Assembly: GCF_002386345.1 (NCBI RefSeq)
Contig: NZ_CP023507.1
Coordinates: forward strand, 1,240,001-1,304,000
Length of the DNA: 64,000 nucleotides
Reading direction: 5' to 3'
Source of the DNA: Streptococcus oralis
GTDB taxonomy: Bacteria; Bacillota; Bacilli; Lactobacillales; Streptococcaceae
Shown one piece after another: positions 1 through 64,000 of the stretch. The notes beneath the pieces were generated by a model, which worked only from the letters and a program-made list of their open reading frames with translations, made no database searches and was not told where the DNA came from. Positions within the stretch are counted from its first letter, which is position 1. Each line of letters starts with the position of its first letter. The position numbers and the translations under genes are program-made.

Positions 1-44
1 TTCTGAGGTATTTGAAAACCTTATCAACAAAGCTACATCAACAT

Positions 45-76
45 AAAAAGGCAACCAAGGTATTAGCTGCCTTTTT
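45..76. terminator. Bidirectional intrinsic terminator
   Basis: A perfect 9-bp stem (AAAAAGGCA / TGCCTTTTT) with a 14-base loop is followed by T/A runs on both sides. It overlaps the stop codon of the minus-strand nnrD gene and would end that transcript. Confidence 0.7.
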
Positions 77-914
77 GAGATATTTTTTTCATTGTTTTCG
101 GAAGAGCTTTACTAATTTCGGTAGGCAAGACAAGGTAGTTTTCTTGAGCTAGTTCTTGCGCAATAGCTGAATGAAGGTGAGTTGCTGCCACCACTCTCTC
201 ATAGAGACTGACTTGGTGAAACTGACCTGCAAAACCTGCAATCATCCCAGCCAGAGTATCTCCCATCCCACCAGTTGCTTGATAGGGACCTCCAACCTGT
301 AACTGATAATATTCAGACTGACCAGCTTTCCAGATACGAGTCGCTGAACCCTTCTCGACTAGAATCGTCCTTTGAGGAAAAGCAGAAAGAGCCCTAGCAG
401 TCGCCTCTGTATTTTGATGGTCAAGAACTATACCAGACAGTCTTTCCCATTCCTTTTGGTGGGGAGTTAGGATGAGCTGACTAGATGGGAATGTCAAATG
501 AGCTTTTGCTAAGATGCCCAAAGCACCGCCATCTGCAATCAAAATCTGGTCTTTTCTAAGGCTGTCAAAGAACCTTCTTACGAGTTCTTCTCCGAATGCA
601 TCCTCTCGCAAACCCGGACCTAGCAAGACAACTTCTGCCTTTTCCAACTGCTCTTTTAACAATTGCTGATCTTGAAGAGAAAATGCCATGGCCTCAGGTA
701 AATGACTGTGTAGAGCAAGGATATTTTCCCTATCTGTTCCAACGGTCACCAAACCTGCCCCGCTTTTGACAGCTGCCAAGGCAGCCATGATGATGGCTCC
801 ACCATAAGGATAGGTCCCACCAAGCAAGAGCAGACGGCCATAGTCTCCTTTATGACTGGTACGAGAACGTTCAATAATAACTTTTTCTAATAAAGTTTGA
901 TCAATCACTTTCAT
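63..914 (-). CDS. nnrD: ADP/ATP-dependent NAD(P)H-hydrate dehydratase
   Basis: This 283-aa protein is the YjeF C-terminal (ribokinase-fold) dehydratase, which uses a nucleoside phosphate to repair hydrated NADH and NADPH in the cytosol. Visible family features are a glycine-rich N-terminal stretch with GGTYPYGGA near residue 32, LLGPGLR near 97, TPHQKEWERL near 149, and GGMGDTLAGMIAGF near 215, whose GD pair holds the catalytic Asp. The length fits the stand-alone dehydratase; the N-terminal epimerase domain found in fused homologues is absent. It lies 56 bases after the HAD phosphatase gene and probably ends the folD-HAD-nnrD transcript. The function follows from the family and is well supported. 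Confidence 0.92.
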   Translation of the reverse strand: MKVIDQTLLEKVIIERSRTSHKGDYGRLLLLGGTYPYGGAIIMAALAAVKSGAGLVTVGTDRENILALHSHLPEAMAFSLQDQQLLKEQLEKAEVVLLGPGLREDAFGEELVRRFFDSLRKDQILIADGGALGILAKAHLTFPSSQLILTPHQKEWERLSGIVLDHQNTEATARALSAFPQRTILVEKGSATRIWKAGQSEYYQLQVGGPYQATGGMGDTLAGMIAGFAGQFHQVSLYERVVAATHLHSAIAQELAQENYLVLPTEISKALPKTMKKISQKGS

Positions 915-970
915 CGATTTTTCCTCTCACTCCATTATACTACAAAAGGAGGGGCAAACCTCCTTCTACA

Positions 971-1744
971 CTATTTTCCCTTAAATTCCGCAAAGGTCTG
1001 TAAGATTTTAGCTGCCACTGCTGGAGAAGGAGCTCCTTTTATCTCTAACGTGTCATCTGCATATGGAGTAAGGCCAGCAAAATCTCCTATCTGGACAGAA
1101 TAGAGCGATGTTTTAAATAGTTCAATATCGTTTTGGTCATTTCCAAAAGCGATGAAGTTCTCCCCGCATAACTTTTCAACAGTTGTCGCCTTATGAGTAT
1201 CCAAGGGATTAACATAAAGGCACTTTTCATGCGCATGATAGGAGAGATGAGCCTGTCCTAGTCTTTCTAGCTGACCAAGCAGATCATCAAGCAACTCCTC
1301 ATGGTCACCCATATAAACGACTACCTTAATCGGAGTACCTAAGTCCTCGAGTTTCTGATGACGAGCTACCTTTAGGGGATCCACACTGGAAATAAATGGA
1401 ATCTTCTCTACAATCTGTCCACTATAGTCAAAGCAATCATCTGCAAAAAAAGGGAGATTATAAGTCTGGCAATAATCCACTAGCGCATGATAAACTCTAG
1501 CATCGAGATTCCTTTCGAAGATAGCCTTCCCCAAATGATAGGCTACGCCACCATTCAAACCTATGACCAAGCGCTGACTGAGTTCAGGGCCTAATAAACC
1601 CAAGCAATCCCGATAAGAGCGAGCCGAGGCAAACACAAGCTCATGCCCATAATCTTCAGCCTTTAAAAGAACCTGCTGAATCTCCTCATCTATGGTCATG
1701 TAGTCAAAAGATAGCGTTCCATCCAGGTCAAATACGAATTTCAT
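971..1744 (-). CDS. Cof-type HAD-IIB family phosphatase
   Basis: This 257-aa soluble protein belongs to the haloacid dehalogenase superfamily, type IIB (Cof) phosphatases that act on sugar phosphates and similar small molecules. Motif I is FDLDGTLSFD at residues 4-13, motif II lies in FASARS near 39, and motif IV is FGNDQNDIELF near 200, giving the Asp pair for Mg binding. The start ATG lies 4 bases after the folD stop codon, so translation is probably coupled. The natural substrate cannot be read from sequence; Cof enzymes are broad in vitro. Confidence 0.88.
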   Translation of the reverse strand: MKFVFDLDGTLSFDYMTIDEEIQQVLLKAEDYGHELVFASARSYRDCLGLLGPELSQRLVIGLNGGVAYHLGKAIFERNLDARVYHALVDYCQTYNLPFFADDCFDYSGQIVEKIPFISSVDPLKVARHQKLEDLGTPIKVVVYMGDHEELLDDLLGQLERLGQAHLSYHAHEKCLYVNPLDTHKATTVEKLCGENFIAFGNDQNDIELFKTSLYSVQIGDFAGLTPYADDTLEIKGAPSPAVAAKILQTFAEFKGK

Positions 1745-1748
1745 CTTC

Positions 1749-2606
1749 CTAGTCCTTATTTAGTGTTCGAAGCGCTGCCTGATAGGTTTGCTCCATTAGC
1801 ATGGTAATCGTCATAGGACCAACTCCACCCGGTACAGGTGTGATGTGGCTAGCAAGTGGTGCAACAGCATCATAATCAACATCTCCACAAAGCTTGCCAT
1901 TTTCATCTCGGTTCATCCCAACATCAATGACAACCGCTCCCGGTTTGACAAAGTCAGCTGTCACAAACTTAGCACGACCGATTGCAACGACAAGAATATC
2001 CGCCTTAGCAGCCACCTTGGCAAGATGATGGGTGCGTGAGTGGGTCAAGGTCACAGTCGCATTCTTAGCCAAAAGAAGCTGAGCCATTGGTTTCCCAACG
2101 ATATTTGAGCGACCGATAACAACCGCATTTTTACCTTCTAGATCAATCCCATATTCATGAAACATCTCCATAATTCCTGCAGGTGTCGAAGGAATCATAA
2201 CTGGATGACCAGACCAGAGACGCCCCATGTTTAGGGGATGGAAACCATCCACATCTTTTTCGGGGTCAATAGCTAATAAAACTGCCTCTTCGTCAATATG
2301 TTTTGGCAAAGGTAATTGAACCAAAATCCCATGCCAAGCTGGATCTTGATTGTATTTGGCAATCAAGTCTAACAATTCCGCCTGGGTAATGGCCTCTGGA
2401 ACTCGCACTACTTCACTACGGAAGCCAGCAGCGAGAGCTGACCGTTCCTTATTGCGAACGTAGACTTGGCTGGCAGGATTGTCCCCCACCAAAATCACTA
2501 CCAATCCTGGAACTAGACCTGTTTCTTCTTTTAGTTTGGCCGTCTTTTCAGCCAACTGTCCTTGTAACTTAGCCGCAAGAGCCTTCCCATCAATAATCTG
2601 AGCCAT
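1749..2606 (-). CDS. folD: Bifunctional methylene-THF dehydrogenase/cyclohydrolase
   Basis: FolD interconverts 5,10-methylene-THF and 10-formyl-THF, feeding purine, fMet and thymidylate synthesis. The 285-aa reading begins [11 protein letters not shown]; an in-frame codon seven residues upstream would extend it to 2627, but the shorter start matches the usual FolD N-terminus and has a purine-rich AAGAGAAGAG ahead of it. Signature segments include [14 protein letters not shown] near 49 (with the catalytic Lys/Tyr region), QLPLPKH near 97, and the NADP-binding [14 protein letters not shown] near 165, followed by [14 protein letters not shown] near 260. It heads a folD-HAD-nnrD cluster. Confidence 0.96.
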
Positions 2607-2706
2607 ATCTCTTCTCTTTTCTATCAAATATCCTCTATTATATCAAAAAATAACTCGCCATCCTAACACTTCTTGCCTAATGGACCTTATAGTCTGAAAC
2701 TATAAG

Positions 2707-2731
2707 AAAAAGCCCTTGTCGAGCTTTTATG
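2707..2731 (-). terminator. Intrinsic terminator after the TfoX-like gene
   Basis: On the minus strand the sequence folds as AAAAGCTC...GGGCTTTTTC, a GC-containing stem followed by a U run, just downstream of the 106-aa gene. A second 8-bp hairpin (CTTATAGT / AACTATAAG, 2686-2706) abuts it. Confidence 0.5.
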
Positions 2732-2754
2732 CCTATTTATACTAGGTAAATCTG

Positions 2755-3075
2755 TCATGCTTTCTTTTTGACTTTTGGAGCCGGTAAGACTTCATACATC
2801 TCCTTAATTAATTTCATTAGAAATGATTTATCTTCAATGTCTTCTATCAAAATCATCTCCTTAGCTCCTTCATAAGGACGTTCAAGCCTAGTCTGTCCCA
2901 GTTGATCCATGACCACCTTCACAGGCTTCAGTAACAAACGATTATCATAAATTCCTCCAATAATCTTCCCACGATAATAAAGGATATACTCTCCCATCAT
3001 TGGACGATAACTCATCTCCTCTAGCTCTGATAGCTGTTCGAGAATAAAATCTAAATATTCTTTACTGGAAGCCAT
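2755..3075 (-). CDS. TfoX/Sxy N-terminal-domain protein
   Basis: A 106-aa cytosolic protein resembling the TfoX/Sxy N-terminal domain, with MSYRPMMGEYILYYRGKIIGG near residues 21-41 as the recognisable core (the family has a similar R-x-MFGG/MMGE and Y-x-x-G pattern). In gamma-proteobacteria Sxy activates CRP-dependent competence genes, but streptococci use ComX and these short homologues have no established role. The C-terminus is strongly basic (PKVKKKA). It is transcribed after the amino-acid ABC genes, 33 bases downstream, so it may be cotranscribed. Family call good, function unknown. Confidence 0.75.
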   Translation of the reverse strand: MASSKEYLDFILEQLSELEEMSYRPMMGEYILYYRGKIIGGIYDNRLLLKPVKVVMDQLGQTRLERPYEGAKEMILIEDIEDKSFLMKLIKEMYEVLPAPKVKKKA

Positions 3076-3108
3076 GATGCCTACTCCATTTCTTCTAAAA
3101 ATGAGGTA

Positions 3109-3843
3109 TTACAAAACCTTACTCAAGAAATCTTTGGTTCTTTGTTCTTGGGTTTGTTCAAAGACTTGCTCTGGCGTTCCATCTTCGACAACAACCCCAT
3201 CCGCCATAAAGATAACACGGTCTGCTACCTCACGCGCAAAGCCCATTTCATGAGTCACAATCACCATGGTCATCCCTGATTTAGCGAGGTCTTGCATAAC
3301 AGCTAGAACTTCTCCAACCATCTCAGGGTCTAGGGCTGAAGTCGGCTCATCAAAGAGCAAAACATCTGGTTCCATAGCAAGTCCACGTGCAATGGCAATC
3401 CGTTGCTGCTGACCACCTGACAAACTCTGTGGATAAGCCGTCGCCTTATCTGGCAAGCCAACTTTTTCTAACAGTTCCTGTGCTCTTTTCTCCGCAACTT
3501 CCTTGCTTTCACCTTTGGTTTTAATTGGTGACAAAGTGATATTTTCCATCACTGTCATATTGGGAAAGAGGTTGAATTGTTGGAATACCATGCCCATCTT
3601 TTCACGCATGGCAAAAAGGTCATTTTTCTTATCTGTGATATCAACTCCTTCAAAGATAACCTTACCTTTACTTGCTTCTTCAAGGAGATTCATCGAACGA
3701 AGGAGGGTTGATTTCCCGCTCCCTGACGGACCAATAATGACCACAACTTCTCCACGTTTAATCTCAAGATTGATGCCTTTTAAAACTTCATTTTTCCCAA
3801 AAGACTTATGTAGTTCTTCAATTTTAATCAAGGTTTCTGTCAT
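3109..3843 (-). CDS. Polar amino-acid ABC transporter ATPase
   Basis: This 244-aa ATPase powers polar amino-acid import. Walker A is GPSGSGKS near residue 38, the Q-loop lies in [14 protein letters not shown] near 87, the ABC signature is [16 protein letters not shown] near 141, and Walker B is [13 protein letters not shown] near 162, with the switch His in IVTHEMGFA near 195. It shows the short GlnQ-like form without extra domains. Its start overlaps the permease stop by one base (TAATG), typical of a coupled pair. No substrate-binding protein is encoded beside it, so the ligand (Gln, Glu, Arg or cystine are possible) is not predictable here. Confidence 0.93.
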
Positions 3844-4532
3844 TATTTCTTGTCTCCTTGTCCAATATGTTTTTCAAATGCTTTCAACGCCACTGTCAAA
3901 ACAGAGGTCATAATCAAATAGTAAAAGGCTGCAAATAAAAGAGGAGTCAACGGTAAATAAGTTGTTGTTGCTACTGTCGTTGCACCATTCCACAACTCCA
4001 TCACCCCAATCGCTGATAAGAGGGAACTATCCTTGATAATGGTGATAAATTCGTTTCCAAGAGCTGGAAGAATATTTTTGATAGCTTGTGGCAAAATGAC
4101 ATAACGCATGGCATTTTTCGGACGAATACCTAGAGAATATGCAGCCTCTAACTGCCCTTTAGGAACCGCATTGATCCCCGCACGAACAGTTTCTGAAACA
4201 TAAGCACCACTGTTCATAGAAATAATCAGAATACCAGGAATCAAACGAGAAAGATCAACTCCTAAAATTCCCACTTGAATAGTCGGAGCATTGATATGCA
4301 TAAGGGCAAAGGCAATCATTATTTGAACCATCATTGGAGTACCACGGAAGATCCAAACATACACATTTGCAAACCAAACGAGCGGTTTAAAGCGTGAACG
4401 TTGGGCAAAGGCCAGTAACACACCTATAATGGTCCCTAAGCAGACAACAAGGATGGAAATCAATACGGTAATCAGAGCACCATAGTTAAAATATGGTAAA
4501 TACTTTGGTAAAAAAGAAAAATTCATATTCAA
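3843..4532 (-). CDS. Polar amino-acid ABC transporter permease
   Basis: A 229-aa integral membrane permease of the HisM/GlnP family that forms the translocation channel for the ATPase encoded immediately downstream. It has about five hydrophobic segments and the EAA loop, seen as [22 protein letters not shown] near residues 134-155. It is the first gene after a strong promoter. A separate extracellular binding protein is needed for import but is not next to it, an arrangement also seen for several streptococcal amino-acid importers. Confidence 0.92.
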
Positions 4533-4559
4533 TCAACTTTCTATGTATTAGATTGTATG

Positions 4560-4588
4560 ATTATAACATGAATTGAATTAAAATGCAA
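4560..4588 (-). promoter_or_regulatory. Promoter of the amino-acid ABC operon
   Basis: Minus strand -35 TTGCAT (4583-4588), 17-base spacer, -10 TATAAT (4560-4565), located 28 bases before the permease start. Confidence 0.65.
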
Positions 4589-4717
4589 TCCTTTTTCCCT
4601 AATTTTAACAATTAACTTGATAGAATAGAGAAATAGAGAGAAATCACAGTTTTTTTCTAGTCAACTACCTCTTGTTTATGGTAAAATAGAAACGATAAGA
4701 AATGGAGGAGAATCAAA

Positions 4718-4948
4718 ATGGAATCACATTTGGTTAGAATCATTAACCGCCTAGAAGCAATGACAAAAGATGGTGGAAATCTAAAACGTAATTTTGAACG
4801 TGAAGGTGTTGTTGTCGCAGAAGTTGCATACAGCCATGACGAAGAAAACGGATCACTCTTCACCCTTCGCGATGTAGAAGCTCGTGAAACTTATACATTT
4901 GATAGCATTGATTTGATTGCAATGGAGATCTACGAACTCCTTTACTAA
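4718..4948 (+). CDS. DUF1797 (YkuJ-like) small protein
   Basis: This 76-aa cytosolic protein resembles the DUF1797/YkuJ family, small Firmicutes proteins without known biochemical role. It starts MESHLVRIINRLEAM with a strong GGAGGAG ribosome site 8 bases ahead, and is acidic overall with a predicted alpha/beta pattern (FEREGVVVAEVAYSHDEE near 26). It is divergent from the amino-acid ABC operon and upstream of clpE, but a separate promoter precedes clpE. Confidence in the gene is high, in any function nil. Confidence 0.82.
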   Translation: MESHLVRIINRLEAMTKDGGNLKRNFEREGVVVAEVAYSHDEENGSLFTLRDVEARETYTFDSIDLIAMEIYELLY

Positions 4949-5086
4949 TATAAAAACAACGGGCAGTAGGGCCCGATAAATGAGAATCCTTTTTGTCACC
5001 ACAAATGGGATTTTTTCTTACCTTCAATGTCGCTGGATTCTTCATAAATCCCTCTTTTAAAAACGACCACTTCCCAATCTTTTTAC

Positions 5087-5114
5087 TTGCTTTACACCTT
5101 AATCATGCTATAAT
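5087..5114 (+). promoter_or_regulatory. clpE promoter
   Basis: -35 TTGCTT (5087-5092), 16-base spacer, -10 TATAAT (5109-5114). A CtsR operator lies immediately downstream, over the expected transcription start. Confidence 0.7.
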
Positions 5115-5127
5115 GAGAGTATAAAAC

Positions 5128-5144
5128 TTTGACTATTCTTGACC
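5128..5144 (+). promoter_or_regulatory. CtsR operator of clpE
   Basis: The reverse strand reads GGTCAAGAATAGTCAAA, two direct heptads separated by three bases, with one mismatch to the CtsR consensus (R)GTCAAA-NAN-(R)GTCAAA. It sits just past the -10 box, where bound CtsR would block initiation, so clpE should be induced by heat and protein-damage stress. Confidence 0.8.
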
Positions 5145-5185
5145 TTTTTCTTAGACCAAGAATAAGAATGAAATGAGGTAGATGT

Positions 5186-7444
5186 ATGCTCTGTCAAAAC
5201 TGTAAAATTAACGACTCAACAATTCATCTGTATACCAATATCAATGGACAGCAAAAGCAAATTGATCTCTGTCAAAATTGCTATAAAATTATCAAAACAG
5301 ATCCAAATAATACCCTCTTTAAAGGAATGACTGACTTAAACAATCATGACTTTGATCCTTTCGGCGACTTTTTCAATGATTTGAACAATTTCAAACCTTC
5401 TTCTAATAACGTCCCTCCAACTCAATCTGGTGGAGGATATGGAGGAAACGGTGGTTATGGACCTCAAAACCGAGGCCCACTTCAAACACCTCCTAGTCAA
5501 GAAAAAGGACTCCTAGAGGAATATGGTATCAATATTACTGAGATTGCTCGTCGGGGAGATATTGACCCTGTTATCGGTCGAGATGAGGAGATTATCCGCG
5601 TTATCGAAATCCTAAACCGTCGAACCAAGAACAACCCTGTCCTTATCGGAGAACCAGGTGTTGGTAAAACAGCCGTTGTCGAAGGGCTAGCTCAGAAGAT
5701 TGTCGATGGCGATGTTCCCTATAAACTCCAAGGCAAGCAGGTCATCCGTCTGGATGTAGTCAGTCTAGTCCAAGGAACAGGTATTCGAGGCCAATTTGAA
5801 GAACGTATGCAAAAGCTCATGGAAGAAATTCGCAAACGCGAGGACATCATCCTCTTTATCGACGAAATCCATGAAATTGTTGGTGCAGGGTCAGCAGGTG
5901 ATGGCAATATGGATGCAGGCAATATCCTCAAACCAGCCCTTGCCCGTGGTGAATTGCAAATGGTCGGAGCCACTACTCTCAATGAATACCGTATCATTGA
6001 AAAAGATGCTGCTTTGGAACGCCGTATGCAGCCTGTCAAAGTTGATGAACCAACTGTCGAAGAAACCATTATCATCCTCAAAGGGGTTCAAAAGAAATAC
6101 GAAGACTACCATCACGTCAAGTACACAGACGCTGCTATCGAAGCTGCTGCAAATCTTTCCAATCGCTATATCCAAGACCGCTTCTTGCCAGACAAGGCTA
6201 TTGACCTGTTAGATGAAGCTGGTTCTAAGATGAATCTGACGCTGAACTTTGTTGATCCTAAAGTGATTGATCAGCGTTTAATTGAAGCTGAGAATCTCAA
6301 GGCTCAAGCTACTCGAGAGGAAGACTTTGAAAAGGCTGCCTATTTCCGCGATCAGATTGCCAAGTACAAGGAAATGCAGAAGAACAAGGTGACCGATCAG
6401 GATACTCCTATCATTAGCGAGAAAACAATCGAACATATCATTGAGCAGAAAACCAATATCCCTGTTGGAGAACTCAAAGAAAAAGAACAGTCTCAGCTTA
6501 TCCATCTAGCAGACGACCTCAAAGCTCATGTCATTGGTCAAGATGAAGCTGTCGATAAGATTGCTAAGGCCATCCGTCGTAATCGTGTTGGACTTGGAAC
6601 TCCTAACCGCCCAATCGGAAGCTTCCTCTTTGTCGGACCAACTGGTGTCGGTAAGACAGAACTTTCCAAACAACTAGCCATTGAGCTCTTTGGTTCTGCT
6701 GACAGCATGATTCGCTTTGATATGAGTGAATACATGGAAAAACACAGTGTGGCTAAATTGGTCGGAGCCCCTCCAGGCTATGTAGGCTATGACGAAGCTG
6801 GTCAACTGACTGAAAAAGTTCGTCGCAATCCTTACTCTCTCATCCTTCTCGATGAAGTTGAAAAAGCCCACCCAGATGTGATGCACATGTTCCTTCAAGT
6901 ATTGGACGATGGTCGTTTGACTGATGGGCAAGGACGAACAGTTAGCTTTAAAGATGCTATCATTATCATGACTTCAAATGCGGGTACCGGTAAGGCCGAA
7001 GCCAGCGTTGGTTTTGGAGCTGCTCGTGAAGGTCGAACCAACTCTGTCCTCGGTGAACTCGGTAACTTCTTTAGCCCAGAGTTTATGAACCGTTTTGACG
7101 GCATCATCGAATTTAAACCTCTCAGCAAGGACAACCTTCTCCAAATCGTCGAACTCATGCTAGCGGATGTCAACAAACGCCTCTCTAGCAACAATATCCA
7201 CCTCGATGTGACAGACAAGGTCAAGGAAAAGTTGGTTGACTTAGGTTATGATCCAAAAATGGGGGCACGCCCACTCCGCCGTACTATTCAAGACCATATC
7301 GAGGATGCCATCACTGACTTCTACCTTGAAAACCCAAGTGAAAAAGACCTCAAGGCAGTTATGACAAGCAATGGCAATATTCAAATCAAATCTGCCAAAA
7401 AAACTGAGAAAACAGAAGAGATTGCTTCTGAAATAGAAGAATAA
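5186..7444 (+). CDS. clpE: ATP-dependent Clp protease ATPase ClpE
   Basis: ClpE is a HSP100 unfoldase that delivers substrates to ClpP, encoded in this window at 27050-27640. The 752-aa protein opens with the ClpE-specific zinc finger (Cys3, Cys6, Cys29, Cys32), then a Gly/Asn/Pro-rich linker (about 70-105). AAA+ domain 1 has Walker [10 protein letters not shown] near 158 and Walker [10 protein letters not shown]; a UVR-type coiled segment ([14 protein letters not shown]) lies near 377; AAA+ domain 2 has GPTGVGKTE near 484, [12 protein letters not shown], and sensor GARPLRR near 695. The short N-domain and zinc finger separate it from ClpC. The CtsR site upstream fits its stress control. It ends at a strong bidirectional terminator. 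Confidence 0.97.
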
Positions 7445-7450
7445 ATCTCA

Positions 7451-7490
7451 TAAAAAGAACAGGAAACAAGATTTCCTGTTCTTTTTTTTA
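7451..7490. terminator. Bidirectional terminator between clpE and the GyrI-like gene
   Basis: A perfect stem AAAAAGAACAGGAAA / TTTCCTGTTCTTTTT with a 5-base loop and flanking A and T runs serves both convergent genes. Confidence 0.85.
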
Positions 7491-8102
7491 ATTCTCTTCT
7501 TGAACTTGATAGCGAAGAATTGTTTTTAATTTGCTTGGCTCCGTTCGATGAAGGTTATTGAGATAAATTTCTCGGTGGACTTCCGAAGTTCTTTTGAGTT
7601 TATGAAGTTGACAAAAATGCTCCATCTCTGCAAAAGTCTCATTTTCAGTATCAAAAGGTCCTACATGAAGCATAGCAAGGATTTGGCCTTCTTCTATCAT
7701 TTCAAAACGAATAGCCTCATAGAGAGGATTTGGCTTCTTGATTTTGACCTCGTTCAGAGCTACCTCAAATAGTTCTCGCGTAATAAAATCGGGTTGCCCA
7801 ATCATAATGCTATAAGAAAGCTCACTTTTTACCAGTTCTCCCTCCTTCTCCTTTTTCCATACACCTTCTAAAGGAAAGACTGTAAAATCCGTGTAAACCT
7901 CATCCAGAGGAGCTTTTTTATACTTCATCTTTATCGCATAGGCTAAGGCATATAAGGCCCCTACGCGTTCTGAAAAATCTTCTTGATTTGGATCACCTTT
8001 ACCATCAATCACGATATAGGATTGACCTGGCACCTGCAAGATGCTGGGCCTAGCTTTCACTTGATAAAGATTTTTTGCTTCTTTTCTCCATTCGTATTTC
8101 AT
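7488..8102 (-). CDS. GyrI-like small-molecule-binding domain protein
   Basis: This 204-aa protein has a stand-alone GyrI-like (SOUL/SHS2-fold) ligand-binding domain, related to the effector domains of MerR and AraC multidrug regulators but with no DNA-binding domain. The start at 8102 (MKYEWRKEAKNLYQ) is chosen because AAGGAG lies 9 bases ahead; the open frame runs 16 codons further upstream without a site. Typical segments are VIDGKGDPNQEDF near 33 and AMLHVGPFDTE near 151. Such proteins bind or hydrolyse small amphipathic compounds; the ligand here is unknown. It is followed upstream by a WYL regulator in the same orientation. Confidence 0.82.
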   Translation of the reverse strand: MKYEWRKEAKNLYQVKARPSILQVPGQSYIVIDGKGDPNQEDFSERVGALYALAYAIKMKYKKAPLDEVYTDFTVFPLEGVWKKEKEGELVKSELSYSIMIGQPDFITRELFEVALNEVKIKKPNPLYEAIRFEMIEEGQILAMLHVGPFDTENETFAEMEHFCQLHKLKRTSEVHREIYLNNLHRTEPSKLKTILRYQVQEEN

Positions 8103-8156
8103 TTGGTTCTTCTCCTTTCTATCTCTAGTATAGCACCAAAACCCTGACATCTTTTG

Positions 8157-9059
8157 TCAAGGTTTGTAAAGTTTTTGGATTTTTTCTAATCTAGAAAGCA
8201 ATTCCTTCTTCAGATGATTGGGGGCGAGTATTTCCACCCCATCTAGATAAGACAGGAGGTAAGTATACAGACTTTCATGCTCTGGTAGGACTGTCTTGAC
8301 ATAATAACACCCATCTTTCCCCAAGCTAATCTCATCTTCTGAAAAATCTTCATAAACCCGGAAAGCAAGCTTGGGACTAAACTTCAAGGAAACTTTGATT
8401 TGATGTGCCACTTGATCTGAACTATCGATGCAATCCAGCACATTTTTCTGCTTCATAGTTTCAGTTGTTAGATGATAATTCCTAATTCTAGATAATTTGA
8501 AAAAACGCCACTCTTCTTTCAAACAACAGTAGGCATGAAGGTACCAATCTCTCTTTTTAAATACGAGTTTAAAGGGTTCGACTGTACGAATCGTTTTCTG
8601 ACCACTCCCACCTAGATAAGTAATCACCAGTTGCCTTTTCTCTAGAATAGCATGTTTGATGTTATCAAATAATTCTTTTTGACCTTCTCGCTTCCTCCAG
8701 TCAGTCATGTCTACTTCTATCCAAGGGCTGGTAGAAACTTGAAAAATAGATTCCAACTTTTCAAGTAACATATCTTGCCTGTCATTTGTCAGGGCTTGAA
8801 TTCCTTGCAAAGCTGATAGAAGTTCTAATTTTTCATCCTCCGACACGAGAGTACGATCCAGAACAAAGTCCTTCATTAAAAAGATTCCGCCCGTCTTTCC
8901 AGGTATCGAATAAAGGGGAATCCCCGCCATACTCAACCGCTCAATATCGCGATAAATCGTTCGTACAGATACTTCAAATAATCGGGCTAATTCAGGAGCT
9001 GTTGCACTGCCTTTTTCTAAAAGTAGATATAGGATACGAAATAGTCTTGATTCGGCCAT
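8157..9059 (-). CDS. HTH-WYL transcriptional regulator
   Basis: A 300-aa regulator with an N-terminal DeoR/HTH_11 winged helix (residues 1-60, with TAPELARLFEVSVRTIYRDI as the recognition region) and a WYL domain in the middle (about 140-210; LVITYLGG and the WYL-equivalent DWYLHAYC near 188). The C-terminal WCX-like extension follows. WYL regulators sense ligands such as nucleic acid ends or small molecules. It is transcribed toward the GyrI-like gene, whose start is 54 bases downstream, so the two probably form a unit in which the GyrI-like protein is the regulated partner. Target unknown. Confidence 0.88.
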   Translation of the reverse strand: MAESRLFRILYLLLEKGSATAPELARLFEVSVRTIYRDIERLSMAGIPLYSIPGKTGGIFLMKDFVLDRTLVSEDEKLELLSALQGIQALTNDRQDMLLEKLESIFQVSTSPWIEVDMTDWRKREGQKELFDNIKHAILEKRQLVITYLGGSGQKTIRTVEPFKLVFKKRDWYLHAYCCLKEEWRFFKLSRIRNYHLTTETMKQKNVLDCIDSSDQVAHQIKVSLKFSPKLAFRVYEDFSEDEISLGKDGCYYVKTVLPEHESLYTYLLSYLDGVEILAPNHLKKELLSRLEKIQKLYKP

Positions 9060-9235
9060 ATAATCACCTCTCTTTTATTATACCAGTTAAAGAGCTAGGG
9101 TTGGAAAGTTTAACGAGACAAGGATTGACCAAGACAAAGTAGCTTTTTCTGCACCAGTTCGTTGGTTTATTCTTGACAGCTAGCGCCTCGTCCATTATGA
9201 TAATAATAAAGATACTAGAGAATGAGGAAAATGCA

Positions 9236-9688
9236 ATGGCAAACCCAACTTATGGTGATAAAAAAGAGAATGTGACTTACCAGCCCCGCTATGGTGTGTA
9301 CGCAGTTATTCCGGATGCGGAGAAAAAACAAATTGTCCTAGTTCAAGCTCCCAATGGTGCTTGGTTCTTGCCAGGTGGAGAGATTGAAGCAGGCGAAGAT
9401 CATCAAGAAGCACTGAAGAGAGAACTAATCGAAGAACTTGGCTTTACAGCTGAAATCGGAATCTATTATGGACAAGCTGATGAGTATTTTTACTCTCGCC
9501 ACCGTGATACCTACTACTACAATCCAGCTTATCTCTATGAAGCTATTTCTTTCCAAGAAGTACAAAAACCATTGGAAGATTTTAATCATATTGCTTGGTT
9601 TCCTATTGACGAGGCTATTGAAAAACTCAAACGTGGTAGCCATAAATGGGGAATTGAAGCTTGGAAAATCCAGCATGGAATTGGCTAA
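9236..9688 (+). CDS. Nudix hydrolase (MutT-like)
   Basis: This 150-aa enzyme carries a complete Nudix box, starting GGEIEAGEDHQEALKREL and ending EELGF (about residues 46-69), fitting G-x5-E-x7-RE-x2-EE-x-G for Mg-dependent hydrolysis of nucleoside diphosphate derivatives. The start at 9236 is preferred over one 21 codons upstream because GAGG lies 8 bases ahead and homologues begin near here. Substrate (oxidised nucleotide, ADP-sugar or other) cannot be read. It precedes the DUF1827 gene by 58 bases. Confidence 0.88.
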   Translation: MANPTYGDKKENVTYQPRYGVYAVIPDAEKKQIVLVQAPNGAWFLPGGEIEAGEDHQEALKRELIEELGFTAEIGIYYGQADEYFYSRHRDTYYYNPAYLYEAISFQEVQKPLEDFNHIAWFPIDEAIEKLKRGSHKWGIEAWKIQHGIG

Positions 9689-9714
9689 AATACACGATTT
9701 TATCCAAAAAGTGC

Positions 9715-9720
9715 TATAAT
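9715..9720 (+). promoter_or_regulatory. -10 box of the DUF1827 gene
   Basis: TATAAT lies 26 bases ahead of the DUF1827 start codon, between that gene and the Nudix stop, so DUF1827 probably has its own transcript. No clear -35 is seen. Confidence 0.45.
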
Positions 9721-9746
9721 AGAGTTAGAAAATCGGAGGAACTGTT

Positions 9747-10046
9747 ATGAAGCTTATCAACACGACTAATTCACACTCGCAACTTGTTAAAAGCCAATTA
9801 GAAAGCACAGACGCAACTCTTGTCGAGGTCTATTCTGCTGGAAACACAGATGTAGTTTTCACACAAGCCCCGCTTCACTATGAAATCCTCATTTCCAACA
9901 AACACCGTGCTATTCGTGAACCTGAAATCGAAACTATCCAAGACTTCTTCTTAAAACGTAAAATCGACAAGGAAAGCATTGATGAAGCCAATATCAAGAC
10001 GCTTTATTCTGATAAATTGATTGAGATTTCAATCCCTATAAAATAA
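9747..10046 (+). CDS. DUF1827 family protein
   Basis: A 99-aa cytosolic protein of the DUF1827 family found in streptococci and lactococci, function unknown. It begins MKLINTTNSHSQLVKSQLE with CGGAGG 9 bases before the ATG, and has mixed alpha/beta composition with no membrane segment. It stands between a Nudix hydrolase and metK (convergent). A rho-independent hairpin follows. Gene confidence is high because of RBS, promoter and terminator; role cannot be assigned. Confidence 0.82.
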   Translation: MKLINTTNSHSQLVKSQLESTDATLVEVYSAGNTDVVFTQAPLHYEILISNKHRAIREPEIETIQDFFLKRKIDKESIDEANIKTLYSDKLIEISIPIK

Positions 10047-10049
10047 GAA

Positions 10050-10076
10050 GACCAGCCAAAAGCTGGTTTTCTTTTG
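10050..10076 (+). terminator. Terminator after DUF1827 gene
   Basis: GACCAGC-caaaa-GCTGGTT followed by TTCTTTT, just past the DUF1827 stop codon. Confidence 0.7.
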
Positions 10077-10078
10077 CA

Positions 10079-10113
10079 AAAAAGATTGGTAGTACACAAC
10101 TACCAATCTTTTT
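10079..10113 (-). terminator. metK terminator
   Basis: A nearly perfect stem AAAAAGATTGGTAGT / ACTACCAATCTTTTT downstream of metK, with U run on the minus strand. Confidence 0.8.
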
Positions 10114-10117
10114 CATT

Positions 10118-11308
10118 TTATTTCACAGCTTCTTTCAAAGCCTCTACCTTGTCCAAACGTTCCCATGGAAGGTCAATATCTGTACGTCCCATATGTCCAT
10201 AAGCCGCTGTTTGACGGTAAATTGGACGTTTAAGGTCCAGCATTTGAATAATTCCTGCAGGGCGAAGGTCAAAGATTTGACGCGCTGCTTTTTCAAGCTT
10301 GCTTTCAGCTACTGTTCCTGTACCAAAAGTATCGATACGAACGGAAACAGGCTGGGCCACACCGATGGCATAGGCCAATTGTACTTCTGCCTTCTTAGCA
10401 AGACCTGCTGCAACGATGTTCTTGGCAATGTAGCGAGCTGCATAAGAGGCTGAACGGTCCACCTTCGTCGCATCCTTACCAGAGAAGGCACCACCGCCAT
10501 GACGAGAATAGCCACCATAGGTATCCACGATGATCTTACGACCAGTCAAACCTGAGTCCCCTTGAGGTCCACCGATTACAAAGCGACCAGTTGGATTGAT
10601 GAAGAATTTTGTTTGCTCATCCAAGTAAGAGGCTGGAATAACTTCTTTGATAACCTTGCTAATCACATCATTGTGAATTTGTTCATTGCTAACTTCTGGA
10701 TCGTGCTGAGTTGAAATCACGACTGTGTCCACACGTACCGGACGGTCATTTTCATCATACTCAACTGTAACTTGTGATTTAGCATCTGGACGGAGATAGC
10801 TGATTTCACCAGACTTACGAAGTTCTGCCAAACGACGAACTAGCTTGTGGCTGAGTGAGATTGGCAATGGCATGAGTTCTTCTGTCTCATCCACCGCAAA
10901 TCCAAACATGAGCCCTTGGTCTCCAGCTCCAATCAAGTCAAGCGGATCTTGATCTGCATTTCCACGAACCTCCAAGGCTTCGTTAACCCCTTGGGCGATA
11001 TCTGGTGACTGCTCAACAAGTGACGGATGAACTCCCACCGTCTCCGCAGAAAAACCATATTCTGTATTCGTATAACCAATCTCTGCAATGGTGTCACGAA
11101 CCACACGGTTAATATCCACATAAGCATGTGTAGAAATTTCACCAAAAACATGGACGGAACCAGTGTAGACAGCTGTCTCAGCAGCAACGTGCGCATCTGG
11201 ATCTTTAGCTAAAATAGCATCCAAAATCGCATCTGAAATTTGGTCTGCAATCTTATCTGGATGCCCCTCAGATACAGATTCAGACGTGAATAATTTACGT
11301 TCTGACAT
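10118..11308 (-). CDS. metK: S-adenosylmethionine synthetase
   Basis: MetK makes SAM from methionine and ATP. The 396-aa sequence has all family signatures: the N-terminal [20 protein letters not shown] (residues 8-27), [10 protein letters not shown] near 127, and [17 protein letters not shown] near 271. The length is standard. The start codon ATG (11306-11308) is preceded at 8 bases by a very strong GGGGGG ribosome site that forms part of an SMK-type SAM riboswitch, so translation should fall when SAM is plentiful. The leader is unusually long and interrupted (see separate entry). Convergent with DUF1827. Confidence 0.98.
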
Positions 11309-11546
11309 AAAAATGTCCCCCCTTAAAAAATATTGTTATAGAGTTACAAAGTACTGATAGGTATTTCTATAGTCTAAGAGTTACGACGCGAAAGAAATAA
11401 AAACGATGTTTTTTTATTTCTGAAGCTAGTAAGGCGCATAGGGTGACCGCGTTATAGCGGCAACCGTAGAAGGACGAGCGACTTTGGAGTCGTCATTCTT
11501 TGCGAGTACAAAGTACTGATAGAAATTTCTACCATCTTATCGGGAC
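11309..11546 (-). promoter_or_regulatory. SMK-box (SAM-III) riboswitch, split by a 162-base offset repeat
   Basis: The 5' part of the leader (11507-11546, minus strand) reads GTCCCGATAAGATGG, then a P2-like hairpin TAGAAATTTCTA and AGTACTTTGTA, matching the layout of lactobacillales metK SMK leaders. Its GTCCC (11542-11546) can pair with GGGAC in the ribosome site (11315-11319), the hallmark anti-SD/SD pairing. The core and the ribosome site are separated by extra sequence: a 25-base piece of the core (11507-11531) recurs with two mismatches at 11345-11369. The class call is by pattern; long linkers are possible in this family, so ligand control may persist. Confidence 0.7.
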
Positions 11547-11560
11547 TATATAACCTTATC

Positions 11561-11566
11561 ATTATA
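11561..11566 (-). promoter_or_regulatory. metK -10 box
   Basis: TATAAT on the minus strand, preceded by TGG (extended -10). It would start the transcript about 8 bases before the SMK anti-SD segment. The -35 is poor. Confidence 0.5.
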
Positions 11567-11605
11567 CCACTTCTTGCTTTTTTTTGCAGTATTTTCTCGA
11601 AATCG

Positions 11606-11631
11606 AAAAAAGAACCTTACGGCTCTTTTCT
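11606..11631 (-). terminator. Terminator after the VWA surface-protein gene
   Basis: Minus strand AAGAGCC-gtaa-GGTTCTT followed by TTTT. Between this site and the VWA stop codon (11632-11755) I see no gene or other signal. Confidence 0.55.
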
Positions 11632-11755
11632 CGTCATAAAATTTCGGCTTGTGCTCCATAATACAGAAGGTCATACCTATGCTTATCTGCATACTTCATC
11701 TACAAACTACCTATTTTTTATCACAATGTTTTTACAAACAATCTTCCAGTTAGGT

Positions 11756-13135
11756 TTACTGTTCCTTTGACTTTCTATTGCTTACAGTTAAGCCAAGTCC
11801 AGCCATTAGGAGGCCAATTCCCACAATACCATAGTTCGCTGTATCATTACTTCCTGTATCAGGGAGTTTAGCTGCTTCTTGTTTATGAGCTGTAGCTACT
11901 GGAAGAGAGGTCGTTTGAATCGGATTCTCTGTCTGAACAACTGGTAGTGTTGTACGACGTTCTAGGTAGAATTGGTAATTATCTTTCGTTACCTTATAAT
12001 TGTGTCCTTCAGTCACAGTTTCAACAATCAAAGACGCCACATCTTTAGTCAAGGTATCTCCAAATTGCTCACTTAAATCCAAAATTCTATTATCATTAGT
12101 AAAACCTTTGTAATATTTTTGGTAAGGACTTGAGGTTGCTACAATTCTCTCAATACCATTTGCAGTTAATGTTGCAATTGTGTCTGCAATCGTTGGAATT
12201 GACGGATTCTCCTTAATTGGAAAATCGGATAATAGGACAGCAAACCTTTTATTTTTAGGTGATTTTGACCAATCATATGTCGAAACAATTTGATTGAGTG
12301 CAGGTGTCGGCGTTTCTGCTGGATCACCTCCATTAGCAAGTTCAATTGCAGCGAGCGCTTTTTTTAGTTCGTCTGGATTAGATGTGAAATAAGAGTCACC
12401 AAACTTAGTTAGAATTGTACCTTCATCAGTTAAATTATACGTGCGGCCATAAAGCTCATCGCTAAATGTAGCTAAACCAAAGCGTGCAGTTACCCCATTA
12501 TTCGCGAGATTATCGACAAATTTATTGACATTATCTCTTACAGTATCAATATTACTCTTCATTGATAAAGAACGGTCAACAACAAATACGATATCTGCTG
12601 ATCCTGATTTGGAAATCGTTTTTGTATCTTTTATCATCTCTACGGACGTAGTTTTATCAACACGTTCATATTGAGTATAAGAATTTCCCTCTTCGTCTTT
12701 CCCAGTCAAAGTGCTCTCAGTTGTTTCAGTCTTTGGAGCAGGAAGTTCTTCGCTTTTTACAGGTGCCACTTCTGTCTTTGTGACTTCAACAGTTGCACTT
12801 TCTTCATGAATCTTTTGATCACCTTCTTGGCGTTCTTTCACGTCAATAGGTGAAACCTTCTTAGAAACATCAACAAGCTCTCCAGGTTTTGCATCTGATT
12901 TGTTAACGACTGGTTTCGCCTCATCAGCTTTAATTTCTGCCACAGCAGCTTCGACTGCCGATTTACTTGCTTCAGTTTTCTTTACTGTTTCAGTTGAAGC
13001 AGATGCCGGTTTTGTTGTTTCATCTGCAGACACTTGTCCGACCTGAGCAAAAGCAAACAAAATTGCTACAGAAGCCAACCCAACTTTCATTTTACGGAAT
13101 GAAAAACGTTGTTGTTTCATAAATGATTTATCCAT
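11756..13135 (-). CDS. LPXTG cell-wall-anchored VWA-domain protein
   Basis: A 459-aa surface protein. Residues 1-38 are a YSIRK-like signal peptide (FSFRKMKVGLASVA, cleavage near QVSA-DE). A low-complexity Ala/Glu/Lys/Val/Thr stalk spans about 40-165. A von Willebrand A domain spans about 180-380, with MIDAS motif DRSLS near 187 and ATFSDE near 222. The C-terminus has LPDTG near 425, a hydrophobic segment and KSKEQ, the sortase A signal. VWA domains mediate metal-dependent adhesion to host ligands, so adhesin is the likely role, but no collagen- or fibronectin-binding domain is visible. It is not part of an operon and probably belongs to the variable surface gene set. Confidence 0.88.
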   Translation of the reverse strand: MDKSFMKQQRFSFRKMKVGLASVAILFAFAQVGQVSADETTKPASASTETVKKTEASKSAVEAAVAEIKADEAKPVVNKSDAKPGELVDVSKKVSPIDVKERQEGDQKIHEESATVEVTKTEVAPVKSEELPAPKTETTESTLTGKDEEGNSYTQYERVDKTTSVEMIKDTKTISKSGSADIVFVVDRSLSMKSNIDTVRDNVNKFVDNLANNGVTARFGLATFSDELYGRTYNLTDEGTILTKFGDSYFTSNPDELKKALAAIELANGGDPAETPTPALNQIVSTYDWSKSPKNKRFAVLLSDFPIKENPSIPTIADTIATLTANGIERIVATSSPYQKYYKGFTNDNRILDLSEQFGDTLTKDVASLIVETVTEGHNYKVTKDNYQFYLERRTTLPVVQTENPIQTTSLPVATAHKQEAAKLPDTGSNDTANYGIVGIGLLMAGLGLTVSNRKSKEQ

Positions 13136-13340
13136 AGAAGTCCCCTTTTCTTTTCACGGATCATATTATATAATCCGATTGTTTTATAATTTGATAACAC
13201 AAAATTGTATAGTTTTCAATTTTTTCCTTACGATTTCAATAAAATATTGGACTAAAAACAAGTTTTAAAGCAATTACTATTTTATTAATCAAATTATTTT
13301 GAATATATAATTATTGGCTACTTTGAATAGTTCAGGAAAT

Positions 13341-13378
13341 AAAAACTCAGTAGAATCAGGTAATTCTACTGAGTTTTT
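13341..13378. terminator. Terminator after the DEAD-box helicase gene
   Basis: AAAACTCAGTAGAAT / ATTCTACTGAGTTTT, a 15-bp stem with a 5-base loop and T run, overlapping the helicase stop codon. Confidence 0.85.
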
Positions 13379-14720
13379 AAAATGTTTGGCGTTTGGCTTT
13401 TCGCTCTGCACGGCCACGTGCACGATTTTCAGCACGCTTGGTTTTGCGACGTTTTTCATCCACCGCCCATTGAATCTTCTTCTTATAGCCAGGTTTGACT
13501 TTTTTCTTTTTCTTTTTAACCAAGCCAATCATTTCAATATCAAGCTTATCCTGCTTCTTTTCACGATTAGCACGACGATCACGGTCATAGGTATCTTGAA
13601 ACTCTCCGTCTTTGACCATCTTAGGAGTAAACTTGATACCTAATTTTTCCAACTCACGGATATCCGAGTCATCACTAGGCTGGTAAAGGGTAATAGCCGT
13701 ACCAGGCAGTCCGTTGCGCCCAGTTCGTCCAACACGGTGAACAAAGAAGGACAAGTCTTGCGGAATGGCATCATTGATAACATGACTAACACCTTCAATG
13801 TCAATCCCACGCGCTGCCAAGTCTGTTGCAACAATGTACTCAAAATCCAGATTTTTCACCTGATTCATGATCCGTTTGCGTTCACGAGGAGCAATATCTC
13901 CATGAATCTTAGCTACCTTCAATCCTTGAGCAGTCAAGTAGGCATGCAATTCATCAGCACGCGTTTTGGTGTTAACAAAAATCATTGCCAAATAAGGCTG
14001 CATCAACTGAGTCAGCTGGTAAATTTGAGCATTCTTGTCGCGGCCCTTGGTCGAAATCAACCAATTATCAATGGTATCTGAGATAACTGTCTTAGTCTTG
14101 ATTTTTTCCATGACAGGATTTGACAAGTATTTTTTCAAGAACGGTTGCAATTTTTGTGGAATCGTTGCTGAAAAGACCATGAATTGCAAGTCTTTTGGAA
14201 GGCTCCCTGCAATCTTATCAACGGTTTCCAAGAATCCCATATCCAAGGCCATATCGGCTTCATCAATTACAAAGGTCTTGGCCTTGTGAATAGCCAAATC
14301 ACCAGATTTGACCAAGTCATAGATACGACCTGGCGTTCCGATAACGATATGTGGTTGGTTGCTGGCAAGTTTTTCAATCTGACGCGCCTTATCCGTACCA
14401 CCTACATAATTAACCACACGAACTTCGACATCTGAGTGAGCTGCAATCTGACGAGCTGCTTGGTAGATTTGAGTAGCCAACTCACGACTTGGAGCCGTAA
14501 TCACTGCTTGCACACTATCGCTAGTTTCATCTAATTGCTGGAAAATGGGTAACAAGAAAGTATGAGTCTTTCCTGAACCTGTTTTTGACTCGCCCACCAA
14601 GTCACGACCTGCCAAGACAATAGGAATCAACTTTTCCTGAACTTCGGTAGGAGTCGTAAACTTCAACTCCTCCAAGGCTTCTACTATATAATTTTTAAAT
14701 TGAAATTTCTTAAATGACAT
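13377..14720 (-). CDS. DEAD-box RNA helicase (CshB-like)
   Basis: A 447-aa ATP-dependent RNA helicase acting in ribosome assembly or mRNA decay, especially at low temperature. Visible motifs: Q-motif FTTPTEVQEKLIP (about 21-33), Walker A SKTGSGKT near 46, PSRELATQ near 77, GTPGR near 127, DEAD in VIDEADMALD near 151, SAT in FSATIPQ near 183, and C-terminal ATDLAARGIDIEG and HRVGRTGRNG (about 300-340). The tail from about 395 is very basic (KKKKKVKPGYKKK and Arg/Lys repeats), likely an RNA-binding extension. This domain order and tail resemble CshB rather than CshA, but the name is by similarity recalled, so I leave the symbol blank. Confidence 0.93.
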   Translation of the reverse strand: MSFKKFQFKNYIVEALEELKFTTPTEVQEKLIPIVLAGRDLVGESKTGSGKTHTFLLPIFQQLDETSDSVQAVITAPSRELATQIYQAARQIAAHSDVEVRVVNYVGGTDKARQIEKLASNQPHIVIGTPGRIYDLVKSGDLAIHKAKTFVIDEADMALDMGFLETVDKIAGSLPKDLQFMVFSATIPQKLQPFLKKYLSNPVMEKIKTKTVISDTIDNWLISTKGRDKNAQIYQLTQLMQPYLAMIFVNTKTRADELHAYLTAQGLKVAKIHGDIAPRERKRIMNQVKNLDFEYIVATDLAARGIDIEGVSHVINDAIPQDLSFFVHRVGRTGRNGLPGTAITLYQPSDDSDIRELEKLGIKFTPKMVKDGEFQDTYDRDRRANREKKQDKLDIEMIGLVKKKKKKVKPGYKKKIQWAVDEKRRKTKRAENRARGRAERKAKRQTF

Positions 14721-14818
14721 ACTATCCTCGATTCTATCCTTTCAATTATACCATATTTTGTCCTATTGCAGTAGCCCCATTTGAGTCTCAGTCCTGTAGT
14801 AAAGATTCGAATAGATTA

Positions 14819-14848
14819 AAAGGTTGGAACCTCTGATTCCAACCTCTT
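14819..14848 (-). terminator. Terminator after the EEP-family gene
   Basis: AGGTTGGAA-cctctga-TTCCAACCT with T/A flanks, directly after the stop codon of the minus-strand endonuclease/phosphatase gene. Confidence 0.75.
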
Positions 14849-14851
14849 TCA

Positions 14852-15667
14852 TTATTTCCAGGTCAATACAGCATTCAAACCATAGTGATCACTGACTTGT
14901 GGACTATTTTGACCATCAAAAACTACTTGTAAACTCTCTACTTCCAACTCTTTGGTCGTAAAGACGTAGTCGATTCGTAGTGGCTCGGTATTGCCTTTCC
15001 AGCCATCAATTTCTGGTGGAACGGTATAGCTACCACTTCTTTCTTTCGCAACTTCAAACGCGTCTTGTAATCCTAATGGGCTAGCTAAAATCGCTTGATA
15101 GCCTTCCTGACCAGCTGGATTATTAAAATCACCCGCTAAAATTAGAGGTTTGTTCAACTCTTTTAGTACAGCCTCAAATCGTGCCCATTCTTCTTGGAAA
15201 CCTTTATCCCACCAAGAGAGATGAACGCTTGCAAGAGCAAGTTCCTTACCTTCAACCTCTGTCTCAGCCAAGGCAACGCGGCGAGTATGATAGTCTGTTG
15301 GATCATCTACATCCGAAACTAAAATTTCTCTGGCTTTAATCGGTGTTTTAGATAAGATAGCTACGCCTTCATGGTAACGGTCATAACCAATATGATTATA
15401 AGCCCAAGTCCAGTAGTAGTTTTTCCCTTTCTCAGCCAATTTTTCAACCAGAAGTCGGACATAGTGATCCTGATGAATGGGTTCTGCTGATGGTAAAGCT
15501 TGATAGTGATTGTTAACCTCTACCTCAGGCGAAGTCATTTCTTGATTGATTTCTTGGAAACAAATCAAATCATAATCCTTATCAAGAATGTCTTGGAGTA
15601 AGATTTGGAATTTTTCCTCTGCTTCCTTCTCCATCCAACTGTGGGTATTGAGTGTTAGAAATTTCAT
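14852..15667 (-). CDS. Endonuclease/exonuclease/phosphatase family hydrolase
   Basis: This 271-aa protein has the EEP fold shared by DNase I, exonuclease III and sphingomyelinase-like phosphodiesterases. Seen are the opening LTLNTHSW (residues 4-11, metal-binding Asn), CFQEINQEM near 35 (catalytic Glu), SVHLSWWDKG near 167, LAGDFNNPAG near 196 (Asp and Asn), and a closing SDHYGLNAVL near 259 (catalytic His). No signal peptide is present, so it is cytosolic. The substrate is open: nucleic acid or a phosphodiester lipid or sugar. It lies 51 bases after the glucose PTS gene stop codon going downstream, separated by a hairpin. Confidence 0.85.
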   Translation of the reverse strand: MKFLTLNTHSWMEKEAEEKFQILLQDILDKDYDLICFQEINQEMTSPEVEVNNHYQALPSAEPIHQDHYVRLLVEKLAEKGKNYYWTWAYNHIGYDRYHEGVAILSKTPIKAREILVSDVDDPTDYHTRRVALAETEVEGKELALASVHLSWWDKGFQEEWARFEAVLKELNKPLILAGDFNNPAGQEGYQAILASPLGLQDAFEVAKERSGSYTVPPEIDGWKGNTEPLRIDYVFTTKELEVESLQVVFDGQNSPQVSDHYGLNAVLTWK

Positions 15668-15683
15668 GCTTTTCTCCTAAAAC

Positions 15684-15710
15684 AAGAGGTTGGAAAACAG
15701 CTTCCAACCC
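15684..15710 (-). terminator. Hairpin after the glucose PTS gene
   Basis: AGGTTGGAA-aacagc-TTCCAACC. The arms match those of the terminator at 14819-14848, suggesting the same terminator sequence is reused or duplicated around the EEP gene. It lacks a long T tract. Confidence 0.55.
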
Positions 15711-15718
15711 CAAGTATA

Positions 15719-17905
15719 TTACAATTCTACTTTAGCAACTGCTGTTTTAGCTGCAAGAGAACCTGTTTGTTCTAATTTAACTGATTTGAGGACATCACCA
15801 TTTGTGAAGACAACCACTGTTGATGTTTTGCGTCCTGCTTCTCGAATAGCATCCAAGTCAGCTGTGACAAGAAGGTCACCAGCGGCCACTTTTTGTCCTT
15901 CAGAGACATGAACAGTAAATGGTTTTCCTTCAAGACTTACTGTATCCAAACCAATATGAACAAGCACTTCAAGACCTGAGTCAGTGACAAGACCAAGAGC
16001 GTGTTTTGTTGGGAAGATACTTGATACAGTACCAGTAACTGGAGATACAATGTTACCATTTGCTGGCTCTACTGCAAATCCATCACCCATCATTTTTTGA
16101 GCAAAAACTGGATCTTCCACTTGTTCTAAAGCAACAACTTGACCGTCAGCTACTGAGTAAACTTCTTCAGTTACACCTTTGTAGTGTACAGTATTTTGTT
16201 GAGTTTCTGTCATTTGGCTTGGAAGAGTTTCAGGAATTACTTCACCTGAGTCAAGGATATCTTGGATATCAGATTTCAATACGTCAGCTTTTGGTCCGTA
16301 GATAGCTTGGACACCTTGTCCTTTCATGACAAGACCCATAGCTCCTTCTGCTTTCCATTGTTCCTCAGTACCAACGCGATCTGCGTCTTTAACAGTTACA
16401 CGAAGACGAGTCATACATGCATCCACATCTACGATATTTGCACGACCACCAAGAAGGTTAATGATGTTTACGGCTTGAGAAGCTGCTGCAACTTTTGGAG
16501 TTCCAGGAGCTGCTTCTTCTGATGTTCCTTCAGCTGTTTCGTAGTTTCCGTTACGTCCTGGAGTTGCGTAGTTGAATTTCTTGATCATGAAGTTGGCAAT
16601 GAAGTACATGATAACCGCAAAGAGAACAGTTACCCAGATAAAGTTAACGATATCCATACCAATACCAGCATTAATTGCCAATGGTGTACGAGTCAAGAAT
16701 TCAATTGAACCGAATGAGTGGACACGAAGGTGAACAATATCTGCCATAGCAAAGGCAGCACCTTGAACTACTGAATAAACAAGGTAAAGCGGTGTTGCGA
16801 TGAACATGAACATATACTCGATAGGTTCAGTAACCCCTGTCAAGAATGTTGCAAGGGCTGTCGCAATCATCATACCCTTGTATTGGTGTTTCTTGTCAGC
16901 ATCAACATTGCGGTAGATAGCAACGATGACACCCATCAAGATACCAAATGAACCGATCATTTGTCCAACTTTGAAACGAGCTGGAGTGACTGTTGTAAGA
17001 AGGTGTTGGTATTGGTCAGCATTTGAACCTTTAAGGTTAACAAGGTCAGTTACCCATGCAAGCCAAAGTGGATCTTGACCAAATACTTGTGTTCCTTTTG
17101 CAGCACCAGTTAACACTTCGTATGTTCCACCAAGAGCTGTATAGTTCATTGGGATAGTCAACATGTGGTGAAGACCGAATGGCAAGAGCAAACGTTCCAA
17201 AGTACCATACAAGAATGGTGCAAGAACTGGAGCAGTTTCTTGTGAGTTGGCAATCCAAATACCAAAGTTGTTGATACCTGTTTGAACTACTGGCCAAAAG
17301 GCAGCAAGTACAATTGCAGCAATAGTTGAACGAAGAATAACGACGAATGGTACGAAACGTTTACCATTGAAGAATGAAAGGGCATCAGGAAGTTTACGGA
17401 AGTTGTAGTATTTGTTATAAGCTGTTGCCCCAACAAAACCAGAGATAATCCCTACGAAAACCCCCATGTTAAGCGCTGGTGCCTCAAGAACGCTGATAAA
17501 GTAGTCAGCAACCTTGATTGAACCACCAAAGAAAGTAGTAACCATTGCTTCAGGGTTTTTCAACATATCACCTGTAACACCGAAGATAGTACCTGTGATA
17601 CGGTTAATCAAGATAAAGGCAAGTCCGGCTGCAAATGCACCACCTGCACGTTCTTTTGCCCAGCTTCCCCCAATAGCAAGGGCAAACAAGATATGAAGGT
17701 TACCGATAACCCCCCAACCAATTTGCTCAAGGATTCCACCTGTAATCACTAGAGGAGCAAGGTTTGGGTCGATCATCACGATTGATTTACCGATTGAGAT
17801 CATCAATCCCGCCGCTGGCATAACGGCGATAACCACCATTAAAGCCTTACCGAATTTTTGCCAAAATTCGAAAGACAAGACATTTTTGAATGTAGCTTTC
17901 ATCAT
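15719..17905 (-). CDS. ptsG: PTS system glucose-specific EIICBA
   Basis: This 728-aa permease imports and phosphorylates glucose (possibly also glucosamine or maltose). Order is IIC (about 1-430, around ten membrane segments), IIB (about 470-550, with the phospho-Cys in DACMTRLRVTV) and IIA (about 590-720, with the phospho-His in VLVHIGLDTVSL). The C-B-A order and length match the streptococcal glucose transporter. A 25-base inverted repeat straddles the expected transcription start (separate entry), pointing to repression by a LacI-type protein such as CcpA. No other PTS gene is adjacent. Confidence 0.94.
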   Translation of the reverse strand: MMKATFKNVLSFEFWQKFGKALMVVIAVMPAAGLMISIGKSIVMIDPNLAPLVITGGILEQIGWGVIGNLHILFALAIGGSWAKERAGGAFAAGLAFILINRITGTIFGVTGDMLKNPEAMVTTFFGGSIKVADYFISVLEAPALNMGVFVGIISGFVGATAYNKYYNFRKLPDALSFFNGKRFVPFVVILRSTIAAIVLAAFWPVVQTGINNFGIWIANSQETAPVLAPFLYGTLERLLLPFGLHHMLTIPMNYTALGGTYEVLTGAAKGTQVFGQDPLWLAWVTDLVNLKGSNADQYQHLLTTVTPARFKVGQMIGSFGILMGVIVAIYRNVDADKKHQYKGMMIATALATFLTGVTEPIEYMFMFIATPLYLVYSVVQGAAFAMADIVHLRVHSFGSIEFLTRTPLAINAGIGMDIVNFIWVTVLFAVIMYFIANFMIKKFNYATPGRNGNYETAEGTSEEAAPGTPKVAAASQAVNIINLLGGRANIVDVDACMTRLRVTVKDADRVGTEEQWKAEGAMGLVMKGQGVQAIYGPKADVLKSDIQDILDSGEVIPETLPSQMTETQQNTVHYKGVTEEVYSVADGQVVALEQVEDPVFAQKMMGDGFAVEPANGNIVSPVTGTVSSIFPTKHALGLVTDSGLEVLVHIGLDTVSLEGKPFTVHVSEGQKVAAGDLLVTADLDAIREAGRKTSTVVVFTNGDVLKSVKLEQTGSLAAKTAVAKVEL

Positions 17906-17929
17906 TCAAATCTCCTTTATTTTATTTAG

Positions 17930-17954
17930 GCAAACGTTTTACGAAAACGTTTGC
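17930..17954 (-). promoter_or_regulatory. Inverted-repeat operator at the ptsG promoter
   Basis: GCAAACGTTTT and its reverse complement AAAACGTTTGC flank a 3-base centre. Each arm contains an AACGTT core like cre sites (12 of 14 fit is not reached). It is 13 to 37 bases downstream of the -10, where a bound repressor would act as a roadblock. Confidence 0.6.
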
Positions 17955-17970
17955 ATTTGGTTATGTATTA

Positions 17971-17998
17971 ATTATACCACTTTTATTTTTTTTGTAAA
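17971..17998 (-). promoter_or_regulatory. ptsG promoter
   Basis: Minus strand -35 TTTACA (17993-17998), 16-base spacer, -10 TATAAT (17971-17976). Confidence 0.65.
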
Positions 17999-18042
17999 GG
18001 CTTTTATAAAAAAATTGTCTATTTTTTTAATTTTTAGAAAGG

Positions 18043-18075
18043 AAAAAGAGAAGTTTACGAAAACTTCTCTTTTAA
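18043..18075 (-). terminator. ftsX terminator
   Basis: AAAAGAGAAGTTT-acga-AAACTTCTCTTTT, perfect 13-bp stem, 49 bases after the ftsX stop. Confidence 0.8.
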
Positions 18076-18123
18076 ATATGTATTATTTTTCTGATTTGTT
18101 CTGCAATTTGCATTTAAATCCAA

Positions 18124-19050
18124 CTAGATCTTCAAGAATCGACGCATTGAAATCCCTGAACCAATTGAACCAATGAAAATTCCGATTATAAATAATAGGA
18201 CTGTCATCAAAGGGATAAACACATCTGGCGTAATCATTGACAAGTTTTGACCTACCAAGGATTTATTGACCGATTGATAAACCATATTGTAAACAAAGAA
18301 TACAAGGACTGAAGGAATTGCTGCACCAAGCAAGCCAATAAAAGCACCTTCTAGCAAGAATGGACCACGGATATAGCCATTTTTCGCTCCTACAAGACGC
18401 ATGATCTGAATCTCACGACTACGTGAAATAATAGTGATACGAATGGTATTGGAAATGAGGAAGACTGCGATAAAAATCAAGAGCCCTGCAATAACCAATC
18501 CCCAAACACGGATAAAGGAAGCTAGTTCAAAAAGTCGTTGAGTGTTGGCTCCACCATCTTGAACCTCTGATACTCCCTCAATTTTCTTAGCTTCTTCAGC
18601 TACCGTTTTAACATCACTCGGAGAATTTGTATCGACGATATAAGCATCATAGAGAGGGTTTGCATCCCCTTCAAAGACCTTCCAATCGTCACCCATTGTT
18701 TCCGTTAGTTTTTCGTACTGTTCTTCTTTACTTGAGAAGGTAACACTCTTAACAGCAGGCATAGCTTTCAAAGCATCATAGACCTTGTGGTAGTCATTAT
18801 TGGTAACTGTCTGACCTTCTTTTTCAATCGTTTCACTGTTATCAGCTACATCCTTACGAATGTAAACCATGACCCGAACGTTGTTTTCAATATCGGTAGC
18901 CAGTTTTGCTGTATTAAAAATTACAGATGCAAACAGGGCAACAAGTGTCAAGGTAATCATAACCGAACTCACTGCTGCTACTGTCATCCAGCCATTTCGT
19001 TTTAAACTTTTTAATGATTCAAATAAATGGCGAAAAAATCTACTAATCAT
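18124..19050 (-). CDS. ftsX: Cell division protein FtsX
   Basis: FtsX is the membrane half of the FtsEX complex. In pneumococci it activates the peptidoglycan hydrolase PcsB at the septum. The chosen start (19050, MISRFFRHLFESLK) gives 308 aa and overlaps the ftsE stop by 8 bases; an earlier in-frame start at 19113 would put 21 extra residues inside ftsE and is unlikely. Four membrane segments are seen: about 21-45, 170-195, 220-245 and 275-298. The large extracellular loop (about 46-165) is the partner-binding domain. The last residues SGSGISMRRFLKI are typical. Confidence 0.95.
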   Translation of the reverse strand: MISRFFRHLFESLKSLKRNGWMTVAAVSSVMITLTLVALFASVIFNTAKLATDIENNVRVMVYIRKDVADNSETIEKEGQTVTNNDYHKVYDALKAMPAVKSVTFSSKEEQYEKLTETMGDDWKVFEGDANPLYDAYIVDTNSPSDVKTVAEEAKKIEGVSEVQDGGANTQRLFELASFIRVWGLVIAGLLIFIAVFLISNTIRITIISRSREIQIMRLVGAKNGYIRGPFLLEGAFIGLLGAAIPSVLVFFVYNMVYQSVNKSLVGQNLSMITPDVFIPLMTVLLFIIGIFIGSIGSGISMRRFLKI

Positions 19051-19735
19051 CGTATCCATATTCTCCTTTAGCTTCGTCACGAACGACACGGCCATTTTCA
19101 ATGGCAATGACACGGTGGCGCAAGGTATTTACAATCTGGCTATTGTGGGTTGCCATCAAGACAGTAGTACCTTGGAGATTGATGCGTTCCAACAGATTCA
19201 TAATTTCCCATGAATTATCTGGGTCCAAGTTTCCTGTTGGCTCATCGGCAATCAATACTTTAGGATTGTTGACAATCGCACGAGCAATCGCAATCCGTTG
19301 TTGCTCTCCACCTGAGAGTTCATTAGGGAAAGAGCGAACCTTATGTTTCAAACCAACCAGGTCCAATACTTCCATAACACGTTTTTTGATGTTGCGACGG
19401 CTCTCACCGATTACTTCCATTGCATAGGCAATATTCTCATAAACAGTCTTCTTAGGCAAGAGTTTGTAATCCTGAAAGACTACCCCGACACTACGACGTA
19501 GCAGTGGGACATCTTTCTTCTTAATTTTAACTAAATTAAAGCCTGCAACTGTTAGGCTTCCTTTTTCGATCTTTACTTCTCGGTATAAAGCTCGAATAAA
19601 GGTTGACTTACCTGCCCCAGAAGGTCCTACGATATAGGCAAACTCTCCTGGTTCAATGGTAACAGATACTCCACGCAGGGCAGTCGTTCCATTGTCATAC
19701 TTTTTGACAACATCTCTCATTTCAATGATTGACAT
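19043..19735 (-). CDS. ftsE: Cell division ATP-binding protein FtsE
   Basis: This 230-aa ABC ATPase drives conformational change in FtsX to gate septal hydrolase activity. Walker A is GPSGAGKST near residue 38, the signature [15 protein letters not shown] near 141, Walker B VLIADEPTGNLDP near 161, and the switch His is in ATHNSQI near 194. It lies 17 bases after prfB, and its end overlaps ftsX. The prfB-ftsE-ftsX order is conserved in streptococci and suggests cotranscription. Confidence 0.96.
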   Translation of the reverse strand: MSIIEMRDVVKKYDNGTTALRGVSVTIEPGEFAYIVGPSGAGKSTFIRALYREVKIEKGSLTVAGFNLVKIKKKDVPLLRRSVGVVFQDYKLLPKKTVYENIAYAMEVIGESRRNIKKRVMEVLDLVGLKHKVRSFPNELSGGEQQRIAIARAIVNNPKVLIADEPTGNLDPDNSWEIMNLLERINLQGTTVLMATHNSQIVNTLRHRVIAIENGRVVRDEAKGEYGYDD

Positions 19736-19752
19736 ATGAGTTCCTTTCTATC

Positions 19753-20848
19753 TTAGCTGATTCGCCACTTGAGGTAGGCATCGATAAAACCATCAAGGTC
19801 TCCATCCATCACCTTATCTACCTGAGCAACTTCAAAGCTTGTACGGTGATCTTTTACCATAGTATAAGGCGTGAAAACATATGAACGGATTTGGCTTCCC
19901 CATGTGATTTCCTTTTTCTCACCTTTAAGGGAATCAACTTCCGCAGCTTTCTTTTCTTGCTCCATTTGATAGAGCTTAGCCTGCAACATCTTCATGGCAC
20001 GATCTCTATTTCCATACTGGGTACGATCGACCGTTGATTGGACGACAGTTCCCGTAGGAATGTGTGTCAAACGCACACCTGTTGAAACCTTATTGACGTT
20101 TTGTCCACCAGCACCACCTGAACGGAAGGTATCCATTTTGATATCATCTTCACGAATCTCCACTTCGATGGTATCATCCAACTCAGGCATAACCTCTACG
20201 GATGTAAAGGAAGTATGGCGGCGTTTGGCAGAGTCAAATGGCGAAATACGAACCAAACGGTGAACACCCATTTCTGATTTAAGTAGGCCATAAGCATTGG
20301 GTCCTTCAAAAGACAAGGTCACAGACTTGATACCTGCTTCATCACCAGCTTGGTAATCCAAAACTTCTACTTTAAAGCCTTTGGCATTTCCATAACGAGT
20401 ATACATACGAAGCAACATATCGCCCCAATCCTGTGCCTCAGTACCACCAGATCCTGGATGGATTTCCAAGATTGCATTATTATGGTCATAAGGTTCTGAC
20501 AAGAGAAGGGTCATCTCGTAGCTGGTCATCATCTTATCCAGTTCTGTCAACTGTTCGACCAGTTCATCATGGACTGACTCGTCTTCTGCTAAAAAGTCCA
20601 ATAAAATCTCAACTTCATCCTGCAACTCTTCCATTTTACGGAAGGTGTTATAGGTGTTTTTTAATTCATTTAATTCTTGCGACGTTTTTTGGGCCGCGAT
20701 ATTATCGTTCCAAAAATCAGGTTCTGTCATCTTGTTTTCCAAGATGGCAATCTCTTCCTCTAAGCCTTCGAGGTCAAAGAGACCCCCTGAAAGAAGCTAA
20801 TTTTTCACGATTTGCGTCAATTTTTTGACGAATTTCTGAAATGTCCAT
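19753..20848 (-). CDS. prfB: Peptide chain release factor 2 (programmed +1 frameshift)
   Basis: RF2 reads UAA and UGA stop codons and releases the peptide. The gene begins at ATG 20846-20848 ([15 protein letters not shown]), runs 24 codons to an in-frame TGA, and continues after a +1 shift to give about 364 aa. The second-frame body carries the SPF anticodon tripeptide (RISPFDS) and the GGQ catalytic loop ([11 protein letters not shown]). It is followed 17 bases later by ftsE. The open frame starting at 20742 alone is not the whole gene. The frameshift is autoregulatory: scarce RF2 lets ribosomes slip. Confidence 0.96.
20774..20788 (-). promoter_or_regulatory. prfB programmed frameshift signal
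   Basis: Minus strand AGGGGG (20783-20788), then TCT, then CTT-TGA (20774-20779) before C. This is the canonical internal Shine-Dalgarno plus CUU UGA C slippery stop of bacterial RF2 genes, so the break is programmed rather than a mutation. Confidence 0.95.
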
Positions 20849-20936
20849 AGATACTCCTTTTCATATCGTTTTATTATACCATAATCTCTCATTTCTTTCC
20901 ATATTTTGCTTTTCACCGCTTTTGACGGCAAAAGAA

Positions 20937-20958
20937 AAGAGGCTCTAAAGCCTCTGGT
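20937..20958 (-). terminator. Terminator after the CBS-ACT gene
   Basis: AGAGGCT-ttag-AGCCTCT followed by TTTCTTTT on the minus strand, at the stop codon of the CBS protein gene. Confidence 0.7.
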
Positions 20959-21615
20959 TTAAAGGACTTTAGCAGAGGTATGAGTGATCTCCTCCACTTG
21001 AATTCCTTCTTTTTCAAACTTGTCCTTTAATGCAGTTAAATCGATTTTTCCATCAATTTGAACTTCGATAACGACCTTGCCATCCTTACGTGGAATGTTA
21101 ACAGTATGGGAAATATTTAAATCCTCTTCTACAATTAGAGCTACAATTTTTCCCAGCACTCCTACTTCATTTTCTGTAATGAAACGAACGCGAATCCCCT
21201 CTTCTCCGTATCCAGCGATTTCCAAGAAAGCCTGAAAAACATCGCGGTCTGTAATGACGCCGTAGACCTGATGATTGTCTACGACTGGTAATATCCCAAT
21301 TTTATTTTTCAGCATCAGGTAGGTCGCATCTTCTAGACTAGCATAGCCAGAAACCGTCACGACATCTCGAATCATTACATCTTTTACTTTGGTTTTATTC
21401 AGAAGATAATTCATCTCATAGATAGAGAGACTGGTTGCTTTAGATGGGCTGGCTTCCGCAATGGTTCCTTCTGTTACCAATCCGACTAATTGATCGTTTT
21501 CGATAACAGGTAAACGGTGCAAACCTTGCTCGCGCATCAAATCTGCTGCGTGTGCTACAGTCGTATCTGGACTGATATAAACTACCTTACGGGTCATGAA
21601 ATCTTTAACTGCCAT
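20959..21615 (-). CDS. CBS-domain and ACT-domain protein (AcuB-like)
   Basis: A 218-aa cytosolic protein with two CBS modules (about residues 1-57 and 76-132) and a C-terminal ACT-type domain (about 140-210). CBS pairs bind adenosine nucleotides and ACT domains bind amino acids, so an energy or amino-acid sensor is likely. Segments such as FMTRKVVYISPDTTVAHAA and VMIRDVVTVSGYASLEDA open the two CBS repeats. It follows the liv transporter on the same strand but a terminator and 414 bases of hairpin-rich DNA separate them. Exact role is unknown. Confidence 0.85.
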   Translation of the reverse strand: MAVKDFMTRKVVYISPDTTVAHAADLMREQGLHRLPVIENDQLVGLVTEGTIAEASPSKATSLSIYEMNYLLNKTKVKDVMIRDVVTVSGYASLEDATYLMLKNKIGILPVVDNHQVYGVITDRDVFQAFLEIAGYGEEGIRVRFITENEVGVLGKIVALIVEEDLNISHTVNIPRKDGKVVIEVQIDGKIDLTALKDKFEKEGIQVEEITHTSAKVL

Positions 21616-21720
21616 GAGACTTCTCCTTCTATATTGCTACTTTTATTATACACTTTCTTAGAAAATCTATCAAACGCTTTCATCTCTTTTTCAAGATTTT
21701 GAATAATCTGAGTCTTTTAC

Positions 21721-21752
21721 AAAAAAGAGCTCTAATCTAGAGCTCTATATGT
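21721..21752. terminator. Hairpin AGAGCTCTA-atc-TAGAGCTCT
   Basis: Perfect 9-bp stem preceded by AAAAAA (minus-strand U run). It would close transcripts arriving from livF on the minus strand; the repeats between livF and here do not encode protein. Confidence 0.6.
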
Positions 21753-21795
21753 GCAAGTTAGCAATCATTATTTATATTTCTTTCAGTTGTTAAGG

Positions 21796-22008
21796 ATACT
21801 AGCAACTAGTATTGAAAACCTATTATCATCTCCATCCACAACCTAAACTAGTCTCTCAGACTAGAGGAGAATTGCTTATGCAATCCTTATCCTCCGACTA
21901 AAAAGGTCCCCCGGACTAAAGGAGAATTGCTTACGCAATCTCCATCCGCAACCTAAACTAGTCTCCCAGACTAGAGGAGAATTGCTGCACAATTCTTATC
22001 CGCCGACC
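21796..22008. repeat. Tandem hairpin repeat, two units of 110 bases
   Basis: The unit beginning TCTCCATCC-CAACCTAAAC starts near 21830 and recurs at 21940 with a 110-base period and about 90% identity. Each unit contains CTAGTCT-CTC-AGACTAG (or CTAGTCTCCCAGACTAG), a GGAGAATTGC / GCAATYCTT hairpin and an AAAAAGGTCCCCC-GGAC segment. A further hairpin ATACTAG-caa-CTAGTAT (21796-21812) precedes it. No ORF of note lies here. I do not recognise it as a named pneumococcal repeat. Confidence 0.75.
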
Positions 22009-22009
22009 A

Positions 22010-22031
22010 AAAAGGTCCCCCGGACCTTTTT
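22010..22031 (-). terminator. livF terminator
   Basis: AAAAAGGTCC-ccc-GGACCTTTTT reads into the livF stop codon. The same half-sequence appears in the upstream repeat units (21899-21916), so the terminator is part of that repeat family. Confidence 0.7.
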
Positions 22032-22740
22032 AGCCACCTAGATATGCTTTTCTGACTTCATCTGATGCTGCGAGTTCTTTTCCTGTTCCTGATAGGACAA
22101 TCTTTCCTGTTTCAAGTACATAACCACGGTCAGAGATAGCAAGGGCCTTGTTAGCGTTCTGTTCAATTAGGAGAACCGTTGTTCCTTGCTTCTGAATATC
22201 TTGAATGATATCAAAAATTTCTTGGATAAAGATCGGGGCAAGTCCCATTGACGGCTCATCCAAGAGAAGGAGCTTAGGTGTAGACATGAGAGCGCGTCCC
22301 ATAGCCAGCATCTGCTGTTCACCACCTGAAAGAGTTGCCGCATCTTGGTTTTTACGCTCTTCAAGACGTGGGAAGCGTGAGAAAACTTTTTTCAAGTTAG
22401 CTTGATTTTCTTCACGATTTTTCTTCAAGAAAGCTCCCATTTCCAAGTTTTCCATAACAGTCAAACCTGGGAAAACATGGCGTCCCTCAGGAACTTGTGA
22501 AAGACCACCTGCCACGATTTTTTGCGCAGGCAACTTTTGAATTTCTTTTCCCAAAAACTCAATTTTACCAGCACTTGGACGAACCAAACCTGAAAGGGTA
22601 CGAAGAATGGTTGTTTTACCAGCACCATTAGCACCAATCAAGGAAACAACTTCACCTTCATTAACCTCGAAACTTACATCACGAACTGCTTGGATCATAC
22701 CGTAATGCACAGAGAGGTTTTCAACTTTTAACATAGACAT
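22030..22740 (-). CDS. livF: Branched-chain amino-acid ABC transporter ATPase LivF
   Basis: The 236-aa LivF ATPase energises uptake of leucine, isoleucine and valine with LivG. Walker A is GANGAGKTT near residue 38, signature LSGGEQQMLAMGRAL near 140, Walker B LLLLDEPSMGLAP near 160, and the switch His region is replaced by VLLIEQNANKAL, as usual for LivF. It is the last gene of livJHMGF and shares a one-base junction with livG (livG stop and livF start overlap at 22740). Confidence 0.95.
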   Translation of the reverse strand: MSMLKVENLSVHYGMIQAVRDVSFEVNEGEVVSLIGANGAGKTTILRTLSGLVRPSAGKIEFLGKEIQKLPAQKIVAGGLSQVPEGRHVFPGLTVMENLEMGAFLKKNREENQANLKKVFSRFPRLEERKNQDAATLSGGEQQMLAMGRALMSTPKLLLLDEPSMGLAPIFIQEIFDIIQDIQKQGTTVLLIEQNANKALAISDRGYVLETGKIVLSGTGKELAASDEVRKAYLGG

Positions 22741-23504
22741 TAGGCTTCACCTCCTAGATAAGCTTCGATAACGCGTTTGTTGTTCTTAATCTCATCCGGA
22801 GTCCCATGAGCAATCAACCGACCATATTCAAGAACATAGATACGCTCAGTGACTTCCATAACCAAATTCATATCATGTTCGATAAGCATGATGGTAATTT
22901 TAAATTCATCTTTGATACGACGGATCAATTCTGTCAATTCAGCTGTTTCTTGTGGATTCATACCAGCTGCAGGTTCATCCAAAAAGAGAATTTTAGGTTC
23001 AGTTGCTAGAGCACGAACGATTTCTAATCGACGTTGTTGGCCATAGGCCAGATTCTTAGCAAGAGTATCTGCGTCGCCATCCAAATCAAAAATCTTCAGC
23101 AAGTCCAAAGCTTTGCTTTTTAATTCTTCCTCATTCTTATAAAAAGCTGGTAGGCGTAGGAAGCTCGCAAGGACATGTTGTTTATGATGATTACTAAATG
23201 CAATCAAAACATTTTCCAAAACTGTCAAGTCCTTGAACAAACGAATATTTTGGAAAGTACGACTGAGACCAAGTGACGCAATCTTATAGGGAGTTTTCCC
23301 ATTTAGGAGGTGACCATCTAATGTGACAGTACCTTCGCTTGGTTCATAAACACCCGTCAAGAGATTGAAAAGGGTTGTTTTTCCAGCTCCGTTTGGTCCA
23401 ATCAAACCAACCAATTCTCCCTCGTTCAATTCAAGAGTGACATCTCCAACAGCTGTTAGACCGCCAAAATGTTTGGTTAACTGTTTAACTTCAAGTAATG
23501 CCAT
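22740..23504 (-). CDS. livG: Branched-chain amino-acid ABC transporter ATPase LivG
   Basis: The 254-aa LivG ATPase pairs with LivF in the heterodimeric motor. Walker A is GPNGAGKTT near residue 37, Walker B ILFLDEPAAGMNPQE near 169, and the switch His lies in LIEHDMNLVME near 205. The signature loop reads LAYGQQRRLEIVRALA near 148, the LivG variant of LSGGQ. Its start overlaps the livM stop by one base and its end overlaps livF, so the five genes are translated from one message. Confidence 0.95.
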   Translation of the reverse strand: MALLEVKQLTKHFGGLTAVGDVTLELNEGELVGLIGPNGAGKTTLFNLLTGVYEPSEGTVTLDGHLLNGKTPYKIASLGLSRTFQNIRLFKDLTVLENVLIAFSNHHKQHVLASFLRLPAFYKNEEELKSKALDLLKIFDLDGDADTLAKNLAYGQQRRLEIVRALATEPKILFLDEPAAGMNPQETAELTELIRRIKDEFKITIMLIEHDMNLVMEVTERIYVLEYGRLIAHGTPDEIKNNKRVIEAYLGGEA

Positions 23505-24460
23505 TAGTTTTGTCCCTCCTTCTTAGATTTTTTAAAGAAACGTGATAGACTCAATTCCCATGTTCCAAGAAGTCCACCTGGTCTGAAAATCATAACCAAT
23601 ACAAGAGCCAAAGCGTAAATGATCATACGTACGCTAGCCACATCTTGAAGGAGCATATTTAAAATTCCCAAAACAATCGCAGAAACAATCGTACCTGTAA
23701 TAGAACCAAGTCCTCCAAATACAACAATGATCAAAACGTTGATTGAGTTGATGAAAGTATAATCTTTTGGTACAACTGAACCGATAAATCCTGCCTGAAG
23801 AGAACCAGCAATACTTGCTGTAATGGCACCAAAGACAAAAGCGATAATCTTGATCTTTGTAGTATTTACCCCAACGGACTCCGCAGCAATCTCATCCTCA
23901 CGAACAGATAGAGTAGAGCGTCCAATCGGACTACGTAAGAAGTTAAGGGTTGCAATAGTTGTGATAATAACAAAAAGGTAAACCATTTGCCAAGTTGTGA
24001 AGTTAGGGATACCCAAGATACCAGCAGCACCGTTGGTCAAACTTCCACCATTAATGATAAAGATACGAATGATTTCTGAAACACCTAGTGTCGCGACGGC
24101 CAAATAGTCCCCCTTCAAGCGTAGAGTTGGAATTCCAACGAGCAAAGCGACTGCACCAGAAATCAAAGCGCCCAAGACCATCGCTCCAAAGAAAGCACCA
24201 TAGGTTGGTGATTTTGAACCAATAATCGCTGCTGCATAAGCCCCAATTGCCATAAAACCTGCATGACCGAGTGAGAATTGGCCTGAAAAACCAACGATTA
24301 AGTTCAAACCTACTGCAAGGATGATATTAATCCCAATTTGTTCTAAAATTTGGACATGGAATAGATTGAGAACACCAGCAGAAACCAGTACACTAATCAA
24401 TCCATAACCCGCTAACAGAAGGAATAACCAGAGAATATTTACTTTAAGATTTGTCTTCAT
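23504..24460 (-). CDS. livM: Branched-chain amino-acid ABC transporter permease LivM
   Basis: This 318-aa integral membrane protein forms half of the channel for branched-chain amino acids. About eight to nine hydrophobic segments are visible, with the family's GQFSLGHAGFMAIGAYAAA near residue 60 and the EAA-like loop REDEIAAESVGVNTTKIK near 182. It lies 3 bases after livH and overlaps livG by one base. Confidence 0.94.
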   Translation of the reverse strand: MKTNLKVNILWLFLLLAGYGLISVLVSAGVLNLFHVQILEQIGINIILAVGLNLIVGFSGQFSLGHAGFMAIGAYAAAIIGSKSPTYGAFFGAMVLGALISGAVALLVGIPTLRLKGDYLAVATLGVSEIIRIFIINGGSLTNGAAGILGIPNFTTWQMVYLFVIITTIATLNFLRSPIGRSTLSVREDEIAAESVGVNTTKIKIIAFVFGAITASIAGSLQAGFIGSVVPKDYTFINSINVLIIVVFGGLGSITGTIVSAIVLGILNMLLQDVASVRMIIYALALVLVMIFRPGGLLGTWELSLSRFFKKSKKEGQN

Positions 24461-24463
24461 TGT

Positions 24464-25333
24464 TTACACCTTCTCTTTCACATTCTTACCAAGGATACCT
24501 GCAGGTCGAACAATCAGAATCAAAAGCAAGATTCCATACACGATAGCATCACGGAAATCAGACATACCGAAGGCAGTAGCAAAAGTTTCCAATAAGCCAA
24601 TCACAAATCCCCCTAGAGCTGCACCAGGAATAATACCGATACCACCAAGAACGGCCGCAACGAATGATTTTAGACCTGGAGTCACACCCATCAAAGGTTC
24701 AAGAGAGTTGTAGTAAAGGGCAATGAGGACACCTGCCGCACCAGCAAGGGCTGAACCCAAAGCAAAGGTGAAACTGATTGTACGATTTACATTAATTCCC
24801 ATCAATTGAGCAGCATCACTATCAACTGATACCGCACGCATGGCTTTCCCCATTTTTGTTTTTTGGACGATCAATTGTAGCAAAACCATCAAGAGGACAG
24901 AAACTGCTAAAATCATCAATTGAACGTTTGTCAAGCTAATTGGTCCCAAGTCAAAGCGGACTGTTTCAATTGCTTGAGGAAAGGCACGAGTATTGGCACC
25001 TACTAAATAAACCATTCCGTATTCCAGTAGGAAAGACACTCCGATGGCAGTAATCAATACAGCAATACGTGTAGAGTGTCGTAAAGGACGGTAGGCAAGA
25101 AACTCAATCACAACACCAAGTAGTGCTGTCCCTGCCATTGAAATAATTAAAGCTAAAAAGAAATCCATTTGGAAAGAATTAATCAAAAAGTAACCAATAA
25201 AGGCACCCATCATGTAAATATCACCGTGGGCGAAGTTGATGAGTTTGATAATTCCATAAACCATGGTATAACCCAGAGCCAAAAGTGCATAAACACTACC
25301 CAGAATTAGACCATTCACAAGTTGTTGGAGCAT
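24464..25333 (-). CDS. livH: Branched-chain amino-acid ABC transporter permease LivH
   Basis: LivH is the second permease subunit. The 289-aa form begins MLQQLVNGLILGSVY, with AAAGAG 8 to 12 bases ahead; an ATG three codons upstream (25342) is also possible. The LivH signature YTMVYGIIKLINFAHGD lies near residues 22-38 and the EAA-like loop AMRAVSVDSDAAQLMGIN near 172. Six to eight membrane segments are seen. The gene stands 110 bases after livJ, with a hairpin between, which may lower its expression relative to the binding protein. Confidence 0.94.
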   Translation of the reverse strand: MLQQLVNGLILGSVYALLALGYTMVYGIIKLINFAHGDIYMMGAFIGYFLINSFQMDFFLALIISMAGTALLGVVIEFLAYRPLRHSTRIAVLITAIGVSFLLEYGMVYLVGANTRAFPQAIETVRFDLGPISLTNVQLMILAVSVLLMVLLQLIVQKTKMGKAMRAVSVDSDAAQLMGINVNRTISFTFALGSALAGAAGVLIALYYNSLEPLMGVTPGLKSFVAAVLGGIGIIPGAALGGFVIGLLETFATAFGMSDFRDAIVYGILLLILIVRPAGILGKNVKEKV

Positions 25334-25406
25334 AGCATTCACTCTTTTCTATCGTTATTTTTTAGAAAATTTCATTATTTTCACAAGTTCATAAACACCG
25401 AAACAG

Positions 25407-25433
25407 GGAGTGAGTCAAAGGCTCATTCCCCAT
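25407..25433 (-). terminator. Intercistronic hairpin between livJ and livH
   Basis: GGGAGTGAG-tcaaagg-CTCATTCCC with a short A/T flank. In ABC operons such a hairpin after the binding-protein gene often protects its mRNA or attenuates downstream expression. Confidence 0.5.
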
Positions 25434-25452
25434 TTCAATTACTATTCTAATG

Positions 25453-26613
25453 TTATGGTTTTACAACTTCTGCTTCTTCAACTTTACCATTGTTCATGGT
25501 CATCATGTAAGCAGTTTTCACTGTATTGTGGTCAGCATCAAAGCTTGTTTGACCAGTTACACCATCAAAATCTTTGGTTTTAGCAAGGTTGTCCTTGATT
25601 TCACCTGAGTTTTTAGCACCTTTTGCAGCATTTGCTACTAGGTAAACTGAGTCATAGGCCAAAGCTGAGAATGTTGAAGGCTCTTCGTTGTATTTAGCAC
25701 GGTATGCTTCAAGGAAAGCTTTAGCTTTTGCAGAAACATCAACTGTTGTTGAGAATCCAGAGATGAAGTAAATGTTTGATGCTCTTTCAGCAGTTGCTTG
25801 TTGAACAAATTCTTCACCGTTGAATCCATCACCACCAATGATTGGCTTATCAATTCCCATACCACGAGCTTGGTTTACAATTTTACCAGCTTCTGTGTAG
25901 TAACCTGGAACTACGATAGCGTCAAACTCTTTGTCTTTCATTTTAGTAAGGGCTGCTTGGAAGTCAGTATCACCTGCTACGAATGTTTCATCTGCTACAA
26001 TCTCACCCTTGTAAGCTTCGCGGAAAGATTTAGCAATACCTTTTGCATAGTCACTAGCGTTGTCAGTATAAAGAACAACCTTCTTAGCATTCAATTTATT
26101 TGTTACATAGTTAGAAATAATCTTCCCTTGGAAGCTATCTTGGAATGTTCCGATAAATAGGTAATCTTGACCTTTAGTCAAACCGTCTTGAGTAGCACTT
26201 GGTGAAATCAATGGCACTCCAGCTTTAGTAGCGTTAGCTACAGCTGCAGCAGTTGCACCAGATGTCGCAGGTCCTACAATAGCTGCTACTTTTGATTGGG
26301 TAACAAGGTTTGTTGTAACAGAAGCTGCTTCAGCAGTTTCTGACTTGTTGTCTTTGTCTACAACTTCGATTTGTTTTCCATCAATTCCACCTGCAGCGTT
26401 GATTTCGTCTACAGCAAGTTGGGCACCCTTTTGTTCAGCTGTACCGTAAGCTGCTACAGCACCTGTCTCTTCAAAGTTAAAACCGATTTTAATTGTTTTT
26501 TCGTCTACTGGATTTCCAGTTATGTTTGACGCTCCTGACTTGACCTCTCCACAGGCAGCAAGAAGAGCCACACTAGCAAGAGCCACAAAAGATAGGGCAA
26601 ATTTTTTCTTCAT
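25453..26613 (-). CDS. livJ: Branched-chain amino-acid binding lipoprotein LivJ
   Basis: A 386-aa extracellular lipoprotein that captures leucine, isoleucine and valine for LivHMGF. Residues 1-20 are a lipoprotein signal with lipobox LLAACGE (Cys21). The rest is a periplasmic-binding-protein type I fold, with IKIGFNFEETGAVAAYG near 47 and LVTQSKVAAIVGPATSGAT near 103. The promoter carries a CodY box, so the gene should be repressed when branched-chain amino acids and GTP are abundant. A strong AAGGAG precedes the start. Confidence 0.95.
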   Translation of the reverse strand: MKKKFALSFVALASVALLAACGEVKSGASNITGNPVDEKTIKIGFNFEETGAVAAYGTAEQKGAQLAVDEINAAGGIDGKQIEVVDKDNKSETAEAASVTTNLVTQSKVAAIVGPATSGATAAAVANATKAGVPLISPSATQDGLTKGQDYLFIGTFQDSFQGKIISNYVTNKLNAKKVVLYTDNASDYAKGIAKSFREAYKGEIVADETFVAGDTDFQAALTKMKDKEFDAIVVPGYYTEAGKIVNQARGMGIDKPIIGGDGFNGEEFVQQATAERASNIYFISGFSTTVDVSAKAKAFLEAYRAKYNEEPSTFSALAYDSVYLVANAAKGAKNSGEIKDNLAKTKDFDGVTGQTSFDADHNTVKTAYMMTMNNGKVEEAEVVKP

Positions 26614-26654
26614 TTTTAATCTCCTTATAGTTGTTTCAAAAATTGTATGTTAAG

Positions 26655-26683
26655 AATATACCGAATTATCAGAAAATTGTCAA
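26655..26683 (-). promoter_or_regulatory. livJ promoter with CodY box
   Basis: Minus strand -35 TTGACA (26678-26683), 17-base spacer, -10 TATATT (26655-26660). The spacer is almost filled by AATTTTCTGATAATT (26664-26678), which differs by one base from the CodY consensus AATTTTCWGAAAATT. A repressor at this position would exclude RNA polymerase. Confidence 0.85.
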
Positions 26684-26701
26684 TGTATTTGTTTAACTTT
26701 T

Positions 26702-26971
26702 TTAAATGATAACGTTTTCTTCATTCCGATAGAGATTCCCAACGAAGGGGGTTTCTAGCTCTTGGATATGGCAACGTCTAATTTTCTTGATATATCTTTC
26801 CTTACCTAATCTCTCAACCAACTCATCTAGCTCCTCAGTTGGAACATAGAGCTGCAAGTAACGACGTTTTTTGGAATGGTAACAGATATCACCGTATTCC
26901 TGAAGTTTTTTTGCATCTCGATTATAGTAGAGATAGATGATTAATCCTGATCGATTTGTTTTTTCAAACAT
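26702..26971 (-). CDS. DUF2129 (YlbG-like) protein
   Basis: An 89-aa cytosolic protein of the YlbG/DUF2129 family, conserved in Firmicutes but of unknown function. It is rich in basic and aromatic residues ([15 protein letters not shown] near 30). It ends 88 bases before livJ on the same strand but the liv promoter follows, so it is a separate unit following the clpP terminator. Start ATG has GAGGATT nearby with moderate match. Confidence 0.78.
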
Positions 26972-27010
26972 GAGGAATCCTCTTTCTAAGAAATCTTCCT
27001 CTATTATACC

Positions 27011-27041
27011 AAAAAAAGCAAACTCCGTCGAGTTTGCTTTC
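27011..27041 (-). terminator. clpP terminator
   Basis: AAAGCAAACTC-cgtc-GAGTTTGCTTT with a 7-base U run on the minus strand, 9 bases beyond the clpP stop. Confidence 0.85.
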
Positions 27042-27049
27042 TAGGTTGC

Positions 27050-27640
27050 TTAGCTTAAAGAATTGTTGGCCATGATTTCATCAATAAAGCCATATTCAAG
27101 TGTTTCTTGGGCACTCATCCAGTAATCACGTTCCGCATCTGCATGAACTTGCTCGACTGATTTACCAGAGTTATCTGCAAGGATTTGCTCCAAAGTCTTA
27201 CGAGTTTTGAGCAAGTGCTCTGCAGCGATTGCCATATCGGTTTGTTGGGTACCACCACCTGTACCACCCATTGGTTGGTGAATCATGTACTCCGCATTTG
27301 GAAGCATGAAACGTTTGCCTTTGGCGCCACTTGATGCAATAACAGTCCCCATGGATGCAGCCATCCCCATAACGATTGTTTGGACATCTGCCTTGATAAA
27401 GTTCATGGTATCAACGATTGCCAAACCAGCTGAAACAGAGCCCCCAGGTGTATTGACATAAAGGTAAATATCTTTTGTGCTGTCTTGGGCATCCAAGAAA
27501 AGTAATTGGGCGATAACGGAGTTGGCCATGTTGTCTTCAACTGGACCTGTTAGCATGATGATGCGGTCTTTCAGAAGACGAGAGTAAATATCATAGGAAC
27601 GTTCTCCACGGCTTGTTTGTTCAATAACTACAGGAATCAT
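27050..27640 (-). CDS. clpP: ATP-dependent Clp protease proteolytic subunit
   Basis: ClpP is the barrel-shaped serine protease that degrades substrates fed by ClpE, ClpC or ClpX. The 196-aa protein has the catalytic Ser in [14 protein letters not shown] near residue 96, the catalytic His in [12 protein letters not shown] near 121, and Asp near 172. The promoter has a CtsR operator over the -35. It is separately transcribed from upp. Length and motifs leave no doubt. Confidence 0.97.
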
Positions 27641-27700
27641 TCATTTCTCCTTTTATGTTTTATGTTGAATTTTCTTAGTCTTACGACTCAATACAGAACT

Positions 27701-27730
27701 ATTATATCTTTTTGGTCAAAAAAGGTCAAT
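27701..27730 (-). promoter_or_regulatory. clpP promoter with CtsR operator
   Basis: Minus strand -35 TTGACC (27724-27729), 17-base spacer, -10 TATAAT (27701-27706). The + strand reads GGTCAAA-AAA-GGTCAAT (27714-27730), a CtsR site with a single mismatch that overlaps the -35 box. Confidence 0.88.
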
Positions 27731-27819
27731 TTTTTGCTCTATTCTCTAAACAGAAACAAAAACTCAACCTCCTTTCAAGTCAAAAACGAACTTCTAATTT
27801 CACTATTTACTTTGGGATT

Positions 27820-28452
27820 TTATTTAGTACCGAACAAGCGGTCTCCAGCATCTCCAAGACCTGGAACGATATAACCGTGTTCGTTCAAGCGTTCATCCAA
27901 GGCTGCTGTAAAAATTTCTACATCTGGGTGTGCTTCTTGAAGAGCTTTTACTCCTTCAGGAGCAGATACTAGGCAGACAAACTTGATATTTGAAGCGCCA
28001 CGTTTTTTAAGGGAATCTACTGCCAAGATTGCTGAGCCACCTGTTGCCAACATTGGATCAACGACAAAGATTTGACGTTGGTCAATATCCTCAGGTAATT
28101 TCACCAAGTATTCAACTGGTTGAAGGGTTTCTTCATCACGGTACATACCAATGTGTCCAACTTTGGCCGCTGGAACCAAGCTCAAGAGTCCATCCACCAT
28201 CCCGATACCTGCACGCAAGATTGGGACAATCGCCAATTTTTTACCAGCCAATTGTTTTTGAACGGTCTTTGTGATAGGTGTTTCGATTTCCACGTCTTCA
28301 AGTGGAAGATCACGAAGTACTTCATATCCCATCAACATTGCAATCTCATCTACTAGCTCACGAAAAGCTTTTGTAGAAGTGTCTGTACGACGCAAGATTG
28401 ACAATTTGTGTTGAATAAGTGGATGATTAATGACTTCAATTTTTCCCATTTT
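27820..28452 (-). CDS. upp: Uracil phosphoribosyltransferase
   Basis: Upp salvages uracil to UMP using PRPP. The 210-aa frame from [16 protein letters not shown] (start 28452) is preferred over an upstream start at 28470 because it matches the family N-terminus. The PRPP-binding loop is [10 protein letters not shown] near 129, and the uracil-binding C-terminal segment is [21 protein letters not shown]. It stands between comEB and clpP in the same orientation, with separate intergenic spaces. Confidence 0.96.
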
Positions 28453-28537
28453 CTGAATTCCTTCTTTCAATTTATTCTTCTTATTATATCAAAAAACGGT
28501 TTAAAAAGCTTTCTAAACCATTTATTTTAATTAATTT

Positions 28538-29005
28538 TTAAAGCAAATCTGCCTCTTGAAGAGCTGTCTGAACAGTCTCTAATGGTAAATGGGTCAGCTC
28601 TGTGCCTTTTTCTTGATAAAGGTACTGGGCATAGTCATCCATTCGGTACTGGTTGATATAAACCACGCGCTTGCAACCAACCTGAAGCAGTTGTTTGGTG
28701 CAGTTCAGACAAGGGAAATGGGTCACATAGGCTGTAAATCCTCTGGGAACCCCTCGTTCGGCTCCTTGCAAGATAGCATTGACCTCGGCGTGAAGGGTTC
28801 GGACACAGTGTCCTTCAATGACCAGACATTCGTGGTCGATACAGTGCTCAGTTCCCGATACAGAACCATTGTAGCCTGTTGAAATGACTTTATTGTCCTT
28901 AACGAGGACAGCTCCCACCTTGGCACGTTTGCAGGTCGAACGATTGGCAATCAGTAAGGCTTGAGCCGCAAAGTACTCATCCCAAGCCAGTCTTTTTTCT
29001 GTCAT
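28538..29005 (-). CDS. comEB: dCMP deaminase (ComEB-like)
   Basis: A 155-aa zinc-dependent deoxycytidylate deaminase that makes dUMP for thymidylate synthesis. The zinc and proton-shuttle motif HAEVNAI is near residue 72, and PCLNCTKQLL near 98 supplies the two Cys ligands. The gene name comes from the B. subtilis late competence operon, but the enzyme role is nucleotide metabolism. It ends 67 bases before upp. It starts 19 bases after the TetR gene stop. Confidence 0.92.
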   Translation of the reverse strand: MTEKRLAWDEYFAAQALLIANRSTCKRAKVGAVLVKDNKVISTGYNGSVSGTEHCIDHECLVIEGHCVRTLHAEVNAILQGAERGVPRGFTAYVTHFPCLNCTKQLLQVGCKRVVYINQYRMDDYAQYLYQEKGTELTHLPLETVQTALQEADLL

Positions 29006-29023
29006 AAGTCTTCTCCTTTTCCC

Positions 29024-29581
29024 CTATTTTTTGAAAAATGGCAAGCGTAAATCCGCAATTTTTTCAGCTGGAACCTTCATTCCATCCTTGATCCATTTGA
29101 GCAGAACCGATACGATTGCAGAACTCCAAAAGGAATGAAGGTAGCTGCTGACACCTTTTGACTTTCCGTGGTATTTTTCCAGAAATTCCTGCATGGCTTG
29201 GACGAAAATCTTTTCCAAGTGGTAGTCCAGAGCAAGTTGGATAACCTTGGCTTCTTTCTTGGCTGCGCGGAAAAGGTGTACCCAGACTAGATAAATATCG
29301 GTTTTGACATCGTAGTGGCTGAGCTGTTCCATGATATTATGAACACTGCGTTTAAAGACGCTTTCCAAAATCTCTTCTTTAGAATCATAATTTCGATAGA
29401 AGGCAGCGCGAGAGACGCCCGCCCGTTTGACCAGCTCCGAAATACTGATCTTGGCCAAGTCTTTTTTCTCTAGAAGTTGCAAAAGAGCCGTCTCGATTGC
29501 TTCTCTGGTTAAAAAATTGGATTCTTGATTTGATTTTCTGAGATTTTCAAGAGATTTTTCAGATATTTTACGTTCAGACAT
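29024..29581 (-). CDS. TetR-family transcriptional regulator
   Basis: This 185-aa protein has the TetR/AcrR helix-turn-helix at residues 25-70 (ISISELVKRAGVSRAAFYRNYDSKEEIL) and a helical ligand-binding C-terminal domain. It is divergent from the degV gene, separated by 124 bases that hold a CTTTGTCA-N9-TGACAAAG inverted repeat, probably its operator. The most likely targets are itself and degV. Ligand is unknown. Confidence 0.87.
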   Translation of the reverse strand: MSERKISEKSLENLRKSNQESNFLTREAIETALLQLLEKKDLAKISISELVKRAGVSRAAFYRNYDSKEEILESVFKRSVHNIMEQLSHYDVKTDIYLVWVHLFRAAKKEAKVIQLALDYHLEKIFVQAMQEFLEKYHGKSKGVSSYLHSFWSSAIVSVLLKWIKDGMKVPAEKIADLRLPFFKK

Positions 29582-29667
29582 AACAATTTCTTTCTACTTG
29601 TGACAACAGAGAGGTGGTACTTTTGTTTCAAGGGCTTTCATGATATAATTGTAAAAAAAGACAGAAC

Positions 29668-29692
29668 CTTTGTCAATGTATAAGTGACAAAG
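29668..29692. promoter_or_regulatory. Inverted-repeat operator in the tetR-degV intergenic region
   Basis: CTTTGTCA (29668-29675) and TGACAAAG (29685-29692) are perfect inverted arms around 9 bases. The site sits 20 bases after the degV -10 box (TATAAT, 29644-29649), so a bound TetR-type protein would block elongation. A further TGACAA half-site is at 29601-29606. Confidence 0.6.
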
Positions 29693-29705
29693 ATGGAGAA
29701 TTTCT

Positions 29706-30551
29706 ATGACTTGGAAGATTGTAGCTGACTCTGGTTGTGATTATCGTCAACTGGCAACTCCTGCTATTGATACGGAATTTATTAGTGTTCCTTTAACCAT
29801 TCAAGTAGCTGATCAGATCTTTATTGATGATGCCAATCTCGACATTAACCACATGATGGAAACCATGTATGCGACTTCTGAGGCTTCAAAATCAGCCTGT
29901 CCTAGCCCTGATGATTACCTGCGTGCATTTGAAGGTGCTAAGCATATCTTTGTCGTTACTATCACTGGTACTCTTTCAGGTAGCCATAATAGTGCACAGC
30001 TCGCTAAGAATATCTATCTGGAAGAACATCCTGACACTCAGATTCATGTGATTGATACATTGTCTGCAGGTGGTGAGGTTGACTTGATTGTCGAAAAAAT
30101 CAATAGCTTGATTGATCAAGGATTCTCTTATGAGGAAATTGTTGAATCTATTACAGCCTACCAAGAAAAAACGAAGTTGCTCTTTGTCCTTGCTAAGGTC
30201 GATAACTTGGTCAAAAATGGTCGTTTGAGTAAGCTTATCGGTACTGTCGTTGGCCTTCTCAACATCCGTATGGTTGGGGAAGCAAGTGAAACTGGAACCC
30301 TAGAACTACTCCAAAAAGCGCGTGGACCAAAAAAATCCCTTCAAGCAGCCTATGAAGAACTCATCAAGGCTGGCTACGCTGGTGGCCGTATCGTCATGGC
30401 TCATCGTAGCAATGAAAAATTCTGTCAGCAATTGTCAGAACGCTTGCTGGAAACCTTCCCACAAGCGGATATTAAAATCATCCCGACGTCTGGTCTCTGC
30501 AGTTTCTATGCAGAAGATGGCGGTTTGTTGATGGGATATGAAATTAACTAA
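29706..30551 (+). CDS. DegV-family fatty-acid-binding protein
   Basis: A 281-aa DegV/FakB-type protein that binds a fatty acid and presents it to the kinase FakA for incorporation into phospholipid. It has the typical opening WKIVADSGCDYRQL (residues 3-16), the lipid-contact TITGTLSGSHNSA near 90, and HRSNEKFCQQL near 229. No FakA gene is adjacent. It is divergent from a TetR gene and likely regulated by it. Streptococci carry several DegV paralogues with different acyl preferences; which one this is cannot be told. Confidence 0.88.
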   Translation: MTWKIVADSGCDYRQLATPAIDTEFISVPLTIQVADQIFIDDANLDINHMMETMYATSEASKSACPSPDDYLRAFEGAKHIFVVTITGTLSGSHNSAQLAKNIYLEEHPDTQIHVIDTLSAGGEVDLIVEKINSLIDQGFSYEEIVESITAYQEKTKLLFVLAKVDNLVKNGRLSKLIGTVVGLLNIRMVGEASETGTLELLQKARGPKKSLQAAYEELIKAGYAGGRIVMAHRSNEKFCQQLSERLLETFPQADIKIIPTSGLCSFYAEDGGLLMGYEIN

Positions 30552-31790
<1,239 letters not shown>

Positions 31791-31803
31791 GAAAGGAAAT
31801 CCT

Positions 31804-32325
31804 TTGGAACATATTATTTTACTAAGAGGCGTTACTCCTAATGGAAAAAATGCTATCCCGAAAATGTCTTATTTGGTAGATATTTTGACAGAAGCTGGTT
31901 TTCAACACGTTCGAACCTATATTCAAAGTGGGAATATCATTCTTGAGAGTGACTCAGATTTAGCAGAAATACGAGAACGCGTTCATACTTTGATAAAGGA
32001 AAAAATTGGGGCCAACTTAAAAATGGTTATCAAGAATAAGAACGATTTTGAAAAGATTGTTCATGAGAATCCATTTAAAGAAGACTATCTTCATGATCGT
32101 GTGCATGTAGTTCTTTATCAAGGACTTATCCAAAGTCTGCCACTAGAAAAATTGAAAACTGACTACGGCGAGGAAGAAATCTGTGTAGGCGATTACTGTC
32201 TCTACCTCTATCTTCCTAGAACTGCAAAACAAAAAAAGCTCAATACCAACTATCTTGAAAAATTGTTTGGCGTGGTTCTGACCATGCGAAAGTTAAACGT
32301 AGTTGAAAAACTATTAACCAAATAG
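31804..32325 (+). CDS. DUF1697 family protein (TTG start)
   Basis: A 173-aa cytosolic protein of the DUF1697 family, structurally known but functionally unassigned. It starts with TTG at 31804 (reading EHIILLRGVTPNGKN), with AAAGGAAA 5 bases ahead; no ATG is found at the expected N-terminus. The conserved start LLRGVTPNGKNAIPM-like segment and the QSGNIILES stretch (residues 40-48) mark the family. It is likely cotranscribed with the flavoprotein and ends at a bidirectional terminator. Confidence 0.83.
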   Translation: MEHIILLRGVTPNGKNAIPKMSYLVDILTEAGFQHVRTYIQSGNIILESDSDLAEIRERVHTLIKEKIGANLKMVIKNKNDFEKIVHENPFKEDYLHDRVHVVLYQGLIQSLPLEKLKTDYGEEEICVGDYCLYLYLPRTAKQKKLNTNYLEKLFGVVLTMRKLNVVEKLLTK

Positions 32326-32339
32326 TACTTGAAACCAGA

Positions 32340-32375
32340 AAAAATCAGCAGAGGTAACTCCGCTGATTTTTATTT
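32340..32375. terminator. Bidirectional terminator
   Basis: AAAAATCAGCAGAG-gtaa-CTCCGCTGATTTTT (one mismatch) between convergent genes. Confidence 0.85.
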
Positions 32376-33110
32376 TGTCTGTGTCCGAACGTAAGCAGCA
32401 ATAACATCTGATGTGTATTGAGCTGTACCAGGTCCAAACTTGTCAATGTTTTCCTTAAACTCTGGGTTGTAAACGTAGCCTTTACCGATATGGCCGAATA
32501 CTTCAATAGAGCAGTCAAATCCATAAGTACGAATAGCTTGCAATAGTTTGGCTGCTTGCTCTTGGTTTTCGGCCGCTGTTGCAAGCAGACCAGCTTGAAG
32601 GTTTTGAGCCAAAACTTGAAAAACTTGGTTAAAGGCAGCCGTAGCCTCATCTTCGTGACCTTTCTGGCGTTCAAGCGCTTGGTCCATAACTTCTTGACCA
32701 TATTTCTCTACCGCTTCTTGGTGGTATTTTTGATTGTCTTGATAGCTAAATCCAGTGAATTTTTCCTCAATGGTCATTTTTCTTTCTCCTTTTTGTTCTT
32801 GAATGGTTTTTTGCAAGGTGGAAATCAAGGTATCCAGATGTTGCCTTTCTCGAGTTAGATAGTCCAACTGCCTAGTCAAATGAGGCAATAAATCTTTCCT
32901 TTCTTCCTTTAACAGCTCTGCTATTTTTTCTAAAGAAAAGCCTAGATATTTGTAATACAGAATGACCTGAAGTCGTTCCAAATCCTCTTGACTATAGGTT
33001 CGATAGCCGTTTTCCGACTTTAAGGTAACCAAGAGCCCTATCTTATCGTAGTGGTGCAGAGTCTTGACAGAGACACCTGAAAGCTGCGCAGCTTCTTTTA
33101 TATGGTACAT
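32370..33110 (-). CDS. MerR-family regulator with TipAS domain
   Basis: This 246-aa activator has a MerR helix-turn-helix (residues 1-70; IKEAAQLSGVSVKTLHHYDKI), a coiled-coil (about 75-110) and a C-terminal TipAS antibiotic-recognition domain (about 118-240, with EEKFTGFSYQDNQKYHQEA). TipA-type proteins bind thiopeptides and drug-like ligands and then activate transcription. The start at 33110 with AAGGAGG nearby is preferred over one ten codons upstream, which would lie inside a BOX repeat. It probably regulates itself or the adjacent NSS gene; the BOX element covers its promoter region. Confidence 0.88.
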   Translation of the reverse strand: MYHIKEAAQLSGVSVKTLHHYDKIGLLVTLKSENGYRTYSQEDLERLQVILYYKYLGFSLEKIAELLKEERKDLLPHLTRQLDYLTRERQHLDTLISTLQKTIQEQKGERKMTIEEKFTGFSYQDNQKYHQEAVEKYGQEVMDQALERQKGHEDEATAAFNQVFQVLAQNLQAGLLATAAENQEQAAKLLQAIRTYGFDCSIEVFGHIGKGYVYNPEFKENIDKFGPGTAQYTSDVIAAYVRTQTK

Positions 33111-33121
33111 GATTTCCTCCT

Positions 33122-33236
33122 TATACTCAATGAAAATCAAAGAGCAAACTAGGAAGCTAGCCGCAGGTTGCTCAAAGTACAGCTTTGAGGTTGCAGATAA
33201 AGCTGACGTGGTTTGAAGAGATTTTCGAAGAGTATT
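33122..33236 (-). repeat. BOX element (boxA-boxC)
   Basis: Read on the minus strand, it runs from AATACTCTTCGAAAATCTC to TTTTCATTGAGTATAA, the known pneumococcal/S. mitis BOX termini, with no boxB insert between A and C. It ends 12 bases before the MerR start codon, so it replaces the region where a promoter would be expected and may contribute to that promoter. Confidence 0.92.
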
Positions 33237-33337
33237 ACATTGATAGTATAACCCCTCCCCTTAGGTCAGAGTCAAGCGTTTTTGCGAAAAATTTTTAACT
33301 TTTTGAGAAAGGTGTGAAAACTTGAAAATGGTTTTCT

Positions 33338-33366
33338 TGACAGACCTTAGAAAACATGATAGGATA
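33338..33366 (+). promoter_or_regulatory. NSS transporter promoter
   Basis: -35 TTGACA (33338-33343), 17-base spacer, -10 TAGGAT (33361-33366). Confidence 0.55.
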
Positions 33367-33409
33367 GTCAAGTCTATCAATCAAACAGAAAGCTCATAAA
33401 AAGCCATTG

Positions 33410-33450
33410 AGAGAAGGCTATTTGACAACTCAAGTAGCCTTTTCTTATTT
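33410..33450 (+). terminator. Attenuator-like terminator in the NSS leader
   Basis: AAGGCTATTTGA-caac-TCAAGTAGCCTTTTC followed by T-rich sequence ends about 75 bases after the promoter and 30 bases before the ORF. AGCC at 33412-33415 can alternatively pair with AGGCT in the left arm, so a regulated anti-terminator is plausible. See findings. Confidence 0.6.
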
Positions 33451-33476
33451 TAAAAAACAAGATTGGAGTTTCAACT

Positions 33477-34817
33477 ATGTCAGAAAAATCGCAATGGGGC
33501 TCGAAACTAGGCTTTATCCTAGCATCTGCTGGTTCAGCCATCGGACTTGGAGCCGTTTGGAAATTTCCCTACATGACTGCCGCTAATGGCGGGGGAGGCT
33601 TTTTACTGGTCTTTCTCATTTCCACTATTTTAATCGGTTTCCCGCTCCTGCTGGCTGAGTTTGCCCTTGGCCGTAGCGCTGGCGTTTCCGCTATCAAAAC
33701 CTTTGGAAAACTTGGTAACAATAACAAGTACAACTTTATCGGTTGGATTGGTGCCTTTGCCCTCTTTATCCTCCTCTCCTTTTACAGTGTTATCGGAGGA
33801 TGGATTTTAGTCTATCTAGGTATTGAGTTTGGAAAATTGTTCCAGCTTGGCGGTACGGGTGATTATGCTCAGTTATTTACTTCAATCATTTCAAATCCAG
33901 CCATTGCCCTAGGAGCTCAAGCAGCCTTTATCTTATTGAATATCTTTATTGTATCACGTGGGGTTCAAAAAGGGATTGAAAGAGCTTCGAAAGTCATGAT
34001 GCCCCTGCTCTTTATCATCTTTGTTGTGATTATTGGACGCTCTCTCAGCTTACCAAATGCCATGGAAGGCGTTCTCTACTTCCTCAAACCAGACTTCTCA
34101 AAACTAACTAGCGCTGGTCTCCTTTATGCTCTGGGACAATCTTTCTTTGCCCTCTCACTAGGGGTTACAGCCATGCTGACCTATGCATCCTACTTGGACA
34201 AGAAAACCAATCTGGTCCAGTCAGGGATTTCCATCGTAGCCATGAATATCTCAGTATCCATCATGGCTGGTCTAGCCATTTTTCCAGCCATGTCAGCCTT
34301 CAATATTCAGTCAGAAGGGGGACCAAGCCTGCTCTTTATCGTCTTGCCTCAACTCTTTGACAAGATGCCTTTTGGAACCATTTTCTACATTCTTTTCCTC
34401 TTGCTCTTCCTCTTTGCGACGGTTACTTCCTCTGTCGTGATGCTGGAAATCAATGTGGGCAATATCACCAACCAGGACAACCGCAAGCGTGCCAAGTGGA
34501 GCACTATTTTAGGGATCTTGACCTTTATCTTTGGAATTCCTTCAGCTCTATCCCATGGGGTCATGGCGAATGTTCACATTTTTGGGAAGACCTTCTTTGA
34601 CGCTATGGACTTCTTGGTTTCCAATCTCCTCATGCCATTTGGAGCCCTCTGCCTTTCACTTTTTACAGGCTATATCTTTAAAAAGGCTCTTGCTAAGGAG
34701 GAACTCCATCTCGATGAAAGAACATGGGAACAAGGACTTTTCCAAGTTTGGCTTTTCCTTCTTCGTTTTATCATTCCAATCATCATCATCGTGGTCTTTA
34801 TCGCCCAATTTATGTAA
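33477..34817 (+). CDS. Sodium-dependent NSS-family transporter
   Basis: A 446-aa secondary transporter of the neurotransmitter:sodium symporter (LeuT-like) family, which imports amino acids or similar solutes with sodium. The N-terminal Na/substrate motif LASAGSAIGLGAVWKFPYMT (residues 14-33) is diagnostic, and eleven to twelve membrane segments follow. The C-terminal WLFLLRFIIPIIIIVVF segment is the last helix. It is preceded by an attenuator-like leader. Substrate is not predictable; tryptophan, alanine or branched amino acids are used by bacterial homologues. Confidence 0.9.
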   Translation: MSEKSQWGSKLGFILASAGSAIGLGAVWKFPYMTAANGGGGFLLVFLISTILIGFPLLLAEFALGRSAGVSAIKTFGKLGNNNKYNFIGWIGAFALFILLSFYSVIGGWILVYLGIEFGKLFQLGGTGDYAQLFTSIISNPAIALGAQAAFILLNIFIVSRGVQKGIERASKVMMPLLFIIFVVIIGRSLSLPNAMEGVLYFLKPDFSKLTSAGLLYALGQSFFALSLGVTAMLTYASYLDKKTNLVQSGISIVAMNISVSIMAGLAIFPAMSAFNIQSEGGPSLLFIVLPQLFDKMPFGTIFYILFLLLFLFATVTSSVVMLEINVGNITNQDNRKRAKWSTILGILTFIFGIPSALSHGVMANVHIFGKTFFDAMDFLVSNLLMPFGALCLSLFTGYIFKKALAKEELHLDERTWEQGLFQVWLFLLRFIIPIIIIVVFIAQFM

Positions 34818-34858
34818 TCAAAAAGGACTTGAGTAGTAAACTCAGGCCCTTTCTTTTT
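34818..34858. terminator. Terminator between NSS transporter and manA
   Basis: AAAAAGGACTTGAGT / ACTCAGGCCCTTTCTTTTT with a loop of six; serves the NSS gene on + and manA on -. Confidence 0.75.
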
Positions 34859-35801
34859 ATGGATGGCTAACAATCAATTCCAAACCTTGCCCTTCCAAGG
34901 TCCAAGCTTCAACATCACTTGGTAGGATAAAGTGGCTGCCTTTTTGGATTGGATAGTTTTTCCCGTCAACAGTCAGGTGACCCTGACCAGCTAAGACACT
35001 AAACAAACTGTAGTCTGCTGTCTTTTTAAAGTCAACTTTTCCAGTGATTTCCCATTTGTAAACCGCAAAGAAATCATTGGATACAAGGAGAGTGGAACGC
35101 AAATCATCAGCTTTGACAGTTACTGGACGGCTATTAGCAGGCTCACCAATGTTCAAAACATCGATGGATTTTTCAAGGTGAAGTTCACGCAAGTTGCCCT
35201 TGTCATCCTTACGGTCAAAGTCATAGACACGGTAGGTGGTATCGCTAGACTGCTGGGTTTCAAGAATCAAGATACCCGCCCCAATAGCGTGCATGGTACC
35301 ACTTGGTACATAGAAGAAATCTCCAGCTTTAACTGGTACTTTTGTCAGCAAGGCATCCCAGTTCTTGTCCTCAATTTGCTGGCGGAGTTCTTCTTTTGAT
35401 TTGGCATTGTGACCGTAGATAATCTCTGAACCTTCGTCTGCTGCGATGATGTACCAGCACTCTGTTTTTCCGAGCTCGCCTTCATGTTCTAGTCCATAGG
35501 CATCGTCTGGGTGAACTTGGACACTGAGCCAGTCGTTGGCATCCAGAATCTTGGTCAAGAGTGGAAATACAGGTTCTGGACGGTTGCCAAACAATTCACG
35601 GTGTTCTGCATACAAAGTAGCTAGGTCTGTTCCCTCGTAGTGCCCATTAGCGACCTTTGAAACTCCATTTGGGTGGGCTGAAATAGCCCAGTATTCTCCG
35701 ATTTTTTCACTAGGAATGTCGTAACCAAACTCATCACGTAGTTTAGTCCCACCCCAGATTTTTTCTTGCATTACAGAATTTAAAAATAACGGTTCTGACA
35801 T
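34857..35801 (-). CDS. manA: Mannose-6-phosphate isomerase, class I
   Basis: A 314-aa zinc enzyme that interconverts mannose-6-P and fructose-6-P, joining mannose PTS uptake to glycolysis and nucleotide-sugar synthesis. Metal ligands appear in SVQVHPDDAYGLEHEGELGK (residues about 95-114, with His and Glu) and in GTMHAIGAGILILE near 168. The length is that of the short Firmicutes class. It stands alone, convergent with the NSS gene. Confidence 0.93.
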   Translation of the reverse strand: MSEPLFLNSVMQEKIWGGTKLRDEFGYDIPSEKIGEYWAISAHPNGVSKVANGHYEGTDLATLYAEHRELFGNRPEPVFPLLTKILDANDWLSVQVHPDDAYGLEHEGELGKTECWYIIAADEGSEIIYGHNAKSKEELRQQIEDKNWDALLTKVPVKAGDFFYVPSGTMHAIGAGILILETQQSSDTTYRVYDFDRKDDKGNLRELHLEKSIDVLNIGEPANSRPVTVKADDLRSTLLVSNDFFAVYKWEITGKVDFKKTADYSLFSVLAGQGHLTVDGKNYPIQKGSHFILPSDVEAWTLEGQGLELIVSHP

Positions 35802-35840
35802 CTTGATCTCCTGTCTGATTTTTCTCCCCTCATTATAGCA

Positions 35841-35869
35841 AAAAAAGAGTTCGAATTGAACTCTTTTTA
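35841..35869 (-). terminator. Terminator upstream of manA, end of the TrlF-like unit
   Basis: AAAAAGAGTTC-gaatt-GAACTCTTTTT, downstream of the 62-aa gene on the minus strand. Confidence 0.75.
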
Positions 35870-35948
35870 CTATCTAATAAAGTAGGGAGAAGATTTTATA
35901 AAAATAGTAACGATATGGTTTTCATACTTTTGATAAATCTAAAAGAAG

Positions 35949-36137
35949 CTATTCTTTCATAAGATTTGGAAGAACGAACATGATGAAAAAAGCTAACATA
36001 ATCATCACGAAAACAAGCAAGTAGACAAAACACATAGACAGCCATACATAACGATCAGGTTTTAATGGTCTTTCGACGAAAGATTGTTTCGGTTTTTTAG
36101 GGTCATATATCAATAGTTTTAAGATATCATTAATCAA
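35949..36137 (-). CDS. Small single-TM hypothetical protein
   Basis: A 62-aa protein with a polar N-terminal half (YDPKKPKQSFVERPLKPDRY) and one hydrophobic segment (residues 33-57). I do not recognise it. It starts 19 bases after the stop codon of the TrlF-like gene, the same strand, so they are probably cotranscribed. It is AT-rich like that segment. It could be a membrane partner of the ATPase or simply a passenger; no homologue is recalled. Confidence 0.55.
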   Translation of the reverse strand: MINDILKLLIYDPKKPKQSFVERPLKPDRYVWLSMCFVYLLVFVMIMLAFFIMFVLPNLMKE

Positions 36138-36156
36138 AACTCAAACTTTCTTATTT

Positions 36157-38777
36157 CTATTCTTGAATTACCTTTGGAGAATTTAGATTATCTATTTTAA
36201 TACCATATTTATCTTCTCGTCTCTTAAATGCTTCAATCCCCCCTTCTAAAATTTCACAAACATGTTCTTTTATACATTTTTTGTTTAAAATAAAATTACT
36301 GTCAGGTTCTTTTATCTGATTCTCTAAAGCTCCATTTTTATAAGCAAAAACTTTGTTATGGGGATTAGGATTATTTTCTGAATGTTGATTTGCTACAATA
36401 ACATTTTCACAATCACCTGATACGACGATATTAGGATTATGTGTGACAATAATAATTTGCCTTTTTAATTTTCTCTGCTTAATATATGCTGTCAACTCAT
36501 GGTAAATAGCTCTATTATCTAAACTATCCTCTGGCTGGTCAATCAATACAGGAACCCGACTATTAGAAAAATCTAAAATCAGTTTTAATACAACGAAAGC
36601 CTTTTTACCTGGTGACATCTGTTCAAACTTATCATTCTGATATTCAATATCAAATTTATAAGAGTAAAAATCAGTAGTGAAAAACTTTTCGATATGGTCT
36701 AATGTGGTTTTGTTTCCATTAAATTTTAAAGAATTATCCTCAAATATAGTATCAATCATTGAATCAAACTCAAAATTTAATTTCTCAATAAATTCTGCTT
36801 TTGAACGTCCTTGAGCATTAATGTAGTCAAACTCTAGCTCCAAATCCTTGAGGTAAAAATCTACAGTAATTTTTAAATCACTTTCAGATATATCGAACGA
36901 AGTAAGTAATTCTTTTCGAATTTTTGAATACTCTCTATACTGATTAATAATATTTTGTTTTAATTGATCGTTTTCAGTTTTAAGGTTGGATATCTCTTGT
37001 TCGTAACTTTCAATTTTTTTCAATATGGTAGTTTCTTGCTTTATGTTCTCTTCTATAAATGACAACTCATTATTATCTTGTAAGTAAGATAAAAACTTTT
37101 TAAAATCTGGTGTATCTCTAATTAAACCAATTTTATTCTTAGTTTCATAAATTTGATCATCTAATCTCTGCTTAAGAATATTAATTTTGTCTTCAAATGT
37201 TTGTTGTACTTTTTGATTAATATCCTCAACAGCACTATTAATTATATCTCTTATTTCGTCACTATGTTCAAGTGCAGAATTAGATTTGGAATATGCTGCA
37301 ATATTAGGAATAAATAAATTATCAATAAATACAAAATCTTTTTCAAGCCGATTTATTTCACCTTGTAACTTCTTAATAGTAGAGTTATCTATCTCAAATT
37401 TTTTCTTCTCTTCATCATCAATATCTACTGCGGATAACAATTCATCTCGTTTTTTATGAAGTTCAATAATCCTTTTGTTAGTAGCTTTTTTATCAAATTC
37501 TGGTTTTACGAGATTTTGTTGACGTTGAAGATTTTCTTTAAATTCATTTAAAAGTCCCTTAATTGCGATATCTATTTTATTATGACTTTGTTGATAACTT
37601 TTAATATTTTCATCCAATCCTTTAGATTGAATAATTTCATTAACAAGAAAATTTAACTTTTCAGTATTATTCGCTAGTTGAATCATATGTTCTTGAGGTA
37701 GGTATTGTATTTTTCTAGTATCATCCTCTTCCCTATCTTTCCAGAACACATGAAAGTTTTCCATATCTTTATACGTATATTTATTTTTAGATTCACTATC
37801 ATTAAGTTTATAGGCAATTGAATTTAATAAGGTGGATTTTCCAGTTGATCTACCACCAATAATCGTATTTAATTATCTGATAAAAGTATGGTATCTCCAT
37901 CATATTCAATTCTATCAATAATTAGCTCATTATCAGTTCGAACTGGTTTTCCTATTCCTACACATATCCGATGTTCTGGCTCAAAGATTATTTGCTTCAA
38001 ACCTTCAAAAGTCAAATCTGCTTTAATCCAACTATACTTCGTTCCAATCCCTTCTAAAGAGTGCGAATCAGAAGATTGTAAAAGAGGTCTAACATAATCA
38101 GATTTATGCAACCAATATTCTCGGTCAGATATTATATTCATATGTTTGCATTTGGGGTCTTGGCAAGTCGAAGAATCATTACAACTAGAATGAATAATAA
38201 AATCTGAATTCACACAAATCTGTTCATAAACAGCCTTATTTTTGGAATCAGAATCACTAGTAGCACTACCATGCCCTCTCGAGAGAAATCCTTTTAAATA
38301 GTTTCCATTTAATTCTGTATTCCGTTCTAATATTTGATTTAAACTTTTGAAATCAACATGAGCAGAAGACTCAATCTCTTTATTACTTAATCTATTGAAT
38401 GCTTTCTCAGTTGCACCAATATTTGCCTTTAATTCCCCTAATAAATTCTTAATAATACCATCATCTAATGTATTATCAAAAATGATGTGATAATCAAATA
38501 ACTGGTCAGATTTATTTATATTAGATAATCTCACTTCTAAATTAAGAAAAGTTACAATACCGTTCTCTTCAAGTCTTGTTTTTAAATTAAAATCGTCATC
38601 GGTAAAATTAAAGTAATTAGTTAAACCAATTGCTGAAATATCCTCATCCTTAATTTTTTGAATAAAACTTTCAATATCTGGACTTCCATCTTCAAATTTA
38701 CTAAATTGATTATTTAACACTGTATATGGTGAATGTATATGCAAATCCCATTTTCTAAATTCAGAACCTCTATTCAT
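36157..38777 (-). pseudogene. TrlF-like PHP-AAA ATPase, split by a 1-base frameshift
   Basis: Two frames, 38777-37869 (302 aa) and 37764-36157 (535 aa), read as one about 873-aa protein if one T is restored near 37871. The N-terminal half is a PHP phosphoesterase domain (KWDLHIHSP at residues 9-17, DSH near 251). The missing piece contains Walker A, GGRSTGKST, which lies between the two ORFs (around 37825-37851) in the second frame. The C-terminal half is a coiled-coil (about 60-330) with an ABC/SMC-type head: Walker B VLIDQPED and VTHNPN. This layout is that of TrlF-type and related defence ATPases. Loss of one base leaves no complete product; a sequencing error would restore it. Confidence 0.8.
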
Positions 38778-39187
38778 TTAAACTATCCTTTCATATGCTA
38801 AAGCTATTGACTGTATTATAAAGTAACTAAGACTGTTTTGAAAAAACATTACCTTTATTATATTATAACATAATAAAAATAAAACTTACTCTTAATTCGT
38901 CATAGTTTTTTTGAAATTTTAACAGAATTTTAAACTTTTATGGAATACTTAAATTTAGAACGAAGAATGAAAAATGTTTTACAAAAGTAAAAGAAGCGAA
39001 ATGGATTTTTTATATCACAATAACCATAATATGCTTCAATGCAAGAGAATGTTGTTATACAAAATACTTAATGCCATTGAAACAAAAGAAATTCTTACTA
39101 AGAAATATAATTATATTGTAGAAAAATTTATGACCTAAAATTTTATGTATTTATCTAATCCACTAAAAATTTAAAAAGGATGCAATA
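38778..39187. other. AT-rich region without a clear gene
   Basis: 410 bases, very AT-rich. It holds a possible -10 TATAAT on the minus strand (38862-38867) for the ATPase gene, a 17-codon fragment and a 45-codon ORF (39001-39138, + strand, MDFLYHNNHNMLQ start) without a ribosome site or recognisable product. I see nothing else; it looks like decayed accessory DNA. Confidence 0.5.
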
Positions 39188-39242
39188 TGTACTGCCCCCA
39201 AAAAGTTGGACAGAAAAAATCTAACTTTTGGGGTGCAGTTCA
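39188..39242. mobile_element. IS3-type end-pair remnant
   Basis: The left side TGTACTGCCCCCAAAAAG and the right side, read on the other strand, TGAACTGCACCCCAAAAG, are near-identical inverted ends of the IS150-type IS3 family (known members end TGAACTGACCCCAAAAAGTT). Almost nothing lies between, so this is an internally deleted copy, or a MITE. It also forms a strong hairpin downstream of the SemiSWEET gene. Confidence 0.65.
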
Positions 39243-39256
39243 AACCAGTCTTCTTT

Positions 39257-39517
39257 TTAAATCAAAGCTGTGATAGCCGTTACCAGACCAAAAATAATAC
39301 CTGGCGCATTAGCAGCCGCGAGGGGAATATCTCTTTCTTTCTTGAAAAGACCGTAATAAACCCATAGGCTACAGTTGATGGCTGCGACTAAGGGTTGGAT
39401 GAAGTTTCCTTTTTGACCAGCCAGGTTGTTCATGATTTGTGGGAAGTAAGACACATACATCATAACAGACATGAAGGTCGCTACCCAACCCAAAACTTTC
39501 ATTTGTTTTTCAGACAT
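39257..39517 (-). CDS. SemiSWEET family sugar transporter
   Basis: An 86-aa protein of three transmembrane helices, the bacterial half-size SWEET/PQ-loop sugar carrier. The chosen start is MSEKQMKVLGWVATFMSV at 39517, with AAAGAGG 10 bases ahead; an ATG six codons upstream would give 92 aa. The first helix carries the typical SVMMYVSYFPQI, and the last ends ALI. SemiSWEETs work as dimers to move mono- or disaccharides by facilitated diffusion. No metabolic genes are adjacent, so the sugar is unknown. Confidence 0.88.
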   Translation of the reverse strand: MSEKQMKVLGWVATFMSVMMYVSYFPQIMNNLAGQKGNFIQPLVAAINCSLWVYYGLFKKERDIPLAAANAPGIIFGLVTAITALI

Positions 39518-39535
39518 TTTCAAAACCTCTTTCAT

Positions 39536-39842
39536 TTTTATGAATCATATTTTATAATCTTTTTTCAAAACAATCAAGTCTTTAAAACTTTTGTTATAAA
39601 GATATAAACTATCACAATCTTGTTATAAGAAAGAGGGAACAGAAAAAAGACCGAATTGCTCCGTTCTGTTTACTCAATCAAATATTAGAAAATGAATACT
39701 CCTTTTCAATGAATCGATTGATTGATGGTAAATAAGCCGTTAGAAATTATTGACAGTATCGAAATTTTCTAGTAAAATGAATTTTGTTAATACCTAAATG
39801 GTGTGTAGTTTTCTATCAACATAGTCAGGAGAAAAGGAACTT
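39536..39842. other. Intergenic region with hairpin and promoter
   Basis: Contains the AACAGAA...TTCTGTT hairpin with ACCGAATTGCTCCG loop (39640-39672), and the promoter of the LapA-like gene. No ORF is supported. Confidence 0.5.
39750..39778 (+). promoter_or_regulatory. Promoter of the LapA-like gene
   Basis: -35 TTGACA (39750-39755), 17-base spacer, -10 TAAAAT (39773-39778). Confidence 0.7.
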
Positions 39843-40187
39843 ATGCTAAAAAAATTTAATGAATTGTCACTGAAAGATAAGGCTTATCTAATTGGCGGTT
39901 TGAGCTTATTAGTCATTGTGATCTCATTTGGTCTACTCAATCGTCAAACAGTAACTGTCAGTCTTGTCTTTACACAACTATCTGCTCCCTTGATTTTGGT
40001 GATTTTTACTTGTCTAGTAATCGGGATCATTGCTGGTAGTGCTATTGGTATTAGCTATCACCATAACAAGACTCAAGATCTGAGAAGCCGCATTGCTGAA
40101 GCAGAAGCGACTATCAATATAAAAGACAGGGAGCTTGTCCAGTACGAGGAACAGGTGCAACAATTAAAACAGGAAGCCAAACAATAA
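39843..40187 (+). CDS. LapA-domain two-TM membrane protein
   Basis: A 114-aa protein with two membrane segments (about residues 15-30 and 47-70) and a C-terminal coiled-coil (about 78-114, RIAEAEATINIKDRELVQYEEQ). It fits the LapA/DUF1049 layout, in which the soluble coiled-coil follows a hairpin of helices. In E. coli LapA acts in LPS assembly; Gram-positive homologues are of unknown role. It has its own strong promoter and terminator. Confidence 0.75.
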   Translation: MLKKFNELSLKDKAYLIGGLSLLVIVISFGLLNRQTVTVSLVFTQLSAPLILVIFTCLVIGIIAGSAIGISYHHNKTQDLRSRIAEAEATINIKDRELVQYEEQVQQLKQEAKQ

Positions 40188-40200
40188 GTGTAGAAATCAT

Positions 40201-40230
40201 AACCACCCGTGAAAACGGGTGGTTTTTTGT
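40201..40230 (+). terminator. Terminator after the LapA-like gene
   Basis: AACCACCCGT-gaaa-ACGGGTGGTT followed by TTTT. Confidence 0.85.
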
Positions 40231-40274
40231 CTCGCACCTAACGGAGCGAGACGGACTGAAAGTCGCATAAATAC

Positions 40275-40305
40275 AAAAAAGATCGAATTGCTCCGATCTT
40301 TTTAA
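40275..40305 (-). terminator. Terminator after the VOC gene
   Basis: AAAAAAGATCG-aattgct-CCGATCTTTTT with AAGTT after it. It closely repeats the spxB terminator (40714-40744). Confidence 0.75.
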
Positions 40306-40352
40306 GTTTCACTCCAAGAATGTTTAGATAAAAAATTTGATAATAGAATTAC

Positions 40353-40700
40353 CTACTTCATACGATAAAAATCAATCACTAGACCAGCAGGCCCTTTAAC
40401 TAATAAGGACTCTGTTCCCCAATCGGTTACAGTTGGTCCGTTTAAAACCTGGATACCAAGTTCTTTCAACCGTTGGTAATTCTGGTCTACATCCTCAACC
40501 TCGATATGAAGAATGATTCCTGACTGAAAATCTTCCAAAGGAATCAAATGATTTTGGGACAACATCAGACAGTGACTGCCAATCGTAAACTGAGCAAAAC
40601 TGTCATCAACATAATCGGGCTTTTTATCCAAAATACGCTCCAAGTCAGCACAAACTTGGGGAACATCTGAAACGATAATATCTAATTGATTTAAATTCAT
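40353..40700 (-). CDS. VOC (glyoxalase/bleomycin-resistance) family protein
   Basis: A 115-aa protein with the vicinal oxygen chelate fold. It shows the QLDIIVSDVPQVCADLERIL start and the ILHIEVEDVDQNYQRLKELG second half, the paired beta-alpha-beta-beta-beta units of the family. The length fits a single-domain dimeric member. Metal ligands are not obvious, so the reaction, if any, is unknown; such small VOC proteins can also bind toxic drugs. It sits between spxB and its repeated terminator. Confidence 0.82.
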   Translation of the reverse strand: MNLNQLDIIVSDVPQVCADLERILDKKPDYVDDSFAQFTIGSHCLMLSQNHLIPLEDFQSGIILHIEVEDVDQNYQRLKELGIQVLNGPTVTDWGTESLLVKGPAGLVIDFYRMK

Positions 40701-40713
40701 TTACTATCCTCCA

Positions 40714-40744
40714 GAAAAAGACCGGATTGCTCCGATCTTTTTAA
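40714..40744 (-). terminator. spxB terminator
   Basis: AAAAAGACCGG-attgct-CCGATCTTTTT, directly after the spxB stop, with AAGTT beyond. Confidence 0.8.
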
Positions 40745-40758
40745 GTTCCACGAAGGAA

Positions 40759-42534
40759 TTATTTAATTGCGCGTGATTGCAATCCTTCTTCTTCCAAGAA
40801 GAGGCGGAATGGTACGAGTTCTTCTGCTTCGTATTTTTCCTTGAAGTCTTTGATTGCTTCTTCTGAGTGAAGTTTTGGATCCAATTCAAGTACTTCTACT
40901 GGAAGTGGACGGTGTGGAGTGATGCGAGCATCGATCACAACAGTTTTACCTTCTTTGTTGAGTTTAACAGCTTCTGCAACAACTGCATCGATGTCTTCGA
41001 TACGGTCAACTGTAAATCCTACAGCACCTTGAGCTTCAGCGATTTTCGCATAGTCAGCATTAGGGAAGTCACAACCAAACAAGTGTTTGTTTGTGTCTTC
41101 GTATTTGTCCTTGATGAAGGCATATTTACCATTTGAGAAGACAACATTGATAACTGGAAGGTCGTATTGAACGTTTGTGATAACGTCTGGGTAGCACATG
41201 TTGAATGCACCGTCACCCATGATGTTCCATACTTGGCGATCTGGATTGTCTTTCTTAGCAGCGATACCACCAGGAAGGGAAATACCCATTGTCGCAAAGA
41301 GTGGAGATGTACGCCACATGTTCTTAGGTGTCATGTGAAGGTGACGAGTAGATGTTTGAGTAGTGTCACCTACGTCGATTGAGTAGATAGCGTCTTGGTC
41401 AGCATGTTTGTTGATTGCATTGTAAACTTGATACAATTGCAATTCACCCTCGGTTTTACCTTCGAGTTTGTTCATGTAATCACGCCAGTTTTGGTTGTTC
41501 TTCACGTTTGCACGCCACCATGGAGTAGACTCAACTGGGTTTACTTTATCAAGGATAGCTTTCGCTGCTTGACCTGCGTCACCAAGGATAGAAGCGTCAA
41601 GGGCATGACGTTTACCAAGTTTGTAAGGGTCGATATCGACTTGGATGAATTTTTCAGTGTTCTTGAAGGCTTCGTAAACTTCAGCAAATGGGAAGTTTGA
41701 ACCAAGGAAAAGAACTGTGTCTGCTTCAAAGACCACTTCGTTGGCTGGTTTCCAACCAACACGGTAAGCAGAACCTGTCAAACCTTCGTAGTTCCATTCA
41801 AAGGCTTCAAAGTTTTTACCAGTTGTGATGATTGGTGCTTTGATTTTACGTGACAATTCAGTAATCACTTCACCTGCTTTAACACCACCGTAACCAGCGT
41901 AGATAACTGGACGTTCAGCATTGTTCAAGATTTCAACAGCTTTGTCGATTTCAACTTCGTTCAATGCAGGAGCGATGAATGAACGCTCGTATGAACCTGA
42001 ACCGTAGTATGAGTTTTCGTCGATTTCTTGGAAACCGAAGTTTACTGGAATTTCAACAACAGCTGGACCTTTTTTAGAAACTGCAGCACGGCAAGCTTCG
42101 TCGATTACTTTTGGCAATTGCTCAGCGTAAGCGACACGTTTGTTGTAAACAGCGATACCGTTGTACATTGGGTTTTGGTTCAATTCTTGGAAGGCATCCA
42201 TGTTGAGTTCGTTAACTGGACGTGATCCAAGGATAGCAAGGAATGGAGTGTTATCCATAGCTGCATCGTAAACACCGTTAATCAAGTGAGTCGCACCTGG
42301 ACCACCTGAACCGACTGCAACCCCGATTGAGCCGCCGAATTTAGCTTGCATCACCGCTGCAAGAGCACCTGTTTCTTCGTGGCGAACTTGCAAGAAGCGG
42401 ATATCTTTGTCTTCAGCCAAAGCGTCCATCAATGAGCTGAGTGTTCCTGATGGGATACCGTAGATTGTGTCTACACCCCATGTTTTCAATACGTTGAGCA
42501 TTGCTGCAGATGCAGTAATTTTCCCTTGAGTCAT
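40759..42534 (-). CDS. spxB: Pyruvate oxidase SpxB
   Basis: SpxB converts pyruvate, phosphate and oxygen to acetyl phosphate, CO2 and hydrogen peroxide with TPP and FAD. It is the main peroxide source of Mitis-group streptococci, used against competitors. The 591-aa protein begins [20 protein letters not shown], has the PYR-domain catalytic Glu in [12 protein letters not shown] (near 50), and the TPP motif [20 protein letters not shown] ends near 455. Length is usual. The upstream region carries two cre-like AAACGTTT sites. The neighbouring thiamin genes supply its cofactor. Confidence 0.97.
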
Positions 42535-42592
42535 AATGATAACTCTCCTTCAAATATTTTTAAAATTTGATTCATCCGTTTTCATATACTAA

Positions 42593-42607
42593 TTGGAAAC
42601 GTTTCAG
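42593..42607 (-). promoter_or_regulatory. cre-like site upstream of spxB
   Basis: TTGGAAACGTTTCAG, centred on AACGTT, with partial agreement to the CcpA consensus (TGWAANCGNTNWCA). Confidence 0.45.
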
Positions 42608-42693
42608 CAAATTTTTACTCTACTACTTTACCACATTTGTTTTGGGTCTCCTAAGAATGTGCTCAGAAGTTTTGATTCTCTATTACAGTACAG

Positions 42694-42710
42694 TTTGAAA
42701 ACGTTTTTCA
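42694..42710 (-). promoter_or_regulatory. Second cre-like site upstream of spxB
   Basis: TTTGAAAACGTTTTTCA, palindromic core GAAAACGTTTTC. It lies between copA and spxB and could act on either. Confidence 0.45.
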
Positions 42711-42724
42711 GAACTGTTTTATAA

Positions 42725-42748
42725 TAAAAAGCGAGCAAGCTCGCTTTT
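42725..42748 (-). terminator. copA terminator
   Basis: AAAAGCGAGC-aa-GCTCGCTTTT, overlapping the copA stop codon. Confidence 0.75.
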
Positions 42749-44990
42749 AGTCTATTTTACTAAAGTTTAGTAAGAGTGAACTAGTCAGAACAGATACAGA
42801 ACTAAAGGCCATGGCTAGACCAGCCAGTTCTGGATTGAGAACGAGACCAATTCCTGAAAAGACTCCTGCTGCAATCGGAATGCCGGCGACATTGTAGATA
42901 AAGGCCCAGAAGAGGTTGAGCAGAATTCGATTAAAGGTTTTCTTACTCATGTCAAAGGCACGAACCACTCCTAGAAGGTTATTAGTTGTCAACACCAAAT
43001 CTGCTGACTCGATGGCAATATCTGTTCCAGCTCCCATAGCAATCCCGACATCCGCTACACTGAGGGCAGGAGCGTCATTGATACCATCACCAACAAAGGC
43101 TACTTTTCCAGCTGATTGTAGTTTATGGATTTCATGGGCTTTTTCTTCTGGCAAGACACCTGCAATGACCTCTTCGATTCCGATCTGATCGGCAATAGCA
43201 CGCGCCACGCCAGCATTATCCCCTGTCAGCATGACTGTTTTAAGTCCACGTTTTTTCAGCTGACTGATGGCTAACTTGGCATTTTCCTTGGGAATATCTT
43301 GCAGGGCAAGCAAGCCTTTGATTTCATTGTCAACAGCCAAGTAGACAACTGTCTTAGCTTCTTTTTCTAGTTCTTCTAGTTTTTCTTGATAAGTGCTAGA
43401 AATGTTCATGCCATCCAGCATTTTAGCATTTCCAAGCAGAACTTGTTTTCCATTGATTTGCCCTGAGACACCTTTTCCGTGCAAGGCTTGGAAATTTTCC
43501 ACAGTTTGAATCTCAAGTCCAGCTTCACTCGCTCGCTTGACAATGGCCTCAGCCAGTGGGTGTTGGGAAGCTTCTTCCAAGGAGGCTGCCAATCCAAGCA
43601 CTTCTACTTCGTCGCCGATGATATCTGTTACCACAGGTTTCCCTTCCGTCAAAGTCCCAGTCTTATCAAAGACAATAGTTTGAACTTTTTGGATTTCCTG
43701 TAGAACCGTTCCATTTTTGAGGAGAACCCCCATCTTGGCACTGCGACCTGTCCCCACCATAAGGGCCGTTGGTGTTGCAAGTCCTAGTGCACAAGGACAA
43801 GCGATAATCAAAACAGCCACCCCATAGAGAAGAGAAGAGACAAAGCTCGCTCCAAGCACGACTACACTATCCCTGAACAAGACAAACCATACCCAAAAGG
43901 TCACAATCCCTAAAATGACAACCGCTGGTACAAAAATCCCTGAAATCTTATCCGTCAAATCCTGAATTGGTGCTCGGCTGGTCTGGGCTTTCTTCACAAA
44001 GTCCACAATCTGAGCCAAAACAGTCTCTGAGCCAACCTTTTCTGCCCTAAAAACAAGGGTTCCACTATTATTGATGGTTGAGCCAATGACGGTATCTCCA
44101 ACTGTTTTGTCTACCGGCAAGCTCTCACCTGTCACCATGGATTCATCTATGCTGGACACACCTTCCACTACGACACCATCAACTGCAATCTTTTCACCGG
44201 GCCGCACTCGAATCAGGTCGCCTACCTTGACTTGGTCCAAGGGAACTTGAACATAGCTATCATCACGCAAGACTTCTGCTGTTTTAGCCTGCAAGTCTAG
44301 TAGTTTCTCCACAGCTTGTGAAGTATTTTTCCGCATTTTCTCTTCAAAAACTGCTCCCAAAAGAACGAAGAAGAGGATAAATCCAGCACTTTCAAAGTAA
44401 ACAGGAAGTCCAGTAAAGAGGGCAACTAGGCTATAGAGATAGGCCACTAGGGTTCCCAGAGCAACCAAGGTATCCATGTTGGCATTGTGCTTTTTAAAAC
44501 TAGCCCAAGCACTTTGGATATAAGGACCACCTGCTACTAGCATAATCGGTGTTGTGGCTAAAAAGGTGCCCCAACGCATGACTTGGTGACTAATTCCTCC
44601 TGTCGACATTCCAATCATGAGGATTACAAGAGGCACAGTAAAGATACTAGTAATCCAAAAACGCTGTAAAAGTGATAGAGATTTTCGAGTCTTCTCAACT
44701 ACGGTATAACTTCCCTTTTGCATCTTCATACCACAAGAAAATTCATGTTGACCTAATTCTTGAGGTGTAAAACGAATGACTTTCTCTTCGTCTACGCCGA
44801 TTGGTTCTAAGATGCCTTCTTCTTCAAACAGAATTTCCTTATAACAGTTTGAAGGTGTCACACGGTGAAAGGTGATCTCAGCAGGAACTCCTTTTTGCAG
44901 TTGAATGTGGGCTGGATGGTAGCCTTTGTCTGCCGTGATACGGATTTTTTGAACACCATTTTCAAGATTTGCTTTTATAATTTCAGTCAT
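42747..44990 (-). CDS. copA: Copper-exporting P1B-type ATPase CopA
   Basis: This 747-aa ATPase exports Cu(I). Its N-terminal 100 residues are a cupredoxin-like domain ([14 protein letters not shown] near 84) that can accept Cu(I) from CupA instead of a CxxC metal-binding domain. The membrane-spanning CPC motif is in [14 protein letters not shown] near 400, the phosphorylation motif is [11 protein letters not shown] near 447, the TGE loop is in [10 protein letters not shown] near 290, SxHP is [10 protein letters not shown] near 485, and the hinge [10 protein letters not shown] near 639. It is downstream of copY-cupA. Confidence 0.96.
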
Positions 44991-44999
44991 ATCATTCTC

Positions 45000-45371
45000 C
45001 TATTCTACAATCATCTTACCGTGCATCATATTCATGCCACAAGAGAAACCATACTCTCCAGCCTGCTCAGGCGTGATTTCCACTACATACTCTTCGCCCA
45101 TAGGCAAGTCCGCATGCACTCCAAAATCTGGGAAAACAATCTGATCTAGGCAGGGTGAAGGGTCCTTACGGTCAAAGACGATACGGGCTGGCACTGATTT
45201 CTTAAGAATAATCAACTCAGGCGTATATCCCCCTTTGACTTCCACTCGAATCTCTTGGTAGCCCTTTTTTTGCTGGGCTTTTTGTCCAGATTTTTCAGGC
45301 TTTTTGAAAAACCAAATCAAGATAAACGCGATAAGGGCAATACAAATAATGGTTACAATACTATTTAACAT
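45000..45371 (-). CDS. cupA: Copper chaperone CupA
   Basis: CupA is a membrane-anchored Cu(I) chaperone unique to streptococci. The 123-aa protein has an N-terminal helix (residues 3-22) and a soluble cupredoxin-fold domain. The metal ligands are a Cys in PSPCLDQ near 74 and the CGMNMMHG cluster (Cys111, Met113, Met115, Met116). It hands copper to CopA's N-terminal domain. The gene sits 9 bases before copA and 10 bases after copY, so all three are one operon. Confidence 0.94.
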   Translation of the reverse strand: MLNSIVTIICIALIAFILIWFFKKPEKSGQKAQQKKGYQEIRVEVKGGYTPELIILKKSVPARIVFDRKDPSPCLDQIVFPDFGVHADLPMGEEYVVEITPEQAGEYGFSCGMNMMHGKMIVE

Positions 45372-45381
45372 GACGTCTCCT

Positions 45382-45777
45382 TTACATACAATTACATTTT
45401 ACTTCTGTTACAGCGCTTGATTTCTTCTCAGAAATCACAGCTTCTAAGTCTTCCAAGTCAGCCTGAGTAAAATCACATTCAGCAATCAAATCAGCCAACA
45501 AGTTCTTAATCCTACGAGAACAAACCTTGTCTTTGATATCTTGGACAAGCAAGTCTCGACTTTGATCCAGAGTTAAAAGGGCTGAATAGACAAAGAACTT
45601 GCCTTCTTTTTTCCTTGTCAGACACTCTTTCTCTACCAATCGAGCCAAAAGAGTTTGAATGGTCGACTTGGACCAGTCGAACCGCTCCGCCAGAACCCTG
45701 ATCAAATCCGTACTGGTCTGCTCTCCTTGCATCCAAATAATCTTCATAACCTGCCATTCTGCATCTGAAATCTGCAT
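45382..45777 (-). CDS. copY: Copper-responsive repressor CopY
   Basis: CopY represses the copper operon in the zinc form and leaves DNA when copper replaces zinc. The 131-aa protein has an N-terminal winged helix (residues 1-65; WSKSTIQTLLARL), and a C-terminal CNCM metal site (residues 128-131), a variant of the CxCxxxxCxC of enterococcal CopY. The start ATG (45775-45777) is chosen since AGGAGG lies 7 bases ahead; GTG two codons upstream has no room for it. Two cop boxes lie in its promoter. Confidence 0.94.
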   Translation of the reverse strand: MQISDAEWQVMKIIWMQGEQTSTDLIRVLAERFDWSKSTIQTLLARLVEKECLTRKKEGKFFVYSALLTLDQSRDLLVQDIKDKVCSRRIKNLLADLIAECDFTQADLEDLEAVISEKKSSAVTEVKCNCM

Positions 45778-45795
45778 AATCACACCTCCTAAATC

Positions 45796-45805
45796 TACAT
45801 TTGTC
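45796..45805 (-). promoter_or_regulatory. CopY operator 1
   Basis: GACAAATGTA on the minus strand, fitting KACANNYGTM. Confidence 0.85.
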
Positions 45806-45818
45806 GATTACAGTTATT

Positions 45819-45847
45819 AGTATACTCCGGAAATCTACATTTGTCAA
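45819..45847 (-). promoter_or_regulatory. cop operon promoter with CopY operator 2
   Basis: -35 TTGACA (45842-45847), 17-base spacer, -10 TATACT (45819-45824). The second cop box GACAAATGTA (45836-45845) overlaps the -35, and the first lies downstream of the -10, so the promoter is bracketed. Confidence 0.88.
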
Positions 45848-45965
45848 CTATAATTTTTATTATTTTTTCGAAATATAGAATTCTAATCCTGTAACGAGAG
45901 ATTTGCAGTCAAATTTTACTATATAAACTATAAAAATATGCTATACTGAAGAAAAAAGAAAACAA

Positions 45966-46047
45966 CCACTAGGGGTGCGTAAAGCTGAGATTAACGACTG
46001 TTAGATCCCTTTGACTCAATCTAGGTAATGCTAGCTGATGGAAGTGG
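45966..46047 (+). ncRNA. TPP riboswitch upstream of thiD
   Basis: P1 is CCACT / AGTGG. The conserved elements are present: AGGGGTGC, CTGAGA (in AAGCTGAGAT), CCCTTTGA, and CTAGGTAATGCTAGC. TPP binding should block thiD expression, controlling salvage of pyrimidine precursors. Confidence 0.92.
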
Positions 46048-46143
46048 AAATGATGATGAGGACTATCTGGTCTTCTATTTCCTTCCTAAAACAGACTTGC
46101 TTGTTCTTAAGAATACAAACTTCAGTTGGTTGGGAGGTTTTAG

Positions 46144-46935
46144 ATGACTTATTTACCCGTTGCTCTGACCATTGCTGGGACAGACCCCAGTGGCGGTGCT
46201 GGCATTATGGCTGACTTAAAGTCGTTCCAAGCTAGAGATGTCTATGGAATGGCAGTTGTGACCAGTCTTGTCGCTCAAAATACAAGAGGCGTTCAATTAA
46301 TCGAGCACGTCTCCAACCAAATGCTGGAAGCTCAATTGGAAAGTGTCTTTTCGGATATCAAGCCTCAGGCTGTAAAAACTGGGATGTTGGCAACTACTGA
46401 AATCATGGAGATCATCCAACCCTACCTTAAAAAGCTGGATTGTCCCTATGTGCTGGACCCTGTTATGGTCGCTACAAGTGGGGACACCCTGATAGATACT
46501 AGTGCGAGAAGCTACCTAAAAACAAACTTGCTTCCCCTTGCTACCATCATCACCCCCAATCTTCCTGAGGCAGAAGAGATTGTTGGTTTTTCAATCCATG
46601 ATCCAGAAGACATGCAACGTGCTGGTCGCCTGATTTTAAAAGAATTTGGCCCTCAGTCTGTAGTTATCAAAGGTGGTCATCTTGAAGGTGGTGCCAAGGA
46701 TTTCCTCTTTACCAAGGAGGAACAATTTGTCTGGGAAAGTCCACGAATTCAAACCTGTCACACCCATGGTACTGGATGTACTTTTGCTGCAGTGATTACG
46801 GCTGAACTAGCCAAGGGGAAGACCCTTTATCAGGCAGTCGATAAGGCCAAGGCCTTTATCACAAAAGCCATCCAAGACGCCCCTCAACTCGGTCATGGTT
46901 CTGGCCCAGTCAACCATACAAGTTTTAAAGATTAA
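46144..46935 (+). CDS. thiD: HMP/HMP-P kinase
   Basis: ThiD phosphorylates hydroxymethylpyrimidine (HMP) and its monophosphate in thiamin synthesis. The 263-aa ribokinase-like protein has PVALTIAGTDPSGGAGIMAD at residues 5-24, the family signature, and the GTGCTFAAVITAELAKG anion hole and catalytic Asp region near 214. It is alone on the plus strand, convergent with thiE, and is under a TPP riboswitch. A bidirectional terminator follows. Confidence 0.95.
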   Translation: MTYLPVALTIAGTDPSGGAGIMADLKSFQARDVYGMAVVTSLVAQNTRGVQLIEHVSNQMLEAQLESVFSDIKPQAVKTGMLATTEIMEIIQPYLKKLDCPYVLDPVMVATSGDTLIDTSARSYLKTNLLPLATIITPNLPEAEEIVGFSIHDPEDMQRAGRLILKEFGPQSVVIKGGHLEGGAKDFLFTKEEQFVWESPRIQTCHTHGTGCTFAAVITAELAKGKTLYQAVDKAKAFITKAIQDAPQLGHGSGPVNHTSFKD

Positions 46936-46936
46936 G

Positions 46937-46981
46937 AAAAACTCTCTAGTTCCCACTTTAAGGGAATTAGAGAGTTTTTGA
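46937..46981. terminator. Bidirectional terminator between thiD and thiE
   Basis: AAAACTCTCTAGTTCCC / GGGAATTAGAGAGTTTTT with one mismatch. Confidence 0.85.
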
Positions 46982-47614
46982 TTAGGAAATCATGTCATCC
47001 AGCTTTGTTAAAAATGCTTGCGTTTTTGCCTCTATATCTTCTGCCTGCATCAAATCACGAACAACGGCTACTCCAGCTATGCCAGTTGCAGCAAGTTGGT
47101 CAATATTCTCTGACGTCAAGCCTCCAATAGCAACTACTGGAATGGCGACCATTTGGCAAATGGTTTTCAAGGTTGAAATCAAGGTGATAGGTGCATTTTC
47201 TTTGGTAGTTGTCGGGAAAATAGCTCCTGTCCCCAAGTAATCTGCACCCGATGTTTCTGCTTCAAGAGCTCTTTTTACTGTTTTAGCAGTGACACCGAGG
47301 ATTTTTTCAGGACCCAATACTTGGCGGGCAACCGAAACTGGTAGTTCATCGTCGCCAATATGCAAACCTGCAGCATCGACTGCAAGACAGATATCCAACC
47401 GATCATCGATAATCAAGGGCACCTGATAGGCGTCTGTTATTTCCTTGACTTGTTTTGCCAGCTGATAGTATTGGTTGGTGGTGAGATTTTTTTCTCGTAA
47501 TTGAATGATGGTAACACCTGAACGGCAGGCCGTCTCAACTTTTTCAAGAAAGCTTTCCAAGGAATCTTGGTAGCGATTGGTTACTAGATACAGTCTAAAT
47601 GCTTCTCTATTCAT
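46982..47614 (-). CDS. thiE: Thiamin-phosphate synthase
   Basis: ThiE joins HMP-PP and THZ-P to make thiamin phosphate. The 210-aa TIM-barrel has the substrate motif QLREKN near residue 38, LHIGDDELP near 87, [16 protein letters not shown] near 104, and PTTTKENAP near 133, with the phosphate loop in AIGGLT near 162. It overlaps thiM by 8 bases on the same strand, typical of a coupled pair. Last gene of the thiM-thiE end of the salvage operon. Confidence 0.93.
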
Positions 47615-48410
47615 AAAAGTCTCCTTTGATGGCTTTTAGCCAGTTTTCATCTCTTTTTAGGAGAGAGAGTTGATTGAGAACTTGGTAACGAAAACCTTCC
47701 AATCCCATTCCTTGAACAAGAATTCTCTCAGCAGCGATATTGAGATAAGAAACTGCTAGGCAGGAAGCTTCAAAGGCAGTCTTTCCTTGGCTGAGAAAAA
47801 CGGTTGTCAAGGCTCCAACCAGGTCTCCTGTCCCTGTTATCCAGTCCAATTCTGCACAGCCATTCCTCAATACAGCAACTTGATTTTCTGAAACGATGAG
47901 GTCCTTGGGGCCAGTGACTAAAAATGACATACCAGGATAAAGCTGACACCAGTCTTTCAAGACTTGGAGCAAATCCTCAGTTTCTTGATCTTTAGCACTC
48001 GCATCGACCCCAACTCCGTGGTGTTTTAAACCAACAAGACTTCGGATTTCCGACATATTTCCTTTAAGGACCGTGGGATTGTATTCTAAAAGATCTGTGA
48101 CTAGGTCCTTACGAATGGATGAAGCTGCTACGCCAACCGCATCTACTACCATTGGGAGGCCAGCTTGAGCTGCATAAGTAGCTGCCATGCGGATTGCTTT
48201 CTCCTTCTCAGCTGACAAATGCCCCAGATTGATAAAGAGAGCTTGGCTTTGTTTGGTAAAATCAAGAACCTCACGGGGATCATCTGCCATGACAGGTTTA
48301 GATCCCAGAGCCAAAATTCCATTGGCCAGCATCTCACAGGAAATCTCATTGGTGATGCAGTGAATTAAGGAGCTGGAGGTTAGAGGAAAGGGATTTGTAA
48401 ATTCCTGCAT
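47607..48410 (-). CDS. thiM: Hydroxyethylthiazole kinase
   Basis: ThiM phosphorylates hydroxyethylthiazole (THZ). The 267-aa ribokinase-fold protein has the ITNEI segment near residue 20, [11 protein letters not shown] near 39, [16 protein letters not shown] near 88, NMSEI near 118, and the catalytic [15 protein letters not shown] near 201. It follows thiW with a one-base overlap. THZ and HMP are scavenged and joined by this set. Confidence 0.94.
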
Positions 48411-48934
48411 CAGTCTATCCTTTCTCCAAAGAAATATCCCTGCACTTTTTTAAAGAATTCCTGCTTGATTAAAAATCGAAAGGCAAGAAAAGCTATGGCT
48501 GTACCAATCAAGGTTGCTCCAAAAAATCTAGGAGTGTAGATAAACCAGCTAAGCTTGGCCGCAGATCCTGTAAAGAGAACCATGACAGGATAGGAAACAA
48601 TGGAACCGATAATCCCTGTTCCCAAGATTTCTCCTAGAGCAGAATAGCGAAATTTCCGACCATACTTATAAAAGAGACCTGCAAGGAGGGCTCCAAAAGT
48701 AGCTCCTGTTAGGGCCAAAGGGGGAATACCTTGAGTCGTCATACGGATAAAGGCTGTGACTGTAGCCATGACCAAGGCATAAACAGGTCCCATCAAAATC
48801 CCTGCAAGAATGTTGACTACACTGGACATTGGTGCCATTCCTTCAATTCGAAAGATGGGTGTAAGTACTACGTCAAGAGCAATCATCATGGATAAAATGG
48901 TTAATTTGTGAACTTGTAGTTGGTGGTTTCTCAT
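48410..48934 (-). CDS. thiW: ThiW, predicted thiazole ECF transporter S component
   Basis: A 174-aa membrane protein with about five hydrophobic segments. It belongs to the ThiW family, always found with thiM or thiE, and is thought to be the substrate-binding S subunit of an ECF importer for hydroxyethylthiazole. It uses a T component and ATPase supplied by another ECF module; the cbiQ/ATPase genes nearby are candidates. The conserved [23 protein letters not shown] segment starts near residue 70. It overlaps thiM by one base. Confidence 0.88.
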
Positions 48935-48937
48935 TTT

Positions 48938-49630
48938 CTATTTCTTCTCTTTTTCTAAGGATTGCAAATCACTCGTCCAGGTTTGATGTTGGTAAGCCAT
49001 CTCCCAAAACTTAGCTTCCATGTGGACACTTCGGTGGAAGGCCTCTAGCATTTTTTGTTTGTCTGTCTCGTTGCTTTCGCGATAGAGCTGATTGACCAGG
49101 GCTTCTTCCTCTTTAATCTGCTGTTCTAACTCATCGGTGATATAGGTCTCAATCCACTGTTGATAAAGAGGATTCGGGGATGGTTTGCGATTAAGTGCCT
49201 TGCCCAAATCATGGTATAACCAAGGACATGGAAGCAAACTAGCAAAAGCAATGCCCAAGTTTGGCTCTGCAAACTGGCGATAAATATGAGAAATGTAATG
49301 ATAACAGGTTGGAGCGATTGGATGTTGCTCCATTTCCTGGTAGCTGATTCCTAATTCCATGAAAAATTGTTGGCGGATAAACAACTCACCCTCCACTAGA
49401 CTCTGGGCATTTTGTTTCAAGAGTCTTTTCATCTCTTGGTTTGAAGTCTTATCAGCCAAGAGGTGATAGGCTTCTGAAAAAGACTTCAGGTAGTAGGCAT
49501 CCTGAATCAGGTAATAGCGGAAAATAGAAGGTTCTAAATTCCCCTCTTGTAACTGTAAAACAAAGGGGTGATGAAAGGAAGCCTGCCAAGCTTCCTTGGA
49601 TAATTCCATCGCAATATCTGTAAATTCCAT
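48938..49630 (-). CDS. tenA: Thiaminase II, Cys type (TenA copy A)
   Basis: A 230-aa TenA-family hydrolase that salvages degraded thiamin by hydrolysing aminopyrimidine to HMP. The catalytic Cys is in LLPCPWLYHDLG near residue 134, so it is the classical TenA_C type. Also seen are the N-terminal YYLIQDAYYLKSF near 40 and the YITDELEQQIKEEE segment near 168. It is 3 bases upstream of thiW and 10 bases after the ECF T gene, all on the minus strand. Compare the second tenA gene, which lacks this Cys. Confidence 0.93.
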   Translation of the reverse strand: MEFTDIAMELSKEAWQASFHHPFVLQLQEGNLEPSIFRYYLIQDAYYLKSFSEAYHLLADKTSNQEMKRLLKQNAQSLVEGELFIRQQFFMELGISYQEMEQHPIAPTCYHYISHIYRQFAEPNLGIAFASLLPCPWLYHDLGKALNRKPSPNPLYQQWIETYITDELEQQIKEEEALVNQLYRESNETDKQKMLEAFHRSVHMEAKFWEMAYQHQTWTSDLQSLEKEKK

Positions 49631-49640
49631 AATAACTCCT

Positions 49641-50291
49641 TTATAGAAATAGGCTGGTTTGAAGCAATAAAAAGAAAAGTAGGTAGATCAATTTTGTCCT
49701 CTGAGAAATATAAAAAGTCCGATAACTATTCTCCAACTGTGCATGCTCGTCATATCCATGCGCAGATAGAGCTCTCAGGTAAAGATGGCGCCACCTAAAG
49801 ACTGTCATCAGAACCTTACTGTAAATCAGGGGAGACCAAACATGCAATTTTTGACCACGCAATAAGCAAGCTTCCTTGAGGGACTTGATTTCTTGTTGAA
49901 TGAGGGGAAAGGCATTGAATACCACAATTAAGGCATAGGCCCAAGACCGTGATAACCCCTTTTGAGCCAAGTACAAGAGAAGCTCTTTTAAGGAAATACT
50001 GGAAACAAAGACAAGACAGATACAAACCGTCACAAAGGCCCTCGTTCCAAGTATCACTGCCTGCGAAGCATCCCCATGTAACTGTACTGCCCAGTAATTG
50101 GCAAAAGATGGTAAAATGGCGAGCAAGAGCATCCAAGCCAACAATTTAAATCGACGGTAGTAGAGCATGAAGAGAATGCAAAATGCGACTACTGAAAGAT
50201 TAAGAGCAATCGAAGGAATGAAAGATGTTTCCAAGGATAAAATTAGAAAGAAGAGACCGATTATCGGTGTCTGGGTTGCTACTTTGACCAT
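49641..50291 (-). CDS. ECF transporter T component (CbiQ/YkoC-like)
   Basis: A 216-aa membrane protein with several hydrophobic segments (about residues 8-28, 31-48, 55-72, 90-115, 195-213), the T component that couples ATPases to the substrate-binding S subunit in ECF importers. The coupling helix region SLKEACLLRGQKL contains the Ala-Arg-Gly motif (ARG variant LLRGQ) near 143. It directly follows the double ATPase gene, with a one-base gap. Its role with YkoE is thiamin-precursor uptake. Confidence 0.88.
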   Translation of the reverse strand: MVKVATQTPIIGLFFLILSLETSFIPSIALNLSVVAFCILFMLYYRRFKLLAWMLLLAILPSFANYWAVQLHGDASQAVILGTRAFVTVCICLVFVSSISLKELLLYLAQKGLSRSWAYALIVVFNAFPLIQQEIKSLKEACLLRGQKLHVWSPLIYSKVLMTVFRWRHLYLRALSAHGYDEHAQLENSYRTFYISQRTKLIYLLFFLLLQTSLFL

Positions 50292-50292
50292 A

Positions 50293-51678
50293 CTACTTCA
50301 CCTCCCCTTGAGTATTGATACTCCGAGATGTGAGAGGTTTGCTGATGGTCACGTCTTTGAGATGACTAAGCCCCTCACTCGTCATCTCAATCCAATAATC
50401 AACCACAGAAATCAAGGGATCTAAACGATGGCTAATGATCAGAAAACTTCTTCCTTGATTTCTGTCCTCCAGAATCCACTGACAAAAGTAGTCGCAGGCT
50501 CTATCATCCAAACCAGCAAATGGCTCATCTAGCAAGATCACAGAAGCCTTGCTGGTCAAGATGGTCAAAAGCTGAAGAATCTTTTGTTGACCACCACTTA
50601 ATTGATAGGGACTCTTATCAAGCGCCTGCTCCAGATTAAAATATCGTAAAGCTTGGAGAATCCGCTGATTTCTTTCAGAGTCTGGACTATCTAATTGCAG
50701 TTCCTCTCGCAGACTGACTCGGATAAACTGCTTCTCAGCTTCCTGAACAACACCTGTCAAGTCACGATACAAACTCTTTTTCTTTTTCAGGACCGAACCC
50801 TTCCAAGTAATGCGCCCTTTATACTTTTGAAATTGAAGAATTGAGCGAAAGAGGGTTGATTTCCCGACACCATTATCACCCAAGATACAAGAAATTCCTT
50901 GGTAGAATGTAAAATCAGAAATGGAAAAGAGGGGGCGATAATCTAGCTCACAAGTCGTTCTGTCCATGTGGAATAGTTCTGGGCTAGGAGCAACTTTCTT
51001 TGAAGCAACCTGTGTCATCTCAGAGCAAGGGATTTGAAACACCTCCCTTAACTGGCCGTCTCTTAGCTCCACCATATGGTCGATATAGGCTTCATAGTCT
51101 GATAAATCATGGTCGCACAGGATGACTGTCTTCCCATTAGAGACCAACTCTTTTAGAATCTCTAGGATCTCTAGCCTACTTTTTCGATCAATGGAAGCAA
51201 AGGGTTCATCCAAGAGATAGACCCTAGGGTTCATAGCAAAAAGAACAGCCAGTGCAGCCTTTTGCTTTTCCCCACCTGATAAGTGATGAATGGGACGGTG
51301 CAAAATCGCCTTGCAGCGACATTGCTGGACCACCTCTGCTATTTTAGAATCAATTTCCTGAACGAGATGCCCAATATTTTCCAAGGTAAAAATCAGCTCC
51401 TCAAACAAGTTCTCCATGGTAAATTGGTGATTGGGATTTTGAAAGAGAATGCCGACCGTCTGAACACGTTCAACGATTGAAAGCTGACTGACCTGGTTTC
51501 CATCTATCAGGACTTGACCACTATAGGGTAAGGAAGTGACCTGGGCAATGATTTGAAAGAGACTGGATTTTCCTGAACCACTGCTCCCAACTAACAAGGT
51601 AAAAGCTTGCTCATGAAAAGTAAAATCAATCGGCTCCGAAAAGATTGGGGATTGAATCCCTCTTAATTCCAGGCCCAT
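50293..51678 (-). CDS. Tandem ABC ATPase for thiamin-precursor ECF transporter (YkoD-like)
   Basis: A 461-aa protein with two ABC domains in one chain, the energising unit of the YkoEDC-type importer. Domain 1: Walker A GSSGSGKSS near 32, signature LSGGEKQKAALAVLF near 128, Walker B YLLDEPFASID near 150. Domain 2: GDNGVGKST near 268, LSGGQQKILQLL near 360, ILLDEPFAGLDDR near 383. It overlaps or abuts ykoE-like and cbiQ-like genes, one operon. The TPP riboswitch upstream shows the pathway. Confidence 0.92.
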   Translation of the reverse strand: MGLELRGIQSPIFSEPIDFTFHEQAFTLLVGSSGSGKSSLFQIIAQVTSLPYSGQVLIDGNQVSQLSIVERVQTVGILFQNPNHQFTMENLFEELIFTLENIGHLVQEIDSKIAEVVQQCRCKAILHRPIHHLSGGEKQKAALAVLFAMNPRVYLLDEPFASIDRKSRLEILEILKELVSNGKTVILCDHDLSDYEAYIDHMVELRDGQLREVFQIPCSEMTQVASKKVAPSPELFHMDRTTCELDYRPLFSISDFTFYQGISCILGDNGVGKSTLFRSILQFQKYKGRITWKGSVLKKKKSLYRDLTGVVQEAEKQFIRVSLREELQLDSPDSERNQRILQALRYFNLEQALDKSPYQLSGGQQKILQLLTILTSKASVILLDEPFAGLDDRACDYFCQWILEDRNQGRSFLIISHRLDPLISVVDYWIEMTSEGLSHLKDVTISKPLTSRSINTQGEVK

Positions 51679-52239
51679 CTATGCCTTTCCTCCAGCTGCA
51701 AACTGATGATAGAGTTTGACAATGGCACGAACCAAAATGGTACAGAAGAAAAAGACGGAAATAAAACGCACCACCAGCAAGGAAAGGACAAAAGGAAGGG
51801 AGAAGGCATAGTAACCTAATTTAATGTATTCATAGACAAAGCTAAAAAGGGTAATCCCAATACTATTAGCAGTTAGAGAGAGCCAACTTTCATAGCGATT
51901 CTTGGTTACGAGAAAACCAAATTCACTTCCCAGACCTTGAACCAAGCCAGACAAAAGAGCTCCTAGACCGAATTGGCTACCATAAAGGACTTCAGCAAGT
52001 GCAGCAAGCACTTCTCCAATCGTTGCACTTCCGACTCTTGGAACAAAGATAGCTGCAATGGGTGCAGCCATACACCAGAGACCAAAGAGAATTTCATTGG
52101 CAAAGGCCTGCAAACCAAGAGGGGCCAAGATCAGGGTGAGAATATCAAACAGATAGCCTGAACCCACAAAAACGCCACCAAAAAAGATAGACAAGAAAGC
52201 AAGCAAGATAACATCTTTTAACTGCCATTTTTTCAACAT
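51679..52239 (-). CDS. ykoE: YkoE-like ECF transporter S component
   Basis: A 186-aa membrane S component, predicted to bind HMP or other thiamin precursors. The start is MLKKWQLKDVILLAFLSIFFG at 52239 with AAAAAGGAG 6 to 8 bases ahead; an upstream in-frame ATG at 52272 lacks a site. About five to six membrane segments are visible. The family alignment end is AIVKLYHQFAAGGKA. It is the first gene downstream of a TPP riboswitch with terminator, so thiamin shuts off this importer. Confidence 0.88.
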   Translation of the reverse strand: MLKKWQLKDVILLAFLSIFFGGVFVGSGYLFDILTLILAPLGLQAFANEILFGLWCMAAPIAAIFVPRVGSATIGEVLAALAEVLYGSQFGLGALLSGLVQGLGSEFGFLVTKNRYESWLSLTANSIGITLFSFVYEYIKLGYYAFSLPFVLSLLVVRFISVFFFCTILVRAIVKLYHQFAAGGKA

Positions 52240-52324
52240 AAAAAACTCCTTTTTTAAAGAAAAGTGGGGCATTCAAGGTGAGCTACCGAAAGGCTTGCCG
52301 TCAAGCCTATCCTCTTTTGATAAA

Positions 52325-52362
52325 CAAAAAAACTCCAATTACAATTAAGAATTAGAGTTTAC
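52325..52362 (-). terminator. Riboswitch-controlled terminator before ykoE
   Basis: Minus strand AAACTCTAATT / AATTGGAGTTTTTTT, one mismatch, U run. Formation under TPP-bound conditions would stop ykoE transcription. Confidence 0.75.
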
Positions 52363-52409
52363 CTTACAAGATTAGACAGTTCTTTTCGACATACGAAAAA
52401 AACCTTTTC

Positions 52410-52481
52410 ACATTTCCCTTCGCCAGTCTTAACTGTATCAGGTTCAATGGGTATCATCTCAGCCTAAGGCACCCCAAATGT
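52410..52481 (-). ncRNA. TPP riboswitch upstream of the ykoEDC-tenA-thi operon
   Basis: Minus strand, P1 ACATTT / AAATGT. Conserved elements: GGGGTGCC, GGCTGAGATG, ACCC, TTGAACCTGATACAGTTA, and GGCGAAGGGAAATGT. It lies before the terminator 52325-52362. Confidence 0.95.
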
Positions 52482-52609
52482 CTTTATTATTTTATTACTG
52501 GACCAGTATAACAGAAATTGAAAGCCCTAGCAAGATATTTGACTGGAAAATATATTTATATAGTTTGTTTGTTCATTCTTTTAATCTACATAAAAGTATT
52601 GAATCTGTC

Positions 52610-53278
52610 CTATAATTCATAACCGATATTAAAAAAGGCTAATTCCAAAGCAACTGCTTGATTCCAGCGTTGCTGAAGTTCTGTCAAATCTTCTCGATTT
52701 TTCCCGACACGATTAAGTTCATCAACCAGAAATTGAACCCACTCTGTAAAGAAAGGACCTCTGTGGAGATTGACCCATTCTAAATGAATATAGGCTTCAG
52801 GTAGAGCCAAATCTTTAGAACCCCAGTCTAAATAGAGACCTTCTGCAATGACCAGCATGACCAAAAGATGAGCATAGTCTGATGAAGTCACAGCAGAATA
52901 CATTAGCTCCTGAAACGCTTTTGTTATAGGGTGCAAGGTCACTTCTAGATAGTCATTCTCTGCTACTTTTAACTCTTTGAAAGCCTTTTGGAAATAACCA
53001 TCTTCATCTGCTTCAAGAAAGCCTAATTGCTTGGCAAAACGAAGTTTGGATTCAAGCTGGTCTGCGTGAGCTACACAGGCACCCAGCATGGATAAGAAGG
53101 CATCAAAGAAATGATAATCCTGAATCAGGTAGTCTTTAAAGACCTTATTCTCAATTGTCCCCGCAAAAAGTTCCTTAACAAAACGATGATTGATTGCAGC
53201 CTGCCAATCCTTCTGATTGCTTTTTAATAATTCTCCAACGGTCAAACCCGGCTCAAATGCATAGTCTTGTGTTTCCAT
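52610..53278 (-). CDS. tenA: TenA family protein, Cys-less type (TenA copy B)
   Basis: A 222-aa TenA-fold protein. At the position of the catalytic Cys in copy A it reads VIAEGLYLDWG (near 145-155), so the Cys is replaced and a Glu stands next to it, the TenA_E arrangement. TenA_E proteins are thought to act on other thiamin degradation products, for example formylaminopyrimidine. It is thus not a recent copy of the other tenA. Its own TPP riboswitch is at 53507-53578. It is separated from ykoE by another riboswitch leader. Confidence 0.85.
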   Translation of the reverse strand: METQDYAFEPGLTVGELLKSNQKDWQAAINHRFVKELFAGTIENKVFKDYLIQDYHFFDAFLSMLGACVAHADQLESKLRFAKQLGFLEADEDGYFQKAFKELKVAENDYLEVTLHPITKAFQELMYSAVTSSDYAHLLVMLVIAEGLYLDWGSKDLALPEAYIHLEWVNLHRGPFFTEWVQFLVDELNRVGKNREDLTELQQRWNQAVALELAFFNIGYEL

Positions 53279-53506
53279 ATTTACTTTTCCTCTCTTTACT
53301 CGTTCGTAATCAACAAAATACCAAGAAAATCCTAGTTTTACTTGACCTTTTTAAAGAAAAGTGGGGCATTCTAGGAGAGCTACCGAAAGACTTGCCGTCA
53401 AGCCTATCCTCTTTTGATAAACAAAAAAACTCCAATTACAAACGAGAATTAGAGTTTAGCTTACAAGATTAAACAGTTTCTTTCGACATACGAAAAAAAC
53501 CTTTTC
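53279..53506. other. Leader region of tenA copy B
   Basis: Carries the second half of the direct repeat (53353-53663) with hairpins; no separate gene is seen. Confidence 0.6.
53422..53458 (-). terminator. Riboswitch terminator before tenA copy B
   Basis: Same stem as 52325-52362: AAACTCTAATT / AATTGGAGTTTTTTT. Confidence 0.75.
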
Positions 53507-53578
53507 ACATTTCCCTTCGCCAGTCTTAACTGTATCAGGTTCAATGGGTATCATCTCAGCCTAAAGCACCCCAAATGT
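53507..53578 (-). ncRNA. TPP riboswitch upstream of tenA copy B
   Basis: Minus strand, identical in layout to the copy at 52410-52481 with one change in the P2 loop (GGTGCTTTAGG instead of CCTTAGG). Confidence 0.95.
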
Positions 53579-53691
53579 CTTTATTATTTAATTACTGGAC
53601 CAGTATAGCAAAAAATGAAAGCCCTAGCAAGATATTTGACCGAAAAATATATTTATATAGTTTCTAATAACGATTGAATCTTTCTATACAC

Positions 53692-53730
53692 GAAGAAAAA
53701 CCTCCACATCAGGTGGAGGCCGTCTTCTTT
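53692..53730 (-). terminator. lctO terminator
   Basis: CCTCCAC-atcag-GTGGAGG, with A/T flanks, at the end of lctO on the minus strand. Confidence 0.7.
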
Positions 53731-53731
53731 A

Positions 53732-54868
53732 TCAATACAATTTTAAGTCACGTGGGTCAACTGGGAAGGTTGGATTGTATGGGTTGTGACGGAGTTTGAA
53801 ATGTTTGACATCCTCAATAGTCTGAGTTCCAGATAACTGCATGACTGTCTTCAATTCTGCATTCAAGTGCTCAAAGACTTGACGCACACCAACACTACCA
53901 CCGAGAGCCAAACCATAGATCACAGGGCGACCAATAGCTACCAAGTCTGCTCCTGAAGCCAAGGCTTTAAAGACGTGTTGACCGCGACGAACACCAGAGT
54001 CAAAGACAATTGGCACACGTTTATCAACTGCTTCTGCTACTTCTTGAAGTGAGTCAAAGGCAGCTGGCCCACCGTCGATTTGGCGACCACCGTGGTTGGT
54101 TACCCAGATACCAGAAGCACCTGCGGCAAGCGAACGTTCAACGTCCTCACGGCATTGAGGCCCCTTGACATAGACAGGAAGTCCTGAGTATGTAGCGATA
54201 AATTCGACATCACGTGGAGACAAGCGTTGTTTAGCTGATTTGTAAACAAAGTCCATGGATTTTCCAGCACCTTCTGGCAGGTATTCCTCAACAATCGGCA
54301 TGCCAACTGGGAAGACAAAACCATTGCGCTTATCGACCTCACGATTCCCCCCTACAGTTGCATCTGCCGTCAAGACAATCGCTTTGTAGCCTTCAGCCTT
54401 CACACGGTCCATGATATGGCGGTTAATTCCATCATCCTTACTAAAGTAAAATTGGAACCAATGAGGTGTTCCTTGAAGAGCTTCCGTAATTTCTGGAAGG
54501 TCAACGGTAGAGTAGGAACTAGTTGTATAGAGAGAACCAAATTCATGCACACCACGCGCAGTAGCTACTTCCCCCTGCTCATTTGCCAATTTATGAGCCG
54601 CAACAGGTGCCATAATAATTGGTGAAGATAATTTTTCACCTGCAAATTCAATCTCTGTACTTGGATTTTCAACATCACAAAGCGTATGAGGAACGATGAG
54701 TTTGTGGTTAAAGGCACGGATGTTCTCGCGTAAAGTGAAAGTATCCTCTGCTCCACTAGCGATATAACCAAAGGCAGCTTTAGGAATGACTTGTTGCGCC
54801 ATTGGCTCCAAATCATAGGTGTTAATAAAATCTACAGGTCCTTCTGCATTGCTTGTTTTATATGACAT
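53732..54868 (-). CDS. lctO: L-lactate oxidase
   Basis: LctO is an FMN enzyme that oxidises lactate to pyruvate and hydrogen peroxide, working with SpxB to make peroxide. The 378-aa protein has the family signatures GYIASGAEDTFTLREN near residue 34, IMAPVAAHKLA near 85, and GIWVTNHGGRQIDGG near 253 (His and Arg for proton abstraction), and DSGVRRGQHVFKALASGADLV near 292. A cre-like site lies ahead of it. It stands between the thiamin and restriction loci. Confidence 0.95.
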   Translation of the reverse strand: MSYKTSNAEGPVDFINTYDLEPMAQQVIPKAAFGYIASGAEDTFTLRENIRAFNHKLIVPHTLCDVENPSTEIEFAGEKLSSPIIMAPVAAHKLANEQGEVATARGVHEFGSLYTTSSYSTVDLPEITEALQGTPHWFQFYFSKDDGINRHIMDRVKAEGYKAIVLTADATVGGNREVDKRNGFVFPVGMPIVEEYLPEGAGKSMDFVYKSAKQRLSPRDVEFIATYSGLPVYVKGPQCREDVERSLAAGASGIWVTNHGGRQIDGGPAAFDSLQEVAEAVDKRVPIVFDSGVRRGQHVFKALASGADLVAIGRPVIYGLALGGSVGVRQVFEHLNAELKTVMQLSGTQTIEDVKHFKLRHNPYNPTFPVDPRDLKLY

Positions 54869-54886
54869 AAAGTGTCCTCCTTATTA

Positions 54887-54900
54887 AGTAAGCGTTTACT
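54887..54900 (-). promoter_or_regulatory. cre-like site of lctO
   Basis: AGTAAGCGTTTACT matches TGWAANCGNTNWCA at 12 of 14 positions. It is 19 to 32 bases before the start codon. Confidence 0.6.
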
Positions 54901-55065
54901 TTATCTTACATTAACTATCTTACTTCTTTTTCAGAATTTTTTCAAAAATTTTGTCTGGAAATTTCAAACTGATTATCTGAATATGCCCCAAAAAAGAGAG
55001 GACTCTCATTCTACCATTATCCTATATTCATCTTACCTTTAGAAACCTTTGTTTTATTGCCCACA

Positions 55066-55107
55066 TATAAAAAATCAGATAATCCTAGTGACTACCTGAT
55101 TTTTTAT
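55066..55107 (-). terminator. Terminator after res
   Basis: Minus strand AAAAAATCAGGTAG-tcactagga-TTATCTGATTTTTT, near-perfect stem with a U run, 88 to 129 bases beyond the res stop. Confidence 0.7.
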
Positions 55108-55194
55108 GTTTTATAATCTATCTAATAAAACTACTATTGGAATTATTGAACAAAATACTTTCACATAGTAAATTATTATCGAGAAATCATCATA

Positions 55195-58100
55195 CTATTT
55201 CACTAAGCCCAGCAACTCCTCATAACTAGAAACAACGCCATAAATATATTGATCACTAATTAGTCCCGCCTTAACTAAAGCTTTAAAATGAACACGAGCA
55301 CAATCGATTTTACCTTTTTCAGATTGTTTTAATTGAAGACTAGACATAGAACCCTTGGTTTCTGCTACAAAATAGATATGCTTTACACTACCTTCTCTAA
55401 ATGCTATCGCCCAATCAGGATTGTAATCTCCAAGAGGTGTAGAAATTTTAAACTTCCCAGGTAGTTTTACATATACTCGAACATCCTCATACTGCTCTAA
55501 GGATTCTTTAAACTTACGCTCGATATCTGAATCCACCTTTACAAAGTTATAGATTCCCTTCGTAGATTCCAGCAAATGATCATCCGAAAGTTTCGCTGTT
55601 TCTGCATTATCGTAGAATAAATCCAAATCGTATTCATCTTCTAAAATATTGTATTGAATATGCTTGATTATTTGAGCTGCTTTTTGCTCATTAATCAACT
55701 TCGATACTTTTAAAATAAATTCTTCTGGGTTTTGTTTGAACTTTTCAAACTTATCAACTTTAATCTTACTCAGAATTTCTGCTACTACTTTACGAGTTAG
55801 ACCTGTATGATCTGCTACTTCTCCTAACAAATCATACTGAGTCGCAATTTGACTATTTTCGATATACTCCTGAGAACGAGCATTTTCTCCAACATCTAGT
55901 TTCAAACCTTCTTTTGTCATTTGATCTGCACTGGCTTGGGTAATATTGTACACTGGTTGACTGACCACTAGCTTCTCATTAATATAAGCAACAGACTGCT
56001 CTATTAGCTCAGTATCATCAAAAGTAACTTGATAAGCTGTTTTACGATTAATCTGATTCCAAAGTGACAAGAATTCTTTTCGAGCGATATTTTCTTTATT
56101 TACTTCCTCAGAGAACTGCACTGTTGTATTGTTTGCATTTTCGATCTCATATTTTCCAGGCTGGTAGATACTTTCAAGTACTTCAACAACTTGTTTCTCA
56201 AAGCCAGGAAGTGTATCTGATAAGTTCAACAGATTATTTTCCTTGGCAGTAAAATAATTTGCAGTCAGTTGACCTTTCTTATCAATATATCCCTGACTAA
56301 TCAAATCAAACTGAATGGACTCTGCCTGCTCTTTGGTGATTCTAACCTTTTCTCCTGCTTCGTTTTCGATTACTTTATTTTCAAATAAGGCAACATCAAC
56401 TTTTACAGGACGATCAGCTAACAACTCTTTCAACTCTGCTTGTAGCCCACGCGCAAATTGATCATAGCTTTCATTTGCAATGATAGTCAATTTGTTGATT
56501 TCATGGACTTCACTCTTTAAAAGTTCCGAATCTTGACGTACACCATCTTGATCCACGGCCAAACGCATCCCACGGCCAATCTCTTGTCGTTTCCGTGTCT
56601 CTGCTGATGACTTCTTTAAAGTACAGATTTGAAAAACATTGGGATTATCCCAACCTTCTTTTAAGGCTGAATGCGAGAATAGAAAGCGTACTGGTTCCTC
56701 GAAACTCAACAAACGTTCCTTATCTTTCATGATCAAATCATAGGCATCTTTATCATTTGATGAATTGCTTTTCTTTTCACTAGCAGATTTGTAATCCACA
56801 AATACCGTCTTATCTGACTTTTTCACTTTATCAACTGAAAAGTAACCCGCATGAACTGCATTGCCATCAAGATGAGATTCCAAATAACGATAATAAGAAG
56901 AGGGTTCTTGAGTCTGTAAGAATTGTCTAACTTGACTTTCATACTCATTTTCAAAGATTTGAGCATACTCCCCATTGTGAGGATCATTTTGTGCATCATA
57001 TTGCTTATATTTTGCAACCTCATCAATGAAGAAAAGAGAAAGAACCTTAATTCCACGATTATAAAGTCTACTTTCTTTCTCTAGGTGACTCTTAATGGTC
57101 TCACGAATTTGAATTCTCCGCATACTCGACTCATCCACTTCACCCATGACCTCTCCAACATATAATTCCTGCGTCGCTCCGACTTGGATTTTATTGTCTC
57201 TTGCGTTAAATTGACTCAATGTCATACCTTGATAGGAAGACAGATTACCCGATTCAGCATAAAGGTCAAAAGGTTCTTCAATTATCCTTGTTTTACGTTT
57301 TACGCCCGACTGAGTTCTTACCTCGAACTCTATCTTAGCCTTTGGAGAACCAGATTTCTGAGGAAGGAGTTCTTGCAAATACAGATAACCTTGTGTCCCA
57401 GTTGTTCCAGCTTGTTCGATAGCCTTCACCGCAATTTTCTTAACCAATTTTTGATTATAGGCATCCATGGCATCCAATCGATAAACCATGTCATACTTTT
57501 CTTTATGAGTAGCCGAATATCGAAGGGTAAAGAGAGGCTTAAAGTCTTTTAGTCGTTCTTTGGTCTGCTTACCTTCAACAGACTGGGGCTCGTCGATAAT
57601 CATGATTGGGTTCATGGCTGCTAATACGTCAATTGGACGACGCCAGCGAAAACTTTCCTGCTCTGCATGGATCCGTCTGGCATCTTTCCCTTTGGCATTA
57701 AAAGCCTGGGAGTTGATGACCATGATTTGGAGGTCCGACGAGTTAGCAAAACTATCTAGATCTCCTAGACGGGAGGAGTCATAGACAAAATAGCGTGGTT
57801 GCTTCCCATATTCCATCTGGAAGTGACTTGTCATAATCTGTAAAGACTTGAGAACCCCTTCACGTATAGCAACACTCGGAACAACAATAATAAACTTGAG
57901 CCAGCCATAGCGTTTATTTAGCTCCATAATGGTACGGATATAGGTATAGGTTTTCCCCGTTCCTGTCTCCATCTCTATAGAAAAATTGTAGGCTGGACGA
58001 TCTGCTACCATATCGACCGAAAGGATTTCAGAAGGTCGTAATCCCAAACGAGTTTGTACGGCATGAACATTGCTTCGAATAGCTTCCTGGTCCAATTGAA

Positions 58101-58269
58101 TCGGAGCATTTCGATAAGCATCCAATACCAAATCCACCTCATCTGACTTTTGACGACCTGGATCAGCCATATACCTGATTCCAGTTTGCTTGTTCTGCCC
58201 TTGAAATATGTCTGCAATGGCACTAACCGCATCCAATTGAAATTGTTGTTCTTTAAATTGTAGTTTCAT
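55195..58269 (-). CDS. res: Type III restriction enzyme Res subunit
   Basis: Res is the ATP-dependent cleavage subunit of type III R-M, which cuts DNA 25 to 27 bases from a site when two sites are inversely oriented. The 1024-aa sequence has helicase motifs: Walker A METGTGKTY near 98, DEPQS near 226, LRYSATH near 248, and QEIGRGMRL near 594. The C-terminus carries PDWAIAFREG and FVAETKG near 960-985, a PD-(D/E)xK nuclease. It needs Mod, whose gene carries a stop in this strain. It lies 138 bases after the TIR gene; normally res follows mod directly. Confidence 0.92.
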   Translation of the reverse strand: MKLQFKEQQFQLDAVSAIADIFQGQNKQTGIRYMADPGRQKSDEVDLVLDAYRNAPIQLDQEAIRSNVHAVQTRLGLRPSEILSVDMVADRPAYNFSIEMETGTGKTYTYIRTIMELNKRYGWLKFIIVVPSVAIREGVLKSLQIMTSHFQMEYGKQPRYFVYDSSRLGDLDSFANSSDLQIMVINSQAFNAKGKDARRIHAEQESFRWRRPIDVLAAMNPIMIIDEPQSVEGKQTKERLKDFKPLFTLRYSATHKEKYDMVYRLDAMDAYNQKLVKKIAVKAIEQAGTTGTQGYLYLQELLPQKSGSPKAKIEFEVRTQSGVKRKTRIIEEPFDLYAESGNLSSYQGMTLSQFNARDNKIQVGATQELYVGEVMGEVDESSMRRIQIRETIKSHLEKESRLYNRGIKVLSLFFIDEVAKYKQYDAQNDPHNGEYAQIFENEYESQVRQFLQTQEPSSYYRYLESHLDGNAVHAGYFSVDKVKKSDKTVFVDYKSASEKKSNSSNDKDAYDLIMKDKERLLSFEEPVRFLFSHSALKEGWDNPNVFQICTLKKSSAETRKRQEIGRGMRLAVDQDGVRQDSELLKSEVHEINKLTIIANESYDQFARGLQAELKELLADRPVKVDVALFENKVIENEAGEKVRITKEQAESIQFDLISQGYIDKKGQLTANYFTAKENNLLNLSDTLPGFEKQVVEVLESIYQPGKYEIENANNTTVQFSEEVNKENIARKEFLSLWNQINRKTAYQVTFDDTELIEQSVAYINEKLVVSQPVYNITQASADQMTKEGLKLDVGENARSQEYIENSQIATQYDLLGEVADHTGLTRKVVAEILSKIKVDKFEKFKQNPEEFILKVSKLINEQKAAQIIKHIQYNILEDEYDLDLFYDNAETAKLSDDHLLESTKGIYNFVKVDSDIERKFKESLEQYEDVRVYVKLPGKFKISTPLGDYNPDWAIAFREGSVKHIYFVAETKGSMSSLQLKQSEKGKIDCARVHFKALVKAGLISDQYIYGVVSSYEELLGLVK

Positions 58270-58407
58270 AATTTATTTTCTTCAATTCTTATCTTTTTCC
58301 AGTAATTATAAAGCACAATCACTTAATTAAATTATTTCAAATATCGTGAATCTTAATTAATATATCTCTTTGATATTTCCTATTTAGTTTATTACTAATA
58401 ATCTTAG

Positions 58408-58908
58408 CTACCATGTAGATGGTTTATGTGCAATAGCGCACTCTATTAATTCTTCCATTTTACTTTGAATATCTTCATAAACAAACTTTGAAGTAGAGAA
58501 TGGAGAATTATAGCATCGGACATAACTTGATAACGATTTGCCAGTTCGAGATAATACAAAATTATCAAATGGATTTCTTCCTTGATTACTTTGGTTTCCA
58601 AATCTATCCTTTAAATTATGAATATATATTCCTACTATACCTTTATTCAACTCAATCGCTTTTTTAATTTCATAGTTGATCCATTTACGTTCAGCAGTCT
58701 TCTCACCAATCAAAACAACCACACATGAACGCTTTGCCATTTGACTATCTATCCAAAATTTTATCATTGCATCAGATTTTAATTTTACTTCTTCCCAATC
58801 ATTATCAGAAAAAGTAGAATCACCTGATACTATACCCATATTTCTAACTTGAGATGCTCGCCAGTTATCATTGCCATAATGGAAGCTAAAAAATACTTGT
58901 CTTTTCAT
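58408..58908 (-). CDS. ThsB-like TIR-domain protein
   Basis: A 166-aa protein with the DUF1863/MTH538 TIR-like fold of Thoeris ThsB. It begins KRQVFFSFHYGNDNWRAS with the FFSFHY beta-strand typical of ThsB, contains VVVLIGEKTAERKWINYEI (residues 63-81, the second sheet and the helix after it; a Glu or similar in this area is catalytic in TIR NADases), and GIVGIYIHNLKD near 91. ThsB proteins make a signal nucleotide from NAD on phage infection, which a partner effector senses. No ThsA (SIR2-SLOG) gene is here. The preceding gene encodes a small membrane protein, 11 bases upstream. Confidence 0.78.
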   Translation of the reverse strand: MKRQVFFSFHYGNDNWRASQVRNMGIVSGDSTFSDNDWEEVKLKSDAMIKFWIDSQMAKRSCVVVLIGEKTAERKWINYEIKKAIELNKGIVGIYIHNLKDRFGNQSNQGRNPFDNFVLSRTGKSLSSYVRCYNSPFSTSKFVYEDIQSKMEELIECAIAHKPSTW

Positions 58909-58919
58909 AATTCCCTCAC

Positions 58920-59312
58920 TTATCTAACAACAACTATAAGAATCAATGTAGAAATAACTATTAAACCATAGGTATACTTTAAAATTGGACGAAAAAGTGT
59001 TATCAGAAGATCTCCCTCTTCTCTTTTTGGAGTCATTCTAAAATCTGTTTCTTTATCACTTAATCTTACTTCATCGTATAAACATCTATACTGTCGTTCT
59101 AGTAACAAGTAATAAGCATCATGAAACCAAAACAATATAGTTACAAACAAAATTAAAAGAAGTATATACCACATACTAGTATTACTAAACCAAAATGCAA
59201 ATAAGGCACCTATGGAAGTGAACGACCATCCTTTAACGACAAAAGAATTCTTACCCATCCGTTCAATGATAGCTTGTATCATCTCTAAATGTTTTACTTT
59301 GTGTTCACTCAT
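58920..59312 (-). CDS. Small multi-TM protein of the TIR module
   Basis: A 130-aa protein with two adjacent membrane helices (about residues 28-44 and 46-64), a soluble middle section (HDAYYLLLERQYRCLYDEVRLSD at about 65-85) and a C-terminal helix (about 111-128). I do not recognise a named family with certainty, though related small membrane proteins occur beside TIR genes. Its ATG begins 3 bases after the mod stop, so translation is coupled to mod. It could be the pore-forming effector of a TIR signal system. Confidence 0.65.
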   Translation of the reverse strand: MSEHKVKHLEMIQAIIERMGKNSFVVKGWSFTSIGALFAFWFSNTSMWYILLLILFVTILFWFHDAYYLLLERQYRCLYDEVRLSDKETDFRMTPKREEGDLLITLFRPILKYTYGLIVISTLILIVVVR

Positions 59313-59315
59313 AGT

Positions 59316-61220
59316 CTACACTACCTTCACTTTCGTATTAGGTGATAATTCCTTAAATATTTCACTTACGTTAATTTTATCTGCTGAATTGGCAAATGAG
59401 CTATCACGGAAAACAGCACGGAGTGGTTGTTCTTGCGCAATGTATCGGATGACTTCTTCCGATATATCATCTTCAAAGCAGGCCATAAGGGAACCCTGAT
59501 CTACATCATAGACTTCTGCTCCTGCTACATTCTTCAAATCAATCGCTAAGGATAATTCCATTCCCCATGTCAACATAACTTGGAAGAGCAAATCAAGTCC
59601 AGAACGTCCTTCCTTGATATTGGATACACTATCAAAAAGTTCCCCTTGGATGAATTGATCTGGTCGAGCTAAAACATCCTTGAAATTTGAAGAGTCTAGT
59701 TTGTAAGCTTTAAAACCAAAGTCTTGCTTGCCAACCAACTCTGGGTGTTCTTCCTGAATCTTTGCAGCAGCACGACGAATCCGCTCACGCGAAATCTGAT
59801 CGATAGTTTCATATCCAGCTTCTTTCGCAGCAGACTTTTCAGCTACTTCCTCATCTAAAGTACACAAGATAAACTTACGGTTGCCTCCATCTTCCGCATT
59901 CAGTTGCATGACTGCATCAGCTGTCGTAGCAGAACCACCAAAAAAGTCTAAGATTAATTCCCCACCTAAAGTCCCATATTTACTGAATTTTTTTATCAAT
60001 TCTACTGGTTTAGGATAATCAAATACTTTTTGACCATCAAATAAATTCATAATTTCTGAAGTTCCGGTTTTAGTAGTACCAACATCTAAAAATAAAGAGC
60101 TAGGTGTTTTTTTGTCTCCCTTTGAAATTCTTTCTTCATAGTATAATTTTCGTTTTGGAGCAGAAGTATCATTAACACCAAATTTGATTCTCCCCTCTTC
60201 CATCAATTTAGACATTGTCTCTCTATTATATGCCCAAATTCTTCCATTTGGTGGATAGTACTCCTCACCTGTATAGGGATTCAATATCGGATAAACTGTG
60301 TCTCCTCCAATATGATTAGCATCAAGCGGCACTAACTTCCATGGCCCTCTAGGATCATTGTCCGGATTTGAATATCCATTTTTATCAATATCATCACCAC
60401 CAAAAATTAGGTTCGATCGATTTTTGGAATAAATTAAGTTATGGTTATGATTCCATGATATTTCACCATCATTTGAGATCGATGTCCTAGACTGCCAAAT
60501 TACATTAGCAACAAAATTCTCCTCCCCAAATATCTCATCACACATAACTTTTAGGTTCGCTTGTTCATTATCATCTATGGAAATAAAGATGACACCTGAA
60601 TCCTTGAGGAGGTTACGCGCTAGACGAAGGCGTGGATACATCATATTTAGCCAGTCTGAGTGATAGCGAGCCGAAGTCTTTTCATTTGGTCGTAAACCAA
60701 TAACTTGGCGTCCTTCTTCATCCAAAAGCTCCATATCTTCCTTCAACTCTTCATCTGTTTTTTGGAACTTATCAGAATATACAAAGTCTTTCCCTGTATT
60801 ATAAGGTGGATCGATATAAATCATATCGATTTTTCCGAGATAGGATTCTTGTAAGATTTTCAAGACTTCTAAGTTATCCCCAGTGATAAAGATATTTTCA
60901 CTCTTATCAAAGTCAACACTCTCATCAAGGTCTGGTCGTAAGGTTTTGGTAGTAGGTCGTCCAGCTTCTGCGATGGCTTCACGCTTTCAAACCCAGGTAA
61001 AGTCATAGGACTCCCTTCCATCAACAATTTCCTCTGATAAAAACTGTTTCAGTTTCTCAAAGTCAATTGCAGGGCGAAGTCTTCCGTGTTTATCTCTTTT
61101 TTCTGTTAAAACTTCTGGAAAGAGTTGGCCAATTTTTGAAATATTATCTGTGAAAACATCTCTGGAGCCTACTTTTAAAAGATAGAGGCCGGTATGTTCA
61201 CCTTTGTATTGTTCTGTCAT
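59316..61220 (-). pseudogene. mod: Type III methyltransferase Mod with in-frame TGA at codon 78
   Basis: A 634-codon gene for the m6A methyltransferase/recognition subunit, broken by TGA at 60987-60989. Codon 77 ends ...YDFTWV, then TGA, then KREAIAEAGRPTTKTLRP; homologues read TW-P/V-GK, so Gly (GGA) to TGA is a one-base change. Residues after it contain the ITGDNLEVLK segment, motif IV DPPYNTG near 141, motif I DFFGGSATTADAVM and a central target-recognition domain (about 220-400). A restart TTG at 60863 gives a 515-aa product beginning before DPPY, which lacks the first 119 residues. Unless readthrough occurs, Mod is inactive. Confidence 0.85.
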
Positions 61221-61250
61221 ATGTAACCTTTCTTATAATGGTTTCTGTGT

Positions 61251-61271
61251 ACTTGTCTATAGTATACAAGT
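61251..61271. promoter_or_regulatory. Inverted repeat ahead of mod
   Basis: ACTTGT and ACAAGT (6 bases each) around 9 bases. It lies in the 56-base gap between DUF4391 and mod with TATACT on the minus strand in its middle, resembling a regulator-bound promoter. Confidence 0.4.
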
Positions 61272-61276
61272 AATCC

Positions 61277-61951
61277 TTATTCTAATTCTTGGATTTGTTT
61301 AAGAACTGCCTGGTAGTCTTTCTTTACTTCCATCTGCTTTCTCATCGATTTTTCTGTATACATTTGTTTCTTAAGACGTTGAGCTTGCTTTTCCAGCTTT
61401 TCTAGCTGTTCAGTCAGTTCAACCGATTCTTTCAAGTTATCTCCCAACTTACTTTGAAGCTGGTCTTTCCCTGTTTCCTTAATCAGCATTTCATAAACTT
61501 GATCTAAGTCATTGCCTTCAAATTGGATCTGGCAATCCTCTTGTGTACGGAAACAACGGACAATTTTGAAATGTCTTCCATCTTTTTCTTGTGCCAGAGC
61601 TTCCTTGTAATGAATCAAGAGCTCTTCCTTTCCCAAAGGAAACTTAAGAATAAAGACTGTATAAAGACCAAGTCGTTCATCTAGTTTTTCTAGCAAACTG
61701 GTTGTAAACTCTTGATGATTAAGGTGAATTTCTAAGACTAAGATCTGCTTAACGATGTTTCCCACAGGAATATTCGTCGTTTGCAAATCTATTTGGTGGG
61801 TAATCTGAATGAGTTGAATCTGATCTCGTAATTCTTGCTTTTCCTGTTTGCTCAGAGCTAGGTTATCAAAAAAATCACGATTGCCCTTTTTATGGGGTCT
61901 GTAGAGCACATGAGGAGTTGGCAAACAAGTATAATCAGGAAACTGTATCAT
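61277..61951 (-). CDS. DUF4391 family protein
   Basis: A 224-aa cytosolic protein of the DUF4391 family, regularly found between a SNF2-type helicase and a type III mod gene. It has no catalytic motif I can name. The C-terminal 55 residues form a coiled-coil (LTEQLEKLEKQAQRLKKQM near 177). It overlaps the helicase gene by 17 bases and precedes mod by 56. Likely a subunit or adaptor of the helicase-Mod complex; function is unknown. Confidence 0.85.
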   Translation of the reverse strand: MIQFPDYTCLPTPHVLYRPHKKGNRDFFDNLALSKQEKQELRDQIQLIQITHQIDLQTTNIPVGNIVKQILVLEIHLNHQEFTTSLLEKLDERLGLYTVFILKFPLGKEELLIHYKEALAQEKDGRHFKIVRCFRTQEDCQIQFEGNDLDQVYEMLIKETGKDQLQSKLGDNLKESVELTEQLEKLEKQAQRLKKQMYTEKSMRKQMEVKKDYQAVLKQIQELE

Positions 61952-64000
61952 AACTTTCTCCTTTTAGCAGGGCAAAGAAACAAATAAGTTCAAAGTCATC
62001 CATCCCCTCAATGCCGGTATTCATCAAATTAACCGTTCCAAAATTGAAAAGTGCATCCATGGTAGACAGATGATCCTGTTCCATCAGTTGTTCAATAGCC
62101 TGCTGTAATAGCTTGGAATATCCAGACATCTCTTTCCCGTCTTTTGTTTGACGGTTATACTGATTCACCAGAGATTGCAATGGTTGCGTCTTGCCACGAC
62201 ATAGACTTCCCAATAGATCTAAAATCTTTTTGCTCTCTTCCGGAGAAACCACCAAATCTCCTGCACTATTTACATAGAGGATATAATATGGATGAAGTTG
62301 ATTCTTCTGATTCTTACCTCTAAGTTCGTCTTTATTTTTTAAAACAAAGATTGCTCCTTCTGCTTCCTTATTCTCAACTGACAAGATGGCTTGCAGACCT
62401 TTTGGTACTTTTTCCAATTCAGGATGGCTTTCGAGATACTTCAGAAGATCCATTCGGTAGTCTTCCAATCCTAGATCCATGATGGATATCCCTTCACTCA
62501 TCTCTTCTAAATCGACAACTTCATTTCTAAGACGCTCTAGTTGTTTCTTACGATAGTTATTATCTTCTATCTCTTCACTAGAAAGAACGTTATCATCTGC
62601 GGTAGATGTGAGGACGGATATTTTCATACGTGATTCAACACGAGATTTAAGATCGATGTATTCATCTAACTCAATATTGGGCCAAAAGTTTACAAGCTGA
62701 ATAAACTTATTTTTACTCCCTATCCGATCCACACGTCCAAAACGTTGAATGATCCGAACAGGATTCCAATGAATATCGTAATTGACCATCATGTCTGCAT
62801 CCTGCAGGTTTTGTCCTTCAGAAATAACATCTGTTGCAATCAAGACATCAATCTCTCTTTGATCATCCGGAAATAGGAGATTCCTATCTTTTGATTGTGG
62901 TGAAAAATAAGTCAAAAGGGAATTGAGGTCTCGATGGTTCGTTTTTAGCGTTGTTTCAAATCCTTTTGTACCAGAAATCTGTGCCGTATGAAGTCCGTAT
63001 TTATCTAGTACATATTGGCTAATATGTTTATAGAGATAATTAGTGGTCGTCGCAAAGGCAGAAAAGATAATGAGTTTTTTGTTGCCTTCATTGATTGGAT
63101 GAGTCATTTTTTCGTCAATCAGCTGATAGAGTGTTTGCAATTTTTTATCTTCTGCAGGAGTGATTTGATCGATCAGTTCTTCTAATTCCAGCAAAATTGC
63201 TTGATCTTTCTCTAACTCCAATTTCCAACTGCGATAGTCCATATCTTTCAAAGCTATTCTATTCTTCTTCCCGATAAAGACATCTAAGTTGCTATCTTCT
63301 AAATCAAAATCATCTTCATTTAAAACGGGCACTCCAGATAAATCATCTAAACCTGTTCGCTCATATGTTGAAATAGCTTTTAAAGTCTCATCTACATATG
63401 ATTTAACGACATCGATTAGGGTATAACGAAAAGCTGCCACAGAACTTTCCAAGCGTTTAAGCAGATTGATCATCATCAGCTTTTTCATGCCCGACTCACG
63501 ACCCAGTTGAGTCAGATTGGCTTTATTCCCTGATAATGTTATTTCGTATTTATCACGCTTTGAGGGATAGATATAAAGTGAAGGTTGGTAAATAGTTAAC
63601 TGTAGCTGATCTAACAACTGGTATAACTTTTTATAGGTCACATCTAGATCAGACACTGTCAAATCAGGTTCAAAGTTTCTTGGTTTCAGACGTTCTGGAA
63701 AATCTCCAATTGCTTTTCGATCATAAAATTCTCGGATGTGTTTACGACTACGAGCAATCGTCACACTATCCAGAACTTTAAAGAAATCAAAGTCTAAAGT
63801 CGATAATAGTTTATCTGTCGTTCGCTCTTCAGCTGGTAAATCTGCCCATTTGTTATAGGCCAACTGAGCATTCCGAAAAATATCATTAATGGACGACTGT
63901 GTATCTAATTTTCCATCTATTTGCTCTACATCCCCTTCATAGGCTAAAGCGATTTGATTTTTTAGATCATTAAAGCGATTATTAACTGGAGTGGCTGATA
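61935..64000 (-). CDS. SNF2/DEAD-type helicase of the type III R-M island (partial)
   Basis: The 3' part of a large helicase gene that runs off the window's right end; the reading frame is open to position 64000. The last bases read SATPVNN (motif III) at the window edge, so motifs I and II lie outside. Motifs V and VI are seen: ATDVISEGQNLQDADMMVNY and RIIQRFGRVDRIGS, typical of the SNF2/RapA-like superfamily 2. The middle portion (about residues 100-250 from 63863) is a helical insertion. It starts the operon helicase-DUF4391-mod-TM-TIR-res. It is the helicase partner of type III-like systems. Confidence 0.85.
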   Translation of the reverse strand, partial: SATPVNNRFNDLKNQIALAYEGDVEQIDGKLDTQSSINDIFRNAQLAYNKWADLPAEERTTDKLLSTLDFDFFKVLDSVTIARSRKHIREFYDRKAIGDFPERLKPRNFEPDLTVSDLDVTYKKLYQLLDQLQLTIYQPSLYIYPSKRDKYEITLSGNKANLTQLGRESGMKKLMMINLLKRLESSVAAFRYTLIDVVKSYVDETLKAISTYERTGLDDLSGVPVLNEDDFDLEDSNLDVFIGKKNRIALKDMDYRSWKLELEKDQAILLELEELIDQITPAEDKKLQTLYQLIDEKMTHPINEGNKKLIIFSAFATTTNYLYKHISQYVLDKYGLHTAQISGTKGFETTLKTNHRDLNSLLTYFSPQSKDRNLLFPDDQREIDVLIATDVISEGQNLQDADMMVNYDIHWNPVRIIQRFGRVDRIGSKNKFIQLVNFWPNIELDEYIDLKSRVESRMKISVLTSTADDNVLSSEEIEDNNYRKKQLERLRNEVVDLEEMSEGISIMDLGLEDYRMDLLKYLESHPELEKVPKGLQAILSVENKEAEGAIFVLKNKDELRGKNQKNQLHPYYILYVNSAGDLVVSPEESKKILDLLGSLCRGKTQPLQSLVNQYNRQTKDGKEMSGYSKLLQQAIEQLMEQDHLSTMDALFNFGTVNLMNTGIEGMDDFELICFFALLKGESYDTVS

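What the first reader, a model, noticed from the sequence alone, without database searches (positions are those of the whole stretch)
58408..59312. TIR plus small membrane protein nested in a type III R-M operon
Seen: between mod and res (normally adjacent) stand two genes, a 130-aa protein with about three TM helices (start 3 bases after the mod stop) and a 166-aa ThsB-like TIR protein (11 bases later), with 138 AT-rich bases before res. Known: ThsB-type TIRs make NAD-derived signals that activate a partner effector; type III R-M adjoining genes are usually only mod and res. Inference: the pair is a minimal TIR-signal/pore-effector defence system, possibly with the small TM protein as effector in place of ThsA, nested in an R-M island so both are spread together and R-M failure triggers abortive response. 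This is the strongest candidate for an undescribed system here.
Basis: partly seen in the sequence, partly recalled or inferred. Interest (0 to 1): 0.78.

Follow-up and report, generated by a model that had tools for sequence, protein, structure and literature searches.

The report
TIR–membrane defence pair inside restriction operon
Between the two genes of a streptococcal DNA-restriction system sits a compact two-gene cassette, a TIR-type signalling enzyme and a small membrane protein; the same membrane protein also sits beside several kinds of TIR enzyme in other bacteria and archaea, and the pair looks like a minimal cell-suicide device against phages.

Summary
The 166-aa protein is a ThsB-type TIR with an invariant Glu (E80). 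The 130-aa partner is a helical membrane protein that PADLOC already lists, uncharacterised, as PDC-M50A, so the pair is catalogued. M50A is a broad TIR partner: 49 of 60 M50A genes examined lie beside, or one gene from, a TIR of at least six PADLOC classes, mostly with no R-M gene within 2 kb by my probes, in bacteria and archaea; partner class changes repeatedly on the M50A tree. Best reading: a Thoeris-like module (TIR makes an NAD-derived signal, M50A perturbs the membrane); signal, membrane damage and defence are inferred. M50A lacks SIR2, SLOG and macro domains, so it is not a ThsA. The mod–res junction of this R-M family is a cargo slot in Streptococcus: of 27 loci, 23 carry cargo (SLATT_5, 1-TM proteins, Abi_alpha-like, FRG, M50+TIR), 3 are empty, 1 has a remnant. 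The window's mod has an in-frame stop; the pair is intact. Against: 11 M50A genes lack an intact TIR neighbour, including four near-identical solo genes and two in Streptomyces; no activity was tested.

The parts
58920..59312 (-). M50A: 130-aa small membrane protein (PADLOC PDC-M50A), proposed effector
   Evidence: PDLC04685 E 3.6e-69 over 1-130/130; AlphaFold pLDDT 92.1, pTM 0.80, helices 3-43, 49-84, 102-106, 109-129; R18, W29, F61, E72, R76 identical in 50 of 50 aligned relatives
58408..58908 (-). M50B: 166-aa ThsB-type TIR protein, proposed signal-making sensor
   Evidence: PF08937 E 1.5e-25; PDLC00433 ThsB 9.2e-75, PDC-M50B 6.7e-69; Foldseek 8wcf EcThsB 1.6e-15; E80 invariant in 14 of 14 aligned TIRs
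58270..58407 (.). 138-base A+T-rich spacer before res
   Evidence: 81% A+T; promoter-like sites over 55000-62000 not above shuffles, 20 found against 23.9 expected
59316..60863 (-). mod, main part of the type III methyltransferase
   Evidence: PF01555 1.7e-34; MTase_III PDLC03634 3.2e-184, matched from profile position 106 on
60987..61220 (-). N-terminal 77 codons of mod, ended by an in-frame stop; relatives without this stop exist
55195..58269 (-). res, type III restriction subunit
   Evidence: REase_III 3.5e-295; PF19778, PF04851
61277..61951 (-). DUF4391 protein upstream on the same strand
   Evidence: PF14335 1.9e-18
61935..63998 (-). Helicase-like gene upstream (runs off the window)
   Evidence: open ORF, same order in S. 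mitis L002; the name helicase is by eye, not from a family search

Best explanation
The two genes are a portable anti-phage cassette of the PADLOC candidate type PDC-M50. The TIR protein acts as the infection sensor and, once activated, uses NAD to make a small nucleotide signal (inferred from its ThsB class and invariant Glu). M50A is the effector: a three-helix membrane protein whose conserved charged part near the membrane (R18, K27, D65, E72, R76) receives the signal, or the activated TIR, and permeabilises the membrane, stopping the infected cell (inferred). The cassette sits in the mod-res slot of a type III R-M operon, where streptococci hold alternative effector-like cargos; the R-M genes give location and probably co-transcription, not the trigger. 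Shown here: families, predicted fold, pairing, partner changes, slot. Inferred: signal, membrane damage, phage defence.
For: 49 of 60 M50A genes have a TIR next door or one gene away. Of 42 tabulated pairs, 38 of the 41 on one strand overlap or lie within 60 bp, in both orders (24 M50A-TIR, 17 TIR-M50A). Partners fall in 4 BLAST clusters and at least 6 PADLOC classes (ThsB/M50B, PDLC00428, 00430, 00426, 00422, SpbK-like); the 50-row M50A tree needs 16 changes among 7 labels, 'no TIR' being one (least possible 6). What stays constant is TIR plus M50A, as expected if TIR chemistry is the link. E80 invariant in 14 of 14. HIT genes lie beside M50A in 6 loci; the two tested match PADLOC ThsC2, which fits a nucleotide signal. 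Precedent: TM-macro ThsA of type II Thoeris perturbs membranes on a TIR signal (PMC12847820 Discussion).
Against: 11 of 60 M50A genes have no intact TIR beside them: 4 near-identical solo genes in a methylase/ATPase locus (L066, L067, L068, L070), 2 Streptomyces (L003, L035), L039, 2 beside transposase or recombinase genes (L030, L043), 1 with a 76-aa TIR remnant (L069), 1 at a contig edge (L071). Partner labels are more clustered on the tree than shuffled ones (16 against mean 25.9, 0 of 200 as low), so swaps are fewer than free mixing. No nucleotide-binding domain is recognised in M50A. No solved structure matches its fold clearly. No phage, NAD or membrane data exist here.
Confidence: 0.6

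Rival explanations
1. The TIR is itself the killer (an NADase that drains NAD), and M50A is the membrane anchor, sensor or inhibitor that controls it.
For: SpbK, whose relatives pair with M50A (PDLC03825 1.5e-19 to 4e-24 in the three tested), is an NADase that inhibits growth with its trigger and no other gene of its element (PMC12847820). M50A has no known ligand domain.
Against: Solo M50A genes persist without a TIR found nearby (L066, L067, L068, L070), odd for an anchor or inhibitor. One control protein would have to recognise at least six TIR classes.
Confidence: 0.2
2. Guard of the R-M system: the pair stays quiet while Mod/Res work and kills when restriction is inhibited, as PrrC does in type I operons (PrrC recalled, no call).
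For: Nesting in the window and S. mitis, and R-M-type genes close to other pairs (for example L058, L059, L061).
Against: 35 of 52 loci have no R-M-type gene within 2 kb by my probes; plasmid loci L031, L033, L034, L036, L038, L040, L042, L044 and L045 have none annotated in the fetched stretch (that gene table is incomplete). mod interrupted but pair intact in the window; R-M remnants and intact pair in L028.
Confidence: 0.1
3. Passenger genes: the mod-res junction merely tolerates insertions, and the pair has no defence role in this host.
For: Very mixed cargo at the junction.
Against: Low dN/dS against S. mitis (0.24, 0.17), tight TIR-M50A coupling elsewhere, and several cargo families are defence or effector candidates (SLATT_5, PDC-S15/FRG, PDC-S32).
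Confidence: 0.1

Closest known systems
PDC-M50 (PADLOC-DB 2.0.0 candidate, models M50A and M50B)
   Same: Both proteins match over full length; two adjacent genes
   Different: A candidate without a mechanism in what I could read; only one M50B model appeared in my hits, whereas M50A pairs here with at least six PADLOC TIR classes
Thoeris type II (ThsB TIR + TM-macro ThsA)
   Same: TIR of the ThsB family with a membrane partner in one operon; a HIT gene, ThsC-like in the two tested, beside M50A in 6 loci
   Different: M50A is 130 aa without macro, SIR2 or SLOG domain; the TIR resembles EcThsB and BcThsB, and EcThsB2 (8v6t) ranks far lower (E 0.11)
SpbK (B. subtilis TIR NADase)
   Same: SpbK-like TIRs are partners of M50A in five streptococcal loci (three tested, L009, L010, L012; L011 by clustering; L013 by eye)
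   Different: SpbK inhibits growth without another gene of its element; these partners also show weak REase_II matches in their N-terminal part
SLATT_5 membrane effectors
   Same: Small membrane proteins that occupy the same mod-res slot in 7 of 27 loci
   Different: No sequence relation found: hhalign probability 0.3%

Membership tests
PDC-M50 (PADLOC candidate) | M50A protein | tested here: met
   PDLC04685 3.6e-69
PDC-M50 (PADLOC candidate) | M50B protein adjacent | tested here: met
   PDLC04688 6.7e-69, 11 bases away
Thoeris | ThsB TIR protein with the catalytic-position Glu | tested here: met
   PF08937 1.5e-25, 8wcf/9b7d/6lhy, E80 invariant in 14 of 14; that E80 is the catalytic Glu is recalled TIR knowledge; activity not tested
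Thoeris | ThsA effector with SIR2-SLOG or TM-macro in the operon | tested here: not met
   the partner shows no such domain in Pfam or NCBIfam and no third gene lies between mod and res
Thoeris | NAD-derived signal activates the effector | not testable with these tools
   needs biochemistry
SLATT effectors | Match to a SLATT profile | tested here: inconclusive
   no SLATT among the 25 families shown of 29 matched by 48 M50A members at E<=10; hhalign against SLATT_5 0.3%; the other SLATT families were not compared by profile
DUF2270/DUF3278 membrane proteins | Profile match above cut-off | tested here: inconclusive
   11 and 18 of 48 members match weakly (best 8.4e-5 and 4.4e-4); the scores I saw are below the cut-offs
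Type III R-M | mod and res in one operon | tested here: met
   same strand, families; co-transcription not tested
Type III R-M | uninterrupted mod frame | tested here: not met
   in-frame stop after 77 codons

The most novel reading that the evidence does not exclude
M50A is a general receptor and membrane effector for TIR-made nucleotide signals, defining a further Thoeris-like type that swaps TIR sensors (including SpbK-like ones, so M50A is a candidate receptor for N1-cADPR), and the streptococcal mod-res junction is a dedicated slot in which such effector cassettes are exchanged to arm an R-M operon with a second line of defence.
Probability: 0.35. Interest if true: 0.8.

Novelty: new variant of a known kind. 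Interest (0 to 1): 0.62.

Why it matters
TIR enzymes signal through different nucleotides to different effectors; one 130-aa membrane protein that works with many TIR classes would be a very small TIR effector and a handle on which signal each TIR makes. The SpbK paper leaves the receptor of N1-cADPR open (PMC12847820 Discussion); M50A beside SpbK-like TIRs is a testable candidate. The mod-res slot gives a simple place to look for further effectors: among the cargos tested, L085, L087 and L095 (1-TM family) matched no PADLOC or Pfam model at E<=0.01, and L077 and L079 only weakly.

Tried and rejected

Literature: ten searches of an open PMC library. The name PDC-M50 gave 0 papers. For genes between mod and res I saw only the listing (14 papers) and opened none of them, so I cannot say the slot is unreported. 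The Payne 2024 preprint is not held and was not read; I saw it only in reference lists.

Full report
Observation. The anatomy is as reported: mod, 3 bases, a 130-aa ORF, 11 bases, a 166-aa ORF, 138 A+T-rich bases, res, all on the minus strand of a 2.05-Mb, one-contig genome. In S. mitis a 607-aa mod ORF is listed, with a pentanucleotide repeat shortly upstream of that ORF's start; modS of S. suis is phase variable through a pentanucleotide repeat (PMC8125046, passages). The window's mod start shows no tandem repeat.

TIR protein. PF08937 ThsB_TIR 1.5e-25, PADLOC ThsB 9.2e-75. By sequence and by predicted fold (pLDDT 85.4) the nearest solved structures are EcThsB 8wcf and ThsB 9b7d/6lhy; EcThsB2 (8v6t), which has an unusual active-site Tyr (PMC11204291 section 11), ranks far lower (E 0.11). 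E80 in W-I-N-Y-E is invariant in 14 of 14 aligned partner TIRs. That this is the catalytic Glu is recalled TIR knowledge, not a test. It is the one PF08937 match at E<=0.001 in the genome.

M50A. PADLOC PDC-M50A over its full length. No Pfam family reaches its cut-off in the window protein; weak, repeated similarity to DUF3278 (18 of 48 members) and DUF2270 (11 of 48) was seen. AlphaFold is confident (pLDDT 92.1): long helix 3-43, helix 49-84, C-terminal helix 109-129. R18, W29, F61, E72 and R76 are identical in 50 of 50 aligned relatives, D65 and Y79 in 49, K27 in 48. Conserved charges near the membrane suggest a sensing or gating part; this is inference. No PDB or viral structure is a convincing match.

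Spread and pairing. M50A was found in 10 of 335 genomes of the window's family and 11 of 398 Bacillota genomes (own genome counted in both; one of the 11 is a weak hit with stops, L055), in 23 (window query) or 115 (distant query) of 72,556 plasmid records, 15 IMG/VR loci and 0 of 50,697 phage records. I examined the neighbours of 60 M50A genes in 59 loci (window, L002, L003, L014-L045, L057-L074, L132-L137). Dropped: L075, a duplicate of L002; L055, not fetched further; and 6 of the 23 records and 109 of the 115, not opened (the listing showed 25 of the 115). A TIR-class protein is the next gene, or one gene away, in 49 of 60; in a few (L011, L013 and most viral loci) this rests on clustering, sequence by eye or my own TIR profile rather than a library hit. 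All 15 viral-contig loci are paired. The 11 others are listed under evidence against; for them only the fetched stretch and mostly one TIR profile were searched. Hosts with a pair include Bacillota, Pseudomonadota, Campylobacterota, Thermodesulfobacteriota, Deinococcota, Actinomycetota and Haloarchaea. In the 42 pairs tabulated (of the 49; L013 and L132-L137 were left out) gene order varies (24 M50A-TIR, 17 TIR-M50A, 1 on opposite strands) but spacing is tight (38 of 41 within 60 bp or overlapping).

Partner changes. The 42 TIRs form 4 BLAST clusters of 29, 8, 4 and 1 and, by PADLOC, at least six classes, including SpbK-like TIRs in streptococci. On a 50-row M50A tree the seven labels (six partner classes and 'no TIR') need 16 changes; the least possible is 6, shuffled labels give a mean of 25.9 and none of 200 was as low. 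So partners are partly inherited and partly exchanged. Starred branches alone force at least 5 changes for the ThsB label, 4 for PDLC00430 and 3 for PDLC00428; the last is no more clustered than chance. The supported 9-row clade around the window holds four partner classes. Labels came from PADLOC hits and, for some rows (L007, L008, L034 and several ThsB rows), from similarity; L028 has a long branch. The same small membrane protein has thus been re-paired with unlike TIRs several times, which favours a shared signal over one fixed protein contact, without proving it.

HIT gene. In 6 loci (L003, L022, L035, L036, L041, L137) a HIT-like protein lies beside M50A; the two tested match PADLOC ThsC2 (2.5e-18, 2.3e-18). 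A nucleotide hydrolase fits a nucleotide-signal pathway.

The mod-res slot. res relatives (E<=1e-100) occur in 27 of 247 genomes of the genus, the window's included. At the junction: empty, with 3 bases between mod stop and res ATG, in 3 (L088, L089, L102); M50A+TIR in 2 (window, S. mitis); SLATT_5-type in 7 (L084 and L086 by Pfam, five by clustering); a 1-TM family in 8 (two of them, L095 and L096, with a second cargo beside it); Abi_alpha-like in 4 (a sub-threshold Pfam match on L077, the rest by clustering); DUF6261 in 2, plus a remnant by eye in L101; FRG/PDC-S15 in 1 (L090); PDC-S32 in 1 (L092). That is 23 loci with cargo, 3 empty and 1 remnant; in L090 and L096 mod was not seen within the 1.5-kb stretch. 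Hydropathy finds TM segments in cargo of 15 of the 23. In one search, 48 of 378 Bacillota genomes had a res match at E<=1e-60; the 29 loci handed out besides the window's were read: 22 have no ORF of 100 aa or more in the junction, 5 do (four RhuM-like by eye, one 248-aa ORF; mod not seen in L129) and 2 (L122, L131) were not informative. The loci are not independent, so the Fisher value is only indicative.

Exchange. Between the window and S. mitis the pair is 89-90% identical in DNA while res as a whole is 76%, but the elevated block also takes in the mod 3' end and the first part of res: this fits exchange by homologous recombination in the flanks, not a cassette that jumps by itself.

R-M coupling. 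R-M-type genes lie within 2 kb in 17 of 52 loci by a 14-protein probe set (L075 dropped; a lower bound, and some loci have short flanks), plus the window. In L028 a short ORF that looks by eye like fused mod and res remnants lies upstream of an intact pair, and in the window mod is interrupted. The pair therefore does not seem to depend on a working R-M system.

Mechanism and standing. The best-supported model is a Thoeris-like TIR-signal/membrane-effector module (confidence 0.6). It would work like type II Thoeris (His-ADPR and TM-macro ThsA; PMC12847820, abstract, passages and the whole Discussion; PMC11204291, passages and section 11) but is not a Thoeris member by the ThsA criterion. Other papers seen as passages only: PMC7272460, PMC12813430, PMC11514479, PMC12322248, PMC12988326, PMC13356809, PMC8125046; all others as listings.

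Noticed in passing
window 60863-61220: mod carries an in-frame stop after 77 codons although the downstream pair and res are intact; the R-M system may be off in this strain (or the stop is a sequencing error).
   Followed up: partly
L076-L102, junction upstream of res: Interchangeable cargo slot between mod and res in Streptococcus: SLATT_5, 1-TM family, Abi_alpha-like, DUF6261, FRG, PDC-S32 or M50+TIR.
   Followed up: yes
L003, L022, L035, L036, L041, L137: HIT-like gene (PADLOC ThsC2 match in the two tested) beside M50A; in L003 and L035 (Streptomyces) I found no TIR in the fetched stretch, though not every TIR class was searched.
   Followed up: partly
L066, L067, L068, L070: Near-identical solo M50A genes in loci with large methyltransferase-like and ATPase-like genes (DUF1156/DUF499-like by eye; L067 and L068 show only part) without a TIR found; possibly M50A used by another defence system.
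   Followed up: no
L009-L013: M50A paired with about 470-490-aa SpbK-like TIR proteins, with C5-methylase genes within 2 kb (as L060-L064); candidate receptor for N1-cADPR.
   Followed up: partly
L002 5035-5073: Pentanucleotide repeat shortly upstream of the listed S. mitis mod ORF, as in phase-variable mod genes.
   Followed up: no
L132; E. coli records: A near relative of the Klebsiella M50A-TIR pair occurs in 23 of 5426 complete E. coli genomes (17 places on plasmids, 6 on chromosomes).
   Followed up: no
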